Below the pieces are notes generated by a model, which was given only the letters and a program-made list of their open reading frames with translations, was not told the DNA's origin and did not search any database. Of a stretch of DNA of 46,271 nucleotides, positions 1-46,271 are shown piece by piece; positions within the stretch are counted from its first letter, which is position 1; each line of letters starts with the position of its first letter. The translations under genes were made by a program, and so were the position numbers. The stretch is from positions 1 to 46,271 of IMG/VR virus record IMGVR_UViG_3300044611_000053; one strand, given 5' to 3'. Source of the DNA: a virus.

Positions 1-654
1 TGAAACCACTTTTCCGTTAGCATCTGCACCAGCAACAGAATATACTCCAGTTACACAAGCAGGAAACCCGATATGATTTTTCTTTGAATCGTTACCAGTT
101 GCTACAAAGGTTGCAACATTATTTGATTTTAAAGTAGCAACGGAAGACTCAACTAAAGTATCTTTTGGACAGGTTCCTGGTGGAAAGTTACTTCTAGACT
201 GACTAATAGATACTGCCTTAATATTAAATTTAGATGAGTTTATTGAAATCCATTCAAGAGCACGAGCCATTGATACTCCATGTTGTTTAATCATTGAAAA
301 TGTGTCATAAACTTCTTCATCCGAAATGCGAATAAATACAATTTTAATATTTGGATTAATTACTGTTGCAATTTTTGCCATGTTGTAACCATGACCAACA
401 CCTTCAATATTAAAATTATTTACTGATGCAGTTCCTTTTCCCTCAGAAAAAGAATAAGATCCTTTTGAATCTGTTAATGTTTTACCATTAGGACAAGTGT
501 TTAAAGTAAAACAAACTTCATAAACGACATTTGTAAACTTTGATGAGTCAATTGCTATATCAATAATTGCAATTGTTTGATTTTCTGCTGCTTGAACTGG
601 TTGAACTAATACAAGTCCAAACACTAATGCTAACAAACCCACTACTTTTTTCAT
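1..654 (-). CDS. Secreted subtilisin-like (S8) serine protease, 3' end cut by window edge
   Basis: Open from an ATG at 654 to the window edge without a stop; 218 residues are visible. The ATG follows GGAG at good spacing. Residues 1-22 form a classic signal peptide (MKKVVG, hydrophobic core, cleavage near QAA). The motif AIIDIAIDS (about residues 29-37) fits the catalytic Asp region of subtilases, GVGHGYNMAKIA (about 86-97) the catalytic His region, and ATGNDSKKNHIGFPACV (about 187-203) the oxyanion Asn region. The catalytic Ser (GTS motif) should lie past the edge, so activity cannot be confirmed. Inference: an exported protease acting on the cell envelope or outside the cell. It is last in a run of exported or proteolytic genes and probably co-transcribed with the acidic gene just upstream. 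Confidence 0.8.
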   Translation of the reverse strand, partial: MKKVVGLLALVFGLVLVQPVQAAENQTIAIIDIAIDSSKFTNVVYEVCFTLNTCPNGKTLTDSKGSYSFSEGKGTASVNNFNIEGVGHGYNMAKIATVINPNIKIVFIRISDEEVYDTFSMIKQHGVSMARALEWISINSSKFNIKAVSISQSRSNFPPGTCPKDTLVESSVATLKSNNVATFVATGNDSKKNHIGFPACVTGVYSVAGADANGKVVS

Positions 655-666
655 TTTTTCTCCATG

Positions 667-888
667 TTAATTTTCTTTGATTTTAATTACTACTTGGCAA
701 GGGTCTCCGCCCTCTTCCCACTCTTGTTGCTCTTCTTCATTCATATAGGGATCACCCTCATGAGTATTACAAAACGGTTCAGTTACCCATCCACGTTCAA
801 TTCCGTTTTCAAGCCAAATCTCAAACTCTTTATAGTCTAAGTCTTTGTCTTGAATATTATTTAAAATTTCTTCCCATTCTTCGGACAT
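667..888 (-). CDS. Small acidic conserved phage protein
   Basis: 73 residues, very rich in Glu and Asp. The C-terminal half holds a Cys/His pattern (FCNTHEGDPYM, then GGDPCQVVIKI) that I recall from small phage proteins of unknown function; it could bind metal, but this is not shown. The ATG at 888 is the seventh base after a TATACT box that has a TTGACG box 17 bases further up, so the mRNA may start at or next to the ATG (leaderless). An AGGAG lies 12 bases before the ATG, too far for an ideal ribosome site. It sits between the HslV-like peptidase and the secreted protease. Function unknown. Confidence 0.75.
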   Translation of the reverse strand: MSEEWEEILNNIQDKDLDYKEFEIWLENGIERGWVTEPFCNTHEGDPYMNEEEQQEWEEGGDPCQVVIKIKEN

Positions 889-894
889 ATTATA

Positions 895-923
895 AGTATA
901 CTCCTAAAGGCTTACTACGTCAA
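895..923 (-). promoter_or_regulatory. Sigma70-type promoter for the acidic protein gene
   Basis: Read on the minus strand: TTGACG (918-923), 17-base spacer, TATACT (895-900). The predicted start falls on the ATG at 888. The promoter overlaps the end of the upstream peptidase gene. Confidence 0.7.
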
Positions 924-1428
924 CTGGGCCCATGCATGATGGGTTAAATTTAATTGCAGCATTTACTGCTTGCATTACTCTATTCCTTGCATTTTTTTGT
1001 TTATCTGTTGCATATAAAACTCCATAAGCATACTCTGCTCCAGAACCCATAGCCAAATATGGCAGGGTATATTTAGATAAAGACATATCTGCAGAACTAT
1101 GCTCATAAATTTGTCCACGAACACAGATAATTAAACCAAGGTCTCCGTCTTTAGATGTGTCTACCCAGAACTCATTGTAAAATTCTTTTAGTTCTTTAAC
1201 AAACCTTGTCTGCATAAACCTATCTGTGTCTTTAATATTAGGGGCAGTTGGTTTAAAGTTATAACGGATTCTTTCTCCGTCCATTGCTCCAGCATACCCA
1301 ATAAGATATGGGCCTATCTTCCAAACCTTTGGTGCTTCAAGTGCTAGAATGGTTCCATCATCTGATGCTCCACGATCTCCAGCCATATAAACTTTATCTT
1401 CATGGCGAACAACAGCGATGCAAGTCAT
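904..1428 (-). CDS. HslV/proteasome beta-like Thr (Ntn) peptidase
   Basis: 174 residues from the ATG at 1428, chosen because a strong GGGAGGGG precedes it by seven bases; an in-frame ATG at 1455 has no ribosome site and lies inside the promoter output region. After Met removal the chain begins TCIAVV, with Thr1 as nucleophile. AGDRGAS puts Asp at 17 and APKV puts Lys at 33, the catalytic spacing of HslV and proteasome beta subunits. AMGSGAEYAYG near 125-135 matches the family GSG turn. No propeptide is needed, as in HslV. No HslU, ClpX or other unfoldase is encoded in the window. Inference: a ring peptidase that uses a host ATPase or degrades short peptides. It has its own strong promoter. 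Anbu or another Ntn subfamily is possible. Confidence 0.82.
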   Translation of the reverse strand: MTCIAVVRHEDKVYMAGDRGASDDGTILALEAPKVWKIGPYLIGYAGAMDGERIRYNFKPTAPNIKDTDRFMQTRFVKELKEFYNEFWVDTSKDGDLGLIICVRGQIYEHSSADMSLSKYTLPYLAMGSGAEYAYGVLYATDKQKNARNRVMQAVNAAIKFNPSCMGPVDVVSL

Positions 1429-1458
1429 GACAAACCCCTCCCAGATTAGGTACATTTA

Positions 1459-1488
1459 AGTATACCATTGCCCCAGGAGGGGTGTCAA
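1459..1488 (-). promoter_or_regulatory. Strong promoter for the HslV-like gene
   Basis: Minus strand: perfect TTGACA (1483-1488), 18-base spacer, TATACT (1459-1464) preceded by TGG (extended -10). The spacer holds CCCC-TCCT-GGGG, a short inverted repeat that could be an operator. Confidence 0.82.
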
Positions 1489-1506
1489 GCAAGGTCTATA
1501 TTATGA

Positions 1507-1791
1507 CTAATTAGCCTTTTTGTCTACTGATTTAAACGCATCATTGATTTCTGCCAATGATAGTTTTCCATCGTCCAAAAAAGCCCTAGCCAGCCTTTCA
1601 ATAACTGTTGCTACTCCTAATAGTCCTGCAAGCATAACTGCCTGTATGGTGTCAATTCCTACTACGGCTCCCGCTCCCAAGACTGATAGTCCTGATGCTG
1701 CGAATACCGCAAGAATTCTCATTAAGATATTTGTTATTGCCTTCTGTGGGTGTTCATTTTTTGGGGGTTCTACTACTTTTTTAACTGCCAT
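1507..1791 (-). CDS. Small membrane protein, holin-like
   Basis: 94 residues. A charged N-terminus (about 1-20) is followed by a hydrophobic stretch of about 45 residues that can form two membrane helices with a turn at GAGAVVGID, then a polar tail. The tail segment DDGKLSLAEINDAF resembles an EF-hand-type loop and echoes the DG repeats of the large exported protein two genes upstream. Start ATG overlaps the upstream stop as TAATG. Size, topology and pairing with another tiny membrane protein fit a phage holin, but no lysin is visible nearby, so the role is an inference. Confidence 0.6.
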   Translation of the reverse strand: MAVKKVVEPPKNEHPQKAITNILMRILAVFAASGLSVLGAGAVVGIDTIQAVMLAGLLGVATVIERLARAFLDDGKLSLAEINDAFKSVDKKAN

Positions 1792-1979
1792 TATTCATCA
1801 TCCTTCCAGTCTTTATTTCTAATTGGATAAGTAATAGCCCATGCAAACATTGTTGCCATAATTGCTACACCAACAATTTGCTTGGCTGATCCGTCCAGTA
1901 CTACATATGCAATAAACATACCAAGTAAAGTCCATAACTGATCAATCATATCCTGCATTACTTTCTTTATTATTTTCAT
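1791..1979 (-). CDS. Small two-helix membrane protein
   Basis: 62 residues with two likely membrane helices (LWTLLGMFIAYVVL and IVGVAIMATMFAWAI) and a charged C-terminus NKDWKDDE. The start overlaps the upstream stop as ATGA, with AAGGA just before it, so it is translated in step with the exported protein. Together with the next small membrane protein it could be a holin/antiholin pair or part of a membrane complex with the exported protein. I do not recognise a specific family. Confidence 0.6.
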   Translation of the reverse strand: MKIIKKVMQDMIDQLWTLLGMFIAYVVLDGSAKQIVGVAIMATMFAWAITYPIRNKDWKDDE

Positions 1980-4897
1980 GGTTTCCTTCTCCTTATTCTT
2001 GGGTCTCCCCCGCTGGGTGCACCGCCACTTGAGCCTCCACCAGGTGTTGGGGTTGTTCCGCCTGCGGCTCTTGCTGCAGAGGCTGCTGCGTTAGTTGCCG
2101 CTCCTGCTGCTGCTCCTGCCACTGTTACAGCATTTAGGGCTGCTCCAGTTGCAACTACTGTTGCTACAACCATCTTGGTTGCTTCTTCTCTTTCTTCTTC
2201 AGTCATGTCTGCACCTATACTTCCAAGGGCAGCAATGGCTGCTCCTGGATCGCTAAACAATTCTTCTGTAAATGCTGCTATATCTGTAACTATTTCAATT
2301 TGTGCGCCTACTTCTGCTGTAATAACTACTTCTTGTCCGCTTTCGCTAGTACGAATTTCAACTGGTGTATCTGGTGGCAAGTCTGCTAATTTAATTCCAG
2401 CATCTGCTACTTGTTCTTTTGTAAGATTTTCACCTTCTGGCACTGATTGTATTAATGCATCAGCAACAATTTCTTTTTCTGCGGTAGACATATTTCCGTC
2501 AGTAGACACTAAGGCTACGATTGCTGCAACATCTTCTTTTGAAACTTCTCCATCAGATGCAAGTGCTTCAAGTACAGCCTCTTGATCTGCAGTAGAAACT
2601 TTTCCATCTTCTGCCAATGCTTCAATTAATTGATCAGTTTCTTTTGCATCAATTTCCCCATCTGCTGCCATAGACTCTGCAATTGCTTCAACTTCTGTGC
2701 TATCTATTTCCCCGTCTAATAATGCTTCATCAACCGTATTGTTTACTTCTTCTTCTGATCCCGTCACTGGTTCTGTATCAATTGGCTCTGTTTCCACAGG
2801 TTCTGTTTCTATAGGTTCTGTTTCTATAGGTTCTGTTTCTATAGGTTCTGTTTCTATAGGTTCTGTTTCTATGGGCGTAGTGTCTACAGGTTCTGTTTCT
2901 ATAGGTTCTGTTTCTATGGGCTCTGTCTCCACAGGTGTGGTGTCTACAGGTTCTGTTTCCACTGGCTCTGTGTCTACAGGTTCTGTTTCCACTGGCTCTG
3001 TGTCTACAGGTTCTGTTTCCACTGGCTCTGTGTCTACAGGTTCTGTTTCCACTGGCTCTGTGTCTACTGGTTCTGTTTCCACAGGTGTGGTATCAACTGG
3101 CTCTGTGTCTACTGGTTCTGTTTCCACAGGTGTGGTATCAACTGGTGTGGTAGTTACTGGTGTAGTGTCTACAGGTGGCACGACTACTGGTGTAGTGTCT
3201 ACAGGTGGCACGACTACTGGTGTAGTGTCTACAGGTGGCACGACTACTGGTGTAGTGTCTACAGGTGGCACGACTACTGGTGGTTCAACTGTTACAGGTG
3301 TGGGTGCTGGCGCAGGAGCAGGAATTGCATTAATTACTGCTTGTGCTGTAGCAATGACTGTTGGGGCTGCCAATACTGATTCTACTGCTGTTGAAACAAC
3401 TGCAATATCTGCTACTTTTGTAGTTAATGTTGTAGTTGCTGTCTCTAATGCAGTCACAGTATTTTGTGAAACAGTTGCTACTGGTGCAATAACTGTATTT
3501 GTATTTGCTGTATTTGTTGCAACAACGGCTGTAATTGCTGAGTTTAATGTAGCAATTTGTGCGTTTGCTGTATCAATTGCTGCCAATACTGTTGCATTGT
3601 TTGGATCTGGGGCAGGAGTAAATTCAGCGCCTTGACTGATTGTTCCAGTAAACCCTGTTGTAGTGCTTGTATTAACAATAGGAGTTAATGTACCTCCAGT
3701 AGCTTCTCTTACATTAAACCTAGCCCCATTTGGAATAGGACCAGTTACGCTAACGTCTGCTTGCCATGCACCATCTGAAGGATTAACATCCGCATTAAAT
3801 CTAACTTGAGTCATTTGTGTCTCGGCGGTAGTTAAAGGATAAACTCTAAGATCCCAGGCAACGCTCAGTGTATTAGTAGTTGTTGAGTATGTAATTCCAG
3901 ATCCATTACTCCATGTAGTCCAGTCGTATCCTGCTATAGATATAGAAGGTGCATTAGGAGTTGTATGATATGTACCACCTTCATTTACTCCAAAAGTAAT
4001 AGTTGCATTGGATCCAACATAAACATTGTTATATGTGACTCCACCCATTTGTAAATTAAATGGAAGGTTCATGCGGATACCCGCATCATCTGTATTTGCT
4101 AAAACATTTGATGTTGTTCCAACTGTGGCTACCAAAGCATTGACTGCATCTTGAGCATTATTAATAGCAACATTTGCCTGAGTTAATTGTGTCTGTGCCT
4201 CTGTAGTTGCGGTAGTTGCTGCTGCTACTGCCGTGGTTGCAGTTGCTACCGTTGCTGTTGCTTCAGTTACTGCTGTCTGTGCTGCTTGAACTGTAGTGGA
4301 GGCTGTTGCAGCCTGTGCTACTTCTGTTGCAATTGCTGTTGCTACTTCTGTAACTGTAGTTGGGGTCTGTGTCATTAATGGGGTTGCTGTTGCCAATACC
4401 GTTGCAGTTGCAGCCTCAACCACTGGAGTTGCTGCCGTGATAGCCGTTTGTGCTACAGCAACTTCTGGAGTCTGTGTTGTTGCGGTTACAGGTATTGCTG
4501 CAATTGCTGTGGTTACGGCAGTTACTACGGTAGTAACGTCTTGTGTTACTGTTGCTGCTGTTTCTACAACTGTGGAAACATTTGATACTTCTGCTACGGC
4601 AGTGGTGGCTGCTGTGACTGCAGTAGTTGCTGCTGCTACGGCCGTGTTAGATGTTGTTACTGCCTGTACTGCAGTCGCAATAGTTACTGTTGCTGTATCT
4701 GAGGCTTGTGCTGCTTGTGCTACTTCTGTTGTTGCAGTTGCAATGGCTGTATTTACTGCCTGCTGTGCAGGGCTTACAACAACCTGCTCTGCTGGAGGCG
4801 GGACATCATTGGCATGGGCCAGATCAGCTGGAGAGAATATCATCCATAATGTTAAAAATAACCCCACTAACCCTGATCTGATTAGTATGTTTTTAAT
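1976..4897 (-). CDS. Large exported repeat protein (probable ATT start)
   Basis: About 973 residues. With the ATT at 4897 as start, AAGGAG lies six bases upstream and the N-terminus reads as a complete signal peptide (KNILIR, hydrophobic core, AHA cleavage near 29). The later GTG at 4867 lacks a clear ribosome site and would remove the positive N-region. Order of parts: Ala/Thr/Val-rich low-complexity segment (30-260); a beta domain near 275-390 with LPFNLQMGGVTYNN and VGSNATITFG, like an SNG-type extracellular domain; a second Ala/Thr-rich segment; Pro-rich PPVDTTPVVV repeats; 5-residue TEPV/TEPI repeats (to about 709); six DG-containing helix repeats resembling EF-hand loops (about 715-840); a hydrophobic Ala/Val helix; and a Gly-rich tail ending RIRRRKP. 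Probably a cell-surface or virion-surface protein. Function unknown. Confidence 0.75.
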   Translation of the reverse strand: MKNILIRSGLVGLFLTLWMIFSPADLAHANDVPPPAEQVVVSPAQQAVNTAIATATTEVAQAAQASDTATVTIATAVQAVTTSNTAVAAATTAVTAATTAVAEVSNVSTVVETAATVTQDVTTVVTAVTTAIAAIPVTATTQTPEVAVAQTAITAATPVVEAATATVLATATPLMTQTPTTVTEVATAIATEVAQAATASTTVQAAQTAVTEATATVATATTAVAAATTATTEAQTQLTQANVAINNAQDAVNALVATVGTTSNVLANTDDAGIRMNLPFNLQMGGVTYNNVYVGSNATITFGVNEGGTYHTTPNAPSISIAGYDWTTWSNGSGITYSTTTNTLSVAWDLRVYPLTTAETQMTQVRFNADVNPSDGAWQADVSVTGPIPNGARFNVREATGGTLTPIVNTSTTTGFTGTISQGAEFTPAPDPNNATVLAAIDTANAQIATLNSAITAVVATNTANTNTVIAPVATVSQNTVTALETATTTLTTKVADIAVVSTAVESVLAAPTVIATAQAVINAIPAPAPAPTPVTVEPPVVVPPVDTTPVVVPPVDTTPVVVPPVDTTPVVVPPVDTTPVTTTPVDTTPVETEPVDTEPVDTTPVETEPVDTEPVETEPVDTEPVETEPVDTEPVETEPVDTEPVETEPVDTTPVETEPIETEPIETEPVDTTPIETEPIETEPIETEPIETEPIETEPVETEPIDTEPVTGSEEEVNNTVDEALLDGEIDSTEVEAIAESMAADGEIDAKETDQLIEALAEDGKVSTADQEAVLEALASDGEVSKEDVAAIVALVSTDGNMSTAEKEIVADALIQSVPEGENLTKEQVADAGIKLADLPPDTPVEIRTSESGQEVVITAEVGAQIEIVTDIAAFTEELFSDPGAAIAALGSIGADMTEEEREEATKMVVATVVATGAALNAVTVAGAAAGAATNAAASAARAAGGTTPTPGGGSSGGAPSGGDPRIRRRKP
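2941..3060 (-). repeat. Four identical 30-bp tandem copies
   Basis: The plus-strand 30-base unit TGTCTACAGG/TTCTGTTTCC/ACTGGCTCTG is repeated four times without change, coding for alternating VDTEP and VETEP. Confidence 0.92.
3161..3280 (-). repeat. Four identical 30-bp tandem copies
   Basis: The plus-strand 30-base unit TGTAGTGTCT/ACAGGTGGCA/CGACTACTGG is repeated four times without change, coding for PPVDTTPVVV. Confidence 0.92.
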
Positions 4898-4944
4898 ATT
4901 TTTCTCCTTATATAGCCCTAGTGGTGGATATGACTAATAAGTTT

Positions 4945-4953
4945 ATTATACCA
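4945..4953 (-). promoter_or_regulatory. Extended -10 promoter for the exported repeat protein
   Basis: Minus strand TGGTATAAT. No good -35 box is seen 17-18 bases upstream, where a terminator U-tract lies. It gives a leader of about 40 bases before the ATT start. Confidence 0.6.
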
Positions 4954-4960
4954 TTTTTAT

Positions 4961-4997
4961 ATAAAAAGAAAGAGGGCTGGCACTTAGCCAACCCTCT
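4961..4997 (-). terminator. Rho-independent terminator after the 5014-6120 gene
   Basis: Minus strand: hairpin with outer stem GAGGG/CCCTC, one mismatch, inner stem TGGC/GCCA and a five-base loop (4971-4997), followed by TTTCTTTTT. It lies just after the stop of the exported Ig-like protein gene. Confidence 0.82.
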
Positions 4998-5013
4998 AAC
5001 TTATTAAGTTAAG

Positions 5014-6120
5014 TTACTTCTTTAGAGCAACCTTAGCCTTTGGATTCTTTGCGTTCCACTTCTTTGCAAGAGCGTTATACTCTGCAACATAAGTTGCCTT
5101 CGCAAGATCTGCAGAAGCCTTTGCTGCTGCTAGTTCTAATGCTGATGCAGTTTTTGCATCTGCAAGTGCCTTGTCTGCTGCAGCCTTTGCAAGTGCTGCG
5201 TCTGCAGTTGCCTTAGCCAGTGCTGCATTTGCTGTTGCAAGTGCTGCATCTGCTGCTGCTTTAGCAGCAGTTGCTGCTGTTGCTGCTGTTAATGCATCTG
5301 CTGCACGGGCAGCAACTGAGGCTGCTAGTTGTGCAGTAAGTGATGCATTGATTGTAGCAAGATCAGAAACTGTAACGAACTTTGTAACAGACTTAACTGC
5401 TACTGGAAGTCCATCAACATCTGTTGCTGTAATTGCAAAGTTAATTGCTGCATTGCCCGCTGTTGCAGGATATGTAACTGTAACCTTTGAGATACCAGTT
5501 GTAGTATCTGATGCTGCTGATGCAACTGAAACTGTTGCTCCAATAACTGTAACTACTGGTGTAGTTGCTGTTGGAATGTTTCCAAATACGTCTGTTACCT
5601 TTGTTGAATACTCAACAACGGCTGAAGTATTTGCATTTGCTGCTACTGTTGTATCTAGGTTGTAAGCAGGACCTGCTGTACCCTTAACATAATAGACATA
5701 AACATTGCCAGCGTTTGTAATTGTTACAGTGCCAGTAGCAGTTGACTTTGTGTAAACATAAAATTCTGCTGTTGTGCCTGTTCCAGTATTAACTGAATAT
5801 GATGTAACTCCTGAAGCAGAAGTTACTGGTGCAGTTGTTGTGTGAAGTGCTGGCACAATAAATGCTCCTGATGTTACAACAGAAACTACTGTTCCTGTGT
5901 CAACACCAGTTAGAGCAAACTTAACTGCGTCCAATACTTCTACCTTGTTGTCAGATGGAACAGTTACTGATGCTGCACCTGCTAGGGTATTTGCATCTGT
6001 GTCTGCAACTGCGTTTACAGTTACTGCAATAGTTGGTACAGCGTGTGCTGGAACCATTGCAAGTACTGTACCAGCCAAGGCTGCAGCCATGACTAGACTA
6101 ATCTTCTTAAATGAATTCAT
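5014..6120 (-). CDS. Exported Ala-rich protein with beta domains and coiled coil
   Basis: 368 residues; ATG preceded by AAGGAG at good spacing. Residues 1-27 form a signal peptide (MNSFKKISLVMAAALAGTV to AHA). Residues 28-270 are Thr/Val/Ala-rich with patterns typical of Ig-like beta sandwiches (for example FAITATDVDGLPVAV). Residues 273-345 form an Ala/Lys/Asp heptad-rich coiled coil. The C-terminus YNALAKKWNAKNPKAKVALKK is strongly basic and resembles a tail I associate with exported proteins of freshwater actinobacteria; this link is from memory and unproven. The gene lies directly downstream of the terminase large subunit and ends in a clear terminator. It may mimic or cover host surface proteins, or decorate the virion. 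No enzymatic motif is seen. Confidence 0.7.
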   Translation of the reverse strand: MNSFKKISLVMAAALAGTVLAMVPAHAVPTIAVTVNAVADTDANTLAGAASVTVPSDNKVEVLDAVKFALTGVDTGTVVSVVTSGAFIVPALHTTTAPVTSASGVTSYSVNTGTGTTAEFYVYTKSTATGTVTITNAGNVYVYYVKGTAGPAYNLDTTVAANANTSAVVEYSTKVTDVFGNIPTATTPVVTVIGATVSVASAASDTTTGISKVTVTYPATAGNAAINFAITATDVDGLPVAVKSVTKFVTVSDLATINASLTAQLAASVAARAADALTAATAATAAKAAADAALATANAALAKATADAALAKAAADKALADAKTASALELAAAKASADLAKATYVAEYNALAKKWNAKNPKAKVALKK

Positions 6121-6162
6121 TCTTTCTCCTTGTTAGTTTTATCTGATACTTTGACCAGAATG

Positions 6163-7938
6163 TTAAATTAAATTAAAACCATCCAAAAAATCCCTAACAT
6201 CGTCAGGCATCTTCCGATTATCTAATTCTACCATACCCCTGTCTTTCTCTGCAAGTCGTGCTGAAGTAGACCAGGTATGGACTTCTATTTCTGTATTATT
6301 ATTCTTTGGTGTATGTGATATTGCTCCAAATACCGCACCAGTTACGGCATCTGCTAAGTCCTTAGATTTTTTACGGGGGTGATCAACACGATTGCCCTTC
6401 ATAATTTTAAGTTCTGACATTTCCTCTAACAGGATAGGGATTCTTGGAATAGAAACACGCTCTTCATAAATCATCATAGCAAGATCTTCGTAGTGCTTCT
6501 TGGCAACAGAAACTGTCTCAGTTCTAATTCCAACGGCCTGCAACTCATTTTGAATATCAAATGATTGCCAACGGTCAAAGGAAACCATGCCAATATTAAA
6601 ACCTTGTCTACGCAAGTTCATAATCCATTGCTTAACTTCAGATAGATTAACTGGGCCTTCTGCTCTTGGCTCCCACCATGCTACTGCATCTACTACTACA
6701 ATTGGTGCTACTTGTTCGTAATCTTTAATTACCTGAATATTTACCCACTTATCTACGTGAGCAATAGCAACCGCACACTTGTCATGCTTTTGTGCAAGGT
6801 CAGCATGTATGTAGTATGTTTTTTCTGGATCTGGTACAAATGTTTCGTCAAACCTTCTAAATGAATCTACTGGGTTTCTAGTGTTCATGCACTTTTCAAC
6901 CTTGTCAATTTGCTTAAAGAAAGCATCAGATGAGTATGTTGGCATACATGCAAAGCGCATCATTGCATCGCCAAGATCAGTATAGAATGCTAGCTTAAAG
7001 TCTTCTATCTTACGGGTTGGATTTACTTCCCATGTAGGTCTTTTGAATGCGTATACCCTTGGAATTTTGTACTGAAGAATGTTATCTTCGTCCCACGAAA
7101 TTTGAAATTGATTTCCTGGATCGGTGTGAGGCAGGTCTTCGTTCATAATAAAAGTATGTGTTCGTTCAATTGTTTCTTTATCTGCAATAACTGATTCATA
7201 CCTTTGTGAAATAAAGTCACCTTGATATCTAGGGAAGGAAAGCAAAACAACTTTTCCAAGGTCTGGGAAACGAGAGTCTACTGATCCACGAAATGCTTTA
7301 TAAATATTATCAGCAGTCTTACCCTGCTCATTGCCAGAGGCTACCTCACTTACAAAACCAGAAATCTCATCAAGCACTGCCATGAGCAAGTTCAAACCCT
7401 CATGAGATTCTCTTTCTGAGTGTCCAGAGTAAACGGTAATTGCTTTATCAAATTCAACTGAATCAGCCTTAGCATTATACTTTCCAGCAAACCAAGGGGA
7501 CTTTTCAATCTTTGTTTTAAAACCTTTAAAGAAAACGTTCTTTGCTTGTTGTGCGTTAACAGCAACGTTAATAATATCAATAGCATCTCCAGCAGGCTTG
7601 CCATAATAAGTCGCAGGGTCTTTAAGGCATAATAGTTTATACACTACATATGCACAGGCTACTGTTGATATAAAATCTTTACCGCTACCCTTGCCAAGTT
7701 GAAGGATTAGTTCGTTTTTTGTATACTTAGCAAAATGTCTTGAGCCTTCAACATCACCCATAATCTCTATCAAATCTTCTTTACGATAGATCTGGCTCAT
7801 TGCTTCAACAATTTCGTATTGAATATCAGACAAAAGTGGTTGACCAAGGTAGTCAGGTGACTGGACAAATGTCTTTACGTCAACTGGAGTTTCAACAAAG
7901 TGATTCTCTTTTAATACTTCAAGAAAATCATTGAACAT
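6163..7938 (-). CDS. terL: Terminase large subunit
   Basis: 591 residues from the ATG at 7938; an in-frame TTG at 7947 is an alternative start nearer to a GGAG. The ATPase domain has Walker A LGKGSGKDF near residue 83 and Walker B MAVLDEI near 186. The nuclease domain has acidic residues in HADLAQKHDK (about 383), VSFDRW (about 454) and KDLADAV (about 531), the layout of RNase H-fold terminase nucleases. It cuts and pumps phage DNA into the prohead through the portal. The start overlaps the end of the small subunit gene. Confidence 0.93.
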   Translation of the reverse strand: MFNDFLEVLKENHFVETPVDVKTFVQSPDYLGQPLLSDIQYEIVEAMSQIYRKEDLIEIMGDVEGSRHFAKYTKNELILQLGKGSGKDFISTVACAYVVYKLLCLKDPATYYGKPAGDAIDIINVAVNAQQAKNVFFKGFKTKIEKSPWFAGKYNAKADSVEFDKAITVYSGHSERESHEGLNLLMAVLDEISGFVSEVASGNEQGKTADNIYKAFRGSVDSRFPDLGKVVLLSFPRYQGDFISQRYESVIADKETIERTHTFIMNEDLPHTDPGNQFQISWDEDNILQYKIPRVYAFKRPTWEVNPTRKIEDFKLAFYTDLGDAMMRFACMPTYSSDAFFKQIDKVEKCMNTRNPVDSFRRFDETFVPDPEKTYYIHADLAQKHDKCAVAIAHVDKWVNIQVIKDYEQVAPIVVVDAVAWWEPRAEGPVNLSEVKQWIMNLRRQGFNIGMVSFDRWQSFDIQNELQAVGIRTETVSVAKKHYEDLAMMIYEERVSIPRIPILLEEMSELKIMKGNRVDHPRKKSKDLADAVTGAVFGAISHTPKNNNTEIEVHTWSTSARLAEKDRGMVELDNRKMPDDVRDFLDGFNLI

Positions 7939-8464
7939 CGTGGACAACAGTAATCACTTCTCCTTCTTTTGCAATAACAGAAAGTCTCTTCATTATAATG
8001 TCACGTACTTCTGGATGCTCTGAGGCAATGTCTCTTAAGATTCCAACAAGAACTTCTTGTCGTCTTTCAATTTCAATCATTTCTTCTGCTAGTTCTTTGT
8101 TCTCAAGAAGACCAGCCTTTTGTAGCATATCAATTCTTCTTGATTCAATGTCTAAAACTAACTTAATTCCAGCAGTTTTAGCACCAAGATTTGTTGATAG
8201 GCTTGCCTCATCAATAACCTCGTATGCTTTTGTAATTAATTTTGTATAGTGTGTGTCTGCTCCAACCAAAGCCTCTTTTGCACGGGCACGAATAGCATCA
8301 TTTGCAGATGCCATAACCTTCCACTCATTAATTAAAGACACAACACGAGTACGTGGAATGTCTAACTCTTTAGAAATAACTGTTGGATCATTACCTTTTA
8401 GGTATTCTGTAACTACTTGATTTACTTCATCAAGATGCTGAATAAGTTCTGTCTCAGTTGACAT
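7928..8464 (-). CDS. terS: Terminase small subunit
   Basis: 178 residues; ATG preceded by GAGGG. The N-terminal part holds a helix-turn-helix (VISKELDIPRTRVVSLINEW, about residues 28-47) for DNA recognition, followed by long helices with LENKELAEEMIEIERR that fit the oligomerisation region of small terminases. Position directly upstream of the large subunit with overlapping ends supports the call. It should bind the packaging site and load the large subunit. Confidence 0.8.
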   Translation of the reverse strand: MSTETELIQHLDEVNQVVTEYLKGNDPTVISKELDIPRTRVVSLINEWKVMASANDAIRARAKEALVGADTHYTKLITKAYEVIDEASLSTNLGAKTAGIKLVLDIESRRIDMLQKAGLLENKELAEEMIEIERRQEVLVGILRDIASEHPEVRDIIMKRLSVIAKEGEVITVVHDVQ

Positions 8465-8696
8465 ACTTTCCCTCTAGTCTATTTATTTCATCTTTAATAT
8501 AAAAGATGGCCTTTTCTAAATCTTGAATTGTTTTTGCTTCATCTTTAATTCCTGCTCTCCACAAGTACTTAAAGGCATTCCCAATATTAAAATTGCGATG
8601 TCTAGTAATCTGAATGCACTCAATTCCAGATGGGTCTGTTGTGTAATGTACAGGATGATTTACCTGATCAACAGTAATGTTAAGACCATTACTCAT
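8454..8696 (-). CDS. DUF3310-family phage protein
   Basis: 80 residues from the ATG at 8696 (an in-frame TTG at 8711 is less likely). It matches the short DUF3310 family common in phages: VNHPVHYTTDPSGIECIQIT, then FKYLWRAGIKDE and LEKAIFYIKDEI. The family is often labelled nucleotide kinase, but it has no P-loop and I do not support that function. The start overlaps the stop of the small membrane protein gene upstream (ATGAGTAA), and the end overlaps the terminase small subunit start. Confidence 0.85.
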   Translation of the reverse strand: MSNGLNITVDQVNHPVHYTTDPSGIECIQITRHRNFNIGNAFKYLWRAGIKDEAKTIQDLEKAIFYIKDEINRLEGKYVN

Positions 8697-8808
8697 CTTC
8701 GTCCCAGTCAAAACTTTCTGGAATGTTTTTTAATGCAACTATAGTATATGTAATACCAGCAGCAGCAGCCAATGACATTATAAAAATAATCTTCTTTATT
8801 TTATTCAT
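8689..8808 (-). CDS. 39-residue single-pass membrane protein
   Basis: A short gene between the HTH gene and the DUF3310 gene. It reads MNKIKKIIFIM, a small-residue stretch SLAAAAGITYTIVAL, then KNIPESFDWDEDE. This gives a positive N-terminus, one membrane helix of about 18 residues and an acidic tail. Its ATG overlaps the upstream TGA, and its stop overlaps the next ATG, so translation is coupled on both sides. I recall similar tiny proteins with a (I/V)PExFDWD tail in actinobacterial phages. Function unknown. Confidence 0.7.
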   Translation of the reverse strand: MNKIKKIIFIMSLAAAAGITYTIVALKNIPESFDWDEDE

Positions 8809-8960
8809 CTTTTAGATTTCCTTAATCCAAATTTAGCAAGGTAAACGTAGATAGTCTCAACACTAGTTCCGCACTCCTTTGCAATTTCTTCTGGGGTCTT
8901 CTTATCCATAAGATACCGCTTACGCATAAAAACCTCTGAAGTATATAGTTTAGCAGTCAT
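8805..8960 (-). CDS. Small helix-turn-helix DNA-binding protein
   Basis: 51 residues from the ATG at 8960, four bases after the upstream stop; the longer frame to 9047 overlaps the upstream gene and has no support. KTPEEIAKECGTSVETIYVY (about residues 20-39) is a typical helix-turn-helix, followed by LAKFGLRKSKR with a basic tail. Likely a regulator or DNA-binding accessory protein. The stop overlaps the next gene as ATGA. Confidence 0.72.
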   Translation of the reverse strand: MTAKLYTSEVFMRKRYLMDKKTPEEIAKECGTSVETIYVYLAKFGLRKSKR

Positions 8961-8964
8961 ATTG

Positions 8965-9609
8965 TTATTTGTCAACTTCTGTGTCAATAACCTGATAATC
9001 ATAAGCGTTAGAGTCTTCAAGCATCCACTTATCGTAACTTTCAACATCCCACTTATTTGTATTAATGAGTCTTTGTATAACTAGATCCTTCTTGGTAACA
9101 AATGAAGGCTCCTTTAGTCTTACCCGATTATTTGGCTGAATTGCAAAGTTGCCATCGTCTCTTTGAATAACGTGACCACACTTGTGCTGACCTGGATTTT
9201 CTGAATACCCATCATCTAATATGTTTGTCTCTGGGTTGTGCCAATCCAGGGTAAACAAATATGTTCCAGGAACACTAGTTTTAGTTCTATCAATATAAGA
9301 CATTCTCATATTACTTAGGTTCTCAAACTTTGTTACTGAAACATATGGACTAAAAGAATTCCACAAAACAAGGTTGTGGATTGGCTCTTCTGGAACTCCT
9401 GGCTTAGTGCAAAAAGCATTAATTGGCATTCTCCACCAGATACCACCATCCTCCATTAAAAAATGGAACAAGGGGCTTCTACTTTTAATACTTGAAACAC
9501 CAAAAATAACACATGGAAAATATTTATCATGGCTATCTTCTTGGTCTCTTAAAAAGTTTCCACGAACATAGCATTCAATTGGTGGTATGTTTGCATTTAA
9601 CTCTGGCAT
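8965..9609 (-). CDS. Conserved phage protein of unknown function
   Basis: 214 residues from the ATG at 9609, which overlaps the upstream RuvC stop (TAATG) and is served by GGAG ten bases away. It begins MPELNANIPPIECYVRGNFL. It is rich in aromatic residues (GGIWWRMPINAF, LFTLDWHNPE) and has a Cys/His pair GQHKCGHVI. I recall related proteins in cyanophages and other large phages, where they are unassigned. No catalytic motif is clear. It sits between a Holliday junction resolvase and small regulators. Confidence 0.72.
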   Translation of the reverse strand: MPELNANIPPIECYVRGNFLRDQEDSHDKYFPCVIFGVSSIKSRSPLFHFLMEDGGIWWRMPINAFCTKPGVPEEPIHNLVLWNSFSPYVSVTKFENLSNMRMSYIDRTKTSVPGTYLFTLDWHNPETNILDDGYSENPGQHKCGHVIQRDDGNFAIQPNNRVRLKEPSFVTKKDLVIQRLINTNKWDVESYDKWMLEDSNAYDYQVIDTEVDK

Positions 9610-10175
9610 TATTTGTTGTCTCCTATCGCTTTTTCCCAGTTTTTTATTGCCCAATGACCTATACCACAGGCATCAGCAACATCGTTATCAGTAATAGTTC
9701 TATCATAATTAATATTAATAAAGTTAATTGTTCTTTCTTTACGAAGCATTCTTTCGTGAGCCTTGTAGTATGAATCAGACTTTCCAGGATTTTGAGATCG
9801 TATTAGTAGTTGTTCTTCTTTAGATATTTTCCCATTACCCATAAAAATTTGCCAAGTAATTGGAGAAACTCTACCAATCGTTTTAGTTCCAGATTGTCCT
9901 GCTGATCCAAGAATTGCACCTTGAACTAATGCAAGGTCAGCAGCAGTCTTGGGGCTATTCATAAACACTGTATGCTCAATAACTATTGCTTCAAAGCCAC
10001 CATAAATATCAAAAAAGGCTTTTACTTTTTTGCCAGCATCCATAACTTTTTCGTAAATGTTACTTCCTTCAAAATAAATCTTACCAATACTTTCCAACGT
10101 TTTTTGTTGGGTATCAAACAAAGCAAAAGCAAGACTATTGGTACTAGCGTCAATAGCGCAAATAGTTTTTGGCAT
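9609..10175 (-). CDS. ruvC: RuvC-like Holliday junction resolvase
   Basis: 188 residues from the ATG at 10175, chosen because GGGGA lies about ten bases before it; an earlier ATG at 10205 overlaps the upstream gene without a ribosome site. RNase H-fold catalytic acids: Asp in ICAIDASTNSLAFAL (about 8), Glu in AIVIEHTVFM (about 67), and paired Asp in TITDNDVADACGIGHW near the C-terminus. It should resolve four-way junctions made during recombination-linked replication before packaging. Confidence 0.85.
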   Translation of the reverse strand: MPKTICAIDASTNSLAFALFDTQQKTLESIGKIYFEGSNIYEKVMDAGKKVKAFFDIYGGFEAIVIEHTVFMNSPKTAADLALVQGAILGSAGQSGTKTIGRVSPITWQIFMGNGKISKEEQLLIRSQNPGKSDSYYKAHERMLRKERTINFININYDRTITDNDVADACGIGHWAIKNWEKAIGDNK

Positions 10176-10191
10176 TGTCTCTAGTCCCCAC

Positions 10192-10482
10192 TTATTGTTG
10201 CTCATAGTCTATATAACCTTTCAGTTCTTTTAACATTTTTGCAACTGCCTTTTCGCTAACATTACAGTTAGCACAGAATCCAGAATCATTATAAATAGAA
10301 AGATCTTGACCGCACCCTCCAAGACAAAGACGTACTTTGTTTTTTCTTTTTTGTCTTTTTGTGACGGCATATCTTTCTGCAATCTTTTCTTTAGTTGCAA
10401 GGTCTCTGCAAACCTTACTGCAGTAAATTTGATAACTCACTGCAGCCTTAAAAGATGAGTGACAGATGCTACATAACTTCAC
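10192..10482 (-). CDS. Zinc-binding small protein
   Basis: 96 residues from a GTG at 10482 with GGAGG six bases before it. Two Cys clusters: CSIC with CSKVC at 4-25, and CLGGC with CANC in the middle, giving eight Cys for two metal sites. The stretch KRQKRKNKVR between them is basic, which fits nucleic-acid binding. It overlaps the Cas4-like nuclease gene by 14 bases and lies next to RuvC, so a role in DNA transactions is likely, but no family is assigned. Confidence 0.72.
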   Translation of the reverse strand: MKLCSICHSSFKAAVSYQIYCSKVCRDLATKEKIAERYAVTKRQKRKNKVRLCLGGCGQDLSIYNDSGFCANCNVSEKAVAKMLKELKGYIDYEQQ

Positions 10483-11254
10483 TCAGTTCCTCCAGGGATG
10501 CTATCTTTAATACGCCCACCCCTGCTTCTCCGCAAGCCTTTTTAATTGGACAAGTCTTGCAAATTTTTGAATTAGATCTATAGTTTTTTGTAGGAAGAGT
10601 TTTATCTTCCCATGCCTTACGAACATCACGCATCCACTGGAAAGCCATATCAATCCAGGCTCTGTAGTGATCGTTTACTTCTACTGGAATAATCAATAGT
10701 TCGTGATTGTTTTTATTTTCATAAACTAAAATACCCTTAGATTTTTTAAGGACTTTCATATAAATAAGCAACTGAACTACGTGGCCCATCTTTGGCTTGT
10801 TTGTGCGCTTGCGGTATTCAAATACTTCATTGTTTGTTGTCTTAACTTCAACAACAATCTCATCGCCCTTCCATTGAATAAAGTTATCCACATACCCAAA
10901 AATTGGTGGATCATCATGGAATAATTTAAACTCAGAGTTAATTGAAATACCAGAGTTTTTAAACGCTGCCTCAATTCTACTATGAGAAAGAGTACCATTA
11001 GTCATGTTTGCTACCGCATAGGCATCTGAGTTATCTTCAAAGACTGCACCCTCAAAAGCAAGATACCAATATCTTGGGCATTCTCCATAACCGTATGCAA
11101 TTGTAGATGGACCAAAAGTCTTTTTTTGTTTATGCTCAGGATCTCTGCCTACAAGATATCCCTGCTGAATAACATTAACTAATTCTTTTGCATCTATCTG
11201 TTCTGGTGTTTCAACTTCTCTAATCATTATTGTATGTAGTAAATTTTTTGTCAT
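10469..11254 (-). CDS. Cas4/RecB-like PD-(D/E)XK nuclease
   Basis: 261 residues; ATG preceded by AAGGGG. Nuclease core: Asp in FGYVDNFIQW (about 119), Glu and Lys in VVEVKTT (about 134), and Gln/Tyr motif HVVQLLIYMK. An early Cys in GECPRYWYLAF (about 59) and three late Cys in CKTCPIKKACG (about 233-243) match the iron-sulfur cluster of Cas4/AddB-type exonucleases. There are no CRISPR features, so a phage recombination or end-processing exonuclease is the likely role. It leads the RuvC cluster behind its own promoter. Confidence 0.83.
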   Translation of the reverse strand: MTKNLLHTIMIREVETPEQIDAKELVNVIQQGYLVGRDPEHKQKKTFGPSTIAYGYGECPRYWYLAFEGAVFEDNSDAYAVANMTNGTLSHSRIEAAFKNSGISINSEFKLFHDDPPIFGYVDNFIQWKGDEIVVEVKTTNNEVFEYRKRTNKPKMGHVVQLLIYMKVLKKSKGILVYENKNNHELLIIPVEVNDHYRAWIDMAFQWMRDVRKAWEDKTLPTKNYRSNSKICKTCPIKKACGEAGVGVLKIASLEELSEVM

Positions 11255-11274
11255 TATATCCCCTTGTTTATATA

Positions 11275-11283
11275 AGTATAGCA
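11275..11283 (-). promoter_or_regulatory. Extended -10 promoter for the nuclease/RuvC cluster
   Basis: Minus strand TGCTATACT followed by TA. The -35 is weak (TTAATA at a 17-base spacer). It lies in the 37-base gap before the Cas4-like gene. Confidence 0.55.
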
Positions 11284-11291
11284 GGTTACGG

Positions 11292-11597
11292 TTATCGTAT
11301 TAAATACTTTAGTGCTGAAACAAGAGAGTTAATTGATTCTGCTGCAGTATAGTAAATGTTCTTTTTTGCTCTATTACTTTTGTCTACGTTGGCCATCCAA
11401 GTAGCCTTTAAAGACATCTTAGCGGCTATAGCCTGGAGTCTAACAATTTCTAGACTTGCAACCTGTATAGGAATATCTGGCTTAATGATTATCTTAGCAA
11501 TCATTGTCAACGCTACTGTCAACTCTTCATCATCCATATACTCTGCAATTTCTGCTAATCCATTGACCTGCTCAAGTGTTGTCTTTGTTGGTTCCAT
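11292..11597 (-). CDS. Conserved phage protein, helical
   Basis: 101 residues; ATG with GAGGAG eight bases before it. Sequence is predicted mostly helical, with EEYMDDEELTVALTMIAK-like acidic start and a basic centre (KATWMANVDKSNRAKKN). It overlaps the Hjc-like nuclease gene by 26 bases and ends just before the promoter of the next cluster. I recall similar proteins in actinobacterial phages without known role. Confidence 0.7.
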   Translation of the reverse strand: MEPTKTTLEQVNGLAEIAEYMDDEELTVALTMIAKIIIKPDIPIQVASLEIVRLQAIAAKMSLKATWMANVDKSNRAKKNIYYTAAESINSLVSALKYLIR

Positions 11598-11883
11598 TAT
11601 TATTCTCCTCTATTAATTGTTCTAACATATCTAATTCTATTATAGCAAGGCGTACCTTTTGCGTACCCTCGCCAAGCACAATAACCAAAGCAGGATCCAT
11701 ACTTTTCTTTAATGCATCTGTTGTGGCTTTAGCCCAAACATCTTGGTTTAATGTAAAAGATTTTGAGCATTCTTTAAAGTCTATTACAAAATTATTCCAG
11801 GAAGCATCGCCCTTGGTGTTGTTGCGACCACTATTCTTATGCTGCTTGGCACCTATTCTTTTAGATTCTGATCTTTCACTCAT
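11572..11883 (-). CDS. Hjc-like PD-(D/E)XK endonuclease
   Basis: 103 residues from the ATG at 11883, which overlaps the upstream stop (ATGAGTGA) and has AAGGA eight bases away; the longer frame to 11967 overlaps the zinc-finger gene. N-terminal SKRIGAKQHKNSGRNNTKGD followed by NFVIDFKECSKSF has the shape of small Holliday junction resolvase or VRR-type nucleases: basic Gly/Ser-rich start, Asp in KGD, then (D/E)xK as DFK. The C-terminal PALVIVLGEG strand fits too. The Glu-to-Asp change in the motif lowers certainty. This gives the phage a second possible junction nuclease beside RuvC. Confidence 0.6.
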   Translation of the reverse strand: MSERSESKRIGAKQHKNSGRNNTKGDASWNNFVIDFKECSKSFTLNQDVWAKATTDALKKSMDPALVIVLGEGTQKVRLAIIELDMLEQLIEENNNGTNKDNT

Positions 11884-12061
11884 CTTCAAAATCCTTCTTT
11901 TTCTTTTTAGATGGAATAAGACCAACTCTTGACACATGCTTTGATGTGCACATCCAAGTAGCATCACCTGTTTCTGTCCAAAGTCTTAAAGATGTAACAG
12001 GCAACTTACATTTTTGACAAATAAACTCACCAGTAAAAACTTTAAAATTTGTTTCAGCCAT
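11876..12061 (-). CDS. Small zinc-finger protein
   Basis: 61 residues from the ATG at 12061, overlapping the recA stop. FICQKCKLP gives CxxC, and WMCTSKH about 20 residues later gives CxxxH, a plausible single zinc site. The tail is very basic (SKKKKKDFEDE region). It sits between recA and the Hjc-like nuclease with overlaps on both sides, which points to a DNA-related role. Confidence 0.65.
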   Translation of the reverse strand: MAETNFKVFTGEFICQKCKLPVTSLRLWTETGDATWMCTSKHVSRVGLIPSKKKKKDFEDE

Positions 12062-13064
12062 TGGCAAGTTTGTCCTTTAAACTTTTTTGTAAGTCAAGAT
12101 CTTCTTTAACACGACTAATAAAACCTTCTCTGCCTTGAACCTTTGTGCCATCATCAAGTTGATACCAAGCACCAGTACGATTAACTAGCCCTACTGATTC
12201 TGCTGTGTCAACCAAATCACCAATGGCATCAATACCAATATCGTCACCTCTAAAATAAAAATCATACTCACCATTCTGGAACCCTGGAGAGGTTTTAGAG
12301 AACTGTAATTCCCAGCGAATCTTTCTACCAATTTTTTCTTCAATTAACTTATCTCCTACTTTAATCTTTCCCTTAAGTGCTTGATTGTCTGACTCTGAAG
12401 AAAAGAGTTTAATAATACATGAGGAATAAAACTTAGTAGCCTGACCACCAGAAGGCTGCTGGCTAGTATACATAGCATTGATATTGTTACGAGACTGAGA
12501 AATAAGAACAAGCAGAGTTGGCTTAACTTTATTGTTTGCATAGTTAAGCATTTTCCATGCGTTACTAAAGTCACGGGACTCTGCTCCAATCTGTTTTGTA
12601 TTCTCCAAAGCCTTCATATCATCTGTATCTTTTTCAAAATATATGGCAGGAAGCATTGATGTAATAGAGTCTATCACAATTAAATCAACTCCAGCATTCA
12701 TTAGTCCAACTCCAACGTCAACCATATCGCTAATAGTTCTGGCTTGTGAATAAATTAGTTTTGTTGGATCTACGCCAAGTTGTCTAGCCCAGTCTTCTGA
12801 GTATGACATTTCTGAATCAATCCAAGCACACAGTTTTCCTTCTGCTTGTGCTAGGGCAATCATCTGAAGGCACATAGAGGACTTTGCAGAGGACTTGGAG
12901 CCCCAAATAAGGACTTGCCTACCATAAGGAAGGCCTCCTCCTAGTGCACGGTTTAAACCAAAACTAGGTGTTGCTTGGTACTCATAATTAATACCAACTC
13001 CGTTACCAAGTTTTTTTCTTAACTTTGGGTCAAGTTGTGCTAATGCTTCTTCCATGCTAACCAT
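12054..13064 (-). CDS. recA: RecA/UvsX-like recombinase
   Basis: 336 residues; ATG preceded by GGAGG six bases away. Walker A is GSKSSAKSS (about residues 54-62), where Ala replaces the usual Gly before Lys. Walker B is DLIVIDSITSM. VLISQSRNN and PSGGQATKFYSS match the L1/L2 DNA-binding region. It lacks the long C-terminal domain of some cellular RecA. It should drive strand exchange for recombination-dependent replication and repair. The start overlaps the DNA polymerase gene end by eight bases. Confidence 0.9.
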   Translation of the reverse strand: MVSMEEALAQLDPKLRKKLGNGVGINYEYQATPSFGLNRALGGGLPYGRQVLIWGSKSSAKSSMCLQMIALAQAEGKLCAWIDSEMSYSEDWARQLGVDPTKLIYSQARTISDMVDVGVGLMNAGVDLIVIDSITSMLPAIYFEKDTDDMKALENTKQIGAESRDFSNAWKMLNYANNKVKPTLLVLISQSRNNINAMYTSQQPSGGQATKFYSSCIIKLFSSESDNQALKGKIKVGDKLIEEKIGRKIRWELQFSKTSPGFQNGEYDFYFRGDDIGIDAIGDLVDTAESVGLVNRTGAWYQLDDGTKVQGREGFISRVKEDLDLQKSLKDKLANG

Positions 13065-16000
13065 TTATAGCCTCCAGTGTTATTGTTCCATCTTTTGTTT
13101 TGCCAAAACTAAACTTATATGCTTTACCTTCTTCAATATTCATGTATGCTTTTGGAAATGCCGTTGGAAATACAGTGATAGAGTGCAAGTCTCTACTGGT
13201 ATCTGCCAAGGTTAATGAAGCCATCTTCTTGCCAGTTTTTGTAATTCTAGGTTTAAAAGAAACCACAAACATTTCATCATCTTTATACGGTAATTGTTTA
13301 TATCCTAAGAATCTAACAAGAGCGTTTGAAGATGCTTTTATTTCATCAACAGGTATTGCAGAAACAATCCTATTATCATTTGCAAGAATAAGATAAGTAC
13401 GACCAGTCTCAATAGTCGTAGACTCTTCATCAAATATACCAACACTACCAGTCTTGTCCAAAATTTCAACTCGTGACCAACCCTTTCCTCGTTTAATTGC
13501 CTTAACCATTCCCATTAAAATAAAGGATCCTTTTTCTTCAAAAGAATCAACATCTTGTATAAATGCATAGTAATGAGATGGAATCGTAATGTTAAACTCT
13601 GGAAGGTTTAAGAACTCATACAGGTTTTCTTTAATCTCTGCATCATTTCGTGGTTGATCTGAAAATGTTGCTCCACCAATAACACGCAATGCATTTAATG
13701 CACGGCTATTAACACCATTGCCTTTTGTAAAGGTAAATTCTTCAAGTTGTTTATAAGATGTAAATGGACGAGCAGCAATATACTTTTCTGCAATGTTTGT
13801 TGATATAAACTTAATACCAGTCAAACCAAAACGGATTCCTTTGCCCTCAATCTTAAAATCTAAATCAGAGTCATTAATGTGTGGAAGTTTAATTGGAATG
13901 TTCATTCTCTTTGCTTCAATTAGATACTCTGTTCTTGCATCCTTATCCTTTTCATTTTTTAAAAGGGCAAACATAAACTCAAGTGGATAGTAATACTTTA
14001 GCCATGCTGTCCAATATGATAGGGTTGAATATGCTACTGCGTGAGATTTATTAAATGAATACCCTGCATGAGCCTCAAAGTCATGCCACATATCACGAGC
14101 ATCATTGGGAGCAATGTGAGAGGAGGCACCAGAAACAAACCGTTCTTGATATGCATCAAACTCTTTTGCATTTTTCTTTTTACCAATAATCTTTCTAACC
14201 TTATCGGCATCCGACATTGACATACCACCAAGGTGTACGCAAGCCTGCATAACTTGTTCCTGGTATAAAATACATCCATATGTGTCAGAAGTAAATGGCT
14301 TCATAATCTGGTGACTATATGAAACATTTTGTTTTCCATGTTTACGAGCAATATAGTCTTTACCAATTGTATTCATTGCACCTGGACGAACTAAAGCATT
14401 AGATGCTGCAAGTTCATCAAAATTCTTTACACCCATTTTAACTAAAAGGTTTGTGTAAGGCGTTGCTTCACATTGAAACACACCCTTCGTATAACCATCA
14501 GAAAGCATTTCATAAACTTTTGGATCTGCCATATCAATAGATAACAATTCAATATCTTTATAATGATTTTCCTTAATCATTGATACTGCATCCTGAATAA
14601 CACTAAGAGTCTTAAGTCCTAGTGCATCAATTTTTATAAGCCCGATGCGTTCAGCCTCTTCCATGTCGACACCAACCACAGGTATACGTTCATCAGACCC
14701 AGGAGAAGACCTTGTCTCCAACGGCGCAAACCTAAAAATCGGATCTTTGCTAGTGACCACACCAGCAGCGTGTATACCAGTACCACGAATACGACCACGT
14801 AATTGTTCACCATAAACCTCCACCTCTGGATATTTTTCTCTAAACTCTCTTGTTGACTTAGAACTACAAAAGTCTTCCCAAGTATCTACTAACTTTAAAA
14901 CCTTGTTAACATCTGTTAGCGGAATATCTAAAACTCGTGCAACATCTCGGACAACCCCCTTGTCTTTAAACTGTAAGAAGGTAGCGATAGATGCAACATG
15001 GCGATACTGTCTAACTAAATAATCTTTAACTTCATCACGGCGAGTATCTTGAATATCAGTGTCAATATCAGGAAAATCGTTACGCTCTGGATTAATAAAA
15101 CGGAAAAACAGAAGTCCATGTTTAATTGGATCAATGTCTGTAATCTTTAAAGCATAACAAACAAGAGAACCAGCAGAAGAGCCTCTACCTGGCCCAACCA
15201 TAATCCCCTCTTTCTTTGCCCAGTTAATCATATTACTTACAACAAGGAAGTATGGTGCAAACTTTTTATCTTTAATAATCTGCAACTCTTCTTGAAGTCT
15301 GTCAAGATATTCTTGGTTTTCTGACAAACCTCGCTCTACCAAACCTTCCAGTGCAACCTTTGCAAGTTCCTTGTCAGGGCTCTTGTACTGTACTGGTAGA
15401 AGGTTTAATCCTTCTTGAATGTCATAGTCTTCTACTGTGTCTGCCAGTAATAATGTGTTTGAGTAGATATCTGGTCGATCAATACCCTGCAATTCCATGG
15501 CTGTTTTAATCTCTTCATAGGAAAGAAGGTGGATATCAAACTTATTAAATGTTATCTGGCGGTCTTCACCATAAAGGTAATCAAGTCTATCCATCATAGA
15601 AGAATGCTTGGATGCCTTGGCAAATGTTGTTTCTTTAACAACTTTAGCGTGTGTATTCATTAAAAGTTTAAACTCTTGAATTTCTTTTTGTGATGGATCA
15701 GAGTGGTGACAATCTGGAGTAACAATAACTTTAATACCAAACTCATCAGCAAGTTCTATCAGATATTTATTAATGTGTGCCTCAGTGTGTGGCATTACCT
15801 CAATATAATAATCACTGCCAAAGCGTTCTTTAAACCAAGTAATATACTTTTTGGCAAGAGCAAACTCTTCTTCTTCTAATGCTTTTACAAGAACACTGCT
15901 TGGACATGCAGAAGAAACAATGATTCCTTCTTTATACTTTTCCAATATAGTAAAATCAAATCGTGGCTTCTTAAAGAATCCATCTGTCCAAGATAGTTCA

Positions 16001-16329
16001 CTAATCTTGTTAAGGTTTTCCAAACCTATTTTATTCTTGGCTAGAAGGATAATGTGGTTATAGACAAGATCTTGTTGACCTTCTCTTTCAGACTTATCTC
16101 TTGTATCAGAGATGTCTGCACACATGTATCCTTCTAGACCTAGAATTGGCTTAATGCCCTTTGCTTTTGCAACTCGGTACAGTTCCCGATGCCCAGACAG
16201 TGTCCCGTGATCTGTAATAGCCAATGCTGGCATACCAAGTTCAACTGCTCGGTCTATATATTCTTCTGGAGTAGCAATCCCATCAAACAAACTAAAATGG
16301 GTATGGACATGTAAGCCTACGTAGTTCAT
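13057..16329 (-). CDS. dnaE: DNA polymerase III alpha subunit with PHP domain
   Basis: 1090 residues from the ATG at 16329, just after the upstream stop; the longer frame to 16404 overlaps the ssDNA-binding protein. The PHP domain has HVHTHFSLFDG, ITDHGTLSG, LGLEGYM, NHIILLAKN, SACPSS and TPDCHHSD, so the metal ligands of proofreading PHP domains look conserved. The polymerase core has GPGRGSSAGS and FPDIDTDIQD with the catalytic Asp residues, and LYQEQVMQ. A C-terminal OB fold (FILMGMVKAIKRGKGWSRVE) binds DNA. No clamp or clamp loader is encoded in the window. Confidence 0.94.
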   Translation of the reverse strand: MNYVGLHVHTHFSLFDGIATPEEYIDRAVELGMPALAITDHGTLSGHRELYRVAKAKGIKPILGLEGYMCADISDTRDKSEREGQQDLVYNHIILLAKNKIGLENLNKISELSWTDGFFKKPRFDFTILEKYKEGIIVSSACPSSVLVKALEEEEFALAKKYITWFKERFGSDYYIEVMPHTEAHINKYLIELADEFGIKVIVTPDCHHSDPSQKEIQEFKLLMNTHAKVVKETTFAKASKHSSMMDRLDYLYGEDRQITFNKFDIHLLSYEEIKTAMELQGIDRPDIYSNTLLLADTVEDYDIQEGLNLLPVQYKSPDKELAKVALEGLVERGLSENQEYLDRLQEELQIIKDKKFAPYFLVVSNMINWAKKEGIMVGPGRGSSAGSLVCYALKITDIDPIKHGLLFFRFINPERNDFPDIDTDIQDTRRDEVKDYLVRQYRHVASIATFLQFKDKGVVRDVARVLDIPLTDVNKVLKLVDTWEDFCSSKSTREFREKYPEVEVYGEQLRGRIRGTGIHAAGVVTSKDPIFRFAPLETRSSPGSDERIPVVGVDMEEAERIGLIKIDALGLKTLSVIQDAVSMIKENHYKDIELLSIDMADPKVYEMLSDGYTKGVFQCEATPYTNLLVKMGVKNFDELAASNALVRPGAMNTIGKDYIARKHGKQNVSYSHQIMKPFTSDTYGCILYQEQVMQACVHLGGMSMSDADKVRKIIGKKKNAKEFDAYQERFVSGASSHIAPNDARDMWHDFEAHAGYSFNKSHAVAYSTLSYWTAWLKYYYPLEFMFALLKNEKDKDARTEYLIEAKRMNIPIKLPHINDSDLDFKIEGKGIRFGLTGIKFISTNIAEKYIAARPFTSYKQLEEFTFTKGNGVNSRALNALRVIGGATFSDQPRNDAEIKENLYEFLNLPEFNITIPSHYYAFIQDVDSFEEKGSFILMGMVKAIKRGKGWSRVEILDKTGSVGIFDEESTTIETGRTYLILANDNRIVSAIPVDEIKASSNALVRFLGYKQLPYKDDEMFVVSFKPRITKTGKKMASLTLADTSRDLHSITVFPTAFPKAYMNIEEGKAYKFSFGKTKDGTITLEAING

Positions 16330-16330
16330 A

Positions 16331-16987
16331 CTACCAATCAGTGTTAGTTGATGAGGTAGTAGATGGGCCGTCAAAGCCCAAGTAGAACGCTTCTTGTTCT
16401 GCATATGGAATCTTCTTTAGTGCTGACTCCAATGGGTATGGCTCAATGCCTGTCCAGTCAAATGGTTCTTTGTCTGGTGCTGAAGGAATTAGTGTGTAAT
16501 TGGTTTCAGTACCCTGACCATTACGCTTTAACTTCCATAGTACGTTTGAGATGCTTCCTGTTTCAAGTGCATACTCACGAATAGTATTGAATGATGATTG
16601 CTTGCTAATTCCCATGTTCCAAATTGCAACATATGGTGCTTCAATTCCATCATCAACAAGTACGTTGCAATAGAAACGTAGACGTGCTCTCCAGCCAGCC
16701 TTCATATCTTTGCGGTGCATTTCTTCTGCCCAGTCACGACCTTCTGATTCCATTGTGTCTACAGCCTTGCGCTTATAGTCCTTTGGATTTGTGTGTTCCT
16801 TGACAACTAGTGCAAGTCCACGTTTTTCGTTATAGTTTGCTGAGTCTTCATCCAACTCCTCAACAAATCGGATCTTTACTGATTGACCGTCTGCAAGTTT
16901 TAACCACTTTACTTTTGGTCCGTCGTTTTCATATTTTGGCTTTTCGAGCAGGGTTTCTATATTCTTTAATCCCTTTACAATGCTCAT
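16331..16987 (-). CDS. ssb: Single-stranded DNA-binding protein (gp32-like)
   Basis: 218 residues; ATG with AAGGAG upstream. KVKWLKLADGQSVKIRFVEE near residue 25 fits an OB-fold start, followed by basic and aromatic residues (WRARLRFYCNVLVDD). The C-terminus ends in a flexible Ser/Thr/Asp tail. Position between primase and polymerase genes supports the role: it coats single strands at the fork. Confidence 0.72.
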   Translation of the reverse strand: MSIVKGLKNIETLLEKPKYENDGPKVKWLKLADGQSVKIRFVEELDEDSANYNEKRGLALVVKEHTNPKDYKRKAVDTMESEGRDWAEEMHRKDMKAGWRARLRFYCNVLVDDGIEAPYVAIWNMGISKQSSFNTIREYALETGSISNVLWKLKRNGQGTETNYTLIPSAPDKEPFDWTGIEPYPLESALKKIPYAEQEAFYLGFDGPSTTSSTNTDW

Positions 16988-17013
16988 ATTTTATCTCCTT
17001 CGTGTTGTTTATA

Positions 17014-17940
17014 TTAGTTTAGCATAGATGATATAGATTTGTCAAATTGAAACTCAAGTTTCTTTATTTCTGCATCTTCCATATCGCCTATGTCTTTATA
17101 GTTTTTGTCAAGCCGAATAACAGTAATTAAAGATCCAAGTTTTTCAATTAACTTATCTTTCATTATGCTACCAGCCTCATCGTTGTCTGCAATTAGTACA
17201 ACATTTGTGAAGTACTTTTCTAATAATCTAGTTTGTGAATTAGATACATTAGCCCCAAGAGTTGCAACTGCTGGGAATCCTATTTGGTCTAGCCGAATTG
17301 CATCAAAAGATGATTCAACTACGTATACTGTGCCAGATGATTTAACTCTGTGCAAATTAAATAATATCTTACCCTTTGGTAATCCTGGAGTATTCTTAAA
17401 ATCTTTTCCTTCAATGGTTCTTGCAACAAAGCCAAGACACATTCCGTCTGGGGAATGCATTGGAACTGTTACTGAATCTTGTTTTTCTGAATATCCTAAT
17501 GAAAATTTTGACCAAGATGCTGGTTCAATTTTTCTATACTTAAGATAATTCTTTGCCTTATCTGATACTGTAAGTTGGTTGTATAAACGCTTTAATATTA
17601 ATTCATCATATTGAACAAACTCTGGTGGCGCAACTAAGGTCTTGTTAACAAGTTTTTCAATATCGTTTTCTGTTTCTTTGCTTTTAATATATCTAACTGC
17701 TTCAAAATATGTTCGTCCAGACATATGCATAATAAATTCTTCTAGGTTCTTTGTTGTTTGGCATCCAAAACAAAAGAACAGTCCGCTATCCTTAGCAACT
17801 TCCCCAGCAGGAGTTCTGTTGTTATTATGATATGGGCAAAAGATTATATAGTCATTACCAAACTCTGCCTCAATATCCACTCCTGCACCTACAAGAACAC
17901 GTTTAATCTGTTCTTGTGTATAAACATTACTTGTCTTCAT
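17014..17940 (-). CDS. dnaG: DnaG-type primase
   Basis: 308 residues from the ATG at 17940; an upstream in-frame ATG at 17970 overlaps the helicase gene more. Zinc-binding domain: FCPYH (about 35) with FFCFGC (about 58), the CHC2 pattern. TOPRIM fold: Glu in VYVVESSFDAIRL (about 210) and VVLIADNDEAG (about 253). There is no separate helicase-binding domain, so this is a short phage primase. It makes RNA primers at the fork with the DnaB helicase, whose gene it overlaps by 14 bases. Confidence 0.9.
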   Translation of the reverse strand: MKTSNVYTQEQIKRVLVGAGVDIEAEFGNDYIIFCPYHNNNRTPAGEVAKDSGLFFCFGCQTTKNLEEFIMHMSGRTYFEAVRYIKSKETENDIEKLVNKTLVAPPEFVQYDELILKRLYNQLTVSDKAKNYLKYRKIEPASWSKFSLGYSEKQDSVTVPMHSPDGMCLGFVARTIEGKDFKNTPGLPKGKILFNLHRVKSSGTVYVVESSFDAIRLDQIGFPAVATLGANVSNSQTRLLEKYFTNVVLIADNDEAGSIMKDKLIEKLGSLITVIRLDKNYKDIGDMEDAEIKKLEFQFDKSISSMLN

Positions 17941-19147
17941 AGTCTTTATACCTGTAGTATCCTTTGTCAAAATCTACCTGAACTAAGAAATCACCCATGT
18001 ATCCATTACGGTTTTTGCGGAATACACATTCAATAATATCACTATTGGTTGCACGACCTAGTGCCATAACCCAGTCAGCATCGTAAGCAATCTGTCTTGA
18101 CCAAGCAGTTTGTCCAAGTGTTGGAGGACTTGATAGATCTTTTACATCATCGGGGGTAGCAGAGGATATAGCGATGATAGGTACTTCTTCGCTAATGGAC
18201 ATTAGTTTAAGTTCTCTTGAAAGGTTCTTCATTCGTACCGTTTCAGAATCAGCCTTTTGGTTTGGAGACATGAGTTGTAAATAGTCAACAACGACAAAGT
18301 CTGGACGGTACTGATCAATCTTTCCACGAATAACAGAAGGTGTTACTTCTCCACCGCTATCATTAGAAATAATATGAAACTCTGGACGACCTTCAACTTT
18401 GTTATGATGCCATTTCTTTAGCATGTCAATTTCTACTTCGCCATTAGATAATTTTCTATGTGACCAAAGACCTTCACCCATAATAGCAAGAACACGATTA
18501 CGAACCTCTGTCTCACTCATTTCAAGTGAAATAATCATTGGTGACTTTCCTTGCTTCCATGCCTGCACTGCAAAGTAAAGAGCAAGCCAAGACTTTCCAA
18601 TTCCTGGATATGCAAGGAATACACCCAACTGCCCTGGCATAATTCCAGAAGGCAAGTAATTGTCAAACCCTGGAAGACCAGTCTTAATTCCAACATGCCC
18701 AAGTTCTTTTTGCTTCTGTACATTTTCAAAATATAGAACAGCAGAGTCAAGATCTGTTGCATCAATGTCACGGATAGCAGAGGTATTCTTTTTTAATTCA
18801 GATGTCTTTGTTATTAGGTGTTCAAGTGCTTCTCCACCGTTACCGCTTTGAACTTCTCCTGCAGCATTACGCAAAATATCTTTTAGGCTATCGTTAAGAT
18901 ATTCTACCTGTAACTCTGCTAGATGATGCTTAGTTGCTCCAACTCCAGCAACTGGTTCAAAATCTCTAAACTTCTCTCTTACTAAATCTGCTGGTGGAAT
19001 GCACTGGTTGTTTTCTGAATAAAGACGAATAAAGTTCCAGACATCGTTATGGGTTCTTAAAAGGTTTTCAACATTTGCCTGCAGCAGGACGTGAATCTGC
19101 TTGTCTTGTAATAATGCAGAAATAACTTTTGCCTCTGTATTATTCAC
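17927..19147 (-). CDS. dnaB: DnaB-like replicative helicase
   Basis: 406 residues from a GTG at 19147 with GGAG seven bases upstream. An N-terminal helical domain (about 1-140) is followed by the RecA-fold motor: Walker A AYPGIGKSW (about 182), Walker B FVVVDYLQLMS, and DnaB motif SRELKLMSISEEVPIIAIS. GQTAWSRQIAYDADWVMAL contains the conserved arginine finger region. It unwinds DNA for the phage polymerase and primase. It overlaps its upstream partner by eight bases. Confidence 0.92.
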   Translation of the reverse strand: MNNTEAKVISALLQDKQIHVLLQANVENLLRTHNDVWNFIRLYSENNQCIPPADLVREKFRDFEPVAGVGATKHHLAELQVEYLNDSLKDILRNAAGEVQSGNGGEALEHLITKTSELKKNTSAIRDIDATDLDSAVLYFENVQKQKELGHVGIKTGLPGFDNYLPSGIMPGQLGVFLAYPGIGKSWLALYFAVQAWKQGKSPMIISLEMSETEVRNRVLAIMGEGLWSHRKLSNGEVEIDMLKKWHHNKVEGRPEFHIISNDSGGEVTPSVIRGKIDQYRPDFVVVDYLQLMSPNQKADSETVRMKNLSRELKLMSISEEVPIIAISSATPDDVKDLSSPPTLGQTAWSRQIAYDADWVMALGRATNSDIIECVFRKNRNGYMGDFLVQVDFDKGYYRYKDYEDK

Positions 19148-19448
19148 TCAACCACTCCTTTGCTAATTTTCTACGTACCATTCGATCTTTAATGTCTTGT
19201 TCTGTTTCTGCTTTACCGTTTAATATTTTTTCTGCATTATATGAAAAATAATTCCAAGAAGGTTCTTGTGCAATAGAAAAGTAATACTCTAACAAGTCAT
19301 AGCACTGAGCAATACCGTATGACTCTACAAGGCCGTCAGCAGCCCACTGCTCAACGTTTAGGTTCATGTTAGACTTCTGGCCGTACTTCTGTAGGTAAAA
19401 CTTATTAAACCTACTAAGCAAAGCCATTCGGTCTTTGCGGTCAGCCAT
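19140..19448 (-). CDS. Possible helicase loader or replication accessory protein
   Basis: 102 residues, mostly helical, highly charged (ILNGKAETEQDIKDRMVRR). No enzymatic motif. Its only support for function is position: it overlaps the start of the DnaB gene by eight bases, where phage helicase loaders and organisers often lie. There is no clear ribosome site, so it may be coupled to the gene upstream, whose stop is two bases away. Confidence 0.55.
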   Translation of the reverse strand: MADRKDRMALLSRFNKFYLQKYGQKSNMNLNVEQWAADGLVESYGIAQCYDLLEYYFSIAQEPSWNYFSYNAEKILNGKAETEQDIKDRMVRRKLAKEWLSE

Positions 19449-19450
19449 TG

Positions 19451-19657
19451 CTATTCGTTTATTTCAGACTTTGCTTCTTGAATCTTATCAGTTAGTTTGT
19501 CTTCAACAAACTTGTAAATACGCTCAAAGGCTTCATCAACATTCTCGCCCTCACGCTTTGAATCAACAATACCAAGGTCAAGTCTTAATGACTGGAAGTT
19601 GCCAAGATTTAAAGTATAGCCTAGTGTTACATTGATTTTTGTATTTTCGTTTTCCAT
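19451..19657 (-). CDS. Small conserved phage protein
   Basis: 68 residues from the ATG at 19657, chosen because AGGTGGGG precedes it. A beta-rich start (INVTLGYTLNLGNFQSLRLD) is followed by an amphipathic helix with acidic and basic residues. Similar NLGNF-type small proteins occur in other phages next to replication genes; role unknown. It is the first gene of the replication cluster behind a promoter. Confidence 0.65.
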   Translation of the reverse strand: MENENTKINVTLGYTLNLGNFQSLRLDLGIVDSKREGENVDEAFERIYKFVEDKLTDKIQEAKSEINE

Positions 19658-19687
19658 TTTACCCCACCTAATTTGTTTGTTTTTACA

Positions 19688-19696
19688 ATTGTAGCA
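19688..19696 (-). promoter_or_regulatory. Possible extended -10 promoter for the replication cluster
   Basis: Minus strand TGCTACAAT, in the 51-base gap before the first replication gene. No good -35 is seen. Confidence 0.42.
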
Positions 19697-19708
19697 CACT
19701 CTAGCCGA

Positions 19709-20251
19709 TTAGATATTTTCTGACCAAACTGGAATATACCTTCCATCTTCTGTCTTTGTATATGTAAGTATACCTTCTCCCATTCGCCTTGTCAACTCTT
19801 GACTTGTAGGAGTCATGTTATTTGTTATTAATTTATCTTTTCTTGGTTGTCCAATATGTATTGTTGCCAGGATAGAACAAATCTCTCTAACATGGTCTTC
19901 TGAATAATAAGATCTAATTTGCCAACCAGTCTTACCATCAATGCTTGATCCAACTGGCGCAGGAATGACTCCTCGTTTTATTAATCTTGGCATATATTTT
20001 CTATGACGATTAACTAACTTAGCAGTCTCTGCAACAGTGTAAGCCTTTTTCCTATTTCTTCTAAAGTCAGAACGCAGGCATGTCTCTAGTCTATCTTTGT
20101 TAATATTATAAACAGTTACCATTCCTGTTGATCTAGAACTGTGATGAAGTCTTACTAAGTCTCCGTTAAGAAACCATATTTTTTTACCGCCAGGAATTAT
20201 AGGTTCGCTATTATATGCTTCGCTCTGAATTTTTCCTTTTGCAGTAACCAT
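19709..20251 (-). CDS. Phage DNA-binding protein with winged HTH
   Basis: 180 residues; ATG with GGAGGG three bases before it. Residues about 70-105 hold YTVAETAKLVNRHRKYMPRL with IKRGVIPAPVG, an excisionase/MerR-like HTH, then a strand region and YSEDHVREIC. The N-terminal region has SSRSTGMVTVYNINKDRL with a small beta domain. Likely a transcription regulator or origin-binding protein. It overlaps the zinc-ribbon gene by 55 bases. Confidence 0.7.
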   Translation of the reverse strand: MVTAKGKIQSEAYNSEPIIPGGKKIWFLNGDLVRLHHSSRSTGMVTVYNINKDRLETCLRSDFRRNRKKAYTVAETAKLVNRHRKYMPRLIKRGVIPAPVGSSIDGKTGWQIRSYYSEDHVREICSILATIHIGQPRKDKLITNNMTPTSQELTRRMGEGILTYTKTEDGRYIPVWSENI

Positions 20252-20385
20252 TTTCCCTCCGCAGACTCGCTAGGTGGATGATAAAATTTTCTATTTCCAC
20301 ACTTAACACAATATGTTTCTAGATGGTCTATGTTTGAGTGTATTCTATCAACAAACATCTTTCCTTCACATCTTTCACACGCCAT
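20197..20385 (-). CDS. Zinc-ribbon protein
   Basis: 62 residues from the ATG at 20385. CERC at 3-6 and CVKC about 25 residues later form a zinc ribbon, followed by a basic tail (KWLLQKEKFRAKH). The start follows the fibre gene stop by one base. I recall similar MxCERCxGxMFVDR proteins in many phages, with unknown role. It may be a small transcription or DNA-binding factor. Confidence 0.75.
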   Translation of the reverse strand: MACERCEGKMFVDRIHSNIDHLETYCVKCGNRKFYHPPSESAEGKWLLQKEKFRAKHIIANL

Positions 20386-20386
20386 A

Positions 20387-20827
20387 TTAATTTGGAACAC
20401 CAATAGCAATAAGATTTACGCCAATGGTTGCAGTTCCAGAAACACCGTACCTTACTGTAAATCCAGCCTGTGTAGTTGTTACGGATGTTAAAACTACTGT
20501 AGTATTAGATCCAGCCGTTGTTCCACTAGTGTTTACAACTGACAAAGTTATAATTGGTGGATACTTAAAGTTAGAATAATCAATAGAGTAAGACTTTTCT
20601 TGTCCAGCAGTTACGGTTTCGTTATTTGCAATTGCTTTAAATCTTCCAATAAACTTTGTGTTAGAGGTTTTTAAACTTTGTTTTTCTGATCCAACTACAT
20701 CAATGTCAGTATAGTTGTAGGTTGCATCGGAAACCTGTGCCGACAAAGTATTCAAAGTATCGACTACCTGATAGATGTATGTTACATCAAGCGGCTGTCC
20801 TCTTTCGGGTAATGCTATTCTTGCCAT
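20387..20827 (-). CDS. Tail tip or fibre-end protein
   Basis: 146 residues; ATG with AGGAGG upstream and its own promoter. MARIALPERGQPLDVTYIYQ is an N-terminal module I recall from actinobacterial phage tail genes, with helix LNTLSAQVS for trimerisation. The C-terminal half (PPIITLSVVNTSGTTAGSNT and onward) is a beta sandwich of the kind used for receptor contact. It ends the tail module. Probably a fibre component. Confidence 0.6.
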   Translation of the reverse strand: MARIALPERGQPLDVTYIYQVVDTLNTLSAQVSDATYNYTDIDVVGSEKQSLKTSNTKFIGRFKAIANNETVTAGQEKSYSIDYSNFKYPPIITLSVVNTSGTTAGSNTTVVLTSVTTTQAGFTVRYGVSGTATIGVNLIAIGVPN

Positions 20828-20843
20828 GTATTCCTCCTATTTA

Positions 20844-20873
20844 ATTATACCAAAGACACTGAGCCAGAGTCAA
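20844..20873 (-). promoter_or_regulatory. Promoter for the tail-fibre gene
   Basis: Minus strand: TTGACT (20868-20873), 18-base spacer, TATAAT (20844-20849) preceded by TGG. It lies over the 3' end of the upstream tail gene and is followed by AGGAGG and the ATG. Confidence 0.75.
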
Positions 20874-21270
20874 AGATATTTAGTGCTGCCTTAATTTCTT
20901 TTTTTGATGAAACAATTTGAACTTTTACTCTGACTGTAGTAGTCCCAGTTTTTAAAAATGAGTACGAGTGTACTTTTGATGTCCCGTGATAAAAAAAGTC
21001 GCTTGAGTCAAACTTAACAAAAACATCGTATTCTGGGTGATTGTTTGCATCACCCCATACTGCCGTAACAATATTACCTGCCTTAGAGACTGCTCCACTA
21101 ACTGACTCTATCAACTCTCCAGAAATATTATAAACTGGGGACCAATGAGAAGTTCTGTTTCTATCGTCAGAAACAATTCTATATCTTAAATTATACTTTA
21201 AAGTATCGTGATCAATTGGAGGAAGAGATGATTTTAAAATACGTAATTTTTTTATGTTTGCATCAACCAT
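20845..21270 (-). CDS. Minor tail protein with fibronectin-like fold
   Basis: 141 residues; ATG overlaps the upstream stop (TAATG). Beta-rich pattern NLRYRIVSDDRNRTSHWSPV, then WGDANNHPEYDVFVKF and a closing strand set, as in fibronectin type III domains of phage tails. Part of the tail-tip series. Its gene's 3' end carries the promoter for the next gene. Confidence 0.6.
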   Translation of the reverse strand: MVDANIKKLRILKSSLPPIDHDTLKYNLRYRIVSDDRNRTSHWSPVYNISGELIESVSGAVSKAGNIVTAVWGDANNHPEYDVFVKFDSSDFFYHGTSKVHSYSFLKTGTTTVRVKVQIVSSKKEIKAALNIFDSGSVSLV

Positions 21271-22427
21271 TACGTCACCCCAATAGAAAATCTAAATTCA
21301 ACGTAGTTGTTTGTATTAGGAGATTTAATAATTGTTGTAGCATCATCATTCTTAATGACAGAGTATCCTGTTAAACCATATAATGGATTAACCGTTGCTA
21401 CGTTTTCAAGTCTCATTGCGTCTAGTGCAATATAATAATCTGAAGTTGGATGCAAGCCTCCGCTTAAACTATCAAAAATAGAAACATAAATCTTTACTAC
21501 ATTAACTGCATCCCAGGTAAAGTTTTGACTCTTGTATAATTCCTGCAATTGTTTTGAAACAACAAAGTATCTGTTTGTTGCAAAGTCATATCCATCAACA
21601 CCGTCTTCAATATTAACTTCAAACCTAGCATAAATGCTTGGATTTGTTTGGTCAGTTCCTGCAAAGTCAACAAGAATTCTTATTGTATCTGGAATTGCGG
21701 CGGATCCTCCATCTCTGTTTACCAAAGAAAATGCAAGTTTTAATTCATCAATTGGAGAGTTTCTTGAAAAATCAACGTTTGGAGATGTAAGGTGTATATG
21801 ATTTCCAGAATCAATAACAATATTGTCAACTCCACCAGAACCGCCACCACCCAAACTTAGGTCTGAGTCATCTCCCTGCATCAATATTGTATTATTTAAA
21901 AACCTTGCTCGCTCATATCTTGCAACACGATCTGTATTATAAAAAATAGAATTATCTGCATTGGTCTGAAACACACCATTTGCTGTTCCTGTTGCATTTA
22001 TAATATCGTCATCATTTGGATCTAGTGGTACAGAAACTATAGGAATCGCTATTGCAGCAGAGGCTGTATGGTATTCCCAGTTTTCTCCCTGGGTAAATGC
22101 AAACACTGTCTTACTATCCTGTGCTCCAGCAGATGGATTAGATCCAGCAGAGTATAGGCCTACCTCTGTTATTTCGTATCTTTCTTCTGTTGGTAGTTCT
22201 GCGGTAAGAACAATCTTATCAATACCGTTTTCATTTACAAAACCTCTAGATGATATGGGAACTCTAAACATCTCAAAATCAAGGCTTTCTTTTGTTGCAA
22301 AGTTATCAGCAACGTCTTCTGTTTGAAGCGGGATAGGACCACAACCCACGGCTAGGTATGAGGCATAGGCTGGTGCCTGACCAAGCATATATTTTCCAAT
22401 AATGCTTTTACCTTTATTAGTTATCAT
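21270..22427 (-). CDS. Minor tail protein / possible receptor-binding protein
   Basis: 385 residues. The N-terminus MITNKGKSIIGKYMLGQAPA with ITEVGLYS fits proteins that attach to the tail tip (as in phage fibre-base modules). A Gly-rich hinge LGGGGSGGVDN near residue 200 separates it from a C-terminal beta domain (about 205-385). Its position after the large tip protein and before fibre-like genes supports a role in host contact. The specific receptor is unknown. Confidence 0.62.
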   Translation of the reverse strand: MITNKGKSIIGKYMLGQAPAYASYLAVGCGPIPLQTEDVADNFATKESLDFEMFRVPISSRGFVNENGIDKIVLTAELPTEERYEITEVGLYSAGSNPSAGAQDSKTVFAFTQGENWEYHTASAAIAIPIVSVPLDPNDDDIINATGTANGVFQTNADNSIFYNTDRVARYERARFLNNTILMQGDDSDLSLGGGGSGGVDNIVIDSGNHIHLTSPNVDFSRNSPIDELKLAFSLVNRDGGSAAIPDTIRILVDFAGTDQTNPSIYARFEVNIEDGVDGYDFATNRYFVVSKQLQELYKSQNFTWDAVNVVKIYVSIFDSLSGGLHPTSDYYIALDAMRLENVATVNPLYGLTGYSVIKNDDATTIIKSPNTNNYVEFRFSIGVT

Positions 22428-22924
22428 GACGTAGTTGCTCCAAAGTCTGCTTCATATATTGTACCATTTAACGACACTTCAACCTCAAAAAGTTCATCCT
22501 TGTTTAAACTAACTCCCTCAATAATTAGGTCTCCAGTTGCATCGTCAAAATAAACATTTGAACCGTTGGGTCCATTGCCCTCAATAGGTACTTTCTCTTC
22601 AAACTTTATGGGAAAATTAGCAAAGTACTTTTCAGAGGTAGCCTGTAATCCAAGAATATTATTTGGGTTATATTTTTGTTGAATTAGACCAAGGTTCTTG
22701 ATGGGAGTGTAAGATACTTGCTGTCCATTAATAATGTCGTTTCTAGCAATATTTATTAATTCGTGTCCACCAATATCCTCAAAAATTAAATCAGCCATTA
22801 TTTCAATAGACATAGAGTCATCATTAAATAACACTGTATCTATTGGTGCTGTTTTTACTGGATTTGGAGGTGCACTATTTGAAACAGATGTTGACGATGG
22901 AGTTTGCGGAGTTGCTGATACCAT
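22424..22924 (-). CDS. Minor tail protein
   Basis: 166 residues; ATG with GAGGT six bases before. A Pro/Ser/Thr-rich disordered start (1-25) precedes a mixed domain with DLIFEDIGGHELINIARND and NGQQVSYTPIKNL. Proteins with this FEDIGGxELI motif occur in tail modules of actinobacterial phages. It overlaps the next gene as ATGA. Structural role inferred from place and motif. Confidence 0.65.
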   Translation of the reverse strand: MVSATPQTPSSTSVSNSAPPNPVKTAPIDTVLFNDDSMSIEIMADLIFEDIGGHELINIARNDIINGQQVSYTPIKNLGLIQQKYNPNNILGLQATSEKYFANFPIKFEEKVPIEGNGPNGSNVYFDDATGDLIIEGVSLNKDELFEVEVSLNGTIYEADFGATTS

Positions 22925-22926
22925 TT

Positions 22927-25900
22927 TTATACCTCACTTAAGTAAACTGTCATGCTTGGTCCAGAAATAGACCTAGCGTATTCTATATTATAAATAACGA
23001 ACCTTGAAAGATCTGAAGTAATTAGATCAAGTCCTGATGAATCTTTATAATCTACTGTGACTATGTCTCCAAGTTGCAAGGTTGGTATGCTAAATAAATT
23101 AATGCCAATAGATTTTTTTGGAACCATTACTTTATTTATGATCCAGCCCAGCATGGCTTCTGCATCATCTTGTGTTTGTATGTATGTACTATCAATACTA
23201 AACTCATTTTTTCCATAGGTTAACCTACTTAATTTAATTTCATCATACCTTGATTTTTCAACTAATGGAGAATAGGTGAGGGTGCTGCCTACTAACTCTG
23301 GGTCAGACAAATTACCACGTTTTTTAAAGAACTCATCTACTGTTAATTCATGAGTTGTATCTTGAGTAAAAGTAATGCCTTGAATTCTTAAAAAATTTCC
23401 AGTTGTTTCATCTAAGTTTAAAGCCTTGTCAGTTGAATTAAAGACTAAAAACTCAGCGCCATAGGAGTTTGCGTAAAAACCAGAAGTTGTGTATCCCTTT
23501 GTTTTGCTAAACGTTGGCGATAGTTGTGCATAAAGTGCTGGGTAAGCACGATCATATTTAATATCAAAATATGCACATTCACGCATAATAGAACCAAACT
23601 CTTCAAAATACATATTATAGTTTGGTGGCTGCTGTGAACTTATTCCAGATAGATATGTTGACTGTACAACACCACTCATAGCATATTTTCTAAAAGACTC
23701 GTTGACATCAACTTGGGAATCACCAAACTGTCTTGACAATGTTTCCCCTACAACAAAAGATGTGTTTTGGCTATAGTTTTGTGATAGAGCATAAATGTTT
23801 TCAAACATACACTTAGAAGATCCACGAACAAATAAAGCCATGTTATTGTAGACTGGAAGCGGATCACTATCGTCTACTACTTTAATAAGTTGATTATTTA
23901 TGTATAAATAAAACCTTCTTGTTTTTCCAATGTCCTCATACTCTACTGATAAATCATATACTGTTGAATTTTCTTCCGAAGCCATTCTTTGTTGTCCAGA
24001 AAACCTACCGTCGTCTACAAGTATTTTTGCTAAGCCGCCCCAGAGTTTAACTGGAATTGCATTGGCACTGCTAGATTCTTTTTTAATTTTATAAAACACA
24101 ACATTATTAATTGATACTTCTGCTTGATTATCTTTATTTAATTTTAAATAAGGAGTAATGTTATCTTCACTTAGGGCAATTATTTCAAAATAATATCCGT
24201 TGTTTGTTTCTGGATTCAACAAAACCGCAAGACCTCCAGAGCCTCCGCCAATGTTAACGTTCTGATCTGGTTGGCTTCCGCTAACCTGATAATAAGGAAT
24301 GCTGCCAAGTGCTGTTTGTGTTGAAGCAATATTATTTTGAATTTTACCTACGATACGCATTCTTGTTCCAAAATGTTTATATGCATTATCTAGGTTTTTA
24401 TAAACATATGAAACAAAGTTTAGTGGTGTTTCCGTAGTTTTAAATGCTGGTCCGTTAAATACTAAAGCAGATGACTGAATTGTTCCAGTCTGTGTTGCTG
24501 GCAAACTATTAATATCTGTATCTGTTAGATTGCTTGTTGCCATAAAGTTTTTGATTATGCTATTTCTTGTTGATTGACCTGCAACTGTATTGCTTACTCC
24601 TGCTGCACCAGTTGTTGTTGCTGGCAAAGTTACATATTGGTCTAGTGTGGTTGTAAATAGGTATTGGGTTTTCATATCAACACCACGAACATTGTTGTTG
24701 TTGGTCCAATAAGAATTTACTCCAGCGTAGTGATCAGTTATTTTTGTTCCAAACTGACCACGACCATGATCTACAACCGCTCCATTTTGAAGTCTGCTTA
24801 TTCCATTAACTGTTTCGTAGTATGGAGTTGAGTATATTCTTACCAATCCCGTTGGATATATTTTTCCATTAAACGGAATAGATGCAAAATATTTTTGATA
24901 CTCTTGATTGCTACTAATCCAGACATTTCCAACACCAGTTATGCTAAACTCTGCGGCATCGTATTTAATAATCTCACCGTTAGAATACAAGTATCCGTTA
25001 TATCGTGTTAGCCAATATACGTTTTCTCCAAGATCAATTATGTTATTTATTACAACGTGCCCTGAAACCGTAGGAGCAACTGCAAGAATGTCTGAATTTA
25101 ATGGCATAGCCCCAAGGACATAACTACCCTGCTTAGAGGCTAACTCATTTATGGTTTTTGTTGAGTCTGTTCCAGCAACTTCCCACAAAAGTGATGGCTT
25201 GTATATCCATGTTTTTTCTTTATCAATCATGCTTGACTGTTGGATTGATCCATAAGATCTTTGAATATATCTTGTTGTGTAGTTAATTTTTCCATCATTG
25301 TAAACTTTTTTATCTTGTGATGCAACAGACAGTATGTTTGGAAGTTTCCCAGATGTAGCATTTTCCACTACGCCAGAGTCTGTTTGATTGTTTGATCCAG
25401 AAACAACAAAGTCTGTTTCTCTTTGTGCTAGGGTAGGCATTAAATAGTCTTTGCTCATTACAACAAAATTATTATACTCATCAAAGAACATTGCTGTTTG
25501 TGTTGATACGGCTAGTTGATTTAAAACTTCTGCAACATTTTGGTCTGGAGCAATAAAGAAGTAGGGGATAATTGGATCGTTCTCTCCATCAACCCTTTTA
25601 AATGTGTAGTTGCTAAATCCAATATAATCAAGTAAAAGAGATACGGCATAACTTAAGGATGTTTGAGTTGTTAAAAGTCTTGGAGCAGGCATTGATTCTA
25701 GGAAAAAATAAAAATCTCTTAACTCTAAAGAAAGGACTGCTCCAGTAATATCTGCTTGTGGAAATCCTTCTGAGTATAGTGTTTTAATAGGAACTGAATA
25801 CTCATCCCCCTGAACATCAAAAATTGACTCATAAAAAATAAACTTAATATTTTTTCTAATATAACTAGAAACAATGCTGGCAGAGTTATTTTCATTAAAT

Positions 25901-27243
25901 GCTTGATCATCATCAAATAAAGACAAAGACCCAGTTGAGGCAAGCAGTTGTCCTACTGGCAAAGATGTTGTACCTATGTCTGATAAAACTTTCTTTATAT
26001 TAAAATCAATTACTTTATTTGAAATATCTACAACAAGTCTAGGAGACATTTCAATTAAATCAAAAGTAGAGTCAAACTTATTCATTGTTTCTACAACAAC
26101 TCTAATACCACGAACATAAGCAAACTCTCTGTATGTTGTTAGGTTGTTTTCGTTATTTGTAAATAACTCTGGGCTCGTTAGATCGGTAACAAAACTTGTT
26201 GAACTATTTAATACGCCAGCCCCAAGTATCCATCCATATTCTGGAATAAATGTATTATATTCTGCATTTTCTTCATCCCAAATATAAAACAAGCCACGTT
26301 CGTTTTCATTTTCAACTACAAGATATGCATATCCATTTATTGAATCTTCTGGAAGAAGTGTACTAGATGATATCTTTTCTGTAAATTTAAATGTTGACTT
26401 ATACTGATTTGGAATCTTAAGTCCATACTCCAACTCAACATAGCCATCTTCTGAAATAATTGCTGTGTTGTCATCTCTAACAGAGTTTTCATTAAATGAA
26501 TAAGCATCAATCCAGTCATTGCCTTTTAAATATTGAATATTCCATCTAACTGGTGTTGTCTTGTTTGCCACCCCATATAGTGGGTCTCCTAATGATCCAG
26601 ACTGAGTTATCATAGTTCCCATGTTTACAGTGCCAACATTTGTTTGCATTTTTACAACAAGCCTGTTTGCTGGAACAGGATTTTTATAAACTACAAAAGG
26701 AACTGAGTCATCAATATAGTTAAGAGAGTTTAATATATTATTTGCAATACCTCTTTCAATATTATCCTCAGTTCTAAAAGATGACCAATATTTAAACTCA
26801 TCATATTTTGATGGCATATAATATCTTGGTCTAAGGGTCATTGATGATCCAGAGTTTGCAAGATATCTATTATTAAAATAAGAGGCTTTATTAATTCCAG
26901 ATCTAGGTCTAAAAGGTTTTATGCAATCTTCTAAGGAATAAAGCATTTTAATTTTTTCTTTAGTTGATGTAAAAAGTTGTGGAACTTCTAGGTTTGTATA
27001 TCCGCCATCAATAACTACATCTGCATCCGTTGCACCAGTATAATAATTACCAGCATCTAAGTTATCAAAAGTCAAAGGAAGTGTTTTGTATGTCACATCT
27101 GAGTCTAAAGGTCTATATCTATAGTTGCCCAGTTTATAAATATTATCTGGCATATTCATATTCCACTCAGCCAAAACCAATGACTGAAGACTTATTGTTG
27201 AGGATGTTTCTAAATGTGTCTTTAATGTCTCACTAACAAACAT
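22927..27243 (-). CDS. Large tail-tip/baseplate protein with lectin-like domain
   Basis: 1438 residues; ATG with GAGG upstream. The N-terminal third is beta-rich, with a jelly-roll-like region up to about 400. Residues near 420-560 (KVIDFNIKKVLSDIGTTSLP, ISTLD-type strands) fit a phage tail-hub or prophage-tail domain. A segment near 930-1160 (HFGTRMRIVGKIQNN, YYFEIIALS, FYLYINNQLIKVVDD, MALFVRGSSKCMFENIYAL) has the strand order of LamG/concanavalin-like carbohydrate-binding domains. The C-terminus (LGDIVTVDYKDSSGLD) resembles the end of baseplate hub proteins. Role: tail tip with cell-wall binding. Confidence 0.7.
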   Translation of the reverse strand: MFVSETLKTHLETSSTISLQSLVLAEWNMNMPDNIYKLGNYRYRPLDSDVTYKTLPLTFDNLDAGNYYTGATDADVVIDGGYTNLEVPQLFTSTKEKIKMLYSLEDCIKPFRPRSGINKASYFNNRYLANSGSSMTLRPRYYMPSKYDEFKYWSSFRTEDNIERGIANNILNSLNYIDDSVPFVVYKNPVPANRLVVKMQTNVGTVNMGTMITQSGSLGDPLYGVANKTTPVRWNIQYLKGNDWIDAYSFNENSVRDDNTAIISEDGYVELEYGLKIPNQYKSTFKFTEKISSSTLLPEDSINGYAYLVVENENERGLFYIWDEENAEYNTFIPEYGWILGAGVLNSSTSFVTDLTSPELFTNNENNLTTYREFAYVRGIRVVVETMNKFDSTFDLIEMSPRLVVDISNKVIDFNIKKVLSDIGTTSLPVGQLLASTGSLSLFDDDQAFNENNSASIVSSYIRKNIKFIFYESIFDVQGDEYSVPIKTLYSEGFPQADITGAVLSLELRDFYFFLESMPAPRLLTTQTSLSYAVSLLLDYIGFSNYTFKRVDGENDPIIPYFFIAPDQNVAEVLNQLAVSTQTAMFFDEYNNFVVMSKDYLMPTLAQRETDFVVSGSNNQTDSGVVENATSGKLPNILSVASQDKKVYNDGKINYTTRYIQRSYGSIQQSSMIDKEKTWIYKPSLLWEVAGTDSTKTINELASKQGSYVLGAMPLNSDILAVAPTVSGHVVINNIIDLGENVYWLTRYNGYLYSNGEIIKYDAAEFSITGVGNVWISSNQEYQKYFASIPFNGKIYPTGLVRIYSTPYYETVNGISRLQNGAVVDHGRGQFGTKITDHYAGVNSYWTNNNNVRGVDMKTQYLFTTTLDQYVTLPATTTGAAGVSNTVAGQSTRNSIIKNFMATSNLTDTDINSLPATQTGTIQSSALVFNGPAFKTTETPLNFVSYVYKNLDNAYKHFGTRMRIVGKIQNNIASTQTALGSIPYYQVSGSQPDQNVNIGGGSGGLAVLLNPETNNGYYFEIIALSEDNITPYLKLNKDNQAEVSINNVVFYKIKKESSSANAIPVKLWGGLAKILVDDGRFSGQQRMASEENSTVYDLSVEYEDIGKTRRFYLYINNQLIKVVDDSDPLPVYNNMALFVRGSSKCMFENIYALSQNYSQNTSFVVGETLSRQFGDSQVDVNESFRKYAMSGVVQSTYLSGISSQQPPNYNMYFEEFGSIMRECAYFDIKYDRAYPALYAQLSPTFSKTKGYTTSGFYANSYGAEFLVFNSTDKALNLDETTGNFLRIQGITFTQDTTHELTVDEFFKKRGNLSDPELVGSTLTYSPLVEKSRYDEIKLSRLTYGKNEFSIDSTYIQTQDDAEAMLGWIINKVMVPKKSIGINLFSIPTLQLGDIVTVDYKDSSGLDLITSDLSRFVIYNIEYARSISGPSMTVYLSEV

Positions 27244-27879
27244 TTAGACCTCTTCCAGTGTTACCGAAATATTCCAAAGATCGTGGTTTGAGCCACCACG
27301 TTTTACAACAGAATAGTTAAAGTCTGCAATATAAACCTGAATAATCTGATTGTATTGAGCAAGATGTCCATAGTCTGCATCAGCCTTACCAAAGTTTGAG
27401 TACTTGTCGTATGCCAAAAACATCCAGAAAGGGCCTGTATGGTTTTCATACCAGTCAAGTAGTTCTACTCCGCCTGCTCCGCCATCTGCTGTAAATTCTC
27501 CTGTTGTATTTTTGTCAGGGGATAAACCAGTAGATAAAAACCCTGCATCCTGATAGTATGACCTTGATGGTAGATTGTTCCAGGAAACTGACATTGTTAG
27601 TTTATCTGCTATGTGATATGAACGCATACGTCCATTAATGGTTCTTTGTCTTTGTTCTATTCTTGTGGGGGTAAAATTTAATTCCCCACGATTATGGTCT
27701 GAAAGAATAAGAAACTGATTAATTAGATCTGGATCTGTAGAAGCAGAAAAGTTACCTTGTACTTCAAGGCCAGTGGGCAGGTATACCCCATTAGAGAGCG
27801 TACCAGGGTTCTCAGACCATAGCAGAGCCTGGGGGCGTTCATACCTACGTCTACCTGTTAAATACGCTGCTGTAGCCAT
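27244..27879 (-). CDS. Distal tail protein
   Basis: 211 residues, directly after the tape measure gene with one-base spacing. It has RTINGRMRSYHIADKLTMSV and WYENHTGPFWMFLAYDKY, typical of distal tail (Dit-like) proteins of actinobacterial phages, and ends in VIQVYIADFNYSV-type strands. It should form the hexameric ring between tail tube and tip. Confidence 0.68.
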   Translation of the reverse strand: MATAAYLTGRRRYERPQALLWSENPGTLSNGVYLPTGLEVQGNFSASTDPDLINQFLILSDHNRGELNFTPTRIEQRQRTINGRMRSYHIADKLTMSVSWNNLPSRSYYQDAGFLSTGLSPDKNTTGEFTADGGAGGVELLDWYENHTGPFWMFLAYDKYSNFGKADADYGHLAQYNQIIQVYIADFNYSVVKRGGSNHDLWNISVTLEEV

Positions 27880-30800
27880 TTAGTCCCTTTGTGTCCTAAT
27901 TCTTTGTGAGTCAACTTGTCTAATTTGTGTCATAACAACTCTTGCAATATCCTCTGGATTTGCATCAGATTTAACATTGACGTTTAGATTATAATTATAC
28001 ACCTTCTCGCCCTGGTATGATCCATTATTCATAGCCTTCATTTTATTGGTGCCATATGAATCAACTGCATATTTGCTCATTACAAATTCTCCAGGAGTAA
28101 GCATTGCTGGAACAACATCTGTTCCTCTTGCTTTTCCACCTACCGCAAAATACTTAGGCTTAACCATTCCACCAGCAGCCATGTATCTAGGAACCATTCC
28201 ACCAGAAGACATAGCCATCATATCAAGTCCGCCGCCACCACCGCCACGCATATTTGGATCAACTGTTGGCAATGTTGCATCATATGCTTTTTGTTTTGCT
28301 TTAAGATCTGCTAAAAGTGCATTAATAATAGTGCTATTTCCAGTAAGAAGTCCTGCTTCATAATCTGCTTGTGCTTGATCAAGTTCTGTAACTGTGGCTA
28401 TAAATTTGTCTAGTGCTGCAATGTCTGCTGGAGTACTTTCTGGTGCTACATATTCATTTAACTGACCTGGAACAGGTCCACCACCTGCTGATAAATTTTT
28501 AAACGTACCCATGCTTGCAAATATTGCAGCAAGTTGCTTAGCATACTCTATTGCTTTTAAAATTTCACTTTGCAAATCAATTGTTTCTGCCTCTGCTCCA
28601 GCAATTCCTGCTTGAACCTCTATCCATTCAAGTTCTAAAGCATAAAGTTTATCTAATTCTGCATTCTTTTCATTTTCTATTGCAATTAAATTATCTTGCT
28701 TTGTTCTAAGTTCTGCTTGTGCTGCTAAAAGTCTTCCATTTGTTATTGCATAAATCTTATCTTCTTCAACACGAATGTCAAGTAAAATTTGTTTTCTTAG
28801 ATTTTCAAGAGGAAGAATGTTATCTTTTTTAATCTTTGCAATTTTGGCTTCAAGGATTTCCCTACCCTCTTCAAGATTGTAAATTGCTTGAGTTATTTCA
28901 AATTGGCGTTGCTCAATTTCTAGTCTAGTTTGACCACTAGCAGATCTTAGGTTTGCAATCTCTTGTTCTCTTGCTATGCTTAATAAGTCTCCAGCACCAG
29001 AGGCTGCTTTCTCTGCTGCTGTAGATCGCATATCTTGTGCTATTTGTGCTGCTGCAGAAATGTCTCCCTGTGACAAAGCATCTGCAAGAGATATTCTTTG
29101 TTTTTCCTGTGTAATTAAATCTTGATTTATTTCAGAGATTTTGGCTAATGCTTCTTCTTGTGCATCATATTTTTTATTAATTGACCCCGCTGCTTTGTCA
29201 ATTAAAGTTAAATCATTTGACAGGTCGGAAGTTTCTTCTTGAAACACTGCAATTGGTTCATCAAACTTGCTAGAAATCTCTTCTTGAATTGTAGTAATAG
29301 CTTCTTCAAATTTTCTAAGTGGGACTGTAACCCTATTTTGAATTTCTGCTTCTTTTGCATTTATTCCTGTTTGAATGCTTTCAATTTCTTTTTCAATAGC
29401 GTCAACAGTATCTTTTGCTTCTTGAACTGACTGCTCACCATCAAAGATTTTTCTAGCATACTTACCATCAATAGCCTGCTTTGTTAATGAGAAAAACTTA
29501 TTAACCTTTTGTGCTACTTTATCAAATTCGTTTTGTGCTCTTTGAAGAGGAGTTAACTGATCATTTGCATAGTCTGTTTGAACTTTCTTTAATTCTTTAT
29601 ATGCATCTATTAAGATTTTAGTGTCTTCAACATTTGTTGTATGACTTAGCGCTAAAGCAAAATTAGCATCTGTAAGCATTTCTGCTGCCTGAACATTATC
29701 TAATCCTGCATCCTTTAACTTACCAAACTCTACTCTTTGTGCTGCTATTGATTTAATTGCTTCTTCTGTTGATGAACTATATTCTCCTAGTACTTTTGCA
29801 TCATATGCCTTCTTTACTAGTTCACCAGTAGGTGTTAGTTTAACTATTCCATTTTCAAGATCTGTTGTACTTACATACGCTTTTTTAACAGCCTCATCTA
29901 AACCACCAACAAAGTTAATAAAGTCTAGGTTTCCTGATTGATCTAACAATGCTTGGTTTAACCCAACAAACCCCTTTAGAAGTAATCCATCATTAAATAC
30001 ACGCTTAAGTTCTTTTAGTCCGCCCTCTGCGTTAATGCTTGCATTTCTTGTTAATTTTAATGTAAGCAATAAGTCGTCTAGAGTTGTATCTCTACTTCCT
30101 TTTGTATCCCCGCCAGTTGGCCCACCCTTTGGAACCTTTGGCTTAATCTGTGCAGGAGCATACTGTGGCTTTGCTGCTTGCATTGCAAGATCTTCTCTTA
30201 TTTTTGCTTGACCTGCAGGACTGTTTAAGAAATTCTCAACAGTCATTGCTCCGCCTGCAGCCTTTAATCGTTTTTGTGTTTCTGCTTTCATTTGTTCTGG
30301 AGTTATTTCTTGAAAAGCAGTAATGACTGTTAACATTGCAGTCTTCTGTTGGTTCTCAGGTAGGCTCTTAATCCAATCAAAGTTTGCTTTAACTGCTTCT
30401 AACGCTGCAATAAATCCTTTATCTGCACCAGCCTTACCTGGTCCACCCTTACCATTTTCTGTTGCAATTAAATCAACAACTGCTTTAACGCTAACGTCTT
30501 TAATATTGTTTACTTTGTTTAATTGACCAGTTAGTGTTCTTAACTTACCAATAGCATCACCCTTAAGGAATGCATTAATGTCAAAGTCTTTTGGCATAGT
30601 ATTAAGAATTGCAAGGGTTGCATTTAAATCATCAAACTGAGTCTTATCTTTAACTAAATTAATATCAATAAATAGTTGTTTCTTTGTTTTATCATCTAAC
30701 TTTTCAATGTTTAGGTTACTTAATAAAGTCTGAATCTCTCCAGCCCCGTGTGTTGTAACCATAAGATCAAGATTTTTGGTTAATCCTTCATTATCTCCCT

Positions 30801-33800
30801 TAAAGATTCCCATTAAGTTTGTCAGTAGCAATGGGTTTGTTCCAGATCCAGCAAGTGCTGTTATCTTTAATTCTAACGACTTGCTTCCAGTTCCTGCTGC
30901 TAGTTTAAGCATTGGGTCAAGGAATGGTTCACTTTGTGTACCCTTAACTTTTGCTCTTGCCTGTTGTCTAGCACCTTCCATAAATGCAGCGGTGACACCA
31001 CTATCATTTTTTGTTAACTTGAAGGCATCTTGCATTACCTTAAGGTTGTCTGCATTTGATTTGTTAAGTTTTGCATTATCTTCTAAATTTTTATCCGTTG
31101 CTTCTTTAATTTGATTTTGAATATCTAGTTTTGCTTTTGCTGTTTTTGCTGCTTTTAAATCAACATTAAGGCTTAGTAATTTTTTATCATACTCATAGTT
31201 AGTTGCATCAATTTGAGCCTGTGTAATTTCAAGGTTTTGAACAGAGGCAGCACCTGCTGCAGAGGCAATTGATTTATTTGTTCCAATCTTATTAAGGAAT
31301 CCTTTAGGATTAAATATACCCCTTATGCCATCAGAAGATGCAGATTCTGTAAGTCCAGATATAATGTTTTTAATATTATCCTGGCTTTCTTTAACTATCT
31401 CAAGTCTAACTCTAATTGGATCCTTTAATATGTCTGATCCATCTGGTCCAATAATAGAAGTTAAGTCTCCAACAATTTTTGGATATAAAGACATATCTTG
31501 GAAATCTACAGCAACTTGTCTTGCAATATCTCCCGCTTGTATTCCAGTTATTACTCCGTCTGAAACAAGACCAGATAATTGAAGGGCAAAACTTTTAACC
31601 GCTGGACCAGTTCCAGATTTAAGCAAGTCATCTTGGAATCCCTTAAATATTTCTTTTCCAACTTCAGATGCTGCAAAGGAAGTTCCAAACTGTTGACCTG
31701 CACGGTCATAATTTTTTGTAAATTTATCAGATGAAGCATTCTGTCTTTTAATTGACATAACTTCTGATGCGCTAAATGTATTTGTTAAGGCTGCAATTTT
31801 TTTCATTTTCTCTGTTGTTGCAGAGATAGAGTCTATATAGTCAGATTGTTTTTTTGCAATCTTTATGTTATTATCATTTATAATTTTCTGAATAAGTGTT
31901 CCAGCGGCAAGAACAGTAACAATTGCTGCTAACGCTCTACCCCATGGAGTCATAGAGGCAACCATATTTAAGATTCCAGTCTTTAACATTGGTAAAAGCA
32001 TTGTAAGAACTTGAAGACCAATAGCAAGTGGAAGAATCTTGTGGGCAAGTTCTCCAATTTTTCCAGGTAAGAATGAAGCACCAATTGCCACCATACCAAA
32101 TGTGTTTGCCATAGTTGTAATTTTTGGTCCAAGGTTTTTTGTTTCTTTGGTTACCTTTTTGTTTTCATCAGTTGACTCGTTAATAGACTCTACAAGTTTA
32201 GATTGTGCAACTCTTGTCTTTTCTGCAATTTGTGATTGTGTTGTTGACCCGTCAGAAAATGGGATGGCTGTAGATCCAACTGCAGGAGCCTTTTCATATC
32301 CTGGGAAAAAAACTTTGCCAATACTCTTTGCTGGTGTTTTTACTACTCTTTTCTTTCGTGGAACTCTTGTAAATTTATTGTCTGCCAATTTTCCAGTATC
32401 AGGCTTTGCTCCCTTTGGCTTTTTCTCACCCTTAATTTTTTCTATCTTTCCAGTTTTTTCATCTAGAAGAGATTCTTTATTTGTAACAAATGCTGGCTCT
32501 ACTGCAGAATGCATTTTATGAATACCACGCCAGTCTGTATATTTACCCTTTACAAGTCTTCTATACATGTCTCTATATGCTTTGGCTTCATTTGGATCTG
32601 TCATTGGTATTGATCTAAGAGTTTCTTTTACTATTGGAGTAATTCTTTCTATTTCAGCAATCATTGCTCTGTGGTATTGATCTGCAGTCATCCCCTTTGG
32701 AATATCTGCAGTTGAAAAAGCAAAGTCTTTACTTAGTCCACGACCTCCTGGTGCTCCAAGTAGATTAATTTCTGCTTGACCAAGCATTGAGTTTATGTTA
32801 GCAGAATAATCTCTTCTTCCAGATGCTCTATCAAATACTCCTGCTGCACCTGGATCTGTCACAATATTACCAGAAAGGTTTCCTCGTTTTAGATCTTTGT
32901 CTCCACGAAGTAAAGATGCTGTTAATTGTTTAAAATATTGTTTTTTTGTAAATTTTCCTGTCATTTTTTCTTCTGCAAATCTTGGATCAAAGGCAGATTC
33001 TAAAACAATAAGTTTTCTTCTTTTATTATTTGGATCTGTCATAGTTCTCATAACTTGTTCAGGTGCTGTTAATCCAATTGCTTTATGAATTTTGTTTATA
33101 TTTAATTCAGCCCTTGCAGATTTTTCATCAACCATTGGTTTAACAAATACTCTAGTACCATCTGGTTTTTCGTATACTCCACCGATAGACCTATCACCTG
33201 GAAAACTATATCCTGCTGATTTTGCTATTTGCTTTCCAAAGTCTGTAGGTTTAACTTTTGCCATGCTACTAGACTTTACATCTGCATCAATCCTTTTCAT
33301 TTCTGCTAAAGATTCTTTACTTAATCTTTTTCTTGTTACTTTAACTTCTTGAGACGGACCAAGTTCAGGCCTTAGACCTACGTTATTACTTTTTGAACTT
33401 GCTCCTCTTGCCAAAAATACATGCGCCTTAAGTTTTTCATCGTAAACGTATTCACCGCCAACCCTTTCTTTGCCACCTCTACCTTTTCCTTTTATAATAA
33501 CATGCTCGTTATCTGGAAGTGGAAAGTCTGTATGGCTTCCAATTACACTAGATAGTTTTCTTGGTTTGCCATCTTTGTCTAATGGGGTTGGTTTTCCTTT
33601 ATACTCTGTAGCATCTCCATCGATTATAGTAACTGGCAAATTTGCAAGTGTTCCTGCGGCTATGGCTTTTCTAAACTTTTGTTCTAGTATTTTTGGATTA
33701 TGAGATAAACCTTTTCCAAGGCCATACTTTGATTTGGACTCAAGGAGTCCACGCATTGACTCATATGTTTTTGTTATTTTTGCTTCTGGTGGCAGATCTT

Positions 33801-36468
33801 TAAAAGATTGTTTAATTATATCATCTGTGACCTTTCCACCATTTTTTGCCGCCTCTTCTTTAATTTTTTTCAACATTGCATCATCAATAATTTTGTTATC
33901 TGTTCCGTGAAGATTTTCTATCATAAACCTTTGTTCTGTTGCATTCCATTTTCCTGGACCTTGAGATAACCACTCTTTTTCAAAAACATTAATTGGAACA
34001 CCACTTTTTTTAGCAAGTTGATTGTTTAATTCTGCATCAAAAGAAAACCCTAAGCCTCCATAATTTAAAACACTTCCTGATTGTCCAGTATTAGCCCTTA
34101 CTATTCCATCTACAGCATTTATTCTTGCTTTGTCATATGCTGTTAATCCAGGAGTTTGTTTTATATAGTCTTGTGCAAGAAGGGATTCTGCTTTGCCGAC
34201 ATGTGTAAATGCATCTTTTGAAGACATCTTTGTTTCTTTTTTACTTGCTTGAGTTACTTTTGTAGCACCGCCATTAAATCCTTGAAGTTTTCCATTAACC
34301 ATTGCATCAATAATTGGTTGGAACTGAGGATCTTGTGCAACTGGTGCAGGAATAACTGCTTCTCCAGGAGTAAGCATGGATGCTACGCTATCTTTATTTC
34401 CTGTACCTGGAACATAAGTCGCTCCCTTGGCATATGAGAATGGAATATTCTTTACTCCAGGCTTTGCTCCAGTAGCAGCCTTACCAGCCCTGCCAGCCAT
34501 CATTCCTGGATTTGCCATAGCAAATTTTGCTGCAGCAACTGTTGCTGCAACATATGCTGAACGCAGTGCTGACACTGCTCCTGTTTCTAACTCAAACTGT
34601 TGTGTAAGTCTAGTATGTGCTTGATTAAGAGATGCAGCAACTGTAGTGGCTTCAAGTTGTTCTGCAGTTAAATAGTTAGTTGTTGCTGCAAGGTTAGATG
34701 AGTCTCCACTCATTTTTAAGAATCCAACACGGAGTGCTAAGAATAATTTAATAATATTAGCAAGACCATTAGCCAACAAACCAAATGTCATAAGTAATAC
34801 TGGACCAATAAATCCAACAAGGCCTGTTGCAATTACAAGAAACTTTTTTGTTCCTTCTCCTAAATTGTTAAATTTATCAAGAACATTTCCAACAACCTTT
34901 ACAACTGGTGTAAGTGCTTTTAAGAATGCTTCTCCAATTGGAACAAGTGTAAGTTTTAGTTTTTCTATTGATTCCCTAAAGTTAACACCAACAGCATTTT
35001 CTACTGTCTTTAATTCTCGTTCTGATATAATTGCAAGTTCTTCTACTGATGCCCCAGCAAGTTGTAAAACCCTTGATGCCTGAGTTCCATCTTTTGTTAC
35101 GTTCTGAAATAGTGTTGATAAGCGTGAAAATTGAAACTTTCCAAAAAGTTGCTCAATTGCACGAGCACGGTTAAGTGGATCTAAGGTATCTAATGCTTGA
35201 GAAAAACCAATTACTGTGCTTCTGATATCACCTTTGTTTGCTTCAACAATTCCTTTAATGTTAATTCCAAGATCTCCAAGGAATGCACTGGCTTTTGCAG
35301 ATGGATTAATTAATGATGCAAGTCCAGACTTTAATGCGTTAGCACCTTCTGATGCATTTATTCCACCCTCCTTCATAGCGGTAAGGAAGAATGCAAGATC
35401 TTCTACATCTCCACCAAGTTGTTTAATAACTGGTCCAGCCTTTGGAATAGCAATTGTTAAATCTTCAATAGATACTACTGTTTGGTTTTCAACTGCGTTA
35501 AGAAAGTTTATCTTGCTTGTTAAATCTTTAGTGGCAACACCAAAAGCATTTGTTAGAGATATTGTTGTTTCTAGTGCCTGCTCTTGTTCGACCCCGCCAA
35601 GTACTGCAAGCCTTGTTGCTTCTGCTACTTGTGCTGTAAGTTCTGCACCAGTCTTACCCATAGCAGCAGCATCTGCAGCCATCTTAACGGTATCTGCAAC
35701 TGCTACACCATACTTTGTAAATTCTTTTGCAAGAAGTTGAATGTCTGCAAGGGCTTTAGTTGTTTCGTCTGATGTGGTAAACATGCTTCCATAAACACGC
35801 TTAAATCTAATGGCCTGTTTTTCAAGATCCATAAATACTTTTCCAGCAACACTTCCAAGGTATAGAAGTGGAACAGAGAATCCAACCATTAACTGACGGC
35901 CAGCCCATTGAGTATTCTTACCAAAGTTTAAAAGATTTGTTGAACCTTGTCTAACTAGTTGATTAAATAGTGCTTGCTTTTGTGCTGCTATGGCTATCTG
36001 TGTTGCTGCATCCTTCATGTTTAAAGAATGCGGAGTGATAGACATTGCTCTTGTTGCGCCCTGTGCATCCTTACCCATTTTAATATACTGGGTTTGCATC
36101 TTCTTTACACGCTCTTGTGCTACTTTGGCAATTGTGTCAAATTCTGATTTAAAAAGTTTACCAAATGTTTTAGTTGATCCAGCGGCATATTTAAAGTATT
36201 GCCCCATAGACAACTTATTAGTTTCAAGAGCATGGGTAAATGACTCAGTGGATGTTCTTACAAGACCCATCTGAGCATGGAATTTACCAGTAGCATTGAT
36301 TGCATTTAGAAGGTTAGTCTGTAAACCTTTTTGAGCGATAGCAGCCGAAGCACTACCTTTTGCCACCTGTTGATGAAACGTGGCAATCTGACGTTGTAAA
36401 GCCTTGAGTTCCGCCAATGCTGATGAGGCATTTATATTTATGCCTATATTAGCATTAACGTCACTCAT
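27880..36468 (-). CDS. Tape measure protein with embedded kinase-like domain
   Basis: 2862 residues; ATG with GAGGTG seven bases upstream. Residues about 200-440 match the TP901 tape-measure core (KEFTKYGVAVADTVKMAADA, LAFFLTAMKEGGINASEGAN). Membrane-type segments lie near 540-585 and 1450-1530. Two copies of the MLTPGE motif are at 698 and 2789. Between 747 and about 1340 is an insert unlike a tape measure. Its second half has a kinase-like order: GGVY (about 1096), Lys1110 in VFVKP, Glu1121 in ARAELN, DLKRGN with Asp1192/Asn1197, and VFDRAS with Asp1213. The C-terminal third has long coiled coils (about 2280-2660). It sets tail length and probably reaches the cell membrane. The kinase call is an inference. 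Confidence 0.9.
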   Translation of the reverse strand: MSDVNANIGININASSALAELKALQRQIATFHQQVAKGSASAAIAQKGLQTNLLNAINATGKFHAQMGLVRTSTESFTHALETNKLSMGQYFKYAAGSTKTFGKLFKSEFDTIAKVAQERVKKMQTQYIKMGKDAQGATRAMSITPHSLNMKDAATQIAIAAQKQALFNQLVRQGSTNLLNFGKNTQWAGRQLMVGFSVPLLYLGSVAGKVFMDLEKQAIRFKRVYGSMFTTSDETTKALADIQLLAKEFTKYGVAVADTVKMAADAAAMGKTGAELTAQVAEATRLAVLGGVEQEQALETTISLTNAFGVATKDLTSKINFLNAVENQTVVSIEDLTIAIPKAGPVIKQLGGDVEDLAFFLTAMKEGGINASEGANALKSGLASLINPSAKASAFLGDLGINIKGIVEANKGDIRSTVIGFSQALDTLDPLNRARAIEQLFGKFQFSRLSTLFQNVTKDGTQASRVLQLAGASVEELAIISERELKTVENAVGVNFRESIEKLKLTLVPIGEAFLKALTPVVKVVGNVLDKFNNLGEGTKKFLVIATGLVGFIGPVLLMTFGLLANGLANIIKLFLALRVGFLKMSGDSSNLAATTNYLTAEQLEATTVAASLNQAHTRLTQQFELETGAVSALRSAYVAATVAAAKFAMANPGMMAGRAGKAATGAKPGVKNIPFSYAKGATYVPGTGNKDSVASMLTPGEAVIPAPVAQDPQFQPIIDAMVNGKLQGFNGGATKVTQASKKETKMSSKDAFTHVGKAESLLAQDYIKQTPGLTAYDKARINAVDGIVRANTGQSGSVLNYGGLGFSFDAELNNQLAKKSGVPINVFEKEWLSQGPGKWNATEQRFMIENLHGTDNKIIDDAMLKKIKEEAAKNGGKVTDDIIKQSFKDLPPEAKITKTYESMRGLLESKSKYGLGKGLSHNPKILEQKFRKAIAAGTLANLPVTIIDGDATEYKGKPTPLDKDGKPRKLSSVIGSHTDFPLPDNEHVIIKGKGRGGKERVGGEYVYDEKLKAHVFLARGASSKSNNVGLRPELGPSQEVKVTRKRLSKESLAEMKRIDADVKSSSMAKVKPTDFGKQIAKSAGYSFPGDRSIGGVYEKPDGTRVFVKPMVDEKSARAELNINKIHKAIGLTAPEQVMRTMTDPNNKRRKLIVLESAFDPRFAEEKMTGKFTKKQYFKQLTASLLRGDKDLKRGNLSGNIVTDPGAAGVFDRASGRRDYSANINSMLGQAEINLLGAPGGRGLSKDFAFSTADIPKGMTADQYHRAMIAEIERITPIVKETLRSIPMTDPNEAKAYRDMYRRLVKGKYTDWRGIHKMHSAVEPAFVTNKESLLDEKTGKIEKIKGEKKPKGAKPDTGKLADNKFTRVPRKKRVVKTPAKSIGKVFFPGYEKAPAVGSTAIPFSDGSTTQSQIAEKTRVAQSKLVESINESTDENKKVTKETKNLGPKITTMANTFGMVAIGASFLPGKIGELAHKILPLAIGLQVLTMLLPMLKTGILNMVASMTPWGRALAAIVTVLAAGTLIQKIINDNNIKIAKKQSDYIDSISATTEKMKKIAALTNTFSASEVMSIKRQNASSDKFTKNYDRAGQQFGTSFAASEVGKEIFKGFQDDLLKSGTGPAVKSFALQLSGLVSDGVITGIQAGDIARQVAVDFQDMSLYPKIVGDLTSIIGPDGSDILKDPIRVRLEIVKESQDNIKNIISGLTESASSDGIRGIFNPKGFLNKIGTNKSIASAAGAASVQNLEITQAQIDATNYEYDKKLLSLNVDLKAAKTAKAKLDIQNQIKEATDKNLEDNAKLNKSNADNLKVMQDAFKLTKNDSGVTAAFMEGARQQARAKVKGTQSEPFLDPMLKLAAGTGSKSLELKITALAGSGTNPLLLTNLMGIFKGDNEGLTKNLDLMVTTHGAGEIQTLLSNLNIEKLDDKTKKQLFIDINLVKDKTQFDDLNATLAILNTMPKDFDINAFLKGDAIGKLRTLTGQLNKVNNIKDVSVKAVVDLIATENGKGGPGKAGADKGFIAALEAVKANFDWIKSLPENQQKTAMLTVITAFQEITPEQMKAETQKRLKAAGGAMTVENFLNSPAGQAKIREDLAMQAAKPQYAPAQIKPKVPKGGPTGGDTKGSRDTTLDDLLLTLKLTRNASINAEGGLKELKRVFNDGLLLKGFVGLNQALLDQSGNLDFINFVGGLDEAVKKAYVSTTDLENGIVKLTPTGELVKKAYDAKVLGEYSSSTEEAIKSIAAQRVEFGKLKDAGLDNVQAAEMLTDANFALALSHTTNVEDTKILIDAYKELKKVQTDYANDQLTPLQRAQNEFDKVAQKVNKFFSLTKQAIDGKYARKIFDGEQSVQEAKDTVDAIEKEIESIQTGINAKEAEIQNRVTVPLRKFEEAITTIQEEISSKFDEPIAVFQEETSDLSNDLTLIDKAAGSINKKYDAQEEALAKISEINQDLITQEKQRISLADALSQGDISAAAQIAQDMRSTAAEKAASGAGDLLSIAREQEIANLRSASGQTRLEIEQRQFEITQAIYNLEEGREILEAKIAKIKKDNILPLENLRKQILLDIRVEEDKIYAITNGRLLAAQAELRTKQDNLIAIENEKNAELDKLYALELEWIEVQAGIAGAEAETIDLQSEILKAIEYAKQLAAIFASMGTFKNLSAGGGPVPGQLNEYVAPESTPADIAALDKFIATVTELDQAQADYEAGLLTGNSTIINALLADLKAKQKAYDATLPTVDPNMRGGGGGGLDMMAMSSGGMVPRYMAAGGMVKPKYFAVGGKARGTDVVPAMLTPGEFVMSKYAVDSYGTNKMKAMNNGSYQGEKVYNYNLNVNVKSDANPEDIARVVMTQIRQVDSQRIRTQRD

Positions 36469-36487
36469 GAACTTACACCTCTTTTAT

Positions 36488-36820
36488 TTAGTTATTTGCA
36501 AGCACTGTATTTAGTAGTGCGTTAGCATCACTAAGTTTTACTCCAGATGCTGCTTCAATAATATTATAGACTGTTGGTAGATCTAAAACATCTTCCAACT
36601 TTGCTAGATCTCCAGCCAATTCTGGCTTGTACTGCTCCATTGCAATTTGTACGCATTCAATAAGAAGAGCCATAGACTTCTCATTATCTTCTGCTACCAA
36701 GGCTACCTGCTCAAACTTCTTCATAAATGGGCGAAGCAAAGAAATCTTTAAAGGACGTACCTTTATCTTTGTTCCATCCATAAGCGTGAGTTCTGCCCCC
36801 TCATACACTGTTGTTGCCAT
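36488..36820 (-). CDS. Tail assembly chaperone, short paralog
   Basis: 110 residues; ATG with AGGAGG seven bases before it. It lies directly before the tape measure gene. It is clearly related to the first 110 residues of the next upstream protein: both start MAT-x-x-Y, share PLKI, LR-x-FM-x-x-FE, an ECV motif (IECVQIAMEQYKPE here, VECVRICMKQYCPE there) and DLPT/DMPT before YxI. This matches the G-type chaperone that coats the tape measure during tail building. It has its own promoter. Confidence 0.82.
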   Translation of the reverse strand: MATTVYEGAELTLMDGTKIKVRPLKISLLRPFMKKFEQVALVAEDNEKSMALLIECVQIAMEQYKPELAGDLAKLEDVLDLPTVYNIIEAASGVKLSDANALLNTVLANN

Positions 36821-36847
36821 TGTATTTCCTCCTGTTAGGTTATGTCA

Positions 36848-36856
36848 ATTATAGCA
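36848..36856 (-). promoter_or_regulatory. Extended -10 promoter for the short chaperone and tape measure
   Basis: Minus strand TGCTATAAT in the 68-base gap, followed by AGGAGG and ATG. -35 weak. Confidence 0.6.
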
Positions 36857-36888
36857 CAAATAGGCTATTTTTAAGTTATTAAACATTT

Positions 36889-37599
36889 TTATTTCATTAG
36901 GCTTGGATCTCTTTCGTCTCCATAATCAAGACCCATTCCAATTCCAAACCCTGCTTTCTGGGCATTAACTCCTTGTAGAGCCAAGACATCATTGCTATCT
37001 GTTGCTTTACCACCGCTGAATACTCTTGCTTTCATGTCTTCCCATTCTTTCTGTCCTTTGTTTTCATTCTTATCCCCTTCTAAATCCACGCCCTGAATTG
37101 CTGCAAGAAATTTCTTTTCTGAATAATCTAATTCTCTAAGAACTTCAAGAGTAGCCATAAGTTCTGGCATTGATAGGGAGGTTTCTAGTTCTTGATAATC
37201 TTTCCATATACCCAGCAAAAATACTTCTGCTTCAAGTTTTGCTAAGTCTAACGTTTCCCAGGTTTCTCCACTTTTTCCTGCTTGATCTTTTACTGGCTCC
37301 TCAGATTTTTGATTAATTTTAATTCCAGCAGAAGAATCTAATATTTTATAAATTGTGGGCATGTCAAAGTTATCTTCTATATCTTTAGCGGTAGATGATA
37401 TTTCTGGACAGTACTGCTTCATACATATACGAACACACTCTACCAGGACAGCGATAGATTCATCATCACTTTTTGCTTCTTTTATATTTTCAAATATCTC
37501 CATAAACTCACGGAGGTACCTTATCTTTAATGGTATGATTTCTAACTCTTTGCCATTAAATAAAGATATTATTTGATTTTTATATATTCTGGTTGCCAT
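36889..37599 (-). CDS. Tail assembly chaperone, long paralog
   Basis: 236 residues from the ATG at 37599; a start further up would run into a terminator hairpin. Residues 1-110 match the short paralog. Residues about 120-236 add a T-like domain: LEAEVFLLGIWKDYQELE, MATLEVLRELDYSEKKFLAA, then MKARVFSGGKATDSNDVLA and a Gly-rich end. In most siphophages these parts are joined by a -1 frameshift; here they are one open frame. A TATAAT overlaps the ATG itself, so how this gene is transcribed is unclear. Confidence 0.8.
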   Translation of the reverse strand: MATRIYKNQIISLFNGKELEIIPLKIRYLREFMEIFENIKEAKSDDESIAVLVECVRICMKQYCPEISSTAKDIEDNFDMPTIYKILDSSAGIKINQKSEEPVKDQAGKSGETWETLDLAKLEAEVFLLGIWKDYQELETSLSMPELMATLEVLRELDYSEKKFLAAIQGVDLEGDKNENKGQKEWEDMKARVFSGGKATDSNDVLALQGVNAQKAGFGIGMGLDYGDERDPSLMK

Positions 37600-37615
37600 T
37601 ATACTTAATTCTACC

Positions 37616-37651
37616 ACAAACAAAAAACCCACCTCCAATTAAGGAAGTGGG
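37616..37651 (-). terminator. Rho-independent terminator after the major tail gene
   Basis: Minus strand hairpin CCCACTTCC-TTAATT-GGAGGTGGG with one mismatch (37628-37651), then TTTTTTGTTT. Classic shape. Confidence 0.88.
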
Positions 37652-37687
37652 CTAATTGTAATCTAAAACTAGATTATTACAACATTG

Positions 37688-38323
37688 TTATGATGTAACT
37701 GTGTGTGTACGGTCAATGATCTTGCCGTATGCACCTGATGTGTCTTCTGGTAGAAGGCGGAATGATACTTCAAACATTGAAGCCTCATCACGCTTTGCTG
37801 AAACTGTTACGTTTTCAATTGATAGAGCACGGTATCCAATGTATACACGCTCTACTGCAGCAGAATCTTCACAGTCGCCTGTGCCAGGTCCTACAGCAAC
37901 AATACCACGCTCAACTGGACATTCTCCAATGTCTCCAGCAGAAAGGTTCAAAATACGTCCAGTAGATGTAGACTTTGTTCCAGTCAAATCTGAAGTTGTG
38001 CCTGCTAGAGCCAATAGAAGGTTCTCTAGAGTTGCCTCAGCAAAAGCAGTTGCAACGCTAACTTGCATTCCCTGCTTGTAAAGTTTCGCAACGTCAAGAA
38101 TCTGGTCTACCTGGACTTCACCGAAGTCTGGTTGGAACTGCATTTCAAGTCCGTTGGTTGTGTAACCCACATTGTCATATGATGCATCTGCAGAGAGAGT
38201 CTCTCTATATGAATCTGATGATACGAATGATGGAGTTACTGTTGGTACTAAAGTTGAGTCTGCCATAAAAAATGCTGCAGCACCAACGATAATATTGGTT
38301 GATGTTCCACGACTATAAGCCAT
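37688..38323 (-). CDS. Major tail (tube) protein
   Basis: 211 residues; ATG with GAGGTG six bases before. Begins MAYSRGTSTNIIVGAAAFFM, followed by a beta-rich body with repeated strands and ENVTVSAKRDEASMFEVSFR, typical of tail tube subunits of actinobacterial phages. It lies between the tail terminator and the chaperones and is followed by a strong terminator, as expected for a highly made structural protein. Confidence 0.83.
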   Translation of the reverse strand: MAYSRGTSTNIIVGAAAFFMADSTLVPTVTPSFVSSDSYRETLSADASYDNVGYTTNGLEMQFQPDFGEVQVDQILDVAKLYKQGMQVSVATAFAEATLENLLLALAGTTSDLTGTKSTSTGRILNLSAGDIGECPVERGIVAVGPGTGDCEDSAAVERVYIGYRALSIENVTVSAKRDEASMFEVSFRLLPEDTSGAYGKIIDRTHTVTS

Positions 38324-38385
38324 TTATTCACCTCTTTCTTAAATAGATATTAAGTTATTTGGCGTTTTTTGTTTCCTCAGACATA

Positions 38386-38394
38386 ATTATAACA
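38386..38394 (-). promoter_or_regulatory. Extended -10 promoter for the major tail gene
   Basis: Minus strand TGTTATAAT just after the tail-terminator stop; -35 poor. It would give a leader of about 55 bases that contains a nine-codon open frame. Confidence 0.5.
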
Positions 38395-38399
38395 TCTTT

Positions 38400-38996
38400 T
38401 TATATGACTATTTTTCCGCCTGCTGGCAATCCTTCTGGGGTCCAGGTAGGGGTATTTATTGGTGGCATCTGATGATAGTCAAACTCAATGATAAACTTGT
38501 TGCCACCATAGGTTCTTGCTGTGCCAAAGTCAATAATGTCTCTTGCCTCTTCTAATTGATAAACCTTAAATCTATGGAAATAGAACATACTATTGATAAA
38601 GTTAGGGCTCTCTTCTGTTCCTAGGTTAACCTTACGGATAGAGCACCAGTTGTTGACTTCTTCTGCAGACTCATCTAGTCTGTCCATTAATCTTAAAACT
38701 GCTTCTTGTATTTTTATCATATTTACCGTTGAGTTTTCTGCTGTGGCATAAAAATAATACAAAATTTGTTCTGTTTTTATATGAGGGAATTTACTCTTAT
38801 TCATTCTTGATAATCTATCATAAACACACATTACTCCATCTTGAGAGGCTGGAAAGGTATTAGTTAGATCGTCAAGGGTTGAGGGGGATGATGGGAAAAA
38901 GGGAAGCCTACTAAAACCAGCAAGGTCCTCTACTTTTGTCTGTAGATATTTGTTAATCCAAATTAGTGGAGTATTTAGTAGATCTGTATCAGCCAT
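38400..38996 (-). CDS. Tail terminator protein
   Basis: 198 residues; overlaps the neck gene by eight bases. Helix/strand mix with TEQILYYFYATAEN, IKIQEAVLRLMDRLDESAEE and an ending strand KFIIEFDYHQMPPI, a pattern found in tail completion (gpU-like) proteins. Position before the major tail gene supports it. It should cap the tail tube and join it to the neck. Confidence 0.65.
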   Translation of the reverse strand: MADTDLLNTPLIWINKYLQTKVEDLAGFSRLPFFPSSPSTLDDLTNTFPASQDGVMCVYDRLSRMNKSKFPHIKTEQILYYFYATAENSTVNMIKIQEAVLRLMDRLDESAEEVNNWCSIRKVNLGTEESPNFINSMFYFHRFKVYQLEEARDIIDFGTARTYGGNKFIIEFDYHQMPPINTPTWTPEGLPAGGKIVI

Positions 38997-39666
38997 TTAT
39001 TAGCCCCGCATTCGTTATCCATTTATATCCTACGGACACTCCCTTTGATCTTCCAGAAGTTTTGCCTGCACGAATATTCTTTTTGTATAGTATTGGATTT
39101 TCTAAATATGCTGCTACACCGCTTGATCGTAAAAATGCTTGAGTAAAATACTTAGTAAAGAAAGAATCAACTACATTTTCAAAGCCACCAGTGGTTGCAT
39201 CTCCTCCTGGGCTATCAACTGTGACGCTATTTTTAGTAAAAACCGTTTCTCCATTTTCTTCAAAAACTAAAACATTAGAATCTTTTGGAGTAATGACAAC
39301 TGAAATGCCTTGCTCCATGATTCTTGCCTTATCGTAGAATGGAACATTTGACCCATTCTTAATTGATGAAGATTGTTTAAAGTTTGTCATAAATGATAAT
39401 CCTAAATTACTTACTGTATAGTTTATATCATATAATCTTGCGTCTGGGCTTCCTACTTTAGACCACTCATATATGTGGTGTAGTGCTTCAGGGCTTACCC
39501 TTGCATTTGAGTCAATATACTTTTCTAATACTTCTTTTACATTTAGTCCAAGGTTTTTAAAAAATACTGATTTACCTGCTTTTACTCCATCTAGATATCC
39601 CAAAGAATATTCAACAATGTTGTTCATCTCTTTTGTAAATTGTTTAGTGTTTACCGATACTCTCAT
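38989..39666 (-). CDS. Neck protein (HK97 gp10-like)
   Basis: 225 residues; ATG overlaps the upstream stop (TAATG). N-terminus MRVSVNTKQFTKEMNNIVEY with a long helix and later KNLGLNVKEVLEKYID fits HK97 gp10-like neck proteins. A Gly/Asp-rich loop (DSPGGDATTGGFENV) sits in the middle. The C-terminus is basic. It acts between head and tail. Confidence 0.65.
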   Translation of the reverse strand: MRVSVNTKQFTKEMNNIVEYSLGYLDGVKAGKSVFFKNLGLNVKEVLEKYIDSNARVSPEALHHIYEWSKVGSPDARLYDINYTVSNLGLSFMTNFKQSSSIKNGSNVPFYDKARIMEQGISVVITPKDSNVLVFEENGETVFTKNSVTVDSPGGDATTGGFENVVDSFFTKYFTQAFLRSSGVAAYLENPILYKKNIRAGKTSGRSKGVSVGYKWITNAGLING

Positions 39667-40112
39667 TATATGTCCGATGCCTGGTTCTCTGAACGGCGGA
39701 TAGCCAAAGCATAATAGTCTGGATCTCCAAATGGTCCTATGATTGGAGACTGAGACTCTATCTCATATATTGTTGACTTACCAGCCCTGACTCCAGAAGT
39801 CTCTATATATAGGGGAACATCTGTTCTTGTTCTAATGTTTGTTATAACTACGTTTGTTATTGCTTCTGTATTTTCTTCTTGTGAAAATCTAATATCCCTT
39901 TTTGTTCTGCCCATTAAAACCTTTTTTAATGTTATGTTTACATTTGGTTTTACTTCTTCGTCTACCGTTCCATCTTTAGAAAAATTACAAACCACTGTTT
40001 TATTAAAAACCCAGGTTTTTTGAACATTGCCGTAGGCACCTTGTTCAACTATTGGATAGTAAACATCTGCTTTCATGGGATACATGAAGTCTGTATCTTC
40101 GCATGATTCCAT
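39666..40112 (-). CDS. Head closure / stopper protein
   Basis: 148 residues; ATG overlaps the upstream stop. MKADVYYPIVEQGAYGNVQK and TVVCNFSKDG are typical of small beta-barrel head-tail stoppers, followed by IYEIESQSPIIGPFGDPDYY. Genes around it are a connector upstream and a neck protein downstream. It should close the portal channel after packaging. Assignment by pattern and place. Confidence 0.62.
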   Translation of the reverse strand: MESCEDTDFMYPMKADVYYPIVEQGAYGNVQKTWVFNKTVVCNFSKDGTVDEEVKPNVNITLKKVLMGRTKRDIRFSQEENTEAITNVVITNIRTRTDVPLYIETSGVRAGKSTIYEIESQSPIIGPFGDPDYYALAIRRSENQASDI

Positions 40113-41089
40113 TATAAAATCCCAGGCTTGACAATGTTATTAACGTACTTGCTTAAAATTTTATCTACTAGGATGTTGCCAGTTCCATCAAGTAATCTTT
40201 TATCATATTCAATTTTAAACTGCTCTGTGCTATAGGATTTTATGTACCTCTTATAATAGTCAAGTTTTCCACACTTAATGTCATTAATTAACATCTTTGT
40301 TGCATCCTGAATATCATATGGGACCACCTTGTATCCAGTTTCTAGAAGAATGATATAGTCTGTTCCTTCAGAAAATGCAACTCCACCACTAACCGTTTGA
40401 ACATTTCCGCTGTCTTCTGTATCAAATAAAGAAATTGAGTCTGAGTATCCTAGGGGTATTCTTGCTGGTTTTCTTTCTGCACGGTTTAAGGCATCTACTG
40501 TTTCTACAGGATCCTTTGTAATTGCAGTCTTGTCTTTTGTTATTAAATAGTTATAAGAAGTTAATGCTGCTGGAGTCTCTGATGAATCATAAACTAACTC
40601 TGCATTTTCATGTACCGTTAAAATTTTATGTGTTTTATCCCACAACGGAATATAGTCAGTTCCTTGACCAACAACTTCTAGATAGGTTCTCTTATAATAA
40701 AAACCATCAACAACGGAATCAATTATCGCTCTTGCAAGATTCTCATACTCTGTATATTCTGTAATTTCTGTTGGTGTTGTTCCAAGTGTTGCTGGATCTA
40801 CATATGGTCTTACAATGTCTAAGTTATCTTCTAGAACAATGTCTCCACGAGAATCTTCAACTCCAGAAACCGTAATACTTTCGTAAATTGTAACGGGATA
40901 AGACTTATCATATTTAATAAAATTGTCAGTAAGTGTATAGGTTAAAACTTTCTGAGCATTAGAAACACGGATAACCTCAAGTTCTGTTTGTTCCAATAGG
41001 TCATCAATTACAATAATATACTCTGTAGATGCATCTGGAACTGTATAAGAAAGAGTCAGTGGATATGGTGGAAGTCTAAGTATTTGCAT
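40112..41089 (-). CDS. Head-tail connector protein
   Basis: 325 residues. The N-terminal two thirds form a beta-rich domain with YIIVIDDLLEQTELEVIRVS and TDYIPLWDKTHKILTVHEN. The C-terminal part (DIQDATKMLINDIKCGKLDY, then YIKSYSTEQFKIEYDKRLLD) is helical and resembles gp6/gp15-type adaptors that dock under the portal. The large N-terminal addition is unusual for an adaptor. Overlaps both neighbours by one base or few. Confidence 0.65.
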   Translation of the reverse strand: MQILRLPPYPLTLSYTVPDASTEYIIVIDDLLEQTELEVIRVSNAQKVLTYTLTDNFIKYDKSYPVTIYESITVSGVEDSRGDIVLEDNLDIVRPYVDPATLGTTPTEITEYTEYENLARAIIDSVVDGFYYKRTYLEVVGQGTDYIPLWDKTHKILTVHENAELVYDSSETPAALTSYNYLITKDKTAITKDPVETVDALNRAERKPARIPLGYSDSISLFDTEDSGNVQTVSGGVAFSEGTDYIILLETGYKVVPYDIQDATKMLINDIKCGKLDYYKRYIKSYSTEQFKIEYDKRLLDGTGNILVDKILSKYVNNIVKPGIL

Positions 41090-41424
41090 TATTTACCGTA
41101 ATAATTCGCTAATTCTTCAGGTGTCGCAAGACGGACCTGCTTACGTGTCAGCCATTTTTCTGATGCTTCTTTGGTTACAATATTATAACCTAGTGTCAGT
41201 TGGCCAACTCTTACCCAATGTAAATTTTTAGTTGAATATATTGCAATCTTTTCATTTGTTTTGCTTGGCTCAACAACCTCTTTATTAGGGTCTGGAATAA
41301 AACTGCCTATTGTTTCCAATATCTGCATTTTTGTTGTTGCCCCATCTAGATTAATATTATTCTTTTTGGCATAGGACTTTAACTCAAAAACTGTTTTTGT
41401 AACTAATTCCTCAATTGTAATCAT
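41089..41424 (-). CDS. Small head protein with SAP/HeH-like domain
   Basis: 111 residues from the second ATG of a pair (41424), at good distance from AGGAGG. Residues about 5-40 (VTKTVFELKSYAKKNNINLD then a second short helix) resemble a SAP/HeH helix-loop-helix seen in phage head proteins. The C-terminal half (KIAIYSTKNLHWVRVGQLTL) is a small beta domain. It follows the major capsid gene behind a terminator and promoter. It may be a capsid decoration or completion protein. Confidence 0.62.
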   Translation of the reverse strand: MITIEELVTKTVFELKSYAKKNNINLDGATTKMQILETIGSFIPDPNKEVVEPSKTNEKIAIYSTKNLHWVRVGQLTLGYNIVTKEASEKWLTRKQVRLATPEELANYYGK

Positions 41425-41440
41425 CATATCCTCCTAAGTT

Positions 41441-41449
41441 ATTATACCA
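41441..41449 (-). promoter_or_regulatory. Extended -10 promoter after the capsid gene
   Basis: Minus strand TGGTATAAT between the capsid terminator and the next gene's AGGAGG; no clear -35. Confidence 0.6.
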
Positions 41450-41488
41450 GAATGTGAAGAAGGAGGGCCGTTGTTACACAGCCCTCCT
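41450..41488 (-). terminator. Hairpin terminator after the major capsid gene
   Basis: Stem AGGAGGGC/GCCCTCCT (41461-41468 with 41481-41488), 12-base loop. The following minus-strand tract TCTTCACATTCT is only partly T-rich, so termination may be partial. Confidence 0.6.
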
Positions 41489-41508
41489 CATTCAACTATT
41501 TATGAGTA

Positions 41509-42675
41509 TTACTCAGAAGTAGAGTTTGCATCTGCATAAGCAACTGCATCTAGTTCTTCCCATTGAATACCAAAGCGGACGAATACTGTGTATTCAATTG
41601 TATCCTTCTTTGGCTTGTATTCACGGTTTACAGTAATATCACGCTGGAATCCCCATACACGGTTTGATGGGAATGTCAAGTCGACGAAACCATCTGGGTA
41701 GTAAGGAACTTCCATTACATCAATTCCTAATACACGAGTTGTACGTGCATTACCAATTGTCTGTGCGTTTCCATCAAGGTAATCTTGACGGTTTGCAGGT
41801 GTACCTGCTGGGCGACCAGCAAATGCTTCTGCGATTGCATCGCCAAGTGTACCGTTGTTTGAAACGATACCCTGGAAAGCATCTGTACCAGCGTAGAACT
41901 TTAGGTTCGACTTAACTGCACGATACTTACGTGGCATTGCAAGAATGATGTTTTGCATCACTGTTGGTGTCCAAGCATCATTAGAAACAGTAACAACTGA
42001 CTCATGAGCATCATTTACATATGCTCCTCCTGTGTATACAGAATTTGTAGTCTGCGCTACGAAACCTTGCATGATTGAAAGGAAATCACCTGTTGCACCG
42101 TCACCATTAATGGCAAGGTCTTCAATATCATTTGCGAATGCATTTGTCATCAAGCGAACTAGATGATCTTCAAGTGCTCCACCTTCAATATTGTCTTCTA
42201 GTGATTCTGTAGAAACTTCCCAATCAAGACGAATCTTCTTTGTAGTAAGTTCTACCTTTGTAAATGTTGCACCAGCGTTTGTGTAGTTTGGACTACCCTG
42301 CGCTGCTGCACGAATGACACGCTCTCCAACGTTAACCTTTTCGATTTCCATTGTGTTTGCTCTCATCGTAACTTTACGACCATCCTTGGCGAGTACTGTT
42401 GCATCCCACACGTAGTCGATGAAGCGACGAGCCTGTTCTGGTGCAAGAATACCTCCTGCTGCCCCAGTTGGGTTAACAGCATTTGCTCCAGTTGTTACAC
42501 CGAAGTTTGCTGTTGCTGTGTTACCGAGTTGTGATCCAACAGACGCTGCTGCTGAGTCAAGACCTGTAGCACTACCAACACCACCTGATACGAGTGAACC
42601 CTGAGAGTTAATTTCTGCTCCTGAGCCACCTGAACCTGGATAGTTCTTGGCTATATCTTTATCTTGTTCTGACAT
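41509..42675 (-). CDS. Major capsid protein (HK97 fold)
   Basis: 388 residues; ATG with AGGAGGTGA. A flexible Gly/Ser-rich N-arm (1-75) is followed by APEQARRFIDYVWDATVLAK, a spine-type helix, and WEVSTESLEDNIEGGALEDH with AFANDIEDLAINGDG, a pattern of HK97-fold capsid proteins in actinobacterial phages. RVLGIDVMEVPYYPDG and YKPKKDTIEYTVFVRFGIQW match the usual C-terminal strands. It lies after the protease-scaffold gene and before a terminator, which fits high expression. Confidence 0.87.
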   Translation of the reverse strand: MSEQDKDIAKNYPGSGGSGAEINSQGSLVSGGVGSATGLDSAAASVGSQLGNTATANFGVTTGANAVNPTGAAGGILAPEQARRFIDYVWDATVLAKDGRKVTMRANTMEIEKVNVGERVIRAAAQGSPNYTNAGATFTKVELTTKKIRLDWEVSTESLEDNIEGGALEDHLVRLMTNAFANDIEDLAINGDGATGDFLSIMQGFVAQTTNSVYTGGAYVNDAHESVVTVSNDAWTPTVMQNIILAMPRKYRAVKSNLKFYAGTDAFQGIVSNNGTLGDAIAEAFAGRPAGTPANRQDYLDGNAQTIGNARTTRVLGIDVMEVPYYPDGFVDLTFPSNRVWGFQRDITVNREYKPKKDTIEYTVFVRFGIQWEELDAVAYADANSTSE

Positions 42676-42701
42676 TATTTCACCTCCTAGTGAATATATT
42701 G

Positions 42702-43241
42702 TTAATTAAATAGGTCGGAATTTTTGAGGAAACGTCCGCCCCATAGGGATTTCTGAACCTTTACAGGCTCAAACTGCACGATCTCGCCTAGATCGCCAGA
42801 CTTGCGGAAAGCGGTATCTTGCTCTACGGCATCTACTCTCTTTCCAAACTCATTGAACTGACCCTTGACCTGTGTTACTTCTGTAGACACATCGTCAACG
42901 GACTTATTAAGTGCTGCAACCTGCTCATTAAGAGACTTAATGGTTGTAGCGAGATCGCCAAAGGCATTAGTAAGAGAGTTCTTGATTTCAGCAATTGCAT
43001 CTGCAACTGATTCATCTGACTTTGCTACAGCAAGTTCGGCTTCAACTTCTGGAGCAACGCTCTCTTCTTCTACTACTGGAGCAGAAGGAACTGCACCACC
43101 ATCGTCTGACTTTTCAACAACAGTATCTGCTGGTGCTTCATTAACGACTGCAGGAGTTTCTACTTCTGCTGGCTGTGCCTCTGGAGTAATTTCAACATTT
43201 TCAACTACAGCATCTACTGCTGCTTCTGTTGCTTCTGTCAT
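42702..43241 (-). CDS. Nested capsid scaffold from internal start
   Basis: In frame with the protease gene, ATG at 43241 (Met258 of the full chain) follows a perfect AAGGAGGT at 43249-43256, eight bases away. The product has 179 residues: an acidic Ala/Val/Glu-rich start (MTEATEAAVDAVVENVEITP), a disordered linker and the coiled coil. This is the logic of lambda C/Nu3, where the scaffold is made alone from within the protease gene. Support is the ribosome site and frame; expression is not shown. Confidence 0.72.
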   Translation of the reverse strand: MTEATEAAVDAVVENVEITPEAQPAEVETPAVVNEAPADTVVEKSDDGGAVPSAPVVEEESVAPEVEAELAVAKSDESVADAIAEIKNSLTNAFGDLATTIKSLNEQVAALNKSVDDVSTEVTQVKGQFNEFGKRVDAVEQDTAFRKSGDLGEIVQFEPVKVQKSLWGGRFLKNSDLFN

Positions 43242-44012
43242 TTTATTTACCTCCTTGGTAATCTTAATTGTACTAATGCCTTTAGCACTATCAACTAAGA
43301 ACTTTATCATATTTGCTTTTTCGTCATCATTCTTTTCTACAAAACCAATGTTTTCCATGTTCTTACCACTGACTGGGCTTGCTTCTGTTTCTGAGTCAGA
43401 GACTAATACAATACCGTTTTCGGAATCGTAAAAAACATTTTCAATAACAGTATCTGCAGATGTTCCAGTTACAACACTCTGACCATTTACTTTTTCAACA
43501 GAAATAATACTTGCAAATTGATTTGCTGGGCTATCAACTAATGACAATTCATAAAGATCATAATCTTTAATAATGCGAATTGACTTGTCTAGGTCTGCAT
43601 TATATGCATCGTCCCAAACCTTAATATTGCCACCAATAGAAAAACCAGTGTATGTGCCATCTAGGACTTTCTCCCAGGCATTCTGTGCACCCTTTGAAAC
43701 ATAAGCAGAGACATAAACTCCGTTATAAAACTTCTTTGAATTTGGATCAAAATAGCGATCTTCTTTAAATGAGATCATTCTTCCTACTGCTGATGGCTGA
43801 TGCATTTCTCTTAGGTTGCCCTTGAAATTTTTGAATGCTTGAACACTTGCTTCTGCTGTAACAATGTCATCTTGCTTGTCAATGTTATCAAGAGATGCAA
43901 AGCCAGAGACCATTCGGCGTTCTACGTCTACCTTACCAATAGGCATTGACAGACGTAGGCTATCCTTGTCTGTTGTCCAATTTGCCTTATTTATCATCAT
44001 ATCAGAATCCAT
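42702..44012 (-). CDS. Prohead protease fused to scaffold
   Basis: 436 residues if started at 44012, but that ATG is inside a promoter -10; ATGs at 44000 or 43997 are likelier on the mRNA from that promoter. Residues about 15-190 form an S78-type prohead protease: His in REMHQPSAVGRMI, Ser in YTGFSIGGNIK, and Glu/Asp in LYELSLVDSPAN. The rest is acidic, Ala/Val/Glu-rich linker and a coiled coil (about 340-400), a scaffold-like region ending LWGGRFLKNSDLFN. It cuts the capsid arms and scaffold during maturation. An internal ribosome site makes a second product. Confidence 0.84.
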   Translation of the reverse strand: MDSDMMINKANWTTDKDSLRLSMPIGKVDVERRMVSGFASLDNIDKQDDIVTAEASVQAFKNFKGNLREMHQPSAVGRMISFKEDRYFDPNSKKFYNGVYVSAYVSKGAQNAWEKVLDGTYTGFSIGGNIKVWDDAYNADLDKSIRIIKDYDLYELSLVDSPANQFASIISVEKVNGQSVVTGTSADTVIENVFYDSENGIVLVSDSETEASPVSGKNMENIGFVEKNDDEKANMIKFLVDSAKGISTIKITKEVNKMTEATEAAVDAVVENVEITPEAQPAEVETPAVVNEAPADTVVEKSDDGGAVPSAPVVEEESVAPEVEAELAVAKSDESVADAIAEIKNSLTNAFGDLATTIKSLNEQVAALNKSVDDVSTEVTQVKGQFNEFGKRVDAVEQDTAFRKSGDLGEIVQFEPVKVQKSLWGGRFLKNSDLFN

Positions 44013-44041
44013 TATACCAAATGTTTTATTAGATTTCTCAA
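44011..44041 (-). promoter_or_regulatory. Promoter overlapping the protease start
   Basis: Minus strand: TTGAGA (44036-44041), 19-base spacer, TATAAT (44011-44016) preceded by TGG. The -10 includes the first annotated ATG, so the mRNA should start past it and the next ATGs would be nearly leaderless. Confidence 0.65.
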
Positions 44042-45661
44042 TTACTGAGACGATCTACCCTCACCCGCAGGATTGCGTCCAGCAACTGTACTTGGGGAGT
44101 CAGAATTGTTATTTGTTCTTTCTGTATCTCTTGCTCTATTCCCAGAAAGATTTGCAGCAGCATCAGTTGCCTGTCTTGGAGTCATGACAAATGGCTCATC
44201 TCCATCTTTGCGTTGTGGCAAATCAAGAGCCTGACGAGCCTCGTTTGGCATCATAATTTGAGTCTTAACAAGTCTTTCAAGAATCTGAGATTGAGCAATT
44301 TCATCTGTAAGAGTTAGTTCATTAAACTTAAGTTCAAGAACATCTGTTTTTTCTTTAATAATCTTATTAACGACCTTCTCTAAATGATGTTGTGCTGGTC
44401 TAGCAACCTGCTCTTTAAATGTACGATCTTGGGAGAGTGCTGCCGCCAAACCAGAATCTGAGCCACCAAGTTTAGATATAGGAACCTGATGAGCAATTAG
44501 AATGTCATCACGATTTTGTTTACGATACTCCTTGAAAGATCCTTCTTGAATACCGTTTTCAATTGGCTCCATCTTAAACTCAACCTTGTTCTGGTCTGTA
44601 TCTCCAGGAAGTGGAATATAAAGAGTTCTGTGAGACTGAGACTTAAGCCCAGTTTGTAAAAATCTAAACATCTTGTCTTCTGCATCTCCAGAAAGTTTTG
44701 CACCTTTCAGGGTAATGATGTATCGTGGTACAGCCTTGTTTTCAAAATAATCAATGTTATATCTTGATGCTAGTTGGTCACCAATTAATGACGGCATTGC
44801 AGAAACAATATCTGGAATTCCATAATAAGTATTTAGTGGAGAGTATGACTTAAGGTGAATAATTTCATTTGCACGGCTATCTGCTGTTACTGGGTTTGGA
44901 TTGTTTGCACCAAAATTTCTAAAGTAAACAACGGCCTGACCAATAATTTGAAGGTATCCATCATTAAGTCTACGAACACGAACAGTAGTGGCTGGTATGT
45001 GACCAATGTAACCAATATCGCCTTTAAGTGTTCTACCTACTTCAATAAAGCCGTTACCTGTTGCTTCAACATCGGTATAAACCTTTTCCATAATTTTTGT
45101 AAAAGAGTCGTCATCGTTTAGGTTTTCTAACCAATCACGAAGTTCAATCTTTGCTCTTTCAATTCTGCTTCTTGCTCTACCAGTTGCGCCTTCATCTTCT
45201 GAAGTTTCTAATCTTAGCGAAGTTCTATCTGTAACATCAAACCTGTAACCAAGACCTACGATGTTTTCTACCTTTGCATCAATTGCAGCGTGGTTTGAAA
45301 AACATGTGTCATAAAAATTTGCTAGTTCATACATGTTGTATGGTGGTGTAATTACATCAAATAGACCGTATCCGTTCCTGTATACAGTTCCAGGATTAAG
45401 AGCCTTTGATCCAGCATCGTCTACTCCAGCAGGTACTGCATTTGCAGAATCTAGATACGCTGGTGTTGGAGATACTGCTTTGCTAATCTGTCTTACTACA
45501 CGACGGCGAAAGTTTTGATCTAAGCCAGAGTATTCTTTTAATTCTTCCCAATTTTTATTAAATGGGTCGCTACCCTTAAACTGGCTATCCTCTTGTTCTT
45601 GAGTATTTAAACTTGCTCTAACATACTGGAAGTTATCATCATCAGTCACTTTCGTACGCAT
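44042..45661 (-). CDS. Portal protein
   Basis: 539 residues; overlaps the upstream gene by 20 bases (a GTG at 45649 is a possible later start). It matches PBSX-type portals: MYELANFYDTCFSNHAAIDA, EATGNGFIEVGRTLKGDIGY, AMPSLIGDQLASRYNIDYF, FKEYRKQNRDDILIAHQVP and GGSDSGLAAALSQDRTFKEQ. The C-terminal tail is Asn/Ser/Gly-rich and disordered. It forms the dodecameric ring that takes in DNA and binds the terminase. Confidence 0.9.
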   Translation of the reverse strand: MRTKVTDDDNFQYVRASLNTQEQEDSQFKGSDPFNKNWEELKEYSGLDQNFRRRVVRQISKAVSPTPAYLDSANAVPAGVDDAGSKALNPGTVYRNGYGLFDVITPPYNMYELANFYDTCFSNHAAIDAKVENIVGLGYRFDVTDRTSLRLETSEDEGATGRARSRIERAKIELRDWLENLNDDDSFTKIMEKVYTDVEATGNGFIEVGRTLKGDIGYIGHIPATTVRVRRLNDGYLQIIGQAVVYFRNFGANNPNPVTADSRANEIIHLKSYSPLNTYYGIPDIVSAMPSLIGDQLASRYNIDYFENKAVPRYIITLKGAKLSGDAEDKMFRFLQTGLKSQSHRTLYIPLPGDTDQNKVEFKMEPIENGIQEGSFKEYRKQNRDDILIAHQVPISKLGGSDSGLAAALSQDRTFKEQVARPAQHHLEKVVNKIIKEKTDVLELKFNELTLTDEIAQSQILERLVKTQIMMPNEARQALDLPQRKDGDEPFVMTPRQATDAAANLSGNRARDTERTNNNSDSPSTVAGRNPAGEGRSSQ

Positions 45662-46040
45662 CCCTTCCGTGTGTCTTTAATGTTTTCTGTGCATCTGCAA
45701 TTGCGCCTAGGTCATTAACATTTGGAATTAAACCTTGGATCATTCTGTCTTTTTGTTCTGAATATTCTTCTTCTGAAATTCTTGTTAATCCTGGAACAAA
45801 GACCGCTTTGCCTTCTCCATCATCACCATTAAATACTGCAGCCTTTTTAAGTTCTGCAATCTTTGAGATGTCCCCCTTTTGAGCAGGAATGTTTAATACA
45901 GAGCCATTTCCGTCAGTAAACCATTTTCCATCTGACTTCTTGTATACGTAAAGACCCCAGTCATAATGCTTATCAATGACCTTGCGTCGTACATTTTCAA
46001 CAATAGGTTTGCCAGTTTTTGGGCTAAATAGAGAATCCAT
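45642..46040 (-). CDS. Conserved small protein upstream of portal
   Basis: 132 residues from the ATG at 46040; another ATG at 46046 lies too close to the -10. Sequence DSLFSPKTGKPIVENVRRKV, then DWGLYVYKKSDGKWFTDGNG and RISEEEYSEQKDRMIQG. I recall similar proteins next to the portal gene in actinobacterial phages, function unknown. Its ATG lies eight bases after a TATACT box with no ribosome site, so leaderless expression is likely. Confidence 0.7.
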   Translation of the reverse strand: MDSLFSPKTGKPIVENVRRKVIDKHYDWGLYVYKKSDGKWFTDGNGSVLNIPAQKGDISKIAELKKAAVFNGDDGEGKAVFVPGLTRISEEEYSEQKDRMIQGLIPNVNDLGAIADAQKTLKTHGRDAYESD

Positions 46041-46047
46041 AACCATA

Positions 46048-46056
46048 AGTATACCA
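46048..46056 (-). promoter_or_regulatory. Extended -10 promoter before the head module
   Basis: Minus strand TGGTATACT followed by TA. No good -35. A short inverted repeat ACCAG-ATCATA-CTGGT overlaps it at about 46053-46068. Confidence 0.58.
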
Positions 46057-46058
46057 GA

Positions 46059-46271
46059 TCATACTGGTGTGCCTACCGATACCGACCAAGTAGTGTCATT
46101 ATAGACTCTCATCTTGTCGGCATCAAACACCATGCCTTCTTCGTCATCAATGATAATCTTATTAGTTCCCATGTAATTGTTATAAACCTCTTGTGCATTT
46201 ACTCCATACAGGGCTGAGGCTAATGTAAACAGAGTGCTATCCCAAGAATAGTTGTTTAGCCAGAATGCCCA
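46059..46271 (-). CDS. 3' end of an unidentified gene
   Basis: An open frame from the window edge to a TGA at 46059 gives the last 70 residues of a protein: it includes WAFWLNNYSWDSTLFTLASA, LYGVNAQEVYNNYMG, IIIDDEEGMVFDADK and the end WSVSVGTPV. The frame fills the space up to the promoter of the next gene and agrees with the direction of all neighbours. I do not recognise the family; the position upstream of the portal suggests a structural or packaging role. Confidence 0.65.
   Translation of the reverse strand, partial: WAFWLNNYSWDSTLFTLASALYGVNAQEVYNNYMGTNKIIIDDEEGMVFDADKMRVYNDTTWSVSVGTPV

Follow-up and report, generated by a model that had tools for sequence, protein, structure and literature searches.

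Does the tape measure protein (TMP) of an uncultured virus contain a protein-kinase-like domain, and, if it does, what might such a domain do during infection? Current thinking gives TMPs the roles of ruler and DNA-entry channel and, beyond these, no more than wall-cutting parts. The stretch of DNA that was analysed in full, referred to here as the window, is a 46-kb virus record (46,271 nucleotides) with genes including those for portal, prohead protease, virion structural, major tail, DnaE, RecA, DnaB and primase proteins. Its 2862-aa open reading frame is matched by Pfam PhageMin_Tail (PF10145, E = 2.5e-24) and by PHROG 10030 (E = 7.7e-98), is homologous to the TMP of phage TP901-1 (E = 1e-13), and meets profile membership over the conserved TMP region; it is a TP901-type tape measure protein, as the original prediction, made from sequence alone, had read it. 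The nearest matches to its N-terminus come from Streptomyces and other actinophages (34-36% identity), and one cyanobacterial MAG contig was matched at 40%. The features discussed below are collected in Table 1.

Table 1 Features of the tape measure protein and their positions in the window
Feature	TMP residues	Window position	Strand	Basis
TMP, 2862 aa, single open frame		27880..36468	-	ORF reading, profile matches and TP901-1 homology
Conserved N-terminal part	1-735	34264..36468	-	Found with and without kinase
First hydrophobic (membrane-type) segment	541-570	34759..34848	-	Aligns with infection-essential TP901-1 TMP region (PMC5099701)
Domain A, exchangeable module	~741-965	33574..34248	-	Model, comparison of relatives
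Predicted kinase-fold domain core	~1060-1325 (modelled 1037-1344)	32494..33291	-	Model, fold search, conservation
β3 Lys	K1110	33139..33141	-	Invariant, 95/95 unique cores
αC Glu	E1121	33106..33108	-	Invariant in unique cores
Predicted catalytic loop and DxG, R1188-x-D1190-x-D1192-L-x-x-x-N1197...D1205-x-G1207	1188-1207	32848..32907	-	Conservation
Rejected metal-binding candidate	D1213	32830..32832	-	Variable
Second hydrophobic region	1474-1531	31876..32049	-	Downstream of cassette

The original prediction had placed a protein-kinase-like domain at about residues 1085-1340 of this protein, on the strength of five short motifs in kinase order. All five are present where they had been read, with GGVY starting at TMP residue 1096, VFVKP at 1107, ARAELN at 1118, DLKRGN at 1192 and VFDRAS at 1211. 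In an alignment of 95 unique homologous cores, the window included, pairwise identity has a median of 48% and a minimum of 24%, and 20 of 308 columns are invariant. Five of the six residues named beforehand (G1097, K1110, E1121, D1192 and N1197) fall among these 20 columns (hypergeometric P ~4e-6, columns treated as independent), which places the motif pattern well beyond chance. The reading of Lys1110, Glu1121, Asp1192 and Asn1197 as kinase residues therefore held, and R1188, D1190, D1205 and G1207 are likewise invariant in 95/95 cores. The sixth residue, Asp1213, failed as a metal-binding candidate, since it is Asp in just 29/95 cores and D1205, within the invariant DxG at 1205-1207, is better placed; conservation of the motifs in homologs thus held except at this position, where D1205 replaces D1213. 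The Gly-rich turn held in part, as G1097 is invariant but GGVY forms the end of the β1-β2 loop and is not the nucleotide-binding loop itself. The family consensus reads R-x-D-x-D-L-x-x-x-N-(7)-D-x-G, and from sequence and model we infer that its last Asp, D1205, is probably the equivalent of the Asp of DFG. The spacing of 8 between N1197 and D1205 is shorter than that of typical kinases.

Because the pattern LRGDKDL was among those used in the second scan and could bias the conservation, 27 unique cores fetched by TMP N-terminal patterns alone were analysed apart. K1110, E1121, R1188, D1190, D1192, N1197, D1205 and G1207 were again invariant in these, and no degenerate copy that had lost catalytic residues was found among them. 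One bias remains, as cores were counted only from a domain-profile score of 25 bits upward; the weakest full core accepted had 133 bits, a margin wide enough for a copy short of a few catalytic residues still to be counted. Values of dN/dS in the kinase domain range from 0.05 to 0.47, from which we conclude that it is under purifying selection. These data bear on the possibility that the domain is a catalytically dead kinase-fold module, used in the tail for binding or as a spacer. In its favor, TMPs are structural proteins, the catalytic elements are unusually spaced, and activity is often lost in kinase-fold proteins. Against it, catalytic residues are usually lost in dead kinases, whereas here all catalytic positions are invariant at 48% median identity and 0/27 unbiased copies are degenerate, and we regard a dead module as very unlikely. 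The domain is likely to be catalytically active as a phosphotransferase, an inference made without activity data.

An AlphaFold2 model built with the sequences of 51 relatives (mean pLDDT 86.2, pTM 0.84) is arranged in the order β1 (1079-1083), β2 (1097-1100), β3 (1106-1112, with K1110), αC (1115-1130, with E1121), β4, β5, αE (1175-1188), catalytic loop (D1192 and N1197), a short β7/β8 hairpin, DxG (D1205) and a helical C-lobe whose helices lie at 1228-1321, after the catalytic loop. The β1-β2 loop, 1084-1097, carries the invariant G1086 and G1097. In this predicted topology the β3 Lys, αC Glu, catalytic Asp and Asn and metal Asp follow one another as is required of the kinase superfamily, and, from topology and fold matches rather than measured distances, K1110, D1192, N1197 and D1205 are inferred to cluster in one pocket. 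With Foldseek against the PDB, CtkA came out on top (E = 9e-4), followed by HipA and other kinases (E = 1e-3 to 4e-2), an AvrPtoB-BAK1 complex entry excepted; these E-values are modest and the TM-scores of 0.2-0.36 are low, which a divergent kinase would be expected to give. VIA-align gave Z-scores of 11.9 for CotH, 10.8 for CtkA, 10.2 for PI4KIIalpha, 9.1 for HipA and 8.7 for Fam20C, and all 50 of its rows belonged to the kinase superfamily bar LepB of Legionella (4jw1, Z 9.2), for which a kinase fold is unconfirmed. The fold matches are led by the HipA/CotH/CtkA/PI4K-like side of the superfamily. As a control, the neighboring domain A, itself confidently modelled (pLDDT 85.9), was passed through the identical pipeline and gave a best Z of 3.0 and zero matches with E <= 0.001; the pipeline therefore does not yield kinase matches indiscriminately. 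Residues ~1060-1325 thus very likely adopt a protein-kinase-like fold, albeit one predicted by a model and not solved. The kinase-fold order proposed at the outset held in both structure prediction and fold search, and the proposed extent held in part, with a core that reaches slightly beyond the start at 1085.

Membership of any named kinase family was not shown, as nothing significant was found in Pfam, PHROGs, NCBIfam, PADLOC or PDB sequences. The eukaryotic-type kinase profile PF00069 was unmatched by any of 51 members and by any of 8 related records, and the eukaryotic-type HRD and DFG motifs are not met, the loop being RxDxDLxxxN and the DxG having a variable middle residue. Membership of HipA was not supported, with no HipA_C Pfam match and an hhalign score of 19.6, nor was that of CotH, with no Pfam match and a score of 13.7. 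Neither score is significant, because both lie within the range of the controls, in which column-shuffled profiles reached 19.2 (HipA) and 19.0 (CotH) and an unrelated TMP profile 20.8. The best HipA profile alignment pairs the β3-αC regions, including K1110 and E1121, and the best CotH profile alignment stops at the catalytic Asp region; being non-significant, neither is evidence by itself. We therefore describe the domain as kinase-like by fold and residues, and as a new sequence family.

Its likeness to known enzymes is accordingly one of structure. HipA and HipT share the predicted fold (4pu4, Z 9.1; 8ezr, 8.8), but the window domain is embedded in a TMP and no HipB-type partner was noticed in passing. 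CotH (PF08757) provides the top VIA match (5jd9, rmsd 4.0 over 214 residues, 9% identity), yet there is no profile-level similarity, the CotH enzymes are spore-coat kinases and the host protein differs; CotH kinases fused to C-type lectin domains have been reported in phage genomes (PMC8008677). CtkA of Helicobacter pylori and PI4KIIalpha are alike in fold, whereas sequence identity to these and to PI3K/PI4K-like enzymes is just 10-14%. As the fold is shared with PI3K/PI4K-like enzymes, the choice between a protein and a lipid substrate is left undecided. The kinases of polyvalent proteins resemble the window domain in belonging to large multidomain phage proteins that are believed to be injected when the phage infects (Iyer et al. 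2017, PMC5512222). They are described as lacking the entire C-terminal subdomain, a feature not met by the window domain with its predicted helical C-lobe, and the term tape measure is absent from the main text of that paper. In the viral-library Foldseek search the best matches were phage proteins, several of them named ADP-ribosyltransferase, portal or PI3K/PI4K-like. HSTV-2 gp16 and other BFVD phage PI3K/PI4K-like or portal/ART-fused proteins matched at E = 1.7e-5 to 1e-3, and gp16 has a catalytic loop, DRHxGN, that resembles DLxxGN, and a gene among structural genes. Unlike the window domain, these matches are separate or head-associated proteins, and a profile comparison of gp16 with the kinase domain gave no significant score.

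A scan with residues 741-1420 found 33 viral loci, and as the more distant of these mostly match just the segment homologous to residues ~1055-1325, that segment stands out as a separate domain. A search with the aligned domain returned at least 187 matching IMG/VR stretches, 80 of which were kept for analysis, and a scan with the TMP N-terminus only returned >590, of which 80 were kept. The TMP N-terminus is also borne by 138 of the 148 kinase ORFs; eight of the remaining ten are truncated upstream by the end of the locus, and the other two represent a single contig with a split gene. Loci overlap between the scans, so the 148 ORFs are not independent phages. Among all matches examined, then, the kinase domain is confined to TMP-type ORFs, and its carriers are a group of uncultured siphophages. 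No relatives of the domain were found in isolated phages (four queries), in the plasmids searched or in the cellular genomes searched, two of the latter searches being weak and without a positive control. A search around the most divergent copy, L139, recovered that copy alone. In the contig with the split gene (L014, the same contig as L112), the N-terminal TMP ORF ends at 1263 aa, at ~8945-8982, and the kinase is in another frame; sequencing error and a real split are both possible.

The kinase is also an exchangeable part of these proteins. Unique TMPs longer than 2000 aa fetched via the N-terminus comprised 31 with the kinase and 30 without, and among TMPs with 65-80% identical N-termini it is present in some and absent in others. 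Kinase-less TMPs align to the window before residue ~735-960 and resume at ~1000-1490 onward, with the stretch between replaced. One relative (L004) is 88% identical to the window TMP in the N-terminal part, 97% in the kinase and 53% in the C-terminal part, with dS of 0.49, 0.10 and 0.68, respectively (values above ~0.6 being approximate only). A second (L039) shows the reverse, with 98% identity in the N-terminal part and 75% in the kinase. These opposite patterns indicate that the kinase has recombined as a unit. Domain A occurs both with and without the kinase and is highly divergent in near-identical TMPs (50% identity in L001, in which the N-terminus is 98% identical); it has no PDB fold match that would make it a second known enzyme. 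A THVG(G) motif is found at the N-terminal end of domain A. Six kinase-less TMPs (L117, L119, L136, L153, L163 and L191) have other unnamed modules in the same place, at TMP residues ~700-1300; a conserved S/T/A-H motif (ESHI, DRAHV, DRSHT, ASHIQE) is present in several of these, and no Pfam family over the cut-off identified the kinase-less cassettes with a known enzyme. In TMPs such as L060, L070, L072, L086 and L148, LTPGE motifs (as in GTxxVPxxLTPGEFV) recur at the start of the cassette region, in the middle and at the C-terminus, and may mark module borders.

The kinase cassette is flanked by the two hydrophobic regions of the TMP. TP901-1 no longer infects when the first of these regions is deleted from its TMP and can do without the second, and a cytoplasmic location is predicted for the residues in between (PMC5099701); in T5, TMP segments have been proposed to form a membrane channel (PMC10038345). 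The TP901-1 TMP is homologous in its N-terminal half and its first hydrophobic region is aligned with that of the window, but it has only 937 aa and an inter-hydrophobic stretch of 129 residues, in which the kinase domain would not fit (PMC5099701). The cytoplasmic side of the kinase stretch is thus an analogy with a prediction made for another phage, and it is not secure, because the second region is dispensable in TP901-1 and in several kinase-bearing TMPs the first segment alone scores at the threshold used.

With these results, we propose, at a probability of about 0.6, that the kinase in the TMP is an active phosphotransferase, delivered so as to modify a target in the host; its activity, its substrate and the delivery step are all inferences. 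The TMP would exit the tail during infection, its hydrophobic segments would insert into the host membrane and the kinase-bearing loop between them would end up facing the cytoplasm, where the kinase would use host ATP to phosphorylate a host protein or lipid. AMPylation or another modification is a less likely alternative, and the purpose may be to aid DNA entry, take over the host or evade defence. There is precedent in the T7 kinase, of which host RNA polymerase and RNase III are substrates (PMC8008677), and in the polyvalent-protein kinases (PMC5512222). Action on the host at DNA injection had been suggested by the original prediction; it is plausible and not shown, and our slight preference for it rests on topology and on literature for another TMP. 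Against delivery, it is unexplained how a folded domain of ~30 kDa would fit in or pass through a tail lumen of ~40 Å.

Two other sites of action were considered for an active kinase. It could act in virion assembly inside the infected cell, on tail or head proteins or on the TMP itself, with no injected effector. The TMP, a late structural protein, is in the cytoplasm before it enters the tail, and kinase genes are also found within the structural regions of other phages, such as that of HSTV-2 gp16 and the HipA-like kinase gene between portal and MCP in Gratiaviridae (PMC8008677). However, the kinase is missing from about half of the related TMPs, which assemble all the same, so it is dispensable for assembly as such, and the swapping and the position between membrane-type segments better fit an accessory, host-facing role, making an assembly role unlikely. 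Alternatively, the target could lie outside the cytoplasm, in the periplasm or cell envelope, as with secreted Fam20C. The secreted or surface kinases Fam20C and CotH are among the fold matches, and siphophage TMPs contact the envelope, some with peptidoglycan-cleaving parts (PMC10038345). ATP is, however, scarce beyond the cytoplasm and the TP901-1 topology prediction places the stretch inside; we consider such a target very unlikely.

The preferred reading, a delivered kinase, can be extended to a bolder one in which the inter-segment stretch is an exchangeable effector slot, where the kinase and unnamed domains are swapped and from which the tail delivers them with the DNA; we put this forward only tentatively, and the balance is slightly against it. 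Phage kinases, phage-injected enzymes and kinase-fold domains in other phage virion-region proteins were already known. We found no report of a kinase in a tape measure in the literature searched, with subscription journals and preprints largely outside that search, and going by this literature a kinase-fold domain built into a TMP is new. If the reading is correct, TMPs would bring along signalling enzymes active during the first seconds of an infection, ahead of any phage gene expression, and the tape measure would double as an injected effector. The isolated domain, with its predicted catalytic residues, would offer a handle on the membrane side at which each TMP part arrives.

Several other genes of the window, all on the minus strand, were noted in passing. 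The upstream neighbors of the TMP, at 36488-36820 and 36889-37638, both match PHROG 10504 over ~100 aa and may be a duplication at the tail-chaperone position. A 183-aa protein at 904-1455 has a Pfam match to the proteasome subunit family of NTN hydrolases (PF00227, E = 3e-5). The partial protein at 1-654, truncated by the end of the record, has a signal peptide and a likeness, by eye only, to subtilisin-type proteases (IAIIDIAID ... GHGYNMA). An extensin-like, proline-rich protein of 963 aa is encoded at 1976-4867, where the local GC content is 44% compared with ~37% around it.
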